36,506 nucleotides of DNA from a virus. The notes below the pieces were generated by a model. The model saw nothing but the letters and a program-made list of their open reading frames with translations, was not told where the DNA came from and did no database searches. Shown here in pieces: positions 1 to 36,506 of the stretch (its first letter is position 1; each line of letters opens with the position of its first letter). The stretch covers positions 1 to 36,506 of the IMG/VR virus record IMGVR_UViG_3300042935_000354, one strand, 5' to 3'. The position numbers were made by a program, and so were the translations under genes.

Positions 1-33
1 GGGGCCAAACCATTAGAGGAGCATGACCTATGA
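1..33 (+). CDS. C-terminal end of an upstream gene (partial)
   Basis: Frame 1 is open from the first base and ends at TGA 31-33, giving a tail of ten residues (GAKPLEEHDL). The stop overlaps the ATG of the next gene at 30-32 (ATGA), the same junction used throughout this cluster, which is the only reason to believe it is a real gene end. Nothing can be said about function. Confidence 0.4.
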   Translation, partial: GAKPLEEHDL

Positions 34-335
34 ACCAAGATGAATTCAACGAGGCAGAGCGCAGGTCCAAGTTGCGCATGCAGGTGATCTACGAGGGCGC
101 CAAAAAGCATAAACCTTGGATGGTGTTCAACGTGGGGTGCATCGAGTGTGGTGTGAGTTCCGACGTGGTGGGGTTTTACACAACCGAGGAGGAGGCCAAG
201 CGAGTTGCACAGGCCTGCGATGACGAACTAAATTGGCGACAGCAAGGCCAAAATAGTTTTGCGGTGTTTGACTTACGGGCCCCACAGGCACAAGAGTACG
301 CAGACGTTATTGCCAAGATAAAGGAAACAAAATGA
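30..335 (+). CDS. hypothetical phage protein, 101 aa
   Basis: No family is recognised. The start ATG at 30 has a strong ribosome binding site (AGAGGAG at 15-21, 8 nt spacing) and overlaps the preceding stop. The protein is mixed in charge and soluble. It has two cysteines close together (CIEC, near residues 37-40) in a beta-rich stretch that reads like a small zinc- or thiol-containing fold, but there is no second CxxC pair. It is the first complete member of a run of small co-directional genes leading to the sigma factor and overlaps the next gene by 4 nt. Confidence 0.75.
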   Translation: MNQDEFNEAERRSKLRMQVIYEGAKKHKPWMVFNVGCIECGVSSDVVGFYTTEEEAKRVAQACDDELNWRQQGQNSFAVFDLRAPQAQEYADVIAKIKETK

Positions 336-499
336 AATTATATGACGTACCAAATAACAGCACGATCGTGCTAGAAAATGGCATGGAGTTGGAGTTCAAG
401 CACATTGACGGCATGTACTCTTACTGTGTGACCAAGGACAACGAGGTGGTGCACCTACAGGCGTGGACTGAGGTGGCAGTCAAGGATCCACAAGAATGA
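332..499 (+). CDS. hypothetical small protein, 55 aa
   Basis: A short reading frame of 55 residues starts MKLYDVPNNSTIVLENGMEL and ends KDPQE. It fills exactly the space between its neighbours, with ATGA overlaps at both ends (start 332 within the upstream stop; stop 497-499 within the sigma-factor start). That perfect tiling is the main evidence. The sequence looks like a small beta-strand protein with no signal peptide or membrane segment. Function unknown. Confidence 0.65.
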   Translation: MKLYDVPNNSTIVLENGMELEFKHIDGMYSYCVTKDNEVVHLQAWTEVAVKDPQE

Positions 500-1020
500 G
501 ACGCAAACTACTGACAGCGCAGGAGGAGATCGACCTGCACCACCTGATCGTGCAGGGTGACGAGGAGGCCCACGAGGCCTTGGTGGAGGCCAACATGGGG
601 TTGGTGGTGTACATCGTGCAGAAGTTGCCGCAGTGGGACATGGCGGGGAGCATGACGCGGGACGACCTACTGCAGGAGGGCTACATGGCCCTGATGAAGG
701 CGGCGCACAGGTGGAAACCGCAGGGAAGGTTTGCAAGCTACGCGCGCACACTGATCAAGAGCCAAGTACTGCGGGCCATTGAGAACAAGGGCCTGATGAT
801 CCACGTGCCGGTGGCGGTGCAGGAGGACCTGCGCAAGATCAAGCGGGTGGAGACCGAGTTGGCCCAAGTGCTCAACAGGGAGCCAACTACCAAAGAGGTG
901 GCCAAGATAACGGGCCTGACAGAGAGCAGGGTCCGTGATAGACTGGTGGTAAGCCAGAGACAACCGGTCTCATTGGACGCGTTCAAGAAAGACCAAGTAA
1001 CGGAAGAAGAACATGATTGA
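496..1020 (+). CDS. sigma-70 family factor, regions 2-3 only
   Basis: This 174-residue protein would bind core RNA polymerase and direct it to particular promoters. Residues about 33-100 match sigma region 2: ANMGLVVYIVQKL, then DDLLQEGYMALMKAAHRW and a basic helix with the FASYA motif typical of regions 2.3-2.4 (-10 recognition and melting). Residues about 106-150 match region 3 (EDLRKIKRVETEL, then an HTH with PTTKEVAKITGL), followed by PVSLD, where sigma factors enter the region 3.2 finger. The protein ends 14 residues later (174), so region 4, the -35-binding and beta-flap-binding domain, is absent. A separate small protein at 9209-9505 resembles region 4. Phage sigma factors without region 4 are known (T4 gp55). 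Sigma identity is firm; target promoters are unknown. Confidence 0.9.
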   Translation: MRRKLLTAQEEIDLHHLIVQGDEEAHEALVEANMGLVVYIVQKLPQWDMAGSMTRDDLLQEGYMALMKAAHRWKPQGRFASYARTLIKSQVLRAIENKGLMIHVPVAVQEDLRKIKRVETELAQVLNREPTTKEVAKITGLTESRVRDRLVVSQRQPVSLDAFKKDQVTEEEHD

Positions 1021-1273
1021 CAGAATGATACAACTGGTGGAGGCCTACAAGCGGTCGTACGAATTGGAGCGGGCGAGAGCCGACCGATTAGTAGACGACG
1101 CGATGTTGGGCCGGTACCTGAGGCCCTTGTTTACCCGAGAGGGTGACACGTGGACCATCAACACGGCCCTTATTGGCCCGTCGTTAGACGACGCGATATG
1201 GAACCCCGACGCATATGACCAACTAAACAGCCTCGCGGCTGAGATGGAGCACAGACATGAACCCCGTAATTAA
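1013..1273 (+). CDS. hypothetical protein, 86 aa
   Basis: Starts inside the end of the sigma gene with a purine-rich leader (GGAAGAAGAAC) before ATG 1013. The first 35 residues look like an amphipathic, charged alpha helix (LVEAYKRSYELERARADRLV) that could form a coiled coil; the rest is mixed. No family is recognised. Because it overlaps the sigma gene by 8 nt it should be made with it. A partner role, such as co-factor or anti-sigma, is possible but is pure context inference. Confidence 0.7.
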   Translation: MIDRMIQLVEAYKRSYELERARADRLVDDAMLGRYLRPLFTREGDTWTINTALIGPSLDDAIWNPDAYDQLNSLAAEMEHRHEPRN

Positions 1274-1592
1274 AACCCTCATCATCACAGCAAGCGCCCT
1301 ATTTGAAGTGAGCGCTTACTCTCAACAGTTAACGATCGCACAGCTTCAGGCGGCGCTCAAGGACCAGTACACCCCGCAGGCGGTGCAGGCCACTGGGTAC
1401 GTGCTCGGGGCCTACGACGCCATGAGCGGCATCACGCACTGCCCCACGGGCATGGCACCGACACGCGAGACACTGCTCAAGTGGACGCGCGAGGGACTGG
1501 AGCGGTACCACGGGCCTAACAGGGGCGCGGACCACCTACTGGCGGCGGTGTTCGCACAACGCGCGCCGTGCGCGAAGAGGGGGCTGACATGA
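1257..1592 (+). CDS. exported Rap1a/Tai-like (T6SS amidase immunity family) protein
   Basis: This is a 111-residue protein with an apparent signal peptide: a short basic start (MNPVIK), a hydrophobic core about residues 7-18 and a likely cleavage near AYS-QQ. The mature part follows the Rap1a/Tai layout: a GYVLGAYDAM helix, a cysteine before a Pro-Gly type turn (HCPTGMAPT), a helix carrying LLKWTREGLERY, then a helix ending in a second cysteine (VFAQRAPC). The two cysteines are placed like the conserved disulfide pair of that family. Known members sit in the periplasm and block type VI secretion amidase effectors. In a phage it might protect the infected cell or inhibit a periplasmic peptidoglycan enzyme; that is inference. 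The ribosome binding site is GGAG before ATG 1257. Confidence 0.65.
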   Translation: MNPVIKTLIITASALFEVSAYSQQLTIAQLQAALKDQYTPQAVQATGYVLGAYDAMSGITHCPTGMAPTRETLLKWTREGLERYHGPNRGADHLLAAVFAQRAPCAKRGLT

Positions 1593-1783
1593 GAGACGAA
1601 GACGTACAGCGGGAGATCAAGCGCATGGGCAGGAGAGACGAGGACGACGACATACAGGAGTACGTGCGGCCGTGGAGGGGCGTGTCAGAGCGCGAGATAC
1701 CTGACATCTACATTGGCGACGTGGCGTTTTTGCACGGTGTTAAATGGGCAGAGGCTAGACTGAAGGAGAGGAACCATGGCTAA
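1589..1783 (+). CDS. hypothetical protein, 64 aa
   Basis: ATG 1589 is chosen over an in-frame GTG at 1568 because it follows a purine-rich site (GAAGAGGGGG) and overlaps the upstream stop as ATGA. The protein is very acidic/basic (RDEDVQREIKRMGRRDEDDD) in its first half, then has a short hydrophobic stretch (DIYIGDVAFLHGVKWAEARL). No family is recognised. It overlaps the next gene by 8 nt. Confidence 0.65.
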   Translation: MRDEDVQREIKRMGRRDEDDDIQEYVRPWRGVSEREIPDIYIGDVAFLHGVKWAEARLKERNHG

Positions 1784-2015
1784 AGGCGACATACGGGACG
1801 TGTGGGCGGTAAACCAAAAGCGCCTAGAACGCAAGCGCGAGGCAGAGCGCGAGTGGGCCAAGGCCAACAGGGAGAAGGTCAACGCGTACAAGGCGGCCGC
1901 AAGGGCTAGAAGGGCGGCTGAGTACGAGGCCGCAAAGGTCAAGAGCGCGTACCACGCAGACTGGAAGGGCACCACGTACACGGCGCCTGAGTTGACGTAC
2001 AGGGGACAAGCATGA
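1776..2015 (+). CDS. basic coiled-coil hypothetical protein, 79 aa
   Basis: The start has an excellent ribosome binding site (AAGGAGAGG) before ATG 1776. Residues about 15-55 are an uninterrupted, highly charged Arg/Lys/Glu/Ala helix (RLERKREAEREWAKANREKV and on), predicted as a coiled coil and likely able to bind nucleic acid through its net positive charge. There is no catalytic motif. Function unknown. Confidence 0.7.
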   Translation: MAKGDIRDVWAVNQKRLERKREAEREWAKANREKVNAYKAAARARRAAEYEAAKVKSAYHADWKGTTYTAPELTYRGQA

Positions 2016-2173
2016 CTAATACTGACGAAATGCAAAGAGTGTGGCGAGCATTACGCACAATTTATGGCGCGGACTTATCTGCCGCAACGCTTGTGGTGCT
2101 GACCAAAGACGGGGAAACCGACATGAAATTCCAAACCTTTTATTTTCCGCAGGAGGATAAGCATGACACCTAA
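2012..2173 (+). CDS. hypothetical small protein, 53 aa
   Basis: A frame of 53 residues starts MTNTDEMQRVWRALRTIYGA and ends FPQEDKHDT. It starts with an ATGA-type overlap on the previous stop and ends 11 nt inside the next gene, whose ribosome binding site (CAGGAGG) lies in its last codons. Gap filling and translational coupling are the evidence. An N-terminal amphipathic helix is followed by beta strands. No family is recognised. Confidence 0.6.
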   Translation: MTNTDEMQRVWRALRTIYGADLSAATLVVLTKDGETDMKFQTFYFPQEDKHDT

Positions 2174-2399
2174 AGGAACCGGTCAAGTAAAATTGATGTA
2201 CCGAAAAACTGGCATGAATCGTGCTAAGATGCTACAATTAGCAGAACAGGCCGGTTTTGTGATGTGGTCAAAGGACAGTGACTGGAAACCCAAGGGAGCC
2301 ACGATAGACTGGTCCTGTGACTACGACAAGGAGTTGCGGAAGTTCACCAAATTGGTGGTGGCCGAGTGCAATAAAGTTTATGAGGTAAAACCAAAATGA
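2163..2399 (+). CDS. hypothetical protein, 78 aa
   Basis: Starts at ATG 2163 after a strong CAGGAGGATAAGC leader. It is a small, Lys/Trp-rich soluble protein (SKDSDWKPKGATIDWSCDYD). No motif is recognised. It overlaps the following small membrane gene by 4 nt. Confidence 0.7.
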   Translation: MTPKGTGQVKLMYRKTGMNRAKMLQLAEQAGFVMWSKDSDWKPKGATIDWSCDYDKELRKFTKLVVAECNKVYEVKPK

Positions 2400-2539
2400 G
2401 TGGGTGGCTAATTGCCCTGACGGGGCTGATCTATGCGGGCGTGGCAGTTGAGCAGGGGCTCAAGGGCAACATGCCTATGTGTTTAACGTATTTAGGCTAC
2501 GCGTTTGCGAACGTTGGCCTGTACAAACTAGCGAGTTAA
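2396..2539 (+). CDS. small membrane protein, 47 aa
   Basis: This 47-residue frame lies between two supported genes, with an ATGA overlap upstream and a 2-nt gap downstream. Residues about 3-19 (WLIALTGLIYAGVAVEQ) and 30-45 (CLTYLGYAFANVGLYKL) are hydrophobic and could form two membrane helices joined by a short basic loop. The size and topology fit a small phage membrane protein such as a holin-type or superinfection-exclusion protein, but there is no specific family evidence and no lysis gene next to it. Confidence 0.6.
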   Translation: MSGWLIALTGLIYAGVAVEQGLKGNMPMCLTYLGYAFANVGLYKLAS

Positions 2540-2541
2540 TT

Positions 2542-2739
2542 ATGATCTCAGAAGTTGACATTAAAGACTTTGACTACATCAGGGTAGAGCACGTGCAGGA
2601 GAACGAGGACGGGTCCTGTGACTGCAACATCAACATGGGCCCACTGGCAACACGGTACCTGCTGAATTTTGCGTTCATTGGCGTGCTCAAAAACGCCATC
2701 GCTGAAGGCAAGGCCTACACGCCACCACCAAAGGACTAA
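2542..2739 (+). CDS. hypothetical protein, 65 aa
   Basis: ATG 2542 (MISEVDIKDFDYIRVEHV) is preferred over an in-frame GTG at 2479, which would run back through the small membrane gene. It is an acidic protein with CDCN near the middle and a hydrophobic helix (YLLNFAFIGVLKNAIAEG) near the end. No family is recognised. The next gene starts 1 nt after its stop. Confidence 0.65.
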   Translation: MISEVDIKDFDYIRVEHVQENEDGSCDCNINMGPLATRYLLNFAFIGVLKNAIAEGKAYTPPPKD

Positions 2740-2740
2740 G

Positions 2741-3073
2741 ATGACAGACAACGAGCGCGAAGTATACGAAGCCAACCTTAAAAAGTTGTCCCCCAAACAG
2801 GCGGCCCAGTGGACCGAGGAAGTTAGGGAGGCGTGGCTACGTGTGCGCCGTGCCCGTAAGGTCTGGCGTGCAACGCGCACGCCACCAACGCGCTGTCTGG
2901 GGTCTGTCAAAGAGGACGGGCGACTGACGCCGCTGTTTATTCCAAATTCGGAATATGTGCGTTACGAGGAGGCGTGGGTCGACTACACGCAAAATTATCA
3001 ACCCAAGTACATCTTTGAAGACCGAGCACGTGCCGGCGAAGACGATGACGGATACGACTGGAGCAAAGCATGA
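2741..3073 (+). CDS. hypothetical protein, 110 aa
   Basis: The chosen start, ATG 2741, lies just after the upstream stop. The first half is an Arg/Lys/Trp-rich helix (RKVWRATRTPPTRC), and the C-terminus is acidic (EDRARAGEDDDGYDWSKA). No family is recognised. Its stop overlaps the next ATG by 4 nt. Confidence 0.65.
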   Translation: MTDNEREVYEANLKKLSPKQAAQWTEEVREAWLRVRRARKVWRATRTPPTRCLGSVKEDGRLTPLFIPNSEYVRYEEAWVDYTQNYQPKYIFEDRARAGEDDDGYDWSKA

Positions 3074-3276
3074 AAGCCACATTAGAGTTCGAGTACCCAC
3101 AAGACGAGGACAAACTGCGGTACGCCCTGCACGGGCAGACGGCCATCATGGCCCTGCTAGAGATCGAGTCGCAGTTACGACAGCACTACAAATACGAGGC
3201 CCCAATGGAGGACGTGTTTGGCCACATTGCCGAGATAGTCAACGACACGTTAGCAACATGTGGGGAAAACCAATGA
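3070..3276 (+). CDS. hypothetical protein, 68 aa
   Basis: A small acidic helical protein (DEDKLRYALHGQTAIMALLE, then an amphipathic helix to the end). The ATG overlaps the stop of the previous gene and the stop overlaps the next ATG, both as ATGA, so it sits in the same transcript. The pattern of alternating leucine and charged residues suggests a short helical bundle. No family is recognised. Confidence 0.65.
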   Translation: MKATLEFEYPQDEDKLRYALHGQTAIMALLEIESQLRQHYKYEAPMEDVFGHIAEIVNDTLATCGENQ

Positions 3277-3629
3277 AGAAAATTATCTACGCGATCTATT
3301 TATTTGGCGCGATACTGGCGTCTGTGACGGCGTATTTTTTGGACCCCATCACGGCACTGGCCATCGTGCTAGTCATGCCCATGGTGGTGATCGCAGTGCT
3401 AGAGATGCAGGGCATCGTGCAGTTCGGGTACCACGGCATGGAGGACAAAGACAGCGTGCTCAACAAGGCAACGATTCAAGACCTGACAGCCGAGGAGGCC
3501 GCGGAGAAGTACGGGCAGGCCATCGTCAACGAGATGGACGAGCAGATTAAAGAGACAGAGATGAGCCTGATGGAGATGAAGCAGGCAAGAGACGTTGCGT
3601 CAGACCATATTCGAGGGATTAAAAAATGA
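3273..3629 (+). CDS. membrane protein with coiled-coil tail, 118 aa
   Basis: The start at 3273 (MKKIIYAIYLFGAILASVTA) gives a basic N-terminus followed by two close hydrophobic segments, about residues 4-22 and 26-44, then a long charged helix (about 65-115: LTAEEAAEKYGQAIVNEMDE and on) likely to be a coiled coil. A longer in-frame extension from 2955 overlaps two supported genes and is rejected. Placement in the membrane with a cytoplasmic coiled coil is likely. Role unknown; spanin or holin-like roles cannot be shown. Confidence 0.7.
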   Translation: MKKIIYAIYLFGAILASVTAYFLDPITALAIVLVMPMVVIAVLEMQGIVQFGYHGMEDKDSVLNKATIQDLTAEEAAEKYGQAIVNEMDEQIKETEMSLMEMKQARDVASDHIRGIKK

Positions 3630-4387
3630 GCAAGGTAATTGTTAGCAAGGGGTGGGAAGGTTTTGCGGACAGGCTCCAGTGTTTATCGTACTGCATTGAC
3701 GTGGCCGTAAAATACAACCGCCACCTGTATGTTGACTGGTACGACACAATGTGGCAGACAGGGTTTTACACGTACTTTGACGTGCGAGGCGTTCTAAGGG
3801 GTGAGCCCGAGGGCACAGCGTACCCAGAGTTTTGGAACGACGCGTTAGGAAAGCCAAACGGCGACTGGGTGTACAGGATCAAAGACTACGTGGAGTTTCA
3901 GCTAGAAGACGCGGACGGTGACACCGCTGTGTGGGTTCACTCTGGTGTAGGCCCGCGCACGTGGAGCATGGTAACATTGGCAAAGAGGCTACAGATAAAA
4001 TGTTTGCGAGACATATCACAAATTCCACTGCCACGTGTAGTTCACTTGAGGGGCACGGACCGCACGCCAGACTTTAAAAAGTTAAGGCAAATGGCCGAGC
4101 AGTACCCCGACGCGGCCGTCTTATCGGACGACGCAAAGTGTGTAAAAGAGTGGTTAACAATTAACCCCGAGGCATATGTTATTACAGAAAGCCTGTCAAG
4201 AAACGGCAAAGCAATACACCAAGACGGCCTAGAGGGGTGGACAAGGCACCAATTAAACCTGCAGGTCATTTCAGATTTTGTGACCCTTGCACTGGCCAAG
4301 GAAGCACACGCGCTGAACGACGAAAGCCTGTTCTTTCAAATGGCGCGGGTCTATGGTACGTTTCTTAAAAATGGAGATAAAAAATGA
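3626..4387 (+). CDS. fucosyltransferase-fold (NodZ/O-FucT-like) glycosyltransferase
   Basis: This 253-residue protein has the pattern of the NodZ/FUT8/O-fucosyltransferase superfamily. Near the N-terminus, GWEGFADRLQCLSYCIDVAV followed by YNRHLYVDW matches the G-x-G-x-x-L-x-x-L and Val-Asp-Trp signature. At residues 140-146, HLRGTDR matches the nucleotide-sugar binding His-x-Arg-x-x-Asp/Glu-Arg motif. Near the C-terminus a helix (FVTLALAKEAHALN, then SLFFQMA) matches the part that contacts GDP-sugar in such enzymes. It likely transfers a deoxysugar or related sugar; donor and acceptor are unknown. A phage might use it to modify DNA bases, virion proteins or host surface sugars. It overlaps its neighbour upstream by 4 nt. 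Confidence 0.65.
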   Translation: MSKVIVSKGWEGFADRLQCLSYCIDVAVKYNRHLYVDWYDTMWQTGFYTYFDVRGVLRGEPEGTAYPEFWNDALGKPNGDWVYRIKDYVEFQLEDADGDTAVWVHSGVGPRTWSMVTLAKRLQIKCLRDISQIPLPRVVHLRGTDRTPDFKKLRQMAEQYPDAAVLSDDAKCVKEWLTINPEAYVITESLSRNGKAIHQDGLEGWTRHQLNLQVISDFVTLALAKEAHALNDESLFFQMARVYGTFLKNGDKK

Positions 4388-4402
4388 TAAACTATTCACC
4401 AA

Positions 4403-6736
4403 ATGAAAAGGCACAAACAGATGAACAAGCCAACAGTACTAGAAGTTCAGTTCGAGAATATCCCGATCAGCCTCAAGAAAATCTCCCGTTGGGTTTTGTG
4501 GCGGCTAGTCGAGGTTGGGGAAGGGTCGAACAAGCGGTGGTCAAAGTTACCACTGCAGTCAAATGGGTCGTCAGCAAGTTCCACAAACCCAACAACGTGG
4601 TGTGACTTTCTCCATGCACAAGAAGCTTATCAAACAGGCCGTTTCGACGGTGTTGGTTTTGTCTTTGACGGCAGTGACGGCATCATGGGCATCGACTTGG
4701 ACGACTGCGTGGATGCCGTTCAGGGTCCAACGTCTCTTACGCCTGAGGCGCAGGCCATTAAAGACGCTGTCTTAGGTTACGCAGAAATAAGCCCCTCAGG
4801 CACCGGCATCAAGATATTCACACGCGCGCAGTTGAACGCGGCGCACGTTGACCACGAGAAGGGTTTAGAGATATACCCTAAGGGCCGTTACTTCACAGTG
4901 ACAGGCCACACGTTAGGCGGCAACATACCCGATCAGGAGCAGGACCTACAGCACATCGTGCCCGCACGCAGAAGCTACCGTTCGGGTGACTCGTTTGCGG
5001 ACTACAGCCCACCACTTGACGGGTGGGACTTGGCCCGTGTGGAGACCGACCTGCTGACACAACTGGACCCCGACTGTGGGTACACAGAGTGGTTGGCGGT
5101 GGGCATGGCACTGCACCACCAGTTCGGTGGCGACTACGAGGCACTTGAGTTGTGGGACCGTTGGTCTGACAGCGACGGGGCCTGCGGGTCCTACGCGGCG
5201 GGTCAGTGCGCGGCCAAGTGGGACAGCTTTGGTGGCAGTGGTGGCACGACGTTGCGATCACTGGTGTTCAAGGTCAACAAGACCAAGGAGGCCGCGGTGG
5301 TGGCCAACGGTGAGAAGGTGCTCACAGGTGGGCCACTGAACCACGCCAAGGAGTTCTTGGGCAGTCAGTTCACGTGCGAGGAGGGCACATCACTCACAAC
5401 CTACGCGGGTGACATGTTCCAGTACAAGGGCACACACTACCAAGACATTGAAGAGGCCACGGTGCGCGCCATGCTGTACACGTTCTTGGACCGGTGCAAG
5501 AAGTACGACAAGAAGCAGAACCTGATGCCGTTCAACCCAACACCTGCGCACGTCTCGTCGATCCTTGACGCGGTGCACGCGGTGACGCACCTGCCCAACA
5601 CGGCTAACACCAAACCACCGGTGTGGCTTGAGGGGTACGGTAGCAACAGGCCCGACCCGAGCAAACTGGTGTCACTTGAGAATGGCATCTTTCACACAGA
5701 GCAAAACATGCTGATCCCACACAGCTTGGGTTTCTTTACGCAGAACAGTTTGCCCTTTGCGTATGACCCTGACGCGACGTGCCCAACGTGGGAGCGTTTC
5801 TTACAGGACATATGGCACGACGACCCACAGAGCGTTGACTGCCTGCAGGAGATGTTCGGCTACATTCTGAGCGGTGACTCGTCACAGCAGAAGTTTTTTA
5901 ACATCATTGGCCCACGCCGGTCTGGTAAGGGAACGATCAACAAGGTGCTCGTTAGCCTCTTGGGGCAACACAACACGGTGGCGCCACAACTGGATGAACT
6001 ATGCGACACTTTTGGACTTCAACCTTGGCTAGGAAAATTGCTAGCGAGTTTCACGGACGCACGCGCACCGGAGCGCAACAGGGGCGCTGTAGTGAGCCAG
6101 TTGCTCCGGATTGTTGGCGGGGATACTGTGACTGTGAACAGGAAGAACAAGGAAGCTTGGAGCGGCTATTTGCCGACGCGTATCGTGATCTACTCAAACG
6201 AGGCCTTGCAGTTAACGGAAAACTCCAACGCTTTGACGGGCAGGATGATCGTGCTAAAGATGAGCAATAGCTTTTATGGCAAAGAGGACACGCTGTTAGC
6301 CGACAAGTTGGCCAAGGAGTTGCCTGCCATTTTTAACTGGGCTATTGCAGGACAGCAACGACGCATGGCGCGAGAGGGACAGAGGTTCCAACAACCAACA
6401 ACAGGGCGCGAGTTACTGGAGTTGATGGAGGAGCTAGGCAACCCAATTGGGTCGTTTGTTACAGACGCGTTGGTGTACGACCTAGAAGCCACGGCTATGA
6501 AGGACGAAGTGTTCGTGTGTTGGCGCAAGTGGGCCACCGCCAAGAACATACCGCCCGGAAGTGACATGGCGTTCAAGCGCAGGTTTCTTGCGGCAACGCA
6601 GGACCACCGCGTGACAGCGACAAGGGTTCGCATTGACGGCGAGTCGGCCAACGTGTACCTTGGCATCAAGCTTAACCCGAAGGCACAGAAGTACGTGAAC
6701 AGTATCAGCAATTTTGAACGCGAGGATATATTTTGA
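4403..6736 (+). CDS. primase-polymerase / SF3 helicase (replication initiator)
   Basis: A fused primase and helicase that would open the replication fork and lay down primers. Residues about 20-190 look like a PrimPol/archaeo-eukaryotic primase domain: the acidic pair in MGIDLDD (D98, D100), then SGTGIKIF and EIYPKGRYFTVTGH. Residues about 215-290 fit the PriCT-2 primase C-terminal domain (EWLAVGMALHHQFGGDYEAL). Residues about 450-650 are a D5/SF3 helicase with Walker A GPRRSGKGT at about 503-511, followed by an acidic/arginine motif region ending PTRIVIYSNE. Overall length fits phage primase-helicases of the P4/NrS-1 type. The start may instead be ATG 4421, six codons on. The stop overlaps the next start. 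Confidence 0.9.
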   Translation: MKRHKQMNKPTVLEVQFENIPISLKKISRWVLWRLVEVGEGSNKRWSKLPLQSNGSSASSTNPTTWCDFLHAQEAYQTGRFDGVGFVFDGSDGIMGIDLDDCVDAVQGPTSLTPEAQAIKDAVLGYAEISPSGTGIKIFTRAQLNAAHVDHEKGLEIYPKGRYFTVTGHTLGGNIPDQEQDLQHIVPARRSYRSGDSFADYSPPLDGWDLARVETDLLTQLDPDCGYTEWLAVGMALHHQFGGDYEALELWDRWSDSDGACGSYAAGQCAAKWDSFGGSGGTTLRSLVFKVNKTKEAAVVANGEKVLTGGPLNHAKEFLGSQFTCEEGTSLTTYAGDMFQYKGTHYQDIEEATVRAMLYTFLDRCKKYDKKQNLMPFNPTPAHVSSILDAVHAVTHLPNTANTKPPVWLEGYGSNRPDPSKLVSLENGIFHTEQNMLIPHSLGFFTQNSLPFAYDPDATCPTWERFLQDIWHDDPQSVDCLQEMFGYILSGDSSQQKFFNIIGPRRSGKGTINKVLVSLLGQHNTVAPQLDELCDTFGLQPWLGKLLASFTDARAPERNRGAVVSQLLRIVGGDTVTVNRKNKEAWSGYLPTRIVIYSNEALQLTENSNALTGRMIVLKMSNSFYGKEDTLLADKLAKELPAIFNWAIAGQQRRMAREGQRFQQPTTGRELLELMEELGNPIGSFVTDALVYDLEATAMKDEVFVCWRKWATAKNIPPGSDMAFKRRFLAATQDHRVTATRVRIDGESANVYLGIKLNPKAQKYVNSISNFEREDIF

Positions 6737-7386
6737 ACAACAATTACTTTCATGTGGATGTTGGTTTCTTTCCGGTGCCTGTAAAGATGTGCTTTACATC
6801 CAAGGCGTTCTACAAGGTGCTGAAGGACCACGGCATAGCGGCCCAACCAGAGATGGCACCACTGGAGTTGGGCATCGCGGAGACGCACAGCTTCTCTACA
6901 GCTAAAGAGGCGATTGTCATCGTGGTGTTCAACTTGATCGAGTGCGTTGACAACGCGGCCCTGCTGGCCAGCGTGGTGGCCCACGAGGCCACACACGTGG
7001 TGGCGCGTGTGCTTGAACACATTGGCGAAGACGTGGAGGACTTTGGCGAAGAGTCGCGGGCGTACCTGACGGAGTGGTTGGTGCGCCAGATGTTTACGGC
7101 CTGTTTAGTGGAGGTTGCCAAAATTGCAAAACGAAAAGAAAATCGAACAAAGACTGGTCAAAAAGATCAAGGAGAAGGGGGGCCTGTGCCTGAAGTGGGT
7201 AAGTCCGTCGATGACGGGGGTGCCGGACAGGCTAGTGTTCTACAAGGGCAAGATACTCCCAGTAGAGTTGAAGGACCCCAAAGGAAAACTAAGCGCAAGG
7301 CAGGAGTTCATGTTCTTGACGCTCCTCAACCAAGGCGTGGTAACACACGTCTTAATGAGCGAGCAAGAAGTAGACGAGTTCGTTGA
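6733..7386 (+). CDS. HEXXH putative zinc metallopeptidase-like phage protein with overprinted tail
   Basis: The start is TTG 6733 with GAGG seven bases upstream, overlapping the primase stop. Residues about 80-95 hold HEATH (HEXXH zinc motif) in a helix, followed by a conserved-looking acidic helix (EESRAYLTEWLVRQMF) that could supply the third ligand. This arrangement is common in small phage proteins annotated only as putative peptidases. The recognisable protein ends around residue 135. The last ~85 residues are Gly/Arg/Lys-rich, low in hydrophobics, and read out of the frame of the VRR-NUC gene, which they overlap by more than 260 nt. That tail is either non-functional overprinting or the result of a frameshift. 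Activity is unproven. Confidence 0.7.
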   Translation: MNNNYFHVDVGFFPVPVKMCFTSKAFYKVLKDHGIAAQPEMAPLELGIAETHSFSTAKEAIVIVVFNLIECVDNAALLASVVAHEATHVVARVLEHIGEDVEDFGEESRAYLTEWLVRQMFTACLVEVAKIAKRKENRTKTGQKDQGEGGPVPEVGKSVDDGGAGQASVLQGQDTPSRVEGPQRKTKRKAGVHVLDAPQPRRGNTRLNERARSRRVR

Positions 7387-7396
7387 CCAACTATGA
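7124..7396 (+). CDS. VRR-NUC domain nuclease
   Basis: A 90-residue protein covering a whole VRR-NUC (PD-(D/E)XK) domain. GVPDRLVF supplies the first acidic residue, VELKDPKGKLSARQ supplies the E-x-K pair and the conserved Ser/Gln, and GVVTHVLMSEQEVDEF forms the last strand and helix. Such stand-alone enzymes in phage replication clusters are thought to act on branched DNA or flaps. TTG 7124 is chosen because GGAGG at 7110-7114 is spaced nine bases from it; TTG 7115 touches the same site and is too close. It lies entirely over the end of the upstream metallopeptidase frame. The stop overlaps the next gene by 4 nt. Confidence 0.88.
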   Translation: MQNEKKIEQRLVKKIKEKGGLCLKWVSPSMTGVPDRLVFYKGKILPVELKDPKGKLSARQEFMFLTLLNQGVVTHVLMSEQEVDEFVDQL

Positions 7397-7875
7397 CAGA
7401 CGACGAAGCACACGAGGTTAAAAAGCGCACCCACATTGCCAAGGCAATGTTCAACGTTAAACGACGCGCCCTTGCCGCAGGTATTCCATTCGAGTTGGAT
7501 CACGCCTACCTGTGTGCAATCGCGCCGGAGTATTGCCCAGTGTTTAAGACTAAAATTCTTTGGGGTTTTGGTCAGTCGGGCACCGTAGGGTCAAGCGGCC
7601 CAGACTCACCAAGTTTGGACCGCATCATTCCAGAAAAAGGATATGTGAAAGGAAACGTGGCATGGTTAAGCAACAGAGCAAACACAATCAAGTCCAACGC
7701 AACCCAAGACGAGTTGTACATGGTGGCGGACTGGACGCACGAAAAGATAAAGGAGGTAAATAATGGAGGTGCACGACCGCCCCCAATTGGCGACCCTGCA
7801 AATACCTACGTCACTCGCCCCACGCGCCATCGCATTATTAACGACGTTACAGCAAGGGAAAGAGCAGGCTACTGA
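7393..7875 (+). CDS. HNH-like phage endonuclease
   Basis: A 160-residue protein with the pattern of small phage HNH/recombination-endonuclease proteins: FELDHAYL near residue 36, a cysteine pair region (CAIAPEYCPVF), then SPSLDRIIPEKGYVKGNVAW with the conserved Asn and a following helix (SNRANTIKSNATQDEL). The SLDRI...GYVKGNV block is the hallmark; the first His in the LDH triplet would be the metal-site residue. It likely nicks or cuts DNA during replication, recombination or packaging. The last ~35 residues (Pro/Arg-rich) look unlike the family and overlap a second frame with a strong ribosome binding site. Stop and next start share one base (TGATG), which implies coupling to the SNF2 helicase. 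Confidence 0.8.
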   Translation: MTDDEAHEVKKRTHIAKAMFNVKRRALAAGIPFELDHAYLCAIAPEYCPVFKTKILWGFGQSGTVGSSGPDSPSLDRIIPEKGYVKGNVAWLSNRANTIKSNATQDELYMVADWTHEKIKEVNNGGARPPPIGDPANTYVTRPTRHRIINDVTARERAGY

Positions 7876-8011
7876 TGTTGTCATTAAAAAATTTACACCC
7901 CTACCAACAGCGCCTAGTGCAGGAGAGCAAGACCCAGCCTCACATGGGACTGCTGATGGACATGGGACTGGGCAAGACGATCACGGCGCTGACAATACTC
8001 AGCCAACTTGA
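7763..8011 (+). CDS. candidate overlapping small protein, 82 aa
   Basis: ATG 7763 follows one of the best ribosome binding sites in the window (AAGGAGGT, about 7 nt before). The frame begins MEVHDRPQLATLQIPTSLAP and stays open for 82 codons. Its first half lies over the unconserved tail of the HNH gene, and its second half over the start of the SNF2 helicase in another frame; that second half (Gly/Asp/Thr-rich) looks like shadow coding. It could be a real short gene, or the site may serve HNH-helicase coupling. Low confidence. Confidence 0.3.
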   Translation: MEVHDRPQLATLQIPTSLAPRAIALLTTLQQGKEQATDVVIKKFTPLPTAPSAGEQDPASHGTADGHGTGQDDHGADNTQPT

Positions 8012-9212
8012 GGGCAAGACGCTGATCATTGGCCCCAAGGCCGTCATTAAAAATGTTTGGAAACAAGAGGCAGAAAATTGGACGCACACAGAGAAGATGA
8101 AGTTTGCCCTCATTGTGGGAACACCACAGGAGCGCATGAAAGCGTTGCAGAGCGATTCGACCGTGTATTTGATCAATGTAGAGAACGTGGTATGGATGTT
8201 CGAGCAAGCCTCATTGCCGCGTTGGAAGACATTAGTGATCGACGAGTCGAGCAGGTTCAAAAACCCGTCTTCAAAAAGATGGAAATCCCTAAAAGCACAA
8301 CTAAAGAATTTCGAGCATCGGTATATCCTGACGGGGACACCAACACCCAAGTCGTACTTAGACCTGTGGACCCAAGTCGGTATACTGGATTTGGGCCAAC
8401 GACTCGGGAAATCGATGACTTCCTACAAGGAGAAGTTCTTCGAGCCAGATACAAGGGATCGCAGGACGGGGATGGTCTGGAGTTGGAAGCTAAAGCCAAA
8501 CGCAAAGGAGCAGATTGACGCCCTGATTGGGGACATATGCGTGTCCCTGCGCAAGGAGGACTATCTGACCATGCCACAGCGGCAGGACGTCGTGCACACC
8601 ATTGAGTGGGAGAAGGAAGCCAAGCAGGCCTACAACACCATGCGCAAGAACATGGTGTTGCAAGTTGAAGAGGATATTCTCACAGCGGCGTCTGCCGGCG
8701 TGCTCACGGGCAAGCTACTGCAAATGACCGCGGGGTCTATCTACTCAGAGACCAAGGAGGTGGTGCACATCCACGACACCAAACTGGAGTACCTGACCGA
8801 CATGTTGGACGACACGCCGACCATTGTGTTCTACAACTTTAAGCACAGCCTAAAACGGCTTCAGGGCGCTTTTCCTGACGCGGTGCTACTCAGCCCTGAC
8901 GACGAGAAAACAATCGCCCTATGGCGCTCTGGTAAGGTCTCAGTGCTACTGTGCCACCCTAAAAGCGTGGGCATCGGACTGAACCTACAGTGCAACGTGG
9001 GCGACACGGCGCAGATCGTTTGGTTCGACCTGCCATGGTCCAGTGAAGACTACCTACAAGCCAACGCGCGCCTGTTCAGACAGGGGCAAGAAAAGCCTGT
9101 GATTATTCATCACCTGACCATGCAAAAAAGTATTGACAGTCAGGTCATGGACGTGCTAGAAGGGAAGATCGACATGCAAAACGCGTTAATGAACGCCCTC
9201 AAACTACAATGA
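7875..9212 (+). CDS. SNF2-family (SF2) DNA helicase/translocase
   Basis: A compact 445-residue SNF2-type ATPase. LHPYQQRLV near residue 8 is the Q-motif-like start. MDMGLGKTITALT (about 28-40) is Walker A/motif I, VIDESSRFKN (about 121-130) is motif II in the DExx form, and LTGTPTPKSYLDLW is motif III. In the second lobe, VGIGLNLQ is motif V, and QANARLFRQGQ (about 394-404) is motif VI with the arginine finger. Phage SNF2 proteins sit beside VRR-NUC and primase genes, as here, and probably remodel forks or recombination intermediates. It has no extra DNA-binding domain and is short for the family. It starts on the HNH stop (TGATG) and overlaps the next gene by 4 nt. Confidence 0.92.
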   Translation: MLSLKNLHPYQQRLVQESKTQPHMGLLMDMGLGKTITALTILSQLEGKTLIIGPKAVIKNVWKQEAENWTHTEKMKFALIVGTPQERMKALQSDSTVYLINVENVVWMFEQASLPRWKTLVIDESSRFKNPSSKRWKSLKAQLKNFEHRYILTGTPTPKSYLDLWTQVGILDLGQRLGKSMTSYKEKFFEPDTRDRRTGMVWSWKLKPNAKEQIDALIGDICVSLRKEDYLTMPQRQDVVHTIEWEKEAKQAYNTMRKNMVLQVEEDILTAASAGVLTGKLLQMTAGSIYSETKEVVHIHDTKLEYLTDMLDDTPTIVFYNFKHSLKRLQGAFPDAVLLSPDDEKTIALWRSGKVSVLLCHPKSVGIGLNLQCNVGDTAQIVWFDLPWSSEDYLQANARLFRQGQEKPVIIHHLTMQKSIDSQVMDVLEGKIDMQNALMNALKLQ

Positions 9213-9505
9213 TCAAAGTAAACGCCACAATTCGCAGGCTTTCAGACGAAGAGCCGGATCCTATTGAGCACGAGGATTCGTCCTCCGAGCCCACGATGAA
9301 CGGCATGGGGTGGGCGCCATGGGACGCGGACACCGTACAGGACGTGTACAACGTGGTGTCTGAAAAATTGTCGGCGCAACAAAGGGAAATCATTGAGGCG
9401 CATTTGTCTGGGTATAACTACCACGATTTAGCGGTGACAGAGAAGTACTGGCGCTACCACTACGGGGCGGCAATTGCAAAAATACGAAAGGAGTTAAAAT
9501 TGTGA
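9209..9505 (+). CDS. sigma region 4-like HTH regulator
   Basis: A 98-residue protein with an acidic N-terminus (SDEEPDPIEHEDSSSE) and a C-terminal half (about 48-98) that reads like sigma-70 region 4. KLSAQQREIIEAHLSGYNYH matches the 'L-x-x-x-x-R-E-I/V' first helix and loop, DLAVTEKYWRYHYGAAI takes the place of the HTH recognition helix, and KIRKEL closes the domain. Similar small region-4-like proteins (RinA/ArpU-type late regulators) lie just before terminase genes in many phages, which fits this place. It could also complement the truncated sigma factor at 496-1020. No region 2 is present. It overlaps both neighbours by 4 nt. Confidence 0.6.
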   Translation: MIKVNATIRRLSDEEPDPIEHEDSSSEPTMNGMGWAPWDADTVQDVYNVVSEKLSAQQREIIEAHLSGYNYHDLAVTEKYWRYHYGAAIAKIRKELKL

Positions 9506-9696
9506 ACGGGTACATAGTAGAATACGTTAACCAAGGGTGGCCAACAATAGACGTCCAAATTGACGCCAAACACCCCATGTTCGAGAAAGGTCAAGACGTG
9601 CTGTCAATCTGGCACTTTGAGAACGAAGAAGAGCATGATTTCATACTGCGGGATTTACGCAGGTTTCGAGAACAGCAAACTAAAGGATTAGCATAA
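9502..9696 (+). CDS. hypothetical protein, 64 aa
   Basis: The start is GTG 9502, chosen because AAAGGAG lies eight bases before it and the codon overlaps the upstream stop. The sequence (MNGYIVEYVNQGWPTIDVQI and on) suggests a small beta-alpha protein with a charged C-terminal helix. No family is recognised. It overlaps the following ATG by one base. Confidence 0.65.
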   Translation: MNGYIVEYVNQGWPTIDVQIDAKHPMFEKGQDVLSIWHFENEEEHDFILRDLRRFREQQTKGLA

Positions 9697-9887
9697 TGTC
9701 AAATGAAGCAACAAATTTATTAGCATCTTTGGGCGTAAAACCAAAAGAGCAACGCATTCAGGAAATGGCCGGAGCGGTGACAAGATTAGTGGTAAACGAG
9801 GCATTGCGTGAGGCAAAGGCCCGTGCGCAGGTGCGTGACGCAAATACTCAGGTGCAGAAGGTCGAAAAGCCCTCTCAAAATGGGTAA
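9696..9887 (+). CDS. hypothetical helical protein, 63 aa
   Basis: Starts on the stop of the previous gene (TAATG) and ends at TAA 9885-9887, inside the late promoter motif. It is mostly helical and rich in Ala/Glu/Arg (AGAVTRLVVNEALREAKARA). No family is recognised. As the last gene before promoter A it closes the early/replication run that starts in the primase region. Confidence 0.65.
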   Translation: MSNEATNLLASLGVKPKEQRIQEMAGAVTRLVVNEALREAKARAQVRDANTQVQKVEKPSQNG

Positions 9888-9899
9888 TTCTATATAGGA
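9880..9899 (+). promoter_or_regulatory. late promoter motif, copy A
   Basis: Matches ATGGGTAATT-CTA-TATA-GGA, shared with two other sites on the other strand. If it works like T7-family promoters, transcription would start at G9897, giving a 38-nt leader before the small terminase gene. The first bases of that leader hold a short inverted repeat (AAGGC 9900-9904 / GCCTT 9913-9917). The motif overlaps the stop codon of the upstream gene. Confidence 0.7.
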
Positions 9900-9934
9900 A
9901 AGGCTTTTTTAGGCCTTGAATATAAGGTAACACC

Positions 9935-10324
9935 ATGTCAACCAAATCCAAATACGAGTTTAAGCCGGAGATGTGCGACCAACTGATAGAGTTGGGTAAG
10001 ACAGGCGCGTCTCAAAAAATGATGTTTGCAAGCATTGGAATCACTTCCGGCGCCGCGCAGACGTTCAAGAAAAACCACCCAGAGTTTGCGGAAGCACTGG
10101 ACATGGCTGTCACCCACAGCCAAAGCTTCTGGGAGACCATGTTATTGGCCAACGTAGAAAACAAGGCCTTTAACAGCAGGGTGGCAGAGATCGCGCTGAG
10201 AGGCCAATTTGGCGACACGTACCGCGAAGACCGAAACAGCAAAGTCGAGGTCAAGGCTGACATTGTGTTGGATTTTTCTGGTGCAGTTACCGACCTAATT
10301 ACGGCGCTCAAAAAAGCGGCGTAA
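9935..10324 (+). CDS. probable terminase small subunit
   Basis: A 129-residue protein that would recognise the packaging site on phage DNA and hand it to the large terminase. The N-terminal half is an HTH of terminase-small type: EFKPEMCDQLIELGKTGAS, then MMFASIGITSGAAQTFKKNH. The following helix (FAEALDMAVTHSQSFWETML) and the FGDTYREDR segment also fit small terminases, where the central helices form the ring. The C-terminus ends in basic LITALKKAA. It stands alone between promoter motif A and a strong terminator, and no large terminase is in the window. A different HTH DNA-binding protein is possible. The start has AAGGT before ATG 9935. Confidence 0.65.
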   Translation: MSTKSKYEFKPEMCDQLIELGKTGASQKMMFASIGITSGAAQTFKKNHPEFAEALDMAVTHSQSFWETMLLANVENKAFNSRVAEIALRGQFGDTYREDRNSKVEVKADIVLDFSGAVTDLITALKKAA

Positions 10325-10330
10325 CATATC

Positions 10331-10356
10331 GTCGGTAGTTGTTAACAACTGCCGAC
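10331..10356. repeat. 26-bp near-perfect palindrome
   Basis: GTCGGTAGTTGTT at 10331-10343 pairs with AACAACTGCCGAC at 10344-10356, with one G-T mismatch and GTTAAC at the centre. It lies between the small terminase stop and the terminator. It could be an operator for a dimeric protein or a second RNA hairpin; the ATTTTG after it is too weak for a strong terminator. Confidence 0.75.
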
Positions 10357-10363
10357 ATTTTGT

Positions 10364-10384
10364 AAGCCCCGAGAGGGGCTTTTT
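10364..10384 (+). terminator. rho-independent terminator after small terminase
   Basis: AAGCCCC (10364-10370), loop GAGA, GGGGCTT (10375-10381), then a T run to 10384: a classic strong intrinsic terminator. It closes the single-gene small terminase unit. Confidence 0.9.
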
Positions 10385-10408
10385 CACCTTTGCATAAAGG
10401 AGAGCATC

Positions 10409-11533
10409 ATCGCTACACACGCACTACTCAGTGCCTCAGGGTCCAAACGTTGGATGTCTTGCACACCAAGCGCGCGACTAGAGGCCGTACTCCCCGAACC
10501 TAAACGAAGATCAGGCGCGTTTGACTTCAGCCAAGAGGGCACCACAGCCCACACCATGGCAGAGGCCAAGCTACGCCGGCAGTTTGGTCAGATAACGGCC
10601 AAGGAGTACAACGAGGCCATTGCAGAGGTCAAGGCAACACCCTACTATGACGAAGAGTTTGAGGCGTACGTAGACAACTACGTGCTTTACGTTCGTTCGC
10701 AAATTGGTGAGGGCGACACACCTTACTTTGAGCAACGGGTGGACTTCAGCGAGTGGGTGCCAGACGGCTTCGGCACAGCCGACGTGGTCATAATGAGTGA
10801 CAGCAAGGTGAGGGTGATTGACCTGAAGTTTGGCAAGGGTGTGGCGGTGGACGCCGAGGACAACCCACAACTGAGGCTGTACGCCCTTGGTGGTTGGTAC
10901 AAGTACAAGGACGTGCACCCAAACATTACCCACGTTGAATACACGATCCACCAACCCCGCAAGGACAGCATCACCACTGAAACGGTGACGCTAGAAAGTT
11001 TGCAGGATTGGGCCGAGCATGTAGTCAAACCTAAGGCCAAGAAAGCGTACGCCGGCCAAGGGGATTTTGTGGCGGGAGACCACTGCCAGTTCTGCAAGGC
11101 CAAGTCACAGTGCAAAGCCCGCGCAGACTTTAACAACGTGGCCGCGGCGGCCGATTTCAAGGCGCCGGCACTCCTGTCAGAAACCGAGTTGATAAAGATA
11201 CTCTCAGACGCGGCTAAGACACGCAAGTGGCTTTCTGACGTTGAAGAGTATATGTTGACACAGGCAACGGACCATGGCATAGTGCCTACCGGTTACGAGT
11301 TGGGGCAGACAAGCACAAACCGTAAAATAGAGGCGCAAGAAGATGCTGTGAAAAAGTTACAGAAAGCTGGAATTGATGATATATTCACCACACCCAGTTT
11401 AAAATCTGTGGCACAATTGGAAAAGCAGGTAGGCAAGGGGCACCTCCAAGATATTCTTGGTGACCTGATTGTCAAACCTGAAGGCGAGCCGAAGTTGGTC
11501 CCGTCAAAAGTGAAAGAAGAGTTTGGGTCTTGA
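10409..11533 (+). CDS. DUF2800 Cas4/RecB-like nuclease with probable AUC start
   Basis: A PD-(D/E)XK nuclease of the DUF2800 family, about 374 residues, probably a recombination or end-processing exonuclease. VRVIDLKFGKG holds the catalytic D-x-K, and NPQLRLYALG the conserved Gln and Tyr. Four cysteines, one in WMSCTPS (about residue 18) and three in CQFCKAKSQC, fit a 4Fe-4S cluster as in Cas4 and AddB. The first ATG (10454) would cut off THALLSASGSKRW, the usual family start. No ATG/GTG/TTG lies upstream in frame before the stop at 10343, whereas ATC 10409 is six bases after AAAGGAG. ATC is therefore the likely start. It is followed by the ssDNA-binding protein. Confidence 0.85.
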   Translation: MATHALLSASGSKRWMSCTPSARLEAVLPEPKRRSGAFDFSQEGTTAHTMAEAKLRRQFGQITAKEYNEAIAEVKATPYYDEEFEAYVDNYVLYVRSQIGEGDTPYFEQRVDFSEWVPDGFGTADVVIMSDSKVRVIDLKFGKGVAVDAEDNPQLRLYALGGWYKYKDVHPNITHVEYTIHQPRKDSITTETVTLESLQDWAEHVVKPKAKKAYAGQGDFVAGDHCQFCKAKSQCKARADFNNVAAAADFKAPALLSETELIKILSDAAKTRKWLSDVEEYMLTQATDHGIVPTGYELGQTSTNRKIEAQEDAVKKLQKAGIDDIFTTPSLKSVAQLEKQVGKGHLQDILGDLIVKPEGEPKLVPSKVKEEFGS

Positions 11534-11558
11534 GAGCCACCTATTTTAAAGTGCTCTC
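11532..11558 (+). other. mRNA hairpin between nuclease and SSB genes
   Basis: GAGAGCCAC (11532-11540) pairs with GTGCTCTC (11551-11558), with one bulged base and a ten-base AT-rich loop; it overlaps the nuclease stop codon. There is no T run after it, so it is not a clear terminator. It may protect the SSB message or affect the ratio of the two proteins. Confidence 0.4.
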
Positions 11559-11582
11559 GAATTAGTAAACAAGGAGGCCAAG

Positions 11583-12095
11583 ATGGCCAAGAACGAAAAA
11601 GTGGTTACCGGTAAAGTGCGTTTTTCTTATGCTAACGTGTTCAAGCCCGTTGCAAGTGAAGAGGGCAAAACTCCCAAGTACTCCGTGTCGGTAATTATCG
11701 ACAAGAAGGACAAGGAGACGATCGATAAGATCAACGCGGCTTTTGAAAAGGCCAAAGCGGCAAGTGCGGCCTATTTTGGTGGCACGGTGCCTAAGGGCCT
11801 TAAAGGCGGCCTGCGTGACGGTGACGCTGAGAAGGACGACTCTGCGTACGAAAATGCGTTTTTCATCAACGCCAATTCCGTGCAAAAGCCCGGCGTTGTG
11901 GACGCTGAGTTGAACGCAATCATTGACCCAGAGGAGTTCTACTCTGGTTGCTACGGCCGAGTGTCTTTGACATTCTACGCGTACAACCAACAGGGCTCCA
12001 AGGGCATTGCCTGCGGTTTGGGTAACTTGCAAAAGTTGGAAGACGGCGAGCGTTTGGGCGGTGGATCTTCTGCCGCTTCTGACTTCGCGGTCTAA
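11583..12095 (+). CDS. DUF2815 single-stranded DNA-binding protein
   Basis: A 170-residue protein of the DUF2815 family, thought to coat single-stranded DNA during phage replication and recombination. The order of elements fits: GKVRFSYANVFKP with TPKYSVSVIIDKKDKETI near the start, then GLRDGD and an acidic stretch, FFINANSVQKPGVVD, EFYSGCYGRVSLTFYAYN with GSKGIACGLGNLQKL, and a short Gly/Ser linker with an acidic/hydrophobic end (SDFAV) like the protein-binding tail of SSBs. AAGGAGG precedes ATG 11583. It lies downstream of DUF2800 in the pairing seen in many phages, and ends in a strong terminator. Confidence 0.88.
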   Translation: MAKNEKVVTGKVRFSYANVFKPVASEEGKTPKYSVSVIIDKKDKETIDKINAAFEKAKAASAAYFGGTVPKGLKGGLRDGDAEKDDSAYENAFFINANSVQKPGVVDAELNAIIDPEEFYSGCYGRVSLTFYAYNQQGSKGIACGLGNLQKLEDGERLGGGSSAASDFAV

Positions 12096-12102
12096 GTAGG
12101 TT

Positions 12103-12140
12103 GGTGGTTTGTAGCCTATAAGCTACAAACCACCTATTTT
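12103..12140 (+). terminator. rho-independent terminator after SSB gene
   Basis: A 13-bp perfect stem, GGTGGTTTGTAGC (12103-12115) with GCTACAAACCACC (12122-12134), six-base loop, then TATTTTGTTT. Confidence 0.85.
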
Positions 12141-12163
12141 GTTTAATATACTTAACATTTATC

Positions 12164-12355
12164 ATGATCAAACTTGAATTCTCTGTTGACGAAGTCAACC
12201 AAATCTTGGGCCTGCTTGGCCGTCTACCCTTTGCTGACGTGAACATGACCATCATGGCCATCGTTGACCAAGGCAGACCACAGGCAGAGGCTTTAGAGGC
12301 CGCCAAAGTTGCTCAAGAGGAAACGAACGTTTCCACAGAAGAAACAGCGCAGTAA
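12164..12355 (+). CDS. hypothetical protein, 63 aa
   Basis: A small protein (MIKLEFSVDEVNQILGLLGR and on) between two terminators. It has a leucine-rich amphipathic helix, a loop with a Pro, and an acidic Glu/Thr tail. There is no clear ribosome binding site before ATG 12164, and the 5' region is AT-rich, so start and expression are uncertain. The EFSVDEVNQIL pattern occurs in many small phage proteins without assigned function. Confidence 0.6.
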   Translation: MIKLEFSVDEVNQILGLLGRLPFADVNMTIMAIVDQGRPQAEALEAAKVAQEETNVSTEETAQ

Positions 12356-12378
12356 TTTAAAAAGCTTGCTGTACCCGC

Positions 12379-12404
12379 GCCCATGCTTACCCGTGGGCTT
12401 TTTT
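12379..12404 (+). terminator. rho-independent terminator before the RNR gene
   Basis: GCCCATG (12379-12385) pairs with CGTGGGC (12392-12398, one G-T pair), six-base loop, then six T residues (12399-12404). Confidence 0.85.
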
Positions 12405-12430
12405 GTCTCTGAAATATAATTAACTATAAA

Positions 12431-14299
12431 ATGAACCAATACCAACAGTACATTCACAAAAGCAGATACGCCAAGTTCATGCCGGATCAAAACCGACGCG
12501 AGGACTGGAACGAAACCGTAAACCGCTACGTGAACTATGTTTTTGAAAAGACCCCCAAGCTTGATTCTTCAATGAAGCAAGACATCTTCAACGCCATCTC
12601 TGGCCATCACATCATGCCGTCGATGCGCGCCATGATGACCTCTGGAAAAGCCGCCGACCGTGACAACACCTGTGTATACAACTGCTCCTATCTCCCCGTG
12701 GACGACGTCAAGTCGTTTGACGAGGCCATGTTCATCCTGCTCTGTGGTACAGGTGTCGGCTTCTCTGTGGAATCTAAGTACACCAGCAAACTGCCCGAGG
12801 TGCCAGAGCGTTTGTTCGACTCACAGCACGTTATCAACGTGCACGACAGCAAAGAGGGTTGGGCCAAGTCATACCGCCTGTTGTTAGCCAACCTGTACGC
12901 CGGCGAGATCCCAAAATGGGACGTGAGCAAGGTGCGCGCCGCAGGAGCGCCTCTGAAGACCTTTGGTGGCCGTGCGTCGGGTCCAGAGCCACTGGTTGAC
13001 TTGTTCCATTTCACAATCAAGATCTTCAAGGCCGCGCAGGGTCGCAAGCTCAACACGCTTGAGTGCCACGACATAATGTGCAAGATCGGTGAGGTTGTTG
13101 TGGTGGGCGGCGTGCGCCGTTCGGCCATGATCTCTTTGTCCGACCTGAACGACGAGCGCATTCGCTACGCCAAGTCTGGTAACTGGTGGGAGACCGCAGG
13201 CCACAGAGCACTGGCCAACAACAGCGCGGTGTACGACGTCAAGCCAACCGTTGGCACGTTCTTGGAAGAGTGGACGTCGCTGTATAACAGCCACTCAGGC
13301 GAGCGCGGTATTTTCAACCGTGAGGCCGCCAAGGCCGCGGTGGCCAAGTACGGCAAGCGTGACCCCAACTACGAGTTTGGCACAAACCCCTGCAGTGAGA
13401 TCATCCTGCGCCCTTACCAGTTCTGTAACCTAACAGAGGTGATGGTGCGTCCGGAGGACACACTGGAGAGCCTAAAGCAGAAGGTGCGCATGGCGGCCAT
13501 TTTAGGCACCATACAGGCCACGTTCACACACTTCCCATACCTGCGTAAGGTCTGGCAACGCAACACCGAAGAAGAGCGTTTGTTGGGTGTGTCGTTAACC
13601 GGCATCTATGACCACAAGGTCACGAGCAACCCAGACGGCGCCGCGTTGTGGTTGCCCCAGTTGCGCTTGGTTGCTGAAGAGGCTAACGCCGAGTACGCCG
13701 ACCTGCTTGGTATCCCGCGCTCAACAGCCATTACAGCCGTTAAGCCAAGTGGTACTGTGAGCCAGTTGACAGACACGGCAAGCGGCATTCACCCACGCCA
13801 TTCACCCTACTACGTCCGCCGCGTGCGCGGTGACATGAAGGACCCGCTGTCTCAGTTCTTGGTTGCCCAAGGTATCCCCAACGAGCCGTGCGTGATGAAG
13901 CCCAATAATACTATTGTATTCAGCTTCCCACAGAAGGCGCCAGAGGGTTTGACCACACGCGACGACATTGACGCGATTGACCACTTGGGCCTGTGGCTGA
14001 CGTATCAGCGCCACTGGTGCGAGCACAAGCCCTCTGTGACCATCTCGGTCAAAGAGAGCGAGTGGCCTAAGGTAGGCGCGTTTGTTTGGGACCACTTTGA
14101 CGAGATGTCAGGCGTGTCGTTCTTGCCCCACGACGGCGGCACGTACAGACAGGCCCCCTACGAGGAGTGCACCAAGGAAGAGTACGACACACTGTTGGCG
14201 CAAATGCCAACAATCGAGTGGGCGCAATTTTCCGAAAACAAGGATAATGTAGAAGGCGCCCAAATGCTTGCCTGCGTGGCCGGCGTCTGTGAAATTTAA
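12431..14299 (+). CDS. nrdJ: class II (adenosylcobalamin-dependent) ribonucleoside-triphosphate reductase
   Basis: Makes deoxynucleotides for phage DNA synthesis from ribonucleotides, using adenosylcobalamin to generate the thiyl radical, so no oxygen or second subunit is needed. Catalytic residues line up with the monomeric Lactobacillus leichmannii type: a cysteine pair region NTCVYNCSYLP (C81, C85), NPCSE with C321 and E323, C332 eleven residues later (same spacing as C408/C419), and a C-terminal redox pair C615/C620 (CVAGVC). Substrate and radical-site blocks such as GTGVGFSVE and VKPSGTVSQL are present. At 622 residues it is shorter than the 739-residue model enzyme. The start follows a terminator directly, with an AT-rich upstream stretch and no clear ribosome binding site. 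Confidence 0.93.
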   Translation: MNQYQQYIHKSRYAKFMPDQNRREDWNETVNRYVNYVFEKTPKLDSSMKQDIFNAISGHHIMPSMRAMMTSGKAADRDNTCVYNCSYLPVDDVKSFDEAMFILLCGTGVGFSVESKYTSKLPEVPERLFDSQHVINVHDSKEGWAKSYRLLLANLYAGEIPKWDVSKVRAAGAPLKTFGGRASGPEPLVDLFHFTIKIFKAAQGRKLNTLECHDIMCKIGEVVVVGGVRRSAMISLSDLNDERIRYAKSGNWWETAGHRALANNSAVYDVKPTVGTFLEEWTSLYNSHSGERGIFNREAAKAAVAKYGKRDPNYEFGTNPCSEIILRPYQFCNLTEVMVRPEDTLESLKQKVRMAAILGTIQATFTHFPYLRKVWQRNTEEERLLGVSLTGIYDHKVTSNPDGAALWLPQLRLVAEEANAEYADLLGIPRSTAITAVKPSGTVSQLTDTASGIHPRHSPYYVRRVRGDMKDPLSQFLVAQGIPNEPCVMKPNNTIVFSFPQKAPEGLTTRDDIDAIDHLGLWLTYQRHWCEHKPSVTISVKESEWPKVGAFVWDHFDEMSGVSFLPHDGGTYRQAPYEECTKEEYDTLLAQMPTIEWAQFSENKDNVEGAQMLACVAGVCEI

Positions 14300-14308
14300 G
14301 GAGATATT

Positions 14309-14455
14309 ATGAGAGACAAATTGTTAGCACTTTGTGAAAAACTGCTTGGGTTTTTTACCATGGCCATAGGAGGGGTAGCTATAGCCTACATGACTTTTGT
14401 TTTTGTAGGCCTGTGGGCGCACCTGCACATGTACGCACTGAGCGGGTACAAATGA
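14309..14455 (+). CDS. small membrane protein, 48 aa
   Basis: A 48-residue frame with AAGGAG five bases before ATG 14309 and an ATGA overlap with the DUF3310 gene. Residues about 14-38 (GFFTMAIGGVAIAYMTFVFV) form one long hydrophobic helix with charged ends (KLLALCEK and a short C-terminus). It is likely a single-pass membrane protein; a holin-like or membrane-anchor role is possible but unsupported. Confidence 0.65.
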   Translation: MRDKLLALCEKLLGFFTMAIGGVAIAYMTFVFVGLWAHLHMYALSGYK

Positions 14456-14670
14456 GCAAGCCAGATGTAGTTAATAAACCCCCTCACTACACTGAGCATC
14501 CGTCAGGTATTGAATGTATCCAAGTTACTGAACACATGGGATTTAACTTGGGTAACGCAATTAAATACATCTGGCGCTGTGACTTGAAGAAGGATGCCAT
14601 TGAAGACTTGAAGAAGGCTAAATGGTACATTGAACGCGAAATTGATAGACGCACAAAATCTATGTTATAG
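14452..14670 (+). CDS. DUF3310 protein
   Basis: A 72-residue protein matching DUF3310 (SaV-like) throughout: VNKPPHYTEHPSGIECIQVT, then HMGFNLGNAIKYIWRCD and KKDAIEDLKKAKWYIEREI. The family is common in phage replication and nucleotide-metabolism clusters and is often annotated as a nucleotide kinase-like protein, but the catalytic role is not established. Its place between the RNR and DNA polymerase genes fits nucleotide metabolism. ATG 14452 starts inside the stop of the small membrane gene. Confidence 0.88.
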   Translation: MSKPDVVNKPPHYTEHPSGIECIQVTEHMGFNLGNAIKYIWRCDLKKDAIEDLKKAKWYIEREIDRRTKSML

Positions 14671-14710
14671 TTGGAGCGTGTTTCATGGTGAGTCCTTGGT
14701 TGGACTTTTA

Positions 14711-14741
14711 AGCAGGGAGGGAAACTTCCCTGCTCTTTTTT
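14711..14741 (+). terminator. rho-independent terminator with GAAA loop
   Basis: AGCAGGGAGG (14711-14720) pairs with CTTCCCTGCT (14725-14734, one G-T pair) around a GAAA tetraloop, followed by CTTTTTT. It is a very stable intrinsic terminator before the polymerase gene. Confidence 0.9.
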
Positions 14742-14744
14742 AAC

Positions 14745-14758
14745 GCAGATTCGTCTGC
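14745..14758 (+). other. UUCG tetraloop hairpin in polymerase leader
   Basis: GCAGA (14745-14749), TTCG, TCTGC (14754-14758) form a small stable hairpin. It lies between the terminator and the AGGAG ribosome binding site of the DNA polymerase, and may influence terminator read-through or polymerase translation. Confidence 0.5.
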
Positions 14759-14775
14759 ATGCCTTAGGAGCAGTT

Positions 14776-16719
14776 ATGTCAGTTCTTTCAATCGACTTCG
14801 AGACCCGTAGCAGGGTCGATCTCAAGGTCCACGGCCTTGATGTTTATTCATCCTCCCCCACAACAGAAATCATTTGCCTCGCCGCGGGTTTTACCACGGA
14901 TGACATACAGGTCTGGACGCCAGATCAGGTACCGCAGTGGGTATTAGACCATGCGGCGAATGGCGGCCTAATCGCCGCATGGAATGCGTCGTTTGAGCAC
15001 CACATTTGGAACCGCGTAGGCACCCGCTTTGGGTGGCCTGAGATCCAGTGGGAGCAACTTATTGACTCCATGGCCATAGCGGCCGCAAACAACATACCCC
15101 AAGACTTGGACACGGCCGGCGCGGTCATGCAGGCTGACGTCCAAAAAGACAAGCGCGGCAAGAAGCTTATTCAACTACTGAGCAAGCCCAAGCGCGACGG
15201 CACGTTCAGCGAGGACCCAGTGCTCGTGGCCGAGATGCTTGAGTATTGCAAACGCGACGTGCAAACAGAGTTAGCTATTGTCAGTAAGTTACGAAAACTG
15301 TCACCATCCGAGCAGTCTGTTTGGGTGGTTACGCAGAAAATCAACCAACGCGGTGTTCCAGTGGACCCTGTTGAGTTGAACAACGTGATCAACTTGGTGG
15401 ACCACGAGATGGAACACATCAACGAAGAAGTTACGCGGTTGACTGACGGCATTAGTGTTTCTCAACGAGGACGATTGCTTGAGTGGTTTCATTGGAATGA
15501 TTTGACACTGCTAGATATGCAAGCTGAGACGATTGAAAAAGAAGCAAAGAAAATCCACGAAAACCCAAAGGTTAACAGGGTGCTCCAGTTGCGCTCTGAG
15601 GGGTCCAAAACGTCTGTAACTAAGTTTAACAAAATGGCCGACGTGCAGGTGGATGGGCGCATTCGTAATGGATTGGTGTATCACGGCGCCTCCACGGGCC
15701 GTTGGGCCAGTCGGGGTATCAACCTGCAGAACATCGCGCGCCCTGCGCTGTGGATGAAGGACCAAGACATTGCAGACGCGGTGCAAATTGGTCTGGAGCA
15801 CGGTGGCTACTTGGCCATGAAGGAGCGCTTTGGTGACCGCGTGATGGACGCGTGCTCGTCGATTGTGCGCAACGCCATCAAGGCGCCAGAGGGGTACACC
15901 TTTGTGGACGCTGACCTGTCGTCGATCGAGAACAGGGTGGCGTCGTGGATTGCCGGCCAGAATGACAAGGTGGAGTTGTTCCGCCAAGGTCTGGACGAGT
16001 ATAAAACGTTTGCGTCAACAAGCCTGTACAAGGTGCGCTACGAGGAAGTGACCAAGGACATGCGTCAGGTCAGCAAGTCTGCTGTGCTCGGTTGCATGTT
16101 TGGGCAGGGCGCAAAGGGCCTTGTGGCCTACGCTGAAGGCATGGGGGTGATGTTGGACTTAGGACAGGCAGAAAACGCCGTGAACGCGTACAGGCTGTCT
16201 TACGCCAAGGTGAAGAATTGTTGGTTCCTGATGGGCCAAGCGGCCATCGACGCGATAAAGGAGCCGGGGAGTGTGTTTAAAGCCGGCAAGGTGGCGCTTA
16301 AAGTGGCTAGAGGCGCCTTGTGGATGCAACTACCCAGTGGACGTTTAATTTGTTGGCAAGCCCCTGAGGTCGTTCAGGAGCACACGCCATGGGGTAAGTT
16401 GGCTGATGTGGTGTACGTCACCAGTCAGAACACTTTCACCCGCAAGTGGGGACGCAACAAACTGATTGGGTCTAGCATCTTCCAGTCCGCCGTTCAGGGA
16501 ACCGCAAGAGATTTTCTTGCCGAGGCTTCGCTTGAACTGGAGGGTAAAGGCGTGTCGGTGATTAACCTGATCCATGATGAAATTCTTTCGTTATGCCGTG
16601 TAGAAGACGCGAAACAAACTGAAGAATTGGTGATGAAGTCATTGACCACACCACCAAGTTGGGCGGGAGATTTCCCGCTTGCGGCAGAGTCTTGGATCGA
16701 CACACGCTACCGCAAATAA
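14776..16719 (+). CDS. family A DNA polymerase with 3'-5' exonuclease
   Basis: The phage replicative polymerase, 647 residues. Exonuclease: SIDFET with D7 and E9 (Exo I), AAWNASFE (Exo II, E where D is usual) and YCKRDV (Exo III). Polymerase: motif A DADLSSIENR (D380), motif B RQVSKSAVLGCMFG with R430 and K434, and motif C HDE at about 600-602. Aligning motif B to E. coli Pol I puts Leu438 at position 762, where Phe or Tyr are common in lytic phages, and Phe442 at position 766. No 5' nuclease domain is present, as in phage enzymes generally. The ribosome binding site is AGGAG before ATG 14776. It is the last + strand gene and meets the - strand virion block head-on. Confidence 0.94.
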   Translation: MSVLSIDFETRSRVDLKVHGLDVYSSSPTTEIICLAAGFTTDDIQVWTPDQVPQWVLDHAANGGLIAAWNASFEHHIWNRVGTRFGWPEIQWEQLIDSMAIAAANNIPQDLDTAGAVMQADVQKDKRGKKLIQLLSKPKRDGTFSEDPVLVAEMLEYCKRDVQTELAIVSKLRKLSPSEQSVWVVTQKINQRGVPVDPVELNNVINLVDHEMEHINEEVTRLTDGISVSQRGRLLEWFHWNDLTLLDMQAETIEKEAKKIHENPKVNRVLQLRSEGSKTSVTKFNKMADVQVDGRIRNGLVYHGASTGRWASRGINLQNIARPALWMKDQDIADAVQIGLEHGGYLAMKERFGDRVMDACSSIVRNAIKAPEGYTFVDADLSSIENRVASWIAGQNDKVELFRQGLDEYKTFASTSLYKVRYEEVTKDMRQVSKSAVLGCMFGQGAKGLVAYAEGMGVMLDLGQAENAVNAYRLSYAKVKNCWFLMGQAAIDAIKEPGSVFKAGKVALKVARGALWMQLPSGRLICWQAPEVVQEHTPWGKLADVVYVTSQNTFTRKWGRNKLIGSSIFQSAVQGTARDFLAEASLELEGKGVSVINLIHDEILSLCRVEDAKQTEELVMKSLTTPPSWAGDFPLAAESWIDTRYRK

Positions 16720-16721
16720 GT

Positions 16722-16764
16722 GCTACGGAGGGGGCAGTTTGGTAGCCGCTCTTCTCCTCCTAGC
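16722..16764. repeat. inverted repeat at the convergent junction
   Basis: GCTACGGAGG (16722-16731) and CCTCCTAGC (16756-16764) form an imperfect stem with a loop of about 24 bases, exactly between the ends of the polymerase and transglycosylase genes. No T run follows on either strand, so termination is only weakly supported. Confidence 0.35.
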
Positions 16765-19700
16765 TTATAAGTGCGTCAATCCACCCTTGGCGTAGTTCAC
16801 GCCGTACTTGGTTTTAAGCCGTGGGTCTTTCCACGATGTTTTCTCTACGTCACGGGCCAGCACCAGCGGTCCGGCCTGAATCTTTTCGGCCGCGCTGAAC
16901 ACGGGTTGCATGTCGGCCTTGTCGTAGAATTGTGAACCGCGGTATGGGTTCATGCCAATCTGGCGCCATGTGGGGTCTTTCAAGGCCTCTGCAAGCATCC
17001 TGCGGACCTCTTCGTCCTTGGTTGTCTGTTGGTTGCCCATCATCATAGCAAACGGGCCCTTGCCCGAACCCTCTTCAACCGACAAGGGGGTCAACGCTTG
17101 CTCTCTGGTTCCAAGGCCGACTCGCACGGCCTTGTTGGGATCAGACTGAAACTCCACGTCTTTTAAATGGCCTGTGTGGCCGTAGCCAATAGGCTTGCCC
17201 GCAGGGTCGTGCATTGTGTCAACGTAGGTGCCGTAGCGCTCGTACGCGGGGATGTCAAGGCGATTGCCTACGCGCATGCCCTCTGGCACTTGCAGGTTCA
17301 ACCCCAGAATGCCCTTGTCGGCTTTGTTCTTGTCCAGTGCAGACACGATGTCAATGTTTGAGTGCGCGGCAGGCACCTCAGTCAACGGGCGAATTGGCCT
17401 GCGCTCGTTCATAATGCGCAGGTAGTCGGCCTGTGATATTTTGCCTGTCATGTACGCTTCAAGCGCTTGGGCCAGTTGAGGGTCTTGCTGTTGCTTGAAC
17501 GGCTTTGCGTTGGCCTTGCGCCACGCTTCAACCTTTTCAGGTGTTAGCTTGAGAATGTCGTACGCTGACTCAGCAAGTCGCGTCAAACCGCCCACCTTGC
17601 CACCCTTGTCGTAGTGTTGTACACCAGTCAGGCCACCCTCTGCAAACGCACTGGACTGCAGATCTTTAATCCACTCTTCAGTGATCAACTGACGTGGGTA
17701 CACGCGCTCTGAAGAACCTGTAGGCTTATAGCCCAGAGTGTGCTCAAAGTAGCCGGGTTGTTTAAGTTCACCAGACTTCTTAGGCATTGTGTTGCCGGTG
17801 TCTGCACGCCATTGCTTTTGAAAGTCACGCAAAGACAATTCAGACGGCACGGGTTGATAAGTTACATTGAGGTCTTCGCCGTGTAACATCCAAGGGTACG
17901 CTCTATTCAAGTCAGCGCGTGGAAGGGGTTCTACTTCACCAGACAGTTTGAACGCACGAGGCCCCATGGCAAATGAAGGAGCCCCTTGTGTAAGGGGATC
18001 ACGCATTTCATCCAGTATGTTTTGATAATCAAAAATTTGTTTTTTAGTTCTGCCTAAACCTTCAGCGCCAAATGCGTGGTTTGCAATCGCTTTACGCGTG
18101 TCAAACGTGTCGCCGTATTTTTTAAGAAGGTCTTGATCAAGAACGTTAAAGTCAGAAATAGGGTCAAACTTTTGTTTAGCGATGCCTGTGTTCAAACCGC
18201 CTGTTTGCATGTACTGGTTAATTTCAGCCACGCGTTCAGGCGAGTATTTGTGCAGGTTTTTGTTGTGCTGTTTTAAAAGCTCATCGTACACAATCTGATT
18301 AGATTGGTGCATATTCTCTGAACCAATCAGTGGTGCAAAGATCTGGCGCTCTGTTCCGCCGTAACGAGGGTCTTTAGCCAAATTGGCAATGCCTGTTGCG
18401 GTGGCTTTTTGACCAGAGCCCCATGCACGATTAGCGTATTCCGGACGCGCCAAAGAGTTGGCACTAAAGCTGGTGCCACCAACACCTGCCATACGATCTG
18501 ATTGTGTTGGCACAAAGTACTGACCAAGATAGTTCTGCGCCCAGTCGGACAGTTTGCCTACCTTTTGACTACCGAGTTGCCACGCCGCTTTACCTGCGCC
18601 GGCACGACCGCCGGACTGGAAGTGTTCAACGGCGGGTAGACCGCCGTCGGACTTTTTTATTGCACCACCCTCTTTATATTTGACTGGTTCGCCTGTCGGT
18701 TGCAACACAGACTTGGTTTGGTCTTCTGTTTTGAACATGTCATACAAATACTGAAGCCCTGCGCCAGCCGCGCTTGTTGCGGCCCCAAGCAGTTTTGCTT
18801 TGGGGTTAGATGAAAACGTAGCACCCGCGCCCGCGGCGCTTAGGCCGGCCAAAGCGGCACCGCCATAGTCACCTTGTGCGGCGCGCTGAGACATGTCATT
18901 TGCTTGCGCGGCGGCCATACCACCTGCAAGGGTGTTGGCCATACGACCACCGGTGGTACCAAAGTTAACCGGCTTATTTGCAACAGGTAAACCGCCTGTG
19001 GGGGCAGGTGAAGGAACGGGAGGAGGCAAAATTTTTGAGCCACTGCCAACCGTATTAGGAAGCGCAATAAGTGAATCAGGGCCAGAAGGTGCCATGTTAG
19101 GAAACATGGACTGTGCTTTTTTAAGTCTTGCGCGTGCGGCAGGCTCTTCAGCACCAGCGGCCGCTTGACTAGGTTGTGCAAATAGCGGTTGTGCTAACAA
19201 AGGGTCGTGTTGGTTTGCAATCCAAGAGTCTTTACCTGAACCAAACACAACAGGTTTACTTACGTTAGCTTGCGCTTGTGACTGTGTTTCTTTTGCAAAT
19301 TTATCTAAAGCAAGCTGAAGTTTCATTTGGTCCGTGCGCTTTTTGCTCATCGGTTTGTCAGGACCAAATGCGTACCCTGCCATAGCACCGGCACCAGCCA
19401 TTCCAACGTCAGAGATGTCACGCTGACGACCAAAACCTTGTGCAGGTGCTGTGGTGCCTGCAAGGCCCGTAATATCTAACGGCTCAACATCTTCTAGTTC
19501 AATGTTGAATTTGCTTTTAGCCTCTGGTGCGGGAGGATTTTTAACAACTGAAGTAGTTGGGGTGGCCATACCTGCGTATCCTTTAACTTTCTGAATGTGA
19601 TTTAGCGCGGCAGGGCTTGCCTGACCATTTTTAAAATACGCGCTGTTAGGGCCGTCGTGGTAAGCAATCAACGCCTTGTCCACATCACCCTCGTATTTAT

Positions 19701-19965
19701 CAAGCATCATTTTCATATACTTGACGCCGCCACGAATGTTTTCTGCTTCGTTAAAGCGATTAACACCCATGTCTTTGGCGGCCGCTTTACCAAGCATCAT
19801 CACACCAGTGGGTCCTGTCTTAGACTTTTTGCTTTGGTCAAAACTACTTTCTTGCATGGCCATGCCATACGCTAACTCTGCAGGCACGCCTTGAGCCTTT
19901 GCTTCCGCAATCACGCGCTGTGCTGTCGCGCGTTGTTTGGGGCTGAGTGATTCAAGCCCGGTCAT
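16765..19965 (-). CDS. large virion/ejection protein with N-terminal lytic transglycosylase
   Basis: A 1066-residue protein. Residues about 10-130 form an SLT-type transglycosylase: the catalytic Glu in MAMQESSFDQS (E39), GPTGVMML in place of the GLMQ turn, and a late helix with ALIAYHDGP. It would cut peptidoglycan during DNA entry. The middle is Ala/Gly/Pro-rich and mostly disordered. The last ~190 residues (GKPIGYGHTGHLKDVEFQSD, then GMNPYRGSQFYDKADMQPV and GPLVLARDV) form a conserved-looking module that I recall from other large phage proteins without assigned function. Gly-rich motifs such as FAEGGL and YAKGGL recur. It is the last gene of the ejection block and starts on the upstream stop (TAATG). 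Confidence 0.8.
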   Translation of the reverse strand: MTGLESLSPKQRATAQRVIAEAKAQGVPAELAYGMAMQESSFDQSKKSKTGPTGVMMLGKAAAKDMGVNRFNEAENIRGGVKYMKMMLDKYEGDVDKALIAYHDGPNSAYFKNGQASPAALNHIQKVKGYAGMATPTTSVVKNPPAPEAKSKFNIELEDVEPLDITGLAGTTAPAQGFGRQRDISDVGMAGAGAMAGYAFGPDKPMSKKRTDQMKLQLALDKFAKETQSQAQANVSKPVVFGSGKDSWIANQHDPLLAQPLFAQPSQAAAGAEEPAARARLKKAQSMFPNMAPSGPDSLIALPNTVGSGSKILPPPVPSPAPTGGLPVANKPVNFGTTGGRMANTLAGGMAAAQANDMSQRAAQGDYGGAALAGLSAAGAGATFSSNPKAKLLGAATSAAGAGLQYLYDMFKTEDQTKSVLQPTGEPVKYKEGGAIKKSDGGLPAVEHFQSGGRAGAGKAAWQLGSQKVGKLSDWAQNYLGQYFVPTQSDRMAGVGGTSFSANSLARPEYANRAWGSGQKATATGIANLAKDPRYGGTERQIFAPLIGSENMHQSNQIVYDELLKQHNKNLHKYSPERVAEINQYMQTGGLNTGIAKQKFDPISDFNVLDQDLLKKYGDTFDTRKAIANHAFGAEGLGRTKKQIFDYQNILDEMRDPLTQGAPSFAMGPRAFKLSGEVEPLPRADLNRAYPWMLHGEDLNVTYQPVPSELSLRDFQKQWRADTGNTMPKKSGELKQPGYFEHTLGYKPTGSSERVYPRQLITEEWIKDLQSSAFAEGGLTGVQHYDKGGKVGGLTRLAESAYDILKLTPEKVEAWRKANAKPFKQQQDPQLAQALEAYMTGKISQADYLRIMNERRPIRPLTEVPAAHSNIDIVSALDKNKADKGILGLNLQVPEGMRVGNRLDIPAYERYGTYVDTMHDPAGKPIGYGHTGHLKDVEFQSDPNKAVRVGLGTREQALTPLSVEEGSGKGPFAMMMGNQQTTKDEEVRRMLAEALKDPTWRQIGMNPYRGSQFYDKADMQPVFSAAEKIQAGPLVLARDVEKTSWKDPRLKTKYGVNYAKGGLTHL

Positions 19966-21644
19966 TATTTATCCCCGGGATATTTAGCGTCATTGATACC
20001 AAATGTTTTAGCAGAACGGTAAAATTGATTGCGTTGCATGTCGGCCAACTCTTTACTGGATTTATACTGGCTCCAAGACATTCCGGCGCCCTTCATTTCA
20101 GCCCACAAACGATCTTGGTCCATTTTGTTGCGCGCTTCAAGCTCTGTCGCTTTGGCCATACGCATCAAGTTAGCAGGGGACATGCGGTTGACGTCACCCA
20201 CAGCAGTAGAGATCAAATCACGTTCGCTGTTTGAAACAGCGCCTTGGCCGTCAAACACTTTTCTTGTGTAGGCAAGTTTCAAACCTTCTACGTCTTTGGC
20301 CACACGAATGTACGCGTCCATGACCTCTGGTTTTTTTGCATTGGGGTCCATCTTAACAACCGCCTCAGTAAAACCGGGAGCGTTAACTGTTCCAAGTTGA
20401 CCGACCTGAATACCCCGGTCGATCAAACCAAAGAATGCAGACTGCGCACCACCACCTGCAAGCTTACCTAGCAGGCTATTGGCTGTGCGAATATCTTTTT
20501 GCATGCTCTGTGCAGTCAAGGCGTTGGTTTTGGCTTCTTTAACGTCCAAAGAGTGTTGCTTCTGTTCTTCCGCGTAGGTTTTTGCAACCTCTTCTGCCTC
20601 TCGCGCGGCGGCGGCAATTGGAATGGCTTCCCTTTGTTTTTGTAATTCTATGCCTTCTTTAGAGCTTGGAGATAGAAGTCCTGCTTGCGTAGGCACCGCA
20701 GGAGCCATTGCAGGCGCGGCTGGAGAGATAGCCGCAGTGGGAGCCCTTGCGGGTGCCGCAGGGGTCACAGCGGCCGTCGGGGCCGCCACAGGAGCAGGAG
20801 CAGGGGCCGTAGGAGGCGTTGTGCCCAACGCGGCACCAACAGCACCAAACGGCGTTTGCTGTCCTGTTCCACCAACACCACGTACATCGTGAGGTGTGAA
20901 AGCACTAGCACCCGCAACATTAAGTGCCAACATTTGGTTCCATGTTGGTGAGCCTTCTTGAACACCGGCGGCCCTTAAACGACGCATTATGTCGTCTTGT
21001 TTAGTCAAAGCAAAGTATTGTTTTTGTGCTTCAGCGCGCGTTGATGGGTCTGCATACATCTGCTGTAGCATCGCCATTTGTGTTGGTGTGATGTTAGACG
21101 GTCTTGCTGGAGCAGGAGCCGCACCGGCTTGAGGTGTAGGTGCCGCGCCATCTTGCGGTGCAGGAGCCGCACCACCGGCTTGAGGAGCAGGCGCCATACC
21201 GGCTTGAGGAGCGCTTGGCAGTGGGGGCAGTCCTTGATCTGCGCGCATAGCATTTGTAAAGTTAAGCTGGTTTTGAGCCGCTAGGTCTTGAGCCTGCTTG
21301 ATGCGGGCCTCTTCAGTGTTAAGCTGTGCCAGACCCACGCGCATGTCAAAGAGTTCTTTCTCTTTGTTGCGTTGGTTTGTGCCAAAAGATTGCAGGTTCT
21401 GAGCAAACGTGCCGGGTGCTCCAGCGGATACAGCGGCGCGTTCCATAATTGGACCCCAACCAGAAGCGGCCTCTTCACGCTGTTGAATCATTTGCATCAA
21501 ACGATTGCGAATCTCGTTACTGTCTGCTGGGTTTAAGGACACACCTTTTTGACCGGCAAGCGAAAGGCCGCCAGTCTTAGGCATCGTTGCCTTAATTTGC
21601 GGATCGACAGCCTCCAAGCCGCCTGTTGTATCTTCAAGAGCCAT
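19965..21644 (-). CDS. probable internal virion/ejection protein
   Basis: 559 residues, no firm family. The N-terminal ~120 residues are helical and charged (EIRNRLMQMIQQREEAASGW). Two Pro/Ala-rich linkers (about 140-185 and 275-325, with repeats such as APQAG and APAAP) separate it from a helical C-terminal part (KTYAEEQKQHSLDVKEAKTN, then FDGQGAVSNSERDLISTAVG). Gene order, size and helix content fit an internal core protein ejected with the DNA. AAGGAA precedes its ATG. Function is inferred mainly from position. Confidence 0.65.
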   Translation of the reverse strand: MALEDTTGGLEAVDPQIKATMPKTGGLSLAGQKGVSLNPADSNEIRNRLMQMIQQREEAASGWGPIMERAAVSAGAPGTFAQNLQSFGTNQRNKEKELFDMRVGLAQLNTEEARIKQAQDLAAQNQLNFTNAMRADQGLPPLPSAPQAGMAPAPQAGGAAPAPQDGAAPTPQAGAAPAPARPSNITPTQMAMLQQMYADPSTRAEAQKQYFALTKQDDIMRRLRAAGVQEGSPTWNQMLALNVAGASAFTPHDVRGVGGTGQQTPFGAVGAALGTTPPTAPAPAPVAAPTAAVTPAAPARAPTAAISPAAPAMAPAVPTQAGLLSPSSKEGIELQKQREAIPIAAAAREAEEVAKTYAEEQKQHSLDVKEAKTNALTAQSMQKDIRTANSLLGKLAGGGAQSAFFGLIDRGIQVGQLGTVNAPGFTEAVVKMDPNAKKPEVMDAYIRVAKDVEGLKLAYTRKVFDGQGAVSNSERDLISTAVGDVNRMSPANLMRMAKATELEARNKMDQDRLWAEMKGAGMSWSQYKSSKELADMQRNQFYRSAKTFGINDAKYPGDK

Positions 21645-21655
21645 ATGTGTATTCC

Positions 21656-22486
21656 TTAATCTCTTGCTTCTTCGTAATTGGTTCGGTCGTTAGTCAGATT
21701 GCCGTTCTCATCAACAAACTGTGTGCCAGACGTGCCCAAAATTTTATCTAACCAGCTAAGACCGGTGTTGCCACTGCTAATTTTATCCCAAGCCGCGCCG
21801 CCTGAATACGCGGCATTCAAGCCTTTTAACAAATTCTCATACTGACTGCCTTGGGTAGTTTCAGTGGCTGTTCTGTCTGCAGATGGGCCCATGGCGTTAA
21901 TGATGTCGCTGTACTTAGACAGGGCAGGCAAGCCACCCATCATCTCTTGGGTGGCGGTGTTTAGTGCAGTGGTCCCATACTGGGACCCCACGTTACCCAA
22001 AACGCTACCCGCTTGAATAGACTGACCCATTGCGTCCATTAGGGCTTTGTTTTGTTGTTCGTTCAATGAGGTCAACGCGCCTGCACGCGCGGTTTCAGTT
22101 GCGGTTTGGCCTCGTAAAGAGTTGTAGTTGCCGGTACCAATTCCGCCAGCACCAACTTGAGAAGTAATCTGCGGCAGGAGCTGGTCCAATCTAGCGTTCT
22201 GAGACGCAAACAGGGCACCCAATGGCGTGGAGGTATCAGGGCCCCCGGTAGACAAGAACGGGTTCAGGTTGGCGTTTTGGGCTGTTTGCAGGCCACTGAT
22301 TGCCGTCGTGAAAGGGTTAGCTGTCTGGCTGTTAAGATTGCTTACTAAACCAGAGGCAACTGTTTTGCTTGGGTCTGTGGCCGCACCATAAACTGTGGGG
22401 GCCGCGGTGTTAATAGCTTGTTGCGCGGTGCTGAACCACGAGGGCAGTGACGTCGTGGTTGTTTTGCTTGTGTCAAAAACGCTCAT
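21656..22486 (-). CDS. probable internal virion protein, 276 aa
   Basis: A Ser/Thr/Ala/Asn-rich protein with helices such as ALFASQNARLDQLLPQITSQ and ALTSLNEQQNKALMDAMGQS, and a Gly-rich turn between. The C-terminus is acidic and Asn-rich (FVDENGNLTNDRTNYEEARD). Small virion proteins at this place, next to larger ejected proteins, are common in podovirus-like phages. It starts TAATG on the previous gene with AAAGGA upstream. Role not established. Confidence 0.65.
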   Translation of the reverse strand: MSVFDTSKTTTTSLPSWFSTAQQAINTAAPTVYGAATDPSKTVASGLVSNLNSQTANPFTTAISGLQTAQNANLNPFLSTGGPDTSTPLGALFASQNARLDQLLPQITSQVGAGGIGTGNYNSLRGQTATETARAGALTSLNEQQNKALMDAMGQSIQAGSVLGNVGSQYGTTALNTATQEMMGGLPALSKYSDIINAMGPSADRTATETTQGSQYENLLKGLNAAYSGGAAWDKISSGNTGLSWLDKILGTSGTQFVDENGNLTNDRTNYEEARD

Positions 22487-25416
22487 TATCTTTTTCCTTT
22501 CATGTGCGCGCTAGACAGATACTCTAACGGGCCTTTGCTTTCTGGCGGTAATTCGCTTGGGGGGTTTGATTGTTTGTGCGCGCGGATATTTTCAATAAAC
22601 TGGTCCAACACGCTGGCGCCAGACTCACTGGATCCATTGCCCAATGCAGACACAATGTCTGCGGGGATTACAAATTCGTTGTTGGCCACCATGGCGGGGA
22701 TCTGGTCAGACGTTCCGTCACCACGGCCTTGAATGTACGTGGTACCCGCGCCACCCTCAGAGTAAAACTCTGGTTGACCCATGGGGTGCTCTGGCACCAT
22801 GCCGCCTTCGGCAAAACTAAAGAAATTGATCAGGTCCAAAGCGGGTGCCTCTTTTTGTTTATCTTCTTCTTCCTCTTTGATTTTCTCTTCTTCGATCTCA
22901 GAAGTCAAGATGTTTTCTTTTTTGTCCTGTGAGGGTATTGGCACACCGGCCAAAGAGAAAAGCAAGGGGTTAAGAAGGGGGGTTTCTTCGTATACTTTTT
23001 TGTACGAGGGTTTGTATTGTTCCGAAGGTGACGACGGCGCACCAGTTGTGGGGGCGGAGGCAAAGTACGTTGAGCGGCCACCCCTGCCGGTTCCAGTGCC
23101 GGTTCCAGTGCCGGTTCCAGTGCCGGTTCCAGTGCCGGTTCCAGTGCCGGTTCCAGTGCCGGTTCCAGTGCCTGTGCCTGTACCTGTACCTGTGCCTGTA
23201 CCTGTGCCTGTACCTGTGCCTGTACCTGTGCCTGTACCTGTGCCTGTACCTGTACCTGTACCTGTGCCTGTACCTGTGCCTGTACCTGTGCCTGTACCTG
23301 TGCCTGTACCTGTGCCTGTACCTGTGCCTGTACCTGTGCCTGTACCTGTGCCTGTACCTGTGCCTGTGCCTTTATCTTTCACAACAACATTTTGGTTGCC
23401 TGCATCAACACCTTGGTCAACTGTAATTGCGCCTTTGTCGCTGGCTATTGTGCCTTGGTCGCCGGGTATTGCGCCTTTTTGTCCGCCGCCACCAGTAAGA
23501 GATGTGTCTGATGGTTTGCTAGAAGAGGCAAGTGCAATGGACGCAAGGTTTGCGTCTGTTTCTGCTTGTTCTGACGCGGCCTGACTTTCGCTTGTACTGG
23601 ATGAAGACGACGAAGACACACCTTTAGTGGTCGGTTGATTTTCTCGTTTGCCTGTAACAACAAGCTCTGCAACTTCTTGGTCTATTGTGGGGTCCGCCGC
23701 CTTGGTTTTTAATATTGCAAATTCTTCGTCGGAAAGGTTGATGTTAGAATTTTTAAGCGTTTGCTGTGTGACGCCGTCGTCCTTTAACAGTTGAACCGTT
23801 GCCCTCAACGTTGCTGGGTCGGGCTTCTCTGCTGTCATGCCAGCCGTGGGGTTAAACTGAGAAAGCAACCAACCAATAACCCCGTGGACCGCCGCAACAC
23901 CACCCGCAACTAGAGGTGCAAAAGCAACTTGGTACGAGGGGTCACCCGCGTACTTTGCCATGTTTGACTCTAGTGTATCAACACTGGCCAGTTGGTTTGT
24001 TGCGTCTGTGCCAAAAGTTTTGTCACCGGAGGTTAGGTCACCAATTTTTAAATCAGAACCGAGAGCCGAGCTTGATTCATCAATTCCAGTTTGCGCCACG
24101 GTTGATGTCTTAGCCGCGTTTCCAGTCACCTGATTAGACGCGGCCAGTGCGTCCTCTGGCGTGCCACCGGAGGCAATAACGTCTTTAAACGCTTTAAATG
24201 CCGTGTTGTCTTTTGAGGCCGCGTTCATTGCACTGTTGAGAGCCTGTGATGCACTCATAAGCGCAGAGGGGTCGCCAGTCTGATTAAAACGATCAAACGC
24301 CTGTGTCATGCGCACAGCAGACGCGGCAAGCTTGGCGTCCTTGCTACCAGTCAACGAGGCCGCGGCGTCTGCTAGACCCGCAAAGTCATTGTTGGCAAAC
24401 GCGTTGGCCGCGTTGGCTATGGTTAAACCAGTGCGAACTTCCGCGGGCAAACTAGCGCCAACATAACCTGCCGCAGAGTTTACAAGCCCCGCCACGTTGC
24501 CTGTTTGCAGTGCGTTAATGCCTCCAACAACGTTTTTAATGTCGTTAATTGGAAGGCCGGCAATGTCTGTTAAACCAGCAGACTGGCCAGCACCTAAAGC
24601 GCCAAGAATGGCGCCAGTGTAGTTGCCTTGGCCTGCAGAGATAGCGGCATTTAAACCCTGTGCAAACGGGGCCACGCCGGGAATAAACGACCCCACAGAC
24701 AAAAGCATTTGCAGGTCACTCAGGTCGTCTGCACTAGACGCGCCGGTGGTGTACACAATGGGCTGTCCCTGCGCGTCAAAGCCAACACGGTAGGCTGTGT
24801 TGCCCTCTCCAGTGTACGTGCCAGAGAACGCGTTACCCGTGGCCCGTTCAGCGTAGTCGTTGACAAGGGGTTGGCCTGTCACACTGTTAATCAAAACGGT
24901 CTGTGAGCTTGCAGGCACGTCTACCGTGCCCTGCTCGGTTTCGTACGAAGACGCGGGGGTTGTAATTTCTTTTTGGGTGATTTGACTCAGGTCTGTGATA
25001 CCAGAGGCGGCAAGGTTTTCAGCAATCGCTTTTGCGTTAGCCTCTGCTGAACCAAAACCCTCGCCTGTCCATTTGCCCATGGTGCCCTGACCAACGATCT
25101 GGTTGTATAAACCAGTTACTGTCGTTGGGTCAACTGTGTAGTCTTTGCCCGCGTACTGTTTGGTGTACGTGCTGGGCGTTGTTGTGTCTGTAGAAAGCGT
25201 ATCAAGACCGGACGTGGTTGTCGCCGTGTCTTCAAGAACAGCGTTTTGTCCTGAAGTAACAGCAGATAACCCACCGGCGGGCTGTGACCAGTTGTACTGG
25301 TTTAATGCGTTGTTTTGCTGGTCACGCAATGCGGCGGCCTCTTCCCAACTACCGGTCTGTTGGTACAGATCTTCATCGCTCATCATTGTCGGTGCGGTGT
25401 TTTGACTGAGGGCCAT
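22486..25416 (-). CDS. large virion protein with 47 Gly-Thr dipeptide repeats
   Basis: 976 residues. The N-terminal third is Thr/Asn/Gln-rich; about 230-430 is Ala-rich and helical, with [14 protein letters not shown]-type repeats that could form a rod. Residues 683-776 are an unbroken Gly-Thr repeat. The C-terminus carries [13 protein letters not shown] and [20 protein letters not shown], a motif I recognise from phage tail/internal proteins, then VVSALGN-like and [12 protein letters not shown] segments. It likely takes part in DNA ejection or tail structure. The start (ATG 25416) has no clear ribosome binding site but follows promoter motif B by about 20 bases. Confidence 0.75.
23089..23172. 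repeat. seven tandem 12-bp units (Gly-Thr coding)
   Basis: Seven perfect copies of GGTTCCAGTGCC, which on the minus strand encode Gly-Thr twice. They adjoin a second array of 6-bp units with a different codon choice, so two expansion events or a switch of repeat unit is likely. Confidence 0.95.
23173..23370. repeat. 33 tandem 6-bp units TGTRCC (Gly-Thr coding)
   Basis: Thirty-three in-frame copies of TGTGCC or TGTACC, mostly alternating, each coding Gly-Thr on the minus strand. The array is not CRISPR: the units are contiguous, without spacers. Such an array is prone to slippage, so length may vary between phages. Confidence 0.95.
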
Positions 25417-25438
25417 TTGTATGTGTTGGTTTGGGTAT

Positions 25439-25458
25439 TCCTATAGAGAATTACCCAT
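25439..25458 (-). promoter_or_regulatory. late promoter motif, copy B
   Basis: On the minus strand it reads ATGGGTAATT-CTC-TATA-GGA, 17 of 20 positions shared by all three copies. Predicted start G at 25441 would give a 25-nt leader before the 976-residue virion gene and drive the four-gene ejection block down to 16765. Confidence 0.72.
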
Positions 25459-25470
25459 AATTTGAGGCTC

Positions 25471-25710
25471 TTACGCCCCGTTGCCGTTAACTGCGGTGAT
25501 CAGCAAATTGGCCCATTCCTGCCACGTCTCAAGCGATTCAGGGTCGGGAATTGCGTATCTGTCAAACACGGGGTTAAAGTTGACCGCGTAGGCCACCTCA
25601 CGCCACTCGTCTTCAGGCAAAAACGGGAACTGCTGTTCACCAAAGTAGTGAAGCAAATTCCCGTTCCAATCTTCCCACGTACTATACTCGGGCAAGAATT
25701 CAATTATCAT
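25471..25710 (-). CDS. conserved small phage protein, 79 aa
   Basis: A small acidic, Trp-rich protein (MIIEFLPEYSTWEDWNGNLL, then LPEDEWREVAYAV and ESLETWQEWANLLITAVNGN). The pattern resembles small phage proteins I have seen near tail genes, but no role is known. Its stop is about 30 bases upstream of promoter motif B, and it begins right after the stop of the tail nozzle-like gene. Confidence 0.7.
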   Translation of the reverse strand: MIIEFLPEYSTWEDWNGNLLHYFGEQQFPFLPEDEWREVAYAVNFNPVFDRYAIPDPESLETWQEWANLLITAVNGNGA

Positions 25711-27834
25711 TTAAGGCCGTTCGTCGCCGAACTCGGCGGTAATTAACGTTCTACCGGCCTCATAGTCTCCGTTAACGACGTTACTGCGCCAGCGTAGACT
25801 GACAAGACGCGCTTCCACGCGCAGGTCAACTTTGCCGGACGTGGGGGTGTAAATGAAAGGTCCCCTCTCCTCCACACCGTCGTTGGCAAAAGGTCTACCA
25901 ACAACCGTGAGCTCCATGTCACCGACCTGCTTAAAGTCTGGCTCAATACGGGTCAGGTGCATGCGGCGGTTGACGCCCATAGCCTCGTCTGAGGCGGGTG
26001 TTCCACCCACCCAGCTAATGTCACAGGTCTCTACAAAAGAGTCAATGGCAATCTCTTCCGTGGCCGTAACCTTGTTCTTACCGAACTCTTGCTCCCAGAT
26101 CACGTAGCCACCTGTGGCCTGTGACATGGTGCTTCCCGCAACCACCGTGGCAGGCACAATGTCAGCAAAGGTCATCGTGGTGTAACCACCAGAGGAGTTG
26201 TTTGTAAACACCGCCGCGGTGATCTGGTTGGCAGAAACAAACGTTTCACCAATCTGCGTGTTAAACACCATGAAACTGCCAGCCGGGTTGGTTGTCAGGT
26301 CACCCGGGGCAATCACCTGATAGGCGGTTGTAACGGGCGATGTGGCCCTGTTTGGCCCGTAGGTCAGTGTGTAGGTCTGGCCAAGCTGGCCAGTGAAATC
26401 CCATCCAGCCCAAACGGGTCTTGGGAACACCTCGGTCACGTAGCCACAAGACCTGCGCGCACCGTCAGCCTCACCCGCGTCGTACCAGATATTATCCTTG
26501 ACGTTAAAGATAATGCAGTCCGTGCACTCTGTTGCCGTGCCACGTGGGTAGAAGAACCATATCTCGTTGTAGCGTGGGACCTTGGTGGCCCACACCTTTT
26601 GACGCGCGCCAAAGTTAATGTTGTCAAACAGGTAGTTAACGTTCTTGTCGTTGGGCAATACCTTAACGCCGCCGTTGTACAGGTAGAACCGGTCAACACC
26701 CATCCAAAAGAAGGTGCCGTCCATCTCAACCACAGAGCTAGACGACATGATAGACGTCTGGTTAGACACCGTGTCGTAGCGCCAGTAGTAGGGCGTTTGG
26801 CCTGTGAATGACACACGCACCAAAGAGTCTGTGGCCCAGAAGAGACCAGAGGGTGAGGAGGTACCACCGCGAATGGGAAAGCCACGCACAATCTTGCCAG
26901 CCGTCACGTTCACCTCGTTGGCAAGCGTGCCGTTCCAGTCACTGAACGTTTGCACGTTGGCTGTGGGTGAGTTGAATATCACGTTGTTGTTGCGTAACAA
27001 ACCAAAGTTGCCGTACACAAACACAAACGGGTGGAGCACCACAACACCACCACTTGCGTCAATTGGCAGGTACGTTGGTGTTGTGCCAGTAGAGTCAATC
27101 ACCTCTGTTAGGATGTACCTGCCAGTTGTTGGGTCTGGTAAAAAGTTACCGGCAAACAGTGACGTGTTAACACCAGAGTCAATGTTGTCTAGGTTGTGTC
27201 CGGGGTGGGCCAACAGCTTAGAGTTGCCTACACCCGTGGAGTCGTACGCAATGTCAAACTGCCACAAATGTTGGTTGCTTGCGGCAAAACCATTGGGCAC
27301 ATAAATCTCAAACGGCACCGTGGGCATGCCTGTAACAGCAATTAAATGTAACTCTGTGTAGTTGCCGGGGGTGTTGTAAGTCGGTGCTGTATTTGTGGTG
27401 TAGTTAGTGCGAACACCTGCCGTGTTGTACGCCCAGAATGTTGTGCCGTTAGGAAAAGCCGCAAGGTGGTTGCCCTTAACGTGAATTGTTTTAGGAGACA
27501 CGTTAACCTGAACAACCACGTAGGTTTTGTTAAACTCAACAGGAAACGGGCCCACACCCACACCTTGGTCGGTGCCGGTGTTAAACACCTCAATGCCCTT
27601 GTAGTTGCCCGCGTAGATGTAGTTAACGCCGTTCAGTGAGTTGGTGATCATCCCACGCGGGATGCCGGTGGGGGAGGCAAACATTTGACGGTAGCCGCCA
27701 ATCTTCTTTGCCTTGCCGCGCTGAAACCTTGCCCACTTGCCGTCACTGTACTCGTCAGCCTCAAACTTTGTACCGTCCCGCTTAATACCGGGCTTCACAA
27801 ATAGGGTGAAGATTTTAGCCGGTTCAGTCGCCAT
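25711..27834 (-). CDS. tail nozzle / gp10-like virion protein
   Basis: 707 residues rich in beta strands. FTLFVKPGIKRDGTKFEADE and DGKWARFQRGKAKKIGGYRQ at the N-terminus, VQTFSDWNG and IVRGFPIRGGTSSPSGLFWA in the middle, then YWRYDTVSN and FFWMGVDRFYLYNGGVKVLP, read as a beta-propeller-like tail hub of the P22 gp10 (packaged DNA stabilisation) / tail tubular B kind. It would plug or shape the tail tube below the adaptor. The neighbouring fibre and adaptor genes agree. Family assignment rests on overall pattern only. It starts TAATG on the fibre gene. Confidence 0.6.
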   Translation of the reverse strand: MATEPAKIFTLFVKPGIKRDGTKFEADEYSDGKWARFQRGKAKKIGGYRQMFASPTGIPRGMITNSLNGVNYIYAGNYKGIEVFNTGTDQGVGVGPFPVEFNKTYVVVQVNVSPKTIHVKGNHLAAFPNGTTFWAYNTAGVRTNYTTNTAPTYNTPGNYTELHLIAVTGMPTVPFEIYVPNGFAASNQHLWQFDIAYDSTGVGNSKLLAHPGHNLDNIDSGVNTSLFAGNFLPDPTTGRYILTEVIDSTGTTPTYLPIDASGGVVVLHPFVFVYGNFGLLRNNNVIFNSPTANVQTFSDWNGTLANEVNVTAGKIVRGFPIRGGTSSPSGLFWATDSLVRVSFTGQTPYYWRYDTVSNQTSIMSSSSVVEMDGTFFWMGVDRFYLYNGGVKVLPNDKNVNYLFDNINFGARQKVWATKVPRYNEIWFFYPRGTATECTDCIIFNVKDNIWYDAGEADGARRSCGYVTEVFPRPVWAGWDFTGQLGQTYTLTYGPNRATSPVTTAYQVIAPGDLTTNPAGSFMVFNTQIGETFVSANQITAAVFTNNSSGGYTTMTFADIVPATVVAGSTMSQATGGYVIWEQEFGKNKVTATEEIAIDSFVETCDISWVGGTPASDEAMGVNRRMHLTRIEPDFKQVGDMELTVVGRPFANDGVEERGPFIYTPTSGKVDLRVEARLVSLRWRSNVVNGDYEAGRTLITAEFGDERP

Positions 27835-29108
27835 TAGAACGCCCCACCAGAGATCAGGTCAGCCTGCACGCGCCCCACAAAACGGGTCACGTAGTTGCCC
27901 GCGCCGGCGGTTGCGTCCATTGTAACAATGTTGGTACCTGCAACAGAGAAGCCCAACTGGCTGTTACTGGGCGAGTACATGCCTGTAACCGGGTCCAGCG
28001 TGAACGTGAACGCTGGCGCCGCGGCAGTGCCCCGGTTGGCCAAGAACTGTCCGATGTTACTTTGAATCAGTGGGTACAGGTTTGAGCCATCACTGAGCAC
28101 AATAACTTGAGTGGAGGTCGGCAAAGAGAACGGAGGCTGTGCGCTTCCAGACACTTGGAACGTCACGTTGTAACCGCTTTGGTTGGTGTCGTTCAACATG
28201 TAGTACACCTGAGTCACCGCAGGCAACACAACCAACAAGCTGGTTGTTCGCGTGCCGCTCAAGGCCGTGTAGCGCTGAATGATTGGCGTGTTTGACACCA
28301 AGCTAAGTGTGCCACCCGCCACCACGTCCACGTCGTACGTGGCAGAGGAGAACGTCAGGCTGTTGGGGCGTGAACGGCCAACGGTAAAGAAGTCCTGTTT
28401 AACAGGGTCTTGGTTGACGCAGATAAAGCACGAGTCACCGAGGGGCAACGCCAAGCTGGCCAAACCGTCGATGGTTGAACCACCAGCGGATGTGTTGATT
28501 GTGAGCGCGCCAGAGCCGTTGTTGCGCACAAGAATGTACCAGCCCGTGGACAAAGAAGACACCGCGGGGAGTGTGAACGTGCCCACGCCGCCGGTCCACA
28601 CAAAACACTGCGCGCGTGATGCGTCGGTAATTGGTGGTGAGGAAGAGAACTCGTTGGTGACGATTGTAGTTTCTAGCTTGCCTAGAATGGCCGCTGTGCT
28701 GTTGCCTGCCAGTGTGGCGGCGTCTGCAAAGGACGTGCCTACACCGAACGCCACGGTCTGCCACACGCCCACCGCGGTGGTGTTGTTTGTCAGGTACGTG
28801 TAGTACGCCTGACCCACTGGCACTGTGAATGAACCAGTGCCGTCAGAACGAGACACCGTGAACGCGTTAGCGCCTTGGTTGCGAAACAGAATGTCTTCGC
28901 CAACAGAGGCCTGTTGTGCGTTAGGTAGTTTTAAAATACCACCGGCGGCGGACACAACGTCAATGATACGGGCGCTGACCTGCTGACCCGCCGTGCTGAC
29001 GTACTGTGGCCAGTAAAGCTGTACCGTGCCCGATAGCGCAATTGCCACGTAACTTACGTCCGTGGGCTGGATTACGTTTCCTGTAAACGGGGAAGTGTAT
29101 GTTGGCAT
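27834..29108 (-). CDS. tail fibre-like virion protein, 424 aa
   Basis: A Thr/Ser/Val-rich beta protein. The repeated units (ILFRNQGANAFTVSRSDGTG, then YILVRNNGSGALTINTSAGG) look like fibre shaft beta repeats, and the C-terminal MYSPSNSQLGFSVAGTNIVT resembles the 'GIYSP...VAFSVNGT' motif of fibre tips. It is probably a trimeric fibre or tail appendage. AGGAA precedes the ATG. Confidence 0.65.
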   Translation of the reverse strand: MPTYTSPFTGNVIQPTDVSYVAIALSGTVQLYWPQYVSTAGQQVSARIIDVVSAAGGILKLPNAQQASVGEDILFRNQGANAFTVSRSDGTGSFTVPVGQAYYTYLTNNTTAVGVWQTVAFGVGTSFADAATLAGNSTAAILGKLETTIVTNEFSSSPPITDASRAQCFVWTGGVGTFTLPAVSSLSTGWYILVRNNGSGALTINTSAGGSTIDGLASLALPLGDSCFICVNQDPVKQDFFTVGRSRPNSLTFSSATYDVDVVAGGTLSLVSNTPIIQRYTALSGTRTTSLLVVLPAVTQVYYMLNDTNQSGYNVTFQVSGSAQPPFSLPTSTQVIVLSDGSNLYPLIQSNIGQFLANRGTAAAPAFTFTLDPVTGMYSPSNSQLGFSVAGTNIVTMDATAGAGNYVTRFVGRVQADLISGGAF

Positions 29109-29726
29109 TTAAGGTTCCTGTCTTACTGCGCTACGGTCAATCATGCGGCGTTGGTCTTCACCCTTGAGCGCGGCAATTGCATCGTTGTAGTACGTCTTCC
29201 ACACTTGGATCTTGTCAAGGCTCTTTAAGAAGCCTTGTGCCTGCAACAGCGTGCCGTACAGCAAGGCCTGAGGGGCCTCACGGGTTAGGAGGTTTTCTTG
29301 ATTTTCGACATCAAGCGGCTGAATGCGGCTGTAATAAATAATTTGAAGCGGGTAAGCGCTGTTTGGAATTGGAGCAAGAGCCCAGTGATCATAGTCGTAG
29401 TCTCCGTAGTATAAAGGCTGTCCGTTGCTGGACTCTGTTTGGAACTGTGTTACGTAGTCCATTGAACGGTTAAGGACAGGCTGTCCGTTAATCTTCATGC
29501 TAATTGTTTTGCGCCACCGTGCTGGTTTTTGTAACACGGGGTCGGTTGCGGTGAGCGTGGTGTTAACCACGTTCAGTTGCATCAGTGTTTTGATTTCCGC
29601 GGCAATGCTCTGCTCGGTGAGCATGATCAGCCGAGGGATTTGTGAGACGAACGACGCGTCGTTACGCTCAGAGTATGTTATGACATCCTCAACGAGGCTG
29701 TCATATGTCATTGCTTCTGCGGCCAT
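29109..29726 (-). CDS. head-tail adaptor (gp11/gp4-like)
   Basis: A 205-residue protein of the phage adaptor type: MTYDSLVEDVITYSERND, FVSQIPRLIMLTEQSIAAEI, KPARWRKTISMKINGQPVL, then PLYYGDYDYDHWALAPIPNS and a C-terminal helix (QALLYGTLLQAQGFLKSLDK). These blocks fit the T7 gp11/P22 gp4-like head completion family that joins portal to tail. The start is ATG 29726. A second structural protein of possible adaptor type lies at 34712-35755. Confidence 0.75.
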   Translation of the reverse strand: MAAEAMTYDSLVEDVITYSERNDASFVSQIPRLIMLTEQSIAAEIKTLMQLNVVNTTLTATDPVLQKPARWRKTISMKINGQPVLNRSMDYVTQFQTESSNGQPLYYGDYDYDHWALAPIPNSAYPLQIIYYSRIQPLDVENQENLLTREAPQALLYGTLLQAQGFLKSLDKIQVWKTYYNDAIAALKGEDQRRMIDRSAVRQEP

Positions 29727-29729
29727 GCT

Positions 29730-29930
29730 TTACTCTGGTGTTGGTTCTGGTTCAGCAGGAGCAGTGAACTCCCCTGTTTCCGCGTTGTATGACCAGCCCG
29801 CTTGCACATCATCTGCACAAGACACCATATCTTTAACCAAGTCAATGTGGAAGCATTGGTGGATAGTGAATCCCGGTACAGGTGTGCAAATCTCTACAAC
29901 CGAACCTTCGTTAATTCTTGCGTATTTCAT
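29730..29930 (-). CDS. small tail-associated protein, 66 aa
   Basis: Start ATG 29930 is chosen over GTG 29939 because GGAG lies eight bases upstream and the upstream gene ends at 29933. The pattern of an N-terminal KYARINEGSVVEICTPVPGF and a late GWSYNAETGEFTAPAEPEPT resembles small tail-fibre chaperone or adhesin-linked proteins encoded after fibre genes. Role inferred from pattern and place. Confidence 0.6.
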   Translation of the reverse strand: MKYARINEGSVVEICTPVPGFTIHQCFHIDLVKDMVSCADDVQAGWSYNAETGEFTAPAEPEPTPE

Positions 29931-29932
29931 TT

Positions 29933-30787
29933 TTACCACTCCACAATTACTAAACCACCAGCACTAGTGAGACCACTTGAAGCAAATGCGCTACCGCCTC
30001 CGGGGAAGCCACCAGCGCAATTCCAACCACCACCACCGCCGTTAACACCCGACTGTTTAGGAGCTCCACCACCACCGCAACCAATAAAATCAATTGAGAA
30101 CCCTGTTTGCGTTGGCATTGCTTGTGGCAGGACTGCTTGGAAAGAAGTTCCAGAAGCAATATTAACTCCACCTGAAGTCATAAATCCAGAACCGCCTGTA
30201 CTGCCCGATGTAGATGTGTTTTCATACCCGTTACCGCCCCCACCACCACCTCTTGACGGGGAAGGCTGATTGATGGTAAGTATTGCATCTGCGCCATTAC
30301 CAAAATAGCTTGCGGCTCCACCACCACCAGAAGCATTATTAACAGAGCCGTTATATGACCCCGTGCCTCCCGTGTTATTGATGTCGCCACCAACACCTGT
30401 GCCTCCTGTGTTGAAAGGAGCCGCCCCTACACTTGCGTAATAACCTCCAGTAGCTGAACAGTAAGACCCAAAAGATGAGCTACCTGCCTGCAAAGTAGAA
30501 CCACTACCGTAGTTACTAGTAAGCGCTCCAGACCCAACAGAAACAGGAACTGAAGCTACACCAGTTAAGTCATAAATGGTTTTCATGGCAAAACCACCAC
30601 CACCACCACCACCGTAATTACTAGAGTTAACATTACTTGCCCCGCCAGCACCCCACATACGGACTCTAACTTTACCTATGCCCTGTGGGACAACCCATGC
30701 ACCGGAAGCAGAAAAAAACTGCACATTGCCCGTTCCAAAAACTCCCGTGACGGGGTTGTAGATTTGACTAACTGTTTGAATTGCCAT
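29933..30787 (-). CDS. glycine-rich tail tip adhesin-like protein
   Basis: 284 residues. An N-terminal QIYNPVTGVFGTGNVQFFSA is followed by a region in which glycine runs (up to seven Gly in a row, with GGGGG and GGG clusters) alternate with polar loops (about residues 50-280). The layout recalls phage receptor-binding adhesins whose glycine motifs form polyglycine II helices with exposed loops that contact the receptor (T-even gp38 type). AGGGGA precedes the ATG. It lies between the large fibre and the small tail protein, consistent with a tip protein. Confidence 0.65.
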   Translation of the reverse strand: MAIQTVSQIYNPVTGVFGTGNVQFFSASGAWVVPQGIGKVRVRMWGAGGASNVNSSNYGGGGGGGFAMKTIYDLTGVASVPVSVGSGALTSNYGSGSTLQAGSSSFGSYCSATGGYYASVGAAPFNTGGTGVGGDINNTGGTGSYNGSVNNASGGGGAASYFGNGADAILTINQPSPSRGGGGGGNGYENTSTSGSTGGSGFMTSGGVNIASGTSFQAVLPQAMPTQTGFSIDFIGCGGGGAPKQSGVNGGGGGWNCAGGFPGGGSAFASSGLTSAGGLVIVEW

Positions 30788-33675
30788 TATGAATTCCCCT
30801 GCATATTGATGAGTCTGCCGTTAAACGTACCACGTACACCGTTCACACCCGCGCCTTGGTGGTCAACAGCGCCAGAGCTTGTGCTGGTATAATTTGCGTT
30901 GAGTTGCGCCGCACCGTTCACAATAACTTGACCAGTTGAACCAGCAGTTGCGGTTGTTGCGGCTACCCCAGAAAAAACACCGCCAATAATCGATGAGTTA
31001 ACTGATTGGGTTACTGGAGACACGGTAATGCCAAGGGATGACGATACTCCAGCAGTTAAAGTGGTAGACGCGCTAACTGGGATGACATTGGCAATTGCGT
31101 ACTGCAAGAAACCGTTTCCATCAGCCCACGCTAGCACGATGTTGTTGCCAAACCCCGGAGTGGTAACAGTCAGCATTCCAGCCCCAACAGTGGCGGTTCG
31201 AAACGAAGCCGTTGACGTAGATAATCTTGCTATGTTCGGGTACGTAATTTGGTTTGCACTAAAGTTGCCGTTTCCAGAATTAGTCCACCCAACAAGGTTG
31301 TTTGTAGCACTAGTATTCAAGGGGTAAAATAACACAGGATTACCCAGCCCAGTAACGCCAACTACCCCACCCCAATAGTTATTAAGACCTGAAGAAGCCG
31401 ATATCAGGGAGTTTTGTGAAATCCCAACAGTCAGTTCTTCAGTTGCGGTAAATAAATAATTTGCGCCGTTATACCCCAAGCCGTAAAGCACCCCGTTTGA
31501 GTATGAAAGTCTAGTTTGATAGTTAGCAGTGCTACCTGTAATGGTTGCATTGGTTATTGTGGTGTAAAGATTTCCAGAGTAGTTGTAGAAACCGAAAAAC
31601 CGAATTGCAGTGCTTGACGTAACATACAACTGAACGTAAAACCCACCCCAATCATTAGCGGTTACAGACAGACCCGAAGAAGCCCCGCTAACAATAGTGT
31701 TTGAATCAATTGATACGTTTGAACTATTCCAAACCTGATAACTATTATCACTTGAGTTGTTTACAGCTACTACAACAAAACGATCATTAGACAAGCCCGC
31801 AGATGAAATATTATTAAGAGCGCCTACGGGGTTATATAAATTAGTCCAAGTAGACGTGTTTATAAATACATAGGAGCTGGAATACATTGCGTTGATAAGT
31901 GTTGCCCCACTGGCGGAGCCGCAATAAGAAACAACAAACTTGCCAGATGATAAAGCGCATACGGAAATTTGACCCGTATCAGTACTTGCAAAACCTGTAC
32001 CAACAGTTATTGTTTGTAACAGAACACCAAAAGGTGAAAACACAGAAACATACACTACGTATGTGGTGTAGTCTTTGTATGCAATCAGAAAATTACCATT
32101 GGGCAGAGTCGCCGCTGAGTTTGAGCTAATTGTACTACTGTAAAGAATTGAAGGGGGCAGTGTGTAAGACGTAGAAGTCTGAACAGATGCCGTACCTGAT
32201 GCCGCCGCTGACACAGCAACCGCAGTGGGTGTAGTTCTTCCATACCCCAAACCAGAGGCGGCTGACGTTGATGTTCCAACGGTTGCAGATACTCCGTTTG
32301 TCGTTAAAAGCGTGTACGTAGTTTTATCTAACTTAAAGTAGTGTGATGAAGCTACAAGAAGACTATCCCTCTGCTTTGATCCGGAAAAATAAACACAAAT
32401 GGCTGTTGATGTTTCTAACAAAGTTAAACACACCTGTGGCCTCATCTGTACTGAATTCAATGGGATGGGGATTACTCCATTTGAATTGGTGGCTATTACC
32501 GCCGTACCCGATGAATTAAACACTGCGTAGTTTAACCCGCTAAGAGGAGTAGAGACACCGTCCCCAAAGGTGCATATAAAATTACCGTTACTTAGTCCAA
32601 GTACGTTTATGGGCGCTGTGGTCGTATTTGCTTGATTGCCGTTAATATTTGACGACGGTATTATAAATTGTGAACTTATAACGTTTCCTGTTGGAAGAAA
32701 CCTAAAGGCAAGAGTCTGATTGCTACCAACTGGGTCATTGCCTTTATACGCAAGGACAAAAGTTGTTCCGTTTGATAATACGGAAACATCACACGCTGGG
32801 CCAACCGAAGAAACAGAAATAGTGTTGTTGGTAATTGCCACTCCAACAGCGGTATACAAGTAATAATTGTACGTATTACTTGTGCTGGGCATAAAAATAA
32901 TAAACGAACTATCACTTCTAGCCGCCATACCAAACGCGGCTTGTGATGTATTTATAGCACCCACAGTAGTTGCGGAATATGTCGGAGTCACCACCGAGCC
33001 AGCTAGCGTGTAACCCCTATGAATTATTTGATTGCTTCCTGAATTTCCCCCAGCTAAAACCCAACCACCGTTTGGAAGAGCTACGCCGTTAATACCCAGC
33101 GTACTATTAGCAAAATCTAAAGTTGTGTCTTGCGTTGCCGCAACCACTGACGCACCAGCATTTGTGAAAATGGCGTAACACATTCTGTTTATACTACCAC
33201 CAGCACTATTAACCCAGTACACAACAAAGTTACCACTTGTTAACGCCAAAACGCCAACATTTGAACAATTAGTATTAGTTAAACCACTAGAAATTAGAGT
33301 AGGTATAACAACAGTGTTGTTGTTTACATCAATAATTTTAAAATAGACCTGCCCGTTGATTGAGCTATTGGTCATAAAAGCTTGAACCATATTTCCATTG
33401 CTTAACACCGCCGCGCCTCTGTTGACAGAACCGCCATAAACGCCGGTACCTTGTCCCGGCGCATTGGTGCTGTAAATCCAGTCGTTAGGCTTTGTAGGTA
33501 AGGTTTGCACCGCTGGAAAATTTGCGGAGCTTGGCAGGGTTAAATTGGGCGCACCCTTGTAGTCGCCGTTCTGGTAATAAACCAAGTCACCAGCGGCAAA
33601 TCCCGTGTTAGTCGCTACTGAAACAACGCTTGTTGAAGAAGAATTAGCGGGGAATTGTTGAATTGAACGTGACAT
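30787..33675 (-). CDS. large fibre / receptor-binding protein with propeller-like repeats
   Basis: 962 residues, Ser/Asn/Thr/Val-rich. A conserved-looking N-terminus (TNTGFAAGDLVYYQNGDYKG) probably attaches it to the tail. About every 45-65 residues a short block recurs: LSNGNMVQAF, LTSGNFVVYW, LPNGGWVLAG, LSNGTTFVLAY, LSNGNFICTF, LPNGNFLIAY, LSSGKFVVSY and LSNDRFVVVA. These look like blades of a beta-propeller, a fold often used to bind sugars or proteins. The region is clearly richer in A and T than its neighbours, so it may have come from elsewhere. No enzymatic motif was seen. GAGG precedes the ATG. Confidence 0.7.
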   Translation of the reverse strand: MSRSIQQFPANSSSTSVVSVATNTGFAAGDLVYYQNGDYKGAPNLTLPSSANFPAVQTLPTKPNDWIYSTNAPGQGTGVYGGSVNRGAAVLSNGNMVQAFMTNSSINGQVYFKIIDVNNNTVVIPTLISSGLTNTNCSNVGVLALTSGNFVVYWVNSAGGSINRMCYAIFTNAGASVVAATQDTTLDFANSTLGINGVALPNGGWVLAGGNSGSNQIIHRGYTLAGSVVTPTYSATTVGAINTSQAAFGMAARSDSSFIIFMPSTSNTYNYYLYTAVGVAITNNTISVSSVGPACDVSVLSNGTTFVLAYKGNDPVGSNQTLAFRFLPTGNVISSQFIIPSSNINGNQANTTTAPINVLGLSNGNFICTFGDGVSTPLSGLNYAVFNSSGTAVIATNSNGVIPIPLNSVQMRPQVCLTLLETSTAICVYFSGSKQRDSLLVASSHYFKLDKTTYTLLTTNGVSATVGTSTSAASGLGYGRTTPTAVAVSAAASGTASVQTSTSYTLPPSILYSSTISSNSAATLPNGNFLIAYKDYTTYVVYVSVFSPFGVLLQTITVGTGFASTDTGQISVCALSSGKFVVSYCGSASGATLINAMYSSSYVFINTSTWTNLYNPVGALNNISSAGLSNDRFVVVAVNNSSDNSYQVWNSSNVSIDSNTIVSGASSGLSVTANDWGGFYVQLYVTSSTAIRFFGFYNYSGNLYTTITNATITGSTANYQTRLSYSNGVLYGLGYNGANYLFTATEELTVGISQNSLISASSGLNNYWGGVVGVTGLGNPVLFYPLNTSATNNLVGWTNSGNGNFSANQITYPNIARLSTSTASFRTATVGAGMLTVTTPGFGNNIVLAWADGNGFLQYAIANVIPVSASTTLTAGVSSSLGITVSPVTQSVNSSIIGGVFSGVAATTATAGSTGQVIVNGAAQLNANYTSTSSGAVDHQGAGVNGVRGTFNGRLINMQGNS

Positions 33676-33677
33676 TT

Positions 33678-33989
33678 TTAACCCTCGTATCCGTAGACGT
33701 TAATACTGATTGCGCTTGCTGTACTAGCAGAGACAACCACAAACTTGCCTGTTGTTGCAACAATACCACCGCGCTCTAACACGCTGTTGGGTGGAATAAC
33801 TGTTTGGAACTCCAAATATTCACTTGTTGTAGGCACTGTAGCAGATGCTGAAATTGACAAGTTTACTGAAACAGGAAACCCAGTGATGTTTGTAAGCGCC
33901 ACATTAAAGACGCTCGGAGTTGCCGCTACCGTGTAATACGATGCGGCTGATGTGGTTGCTAAACCTTGACCTAGTGTTCCTGATGCCAT
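33678..33989 (-). CDS. small beta-rich virion protein, 103 aa
   Basis: A small protein of beta strands: FNVALTNITGFPVSVNLSIS, then EYLEFQTVIPPNSVLERGGI and FVVVSASTASAISINVYGYE. It is related in pattern to short phage proteins encoded between fibre genes, possibly a decoration or fibre-junction domain. It has a good ribosome binding site (AAGGAAAG) and lies 2 bases from the propeller gene. Role not established. Confidence 0.65.
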   Translation of the reverse strand: MASGTLGQGLATTSAASYYTVAATPSVFNVALTNITGFPVSVNLSISASATVPTTSEYLEFQTVIPPNSVLERGGIVATTGKFVVVSASTASAISINVYGYEG

Positions 33990-33998
33990 GATCTTTCC

Positions 33999-34709
33999 TT
34001 AGAATTGGGCCATATAATATGTTTTGGCGGTAGTAGGGCCTGTAACTGGTAAATTTGACCAATAAGGCACGCCGGTGCCGTTTGAGGTTAACAGTTGACC
34101 CGCAACACCTGCTGTGACAAACTGTGTGTCGTCTGTGCCGGCTTGGTAAACAATCTGTCCGCCACCCGCACCGCCCGCTAGGTCCGCCGCCGTGATGGCC
34201 GCTGGTGCAACCACCCAGTTGTATGCCGAGCCAGTCCAGCCCAGCACGTAGCCTGTTATGGGGGCCGCCACGTTGCTGAAACCGCCCGCGCCGTTACCGA
34301 ACAACAGCGTTGTACCAGAAGTAGGAGCCGCAAAGTCAGTGCCGGCCACCGCGGCTGTGAACACCGACGTGCCGTTGCCCTTGACAATACCTGTCAGCGT
34401 GCCAACGCCAGTGCCGCCGTTTGTCACGGCAAGCGTGCCGGCAAGGGTAATGGTGCCCGACGTGGTGATAGGGCCGCCAGAGGTCGTTAAACCCGTTGTG
34501 CCGCCCGACACGGCCACACTAGACACGGTGGCAGAGGACGACGCAGAAGAGGCCAGCAGTGTCACAACACCCGCGCTGTTCTTGGCGTACAGCTTCATGT
34601 CGGCGGTGTTAAGCGCCAACTCACCTGCAATCAAGTTGCCCGCTATGGGCAAGTTTGTGGCTGTACTGGAGTAGTACAGTTGAATGGGGGTAAAGCCTGC
34701 TTGTGCCAT
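33999..34709 (-). CDS. tail fibre protein, 236 aa
   Basis: The N-terminus (PIQLYYSSTATNLPIAGNLI) and the GELALNTADMKLYAKN block match phage fibre N-terminal domains. A Ser/Thr/Gly shaft region with TTSGGPITTSGTITLAGTLA and VTNGGTG repeats follows, and the end (GQLLTSNGTGVPYWSNLP) is also typical. It is probably a short fibre or fibre adaptor. The start ATG 34709 has no strong ribosome binding site, so it may rely on the neighbouring gene. Confidence 0.75.
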   Translation of the reverse strand: MAQAGFTPIQLYYSSTATNLPIAGNLIAGELALNTADMKLYAKNSAGVVTLLASSASSSATVSSVAVSGGTTGLTTSGGPITTSGTITLAGTLAVTNGGTGVGTLTGIVKGNGTSVFTAAVAGTDFAAPTSGTTLLFGNGAGGFSNVAAPITGYVLGWTGSAYNWVVAPAAITAADLAGGAGGGQIVYQAGTDDTQFVTAGVAGQLLTSNGTGVPYWSNLPVTGPTTAKTYYMAQF

Positions 34710-34711
34710 AT

Positions 34712-35755
34712 TTATTTGGTGTAGTAGCTAATGTTAGGCCTGAAATAGATCGGGGACTTGTCGCGGTCCTCTTCTTCAGCGGCAAGCGTGGCCTCCGCGG
34801 CGTCTTGCTTGAGCATCTGAATTCGTGCGGGGTCAACGCCCGGCAACAGCTTGGACAGGCGGTGTGACAGTTGGCCTTGAATAGCAGGCACCCAACGGTC
34901 TGGAATGGCGATCTCGTTTGTCAGGCGACCCACGTCTTGGGGTTGCATCTCAATAACAAACTGGAACGCTTGGAACGCGTCCTGAGGCACCGGCCACATG
35001 TTGGCAACCGGGGTGACCTGACGGTTAAACCAGAACTGCAGTGAGCGCTGGCCCAAGAAGTCTTTGTTTGGCAGGCTGTAGTAGTCGTTGCGGTTCAGGC
35101 GCGCGATAGGCACGTCTTGCTGTACCGAGGCCAGTGACAGTGCCTTAACCGTCACGGTGCTGGTAGACGCGTTACGAAAGCGCCAGTACTCGGCCAGAGG
35201 GGAGCCGTCAATCTGTGAGTAGCCCCACCCGTTGATCACGCCGTTGGTGACGGTGGTGATTGGCACCCACGTGATGTCGTCGTAGCTGTACTCGACGTTC
35301 AGCGTGATGTTGTTGTTTGCGGACAGGAAGCCGGCACTGAGGAAACGGTAGCCGTCTTCAAAGTAGGCGTGTGCAGAGGCGCCTGCCGCGATGCTGTAGT
35401 CAATCTCTGTGGACGTCGTATTGAACGCGCCGTACACGTTGTCTGTTGTGGTGCTGGGCCGCGTCATGAGGCGGTAGTTGGCCTCGCGCACGTCCACTGT
35501 GCCCACGGGCATGGTGTACTCTCGGGTCTGCGCCAAACTGCCAAACACGATGTACTCAAGCAACCACAGGTTCACGCCGCGGTTTGACAGGTTGATCAGG
35601 ATGTACCACAGCGCCTGACGGGCCGCGTTGATGTACTCCGGTGTCAACTCCTCTGACAGTTTGCCCGCTTCCTTGTAGGCAAACGAGATCAACTGGTCAA
35701 CCGTTATCGTGGTTTGACCAGTTGTGTTAGAGGTGTTACTGTAGTTGCTTGCCAT
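34712..35755 (-). CDS. structural protein, possible head-tail connector, 347 aa
   Basis: The helical N-terminus (TVDQLISFAYKEAGKLSEEL, then AARQALWYILINLSNRGVNL) and WLLEYIVFGS resemble adaptor/connector proteins. The middle is beta-rich (NNNITLNVEYSYDDITWVPI), and the C-terminal part (IPDRWVPAIQGQLSHRLSKL, then KQDAAEATLAAEEEDRDKSP) is helical. Its place after the small basic proteins and before the fibres fits a head-tail joining or neck protein. The exact family is not recognised. Confidence 0.65.
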   Translation of the reverse strand: MASNYSNTSNTTGQTTITVDQLISFAYKEAGKLSEELTPEYINAARQALWYILINLSNRGVNLWLLEYIVFGSLAQTREYTMPVGTVDVREANYRLMTRPSTTTDNVYGAFNTTSTEIDYSIAAGASAHAYFEDGYRFLSAGFLSANNNITLNVEYSYDDITWVPITTVTNGVINGWGYSQIDGSPLAEYWRFRNASTSTVTVKALSLASVQQDVPIARLNRNDYYSLPNKDFLGQRSLQFWFNRQVTPVANMWPVPQDAFQAFQFVIEMQPQDVGRLTNEIAIPDRWVPAIQGQLSHRLSKLLPGVDPARIQMLKQDAAEATLAAEEEDRDKSPIYFRPNISYYTK

Positions 35756-35758
35756 TGT

Positions 35759-35983
35759 TTAGCACTTACCGCCGCCCATGTAGCTACGCACGGTGCCCTT
35801 GGCCTTCTTGGCACGGCCACCCTTTTTGAGCTTGGACATGTCTGTCTTCTCGCCGCCGTGGGCCTGCTCGTCGTGCATCTTGAACGCCTTTTTAACGACC
35901 TTCTTGTCTTTTGCCATGTCTGCGCCTTCGGACTCGTAGTTCTTCTTGGAGTGGTCAATGCGTGGTGTGTATTTAGAAACCAT
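35759..35983 (-). CDS. small basic protein, 74 aa
   Basis: Lys/Gly-rich (KLKKGGRAKKAKGTVRSYMG near the end) with AGAGGA before ATG 35983. MAKDKKVVKKAF at residue 23 is another possible start, but has a weaker ribosome binding site. The strong positive charge suggests DNA or RNA contact or a packaged protein. It lies in a run of three small basic genes at the head of the virion block. Confidence 0.65.
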   Translation of the reverse strand: MVSKYTPRIDHSKKNYESEGADMAKDKKVVKKAFKMHDEQAHGGEKTDMSKLKKGGRAKKAKGTVRSYMGGGKC

Positions 35984-35984
35984 C

Positions 35985-36143
35985 TTATTTCCTCTTTGTT
36001 TTTGCAGAATCTCTAAAAGCCTGCGCTGTTGGCGCGCCCTTGGTGCCGGGTTTTCTCATTGTCTCAACAGGACGCCCTTCGGCTTTCTGTTTTTTCACAC
36101 GCTCTTGTTTTGCGTGAATGTTGGCATATAGTCCGGGTTTCAT
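35985..36143 (-). CDS. small basic protein, 52 aa
   Basis: A 52-residue frame: MKPGLYANIHAKQERVKKQK, then a Pro/Gly/Lys-rich end (GTKGAPTAQAFRDSAKTKRK). The pattern KPGLYANIHAKQERI is one I recognise as a small conserved phage protein, function unknown. Its start overlaps the stop of the next gene (TAATG) and its stop lies two bases from the 74-residue gene. Confidence 0.75.
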   Translation of the reverse strand: MKPGLYANIHAKQERVKKQKAEGRPVETMRKPGTKGAPTAQAFRDSAKTKRK

Positions 36144-36418
36144 TAGCAGTTCCAGCTCTTGAGTGATGCCTTTGCACGCTCTGCCGGACCCTTGGCTTTA
36201 GCAACCACACCCTCCATGCGCGCACAAAAACTTGCCTTACGTCCTGCATCCGCCTTGGTCTTGGGGTTGGGTGCAGGGGGTTTCAAGTTTGAATTGTTCT
36301 TGGCGTTGTACTCGGCGCGACCTTTAGCCGTCATGCCCGCACCCTTGTCGGTGGGGTTGTACGTCTTGTCTTTGCCCGTGGTTTTACGGGCAATCGGTTT
36401 GTCGTGTTCTCGTGCCAT
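36143..36418 (-). CDS. small basic phage protein with KSFCAR-like motif, 91 aa
   Basis: Basic, with GMTAKGRAEYNAKNNSNLKP and GRKASFCARMEG, then a basic helix ending SLKSWNC. The 'GLTAxGRxxYN...SFCAR...W.C' pattern matches a small family common in phage genomes (as I recall, DUF6321) of unknown function, probably virion-associated or DNA-related. It is the first gene after promoter motif C; GGAG in that motif's last bases also serves as its ribosome binding site. Confidence 0.8.
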   Translation of the reverse strand: MAREHDKPIARKTTGKDKTYNPTDKGAGMTAKGRAEYNAKNNSNLKPPAPNPKTKADAGRKASFCARMEGVVAKAKGPAERAKASLKSWNC

Positions 36419-36428
36419 AGTGTTACGC

Positions 36429-36448
36429 TCCTATATGTAATTACCCAT
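36429..36448 (-). promoter_or_regulatory. late promoter motif, copy C
   Basis: On the minus strand it reads ATGGGTAATT-ACA-TATA-GGA. If the start is the G after TATA (36431), the leader is 13 bases long, begins GGAG (the ribosome binding site) and leads straight to the ATG at 36418. A sigma-type reading with a start about seven bases further on would remove that ribosome binding site, which favours a T7-type promoter. It would drive the virion genes down to about 25471. Confidence 0.7.
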
Positions 36449-36449
36449 C

Positions 36450-36468
36450 AAAACGGGTGTTTTCGCCC
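36450..36468 (-). terminator. possible terminator before promoter C
   Basis: On the minus strand GGGCG, loop AAAA, CACCC (one G-T pair) followed by GTTTTG. It is a short stem, so only a weak terminator for genes upstream of the window edge, placed just before promoter motif C as if to separate two transcripts. Confidence 0.35.
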
Positions 36469-36506
36469 TAAGATAAAAAGAGTGCTTTTTCAGCTTTTCG
36501 CCTCTT

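Follow-up and report, generated by a model that had tools for sequence, protein, structure and literature searches.

Where does a phage nuclease gene begin if its reading frame offers no serviceable ATG, GTG or TTG, and what would such a start mean for the amount of nuclease that is made?

The nuclease gene and its start region

The window, i.e. the whole stretch of DNA analyzed, is a viral record of 36,506 bases. According to PHROG and Pfam matches its forward genes (about 1-16.7 kb) include primase, helicase, DUF2800 nuclease, Gp2.5/Enc34-like ssDNA-binding protein (SSB), RNR and DNA polymerase. Beyond about 16.7 kb the genes run backward, and six of the nine minus-strand proteins tested matched PHROGs, mostly head and tail families. 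A 962-aa protein in this virion-gene half (30787-33675, minus strand) had no tblastn match among 50,697 phage records at E 1e-5. The replication genes also hold a weak terminase-small-subunit-like protein (9935-10324; PHROG E 5e-7, no Pfam match) with two tandem terminator-like hairpins behind it, and another terminator-like hairpin of 13 bp (GGTGGTTTGTAGC...GCTACAAACCACC, 12103-12134) lies 3' of the SSB gene.

The nuclease scored above the cut-offs of two Pfam profiles, DUF2800 (PF10926; 387 bits, E 9.4e-116, cut-off 21 bits) and PD-(D/E)XK (45 bits, cut-off 22 bits), and its PHROG match is an exonuclease. Among the best 50 rows of a Foldseek search the predicted structure was matched best by Cas4-like ACE1, MGME1, AdnAB and AddAB, with TM not exceeding 0.34 (query length) or 0.48 (target length), and a PDB sequence search gave no match at E 0.1. 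Four cysteines (C18, C226, C229 and C235) are invariant in 24 rows and lie in regions of low pLDDT; they may correspond to the four of the Cas4/AddB Fe-S nucleases. As residues 1-35 are unresolved in the predicted structure (pLDDT about 30, 24-row alignment), it is silent on the need for residues 1-15. Nuclease, Gp2.5-like SSB and phage DNA polymerase are found close together by Pfam and PHROG (DUF2800 10409, SSB 11583, DNA polymerase 14776). These are the same three genes as in the duf2800-gp2.5-polA phage module named in passages of PMC8093625 that do not mention start codons, with the difference that an RNR gene stands between SSB and polymerase in the window. The features needed below are:

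10331-10356, plus strand: terminator-like hairpin, 11 bp, 3' of the upstream gene
10364-10384, plus strand: second terminator-like hairpin, AAGCCCC-GAGA-GGGGCTT, with a T-run
10387-10400, plus strand: predicted hairpin CCTTT-GCAT-AAAGG, 5 bp, its 3' arm holding most of the Shine-Dalgarno sequence (SD)
10396-10402, plus strand: SD AAAGGAG, spaced 6 nt from the start, with a duplex energy of -8.7 kcal/mol against the assumed anti-SD
10406-10408, plus strand: in-frame ATC directly 5' of the start (tandem AUC AUC), a possible alternative start
10409-10411, plus strand: putative ATC start codon of the DUF2800 nuclease, from conservation and alignment with relatives
10409-11533, plus strand: DUF2800 / PD-(D/E)XK exonuclease-like coding sequence, 374 aa, from Pfam, PHROG and Foldseek
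10421-10434, plus strand: putative hairpin GCACT-ACTC-AGTGC, 5 bp, inside codons 5-9
10454-10456, plus strand: first in-frame ATG; CTG in one of 46 contigs (L005), not a conserved start
11583-12095, plus strand: partner gene, Enc34/Gp2.5-like SSB, ATG, SD AAGGAGG (-11.4)

A sequence-only reading had proposed that the gene starts with AUC, and its coordinates were exact: AAAGGAG (10396-10402) is followed by the six bases AGCATC, by ATC (10409-10411) and then by GCT ACA CAC GCA. It was also right that no ATG, GTG or TTG lies in frame between the stop at 10343 and ATG 10454, where the frame reads a stop followed by QLPTFCKPREGLFHLCIKESIIATHALLSASGSKRWM; a CTG is present at 10349 in this frame, upstream of the ATC. 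Absent from that reading was that the codon 5' of the proposed start (10406-10408) is ATC as well.

The ATC codon is fixed in a clade of relatives

We collected relatives from IMG/VR by tblastn and, among the best 80 of 210, the upper half (L001-L040) all carried ATC at the start, and the lower half (L041-L080) had 37 ATG and 3 TTG. A pattern search that fixed the N-terminal codons and ignored the start codon returned 46 contigs from 39 metagenomes, and the homologue of 10409 was ATC in 46 of 46. When ATA, ATC or ATT was demanded at the start, 49 contigs were found, i.e. the same 46 together with L084 and L110 (ATC) and L099 (ATT). Demanding ATG, GTG or TTG gave 29 contigs, whose distinct full-length proteins were all at most 76% identical to that of the window. 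Thus the alignment of relatives that had been suggested as a check shows ATC throughout the clade and, in relatives at about 75% identity or less, mostly ATG with TTG or GTG in some; a second group holds two further near-cognate starts (ATC, ATT). Since 46 of 46 contigs from 39 metagenomes carry the ATC it is not a matter of chance, and by this comparison a read error, named beforehand as what would refute the AUC start, is excluded as its source, as is a fresh mutation.

More AUH starts (AUA, AUC or AUU) were sought among viruses with an SD-anchored pattern, which gave 76 stretches, 49 already in hand and 27 new. Twenty-six of the new ones open frames of only 1-70 aa and were judged to be chance matches. 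The remaining one, L176, is a full-length DUF2800 gene in which ATG is the very next codon, and it was omitted from the SD statistics. A pattern scan of the genome collection gave two matches with frames of 24 and 2 aa, also judged to be chance.

Weaker start codons go with stronger SDs

SD energy was calculated for distinct contexts as that of the most stable duplex formed within 22 nt with ACCUCCUUA, the assumed 16S tail. The three ATC contexts gave -8.7, -8.7 and -9.1 kcal/mol and the single ATT context -8.7, compared with a median of -5.6 (best -7.4) for eight TTG contexts, -5.6 for three GTG contexts and -2.9 (best -7.2) for 61 ATG contexts. Rank tests with the AUH starts counted as three lineages gave p values, all optimistic owing to shared descent, of 0.001 against ATG and 0.005 against GTG/TTG, and of 0.008 for GTG/TTG against ATG. 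Hence, by calculated energy, a weaker start codon is associated with a stronger SD in the nuclease family, and the AUC/AUU leaders have the strongest SDs among the members examined. An alignment of six leaders placed the strong SD of L084 and L099 within a block that is missing from the four ATG rows. In addition, an ATH codon stands directly 5' of the start in 5 of 5 AUH contexts vs. 7 of 92 others (L176 omitted), in the forms ATC ATC, ATC ATC ATC and ATT ATC ATT, and such tandem near-cognate codons may matter.

How often was an AUH start gained? In a protein tree of 83 rows one starred group of 40 rows takes in all 33 AUC rows and also seven ATG rows (L052-L058), the latter on a long branch at an unresolved fork. 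Because these seven lie inside the same group, the lineage may have gone back to ATG later on, with another leader. L084 and L099 are placed far from the clade, among ATG, GTG and TTG rows. In DNA comparisons of 107 rows L084 paired with an ATG row (100) and L099 fell in a set of five whose nearest rows have ATG (99), and parsimony on these rows asked for two changes for L084 and L099. A single clade of the two was, in turn, not rejected by the AU test (p 0.114), and their leaders, which have in common a block containing AAGGAGAA and begin with codons that are alike, are thus probably of one origin. The three independent gains read from the first tree are weakened by this likeness and by the AU test, and for the same reasons we claim only that the AUH start appears to have been gained at least twice, perhaps three times.

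A predicted hairpin covers the SD of a nearly frozen leader

The leader CCTTTGYATAAAGGAGAGCATC is present in 46 of 46 clade contigs, and the hairpin over the SD is identical in all of them save for C or T in the loop (40 vs. 6). This loop base is the only variable one from -29 to -1 among 33 distinct clade sequences. By comparison with these 29 bases, 16 of 32 alignment columns just upstream vary (Fisher p 4e-5), and so do 86 of the 117 fourfold sites within codons 1 to 330. Predicted pairing over AAAGG was 0.72-0.99 with a long leader and 0.42-0.78 with a shorter one. Of the 18 ATG relatives in the group at 65% identity or more, 8 have a similar hairpin with the loop G-Y-A-K and 10 lack it. 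For seven of the eight distinct hairpin segments, chosen by a motif that itself fixes the three inner pairs, pairing in the stem amounts to 92.9%, and three of its six pairs show double changes. None of 500 shuffles reached the paired percentage, the number of doubly changed cells or the covariation score; for doubly changed pairs 20 shuffles attained the count, and for pair types 35 did so. Controls slid by +2 and +3 show double changes too, and the +3 control has three doubly changed pairs. We regard an SD-covering hairpin in the nuclease leader as likely.

Two other uses of this region were considered and set aside. The sequence of a downstream hairpin (10421-10434) that would aid initiation at AUC is retained by 32 of the 33 distinct clade rows; constraint on third positions is modest, however, with 14 of 302 windows as low, and the region folds differently in ATG relatives. 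A leaderless start from the TATAAA/CATAAA block (10393-10398) would discard the SD, and no promoter-like site was found at that block; leaderless mRNAs appear to need AUG, according to PMC5622118.

Elsewhere in the family, L044/L048 and L049 have identical nuclease proteins with quite different leaders (GGTTTGTAACAAAC vs. TTTCTTTGTAGAAAGAAA), which suggests that leaders are swapped by recombination. Relatives at about 60% identity (e.g. L060, L136 and L191) carry a recurring element like TTTTGCGTATTAGTAA-TATAC upstream of DUF2800, before the ribosome binding site, perhaps a promoter or operator.

Output of the nuclease relative to SSB

With the nearest canonical codon counted as its start, SSB begins with ATG in 99 of 100 contexts, and where the nuclease itself has ATG the SD of SSB is stronger than that of the nuclease in 69 of 78. 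In the window the nuclease combines AUC with an SD of -8.7 and SSB an ATG with one of -11.4. From these comparisons a low nuclease-to-SSB ratio looks like the conserved property, reached mostly by a weak SD with AUG and in a few members by a strong SD with AUC or AUU. L084 and L099 speak against this, as the SD of SSB is weaker there than that of the nuclease. The earlier suggestion that a weak start keeps nuclease levels low is plausible, given ATG relatives with weaker SDs and an SSB gene with ATG and usually a stronger SD. A stronger SD compensates for the start, and the output from AUC is therefore not necessarily below that of the ATG relatives.

We envisage that the nuclease of the DUF2800-SSB-polA module begins at AUC 10409, presumably decoded by the initiator fMet-tRNA. 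ARAGORN found no phage tRNA for AUC in the window, and RF00005 was matched in none of seven AUC-clade records including the window and in one of ten records overall, the ATG-type G008 (L148), where the records may be fragments. The strong SD AAAGGAG with its 6-nt spacing would hold the 30S subunit at AUC and offset part of the weakness of a near-cognate start, which would be slow and rejected by IF3, and the hairpin would gate access to the SD. Nuclease synthesis would then be low, possibly regulated, and below that of the adjoining SSB gene with its AUG and AAGGAGG; a surplus of exonuclease could damage replicating phage DNA. Such a low-output or hairpin-gated role of the AUC leader is plausible, and we consider it quite probable as a whole that the AUC start is real and fixed and gives a low, possibly hairpin-gated output of nuclease as compared to its SSB partner. 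A more far-reaching idea, which we regard as unlikely, is that AUC and SD hairpin form a translation-fidelity sensor that ties the nuclease to the IF3 level or the state of the host ribosomes, so that it would rise only at a set stage and in proportion to SSB, with such a start gained at least twice.

The strongest competitor, to which we give somewhat less than an even chance, is that the AUC is real but regulates nothing: drift removed AUG, and strengthening of the SD brought the output back to its former level. This agrees with the way SD strength tracks start weakness in the nuclease family, and Belinky et al. (PMC5622118) report a like trend for GUG and UUG; moreover, the SDs of the ATG relatives are weak, so outputs may be equal. 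On the other hand, one base suffices for reversion to ATG and yet ATC is kept in 46 of 46 contigs, and the 29-base leader is nearly frozen. Changes of this kind are also rare, as passages of PMC5622118 list, for 61,358 ancestral AUG starts, one AUG-to-AUU and no AUG-to-AUC change, counted in annotated cellular genes where rare starts may be under-called.

Where translation begins

Variation within the clade was used to locate the start. Among 33 distinct sequences, A, T or S is encoded at codons 2 and 3, and the variable ones of codons 4-15 (4, 8, 11, 13 and 14) change synonymously only. The 20 codons preceding ATG 10454 hold 19 synonymous vs. 5 non-synonymous variants and no stops. Scanning 26 plus-strand frames, several of which had few or no upstream codons, we found no other sense-strand gene with more than one net synonymous variant 5' of its first canonical start; frames that did show a synonymous excess upstream either had one variant apiece (two frames) or lay antisense inside the minus-strand gene 16765-19965 (two frames). 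Residues H4, A5, L7, S8, S10, R14 and W15 are invariant in 24 relatives. These patterns indicate that codons from about 4 onward are under protein selection.

Upstream of the start a T-run is five long in 29 of the 46 clade contigs and six long in the other 17, and therefore no upstream frame is kept in the clade. An in-frame GTG at -60 occurs in 5 of 32 distinct clade rows, 5' of the second terminator-like hairpin, and is absent from the window and the remaining rows. Thus, in the contigs compared, the frame holds no conserved canonical start upstream of the AUC or shortly downstream of it. The synonymous-only codons 4-15, the change of ATG 10454 to CTG in L005 and the broken upstream frame place the start at the ATCATC doublet. 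Initiation there is most likely, best at 10409, and translation of the nuclease from AUC is very likely: the codon is fixed in 46 of 46 contigs, is followed by synonymous-only codons and aligns with the ATG of outgroup relatives, which bears out the start proposed at first.

Within the doublet, the first AUC (10406), or both, might be used. That all 5 AUH contexts, vs. 7 of 92 others, have an ATH codon immediately 5' of the start speaks for it, but GGAG is only 3 nt from 10406 and 6 nt from 10409, it is 10409 that aligns with the relatives' ATG, and the leaders of L084 and L099 are probably of common origin; we therefore hold it to be improbable. Far less probable still is a start at ATG 10454, by which residues 1-15 would never be made. 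It is the first canonical start in frame, but it is CTG in L005, lies behind codons (4-15) that vary synonymously only and is preceded, by eye and unscored, only by AGGG 12 nt away. As had been argued from the window, it would also drop an N-terminal motif conserved family-wide.

We give equally little credence to a start in another frame upstream that enters the nuclease frame by a +1 frameshift. All 33 distinct clade rows keep a TTG at -19 (10390 in the window), whose frame is open to +92 in the six rows examined, and L084 (TTG) and L099 (ATG) have a start codon at -55, likewise in that relative frame; however, no SD is seen by eye 5' of TTG 10390, which lies within the hairpin, and the starts at -55 and -19 are non-homologous. 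A sequencing or assembly error, or a dead gene, has a negligible chance in view of 46 contigs from 39 metagenomes and an open frame whose body differs from relatives by 472 synonymous, 314 non-synonymous and 2 stop variants. We thus retain initiation at AUC, best at 10409, as the preferred reading.

Relation to known near-cognate starts

AUC is hardly ever used for initiation. Members of a small class of genes start with AUH or other near-cognate codons, and PMC13009471 and PMC5472188 name several of them. In S. aureus, cvfC1 (AUU) and ccpN and citZ (AUA) have conserved starts, strong extended SDs and a reporter yield below that of AUG, and the ccpN reporter showed an effect of growth medium (PMC13009471). 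The phage nuclease resembles them in its conserved AUH start with a very strong SD. It differs in that those are cellular genes with AUU or AUA, studied by Ribo-Ret and reporters; the phage gene has AUC, is known from sequence and has a predicted SD hairpin in addition. The gene for IF3, infC, starts with AUU in E. coli and with ATC in Streptomyces, so that AUC itself is on record there, and its output is limited (PMC5472188). Like the nuclease it has an AUH start, but its product is the discriminating factor itself, with feedback, and the nuclease is not known to feed back. In Streptomyces, sigR has a GTC start, experimentally tested, that is repressed by IF3 and sets the ratio of SigR to RsrA (PMC5472188). 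A non-canonical start would likewise set the ratio of protein to partner, here SSB, for the phage nuclease, with the codon AUC instead of GTC. Repression by IF3 and the setting of protein ratios at near-cognate starts are thus described for infC and sigR (PMC5472188; also PMC2268962). In a passage of PMC10303841, AUC occurs as a start-codon mutation only, with much lower expression. Among the open-licence papers that our searches brought up, judged by titles, abstract openings and some passages, none described AUC or AUU as the start of a phage gene.

Hairpins over the SD of replication genes serve as translational operators in phages T4 and MS2. The nuclease leader would be similar in that the SD of a replication gene is covered by a hairpin; its stem is only 5 bp, its start AUC, and the hairpin is predicted and without a known binding protein. 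Efficiency figures for AUC in E. coli have reportedly been given by Hecht et al. in 2017.

Membership of the AUH-start class rests on the lack of a serviceable canonical start and on an AUH codon conserved at the homologous start. For the nuclease, AUC is found there in 46 of 46 contigs, aligned with the ATG of relatives, and the first ATG is CTG in L005. Judged by these comparisons it would join infC, sigR and S. aureus cvfC1, ccpN and citZ as a new member.

Common gene finders look for ATG, GTG and TTG, and a finder so restricted would therefore call the nuclease 15 residues short. To our knowledge, experimentally confirmed near-cognate starts are few. With 33 distinct natural variants, sister lineages with ATG, GTG and TTG, and a measurable trade-off with SD strength, the nuclease family offers an unusually good natural comparison set, and the evolution and use of near-cognate starts would therefore be directly testable in phages.
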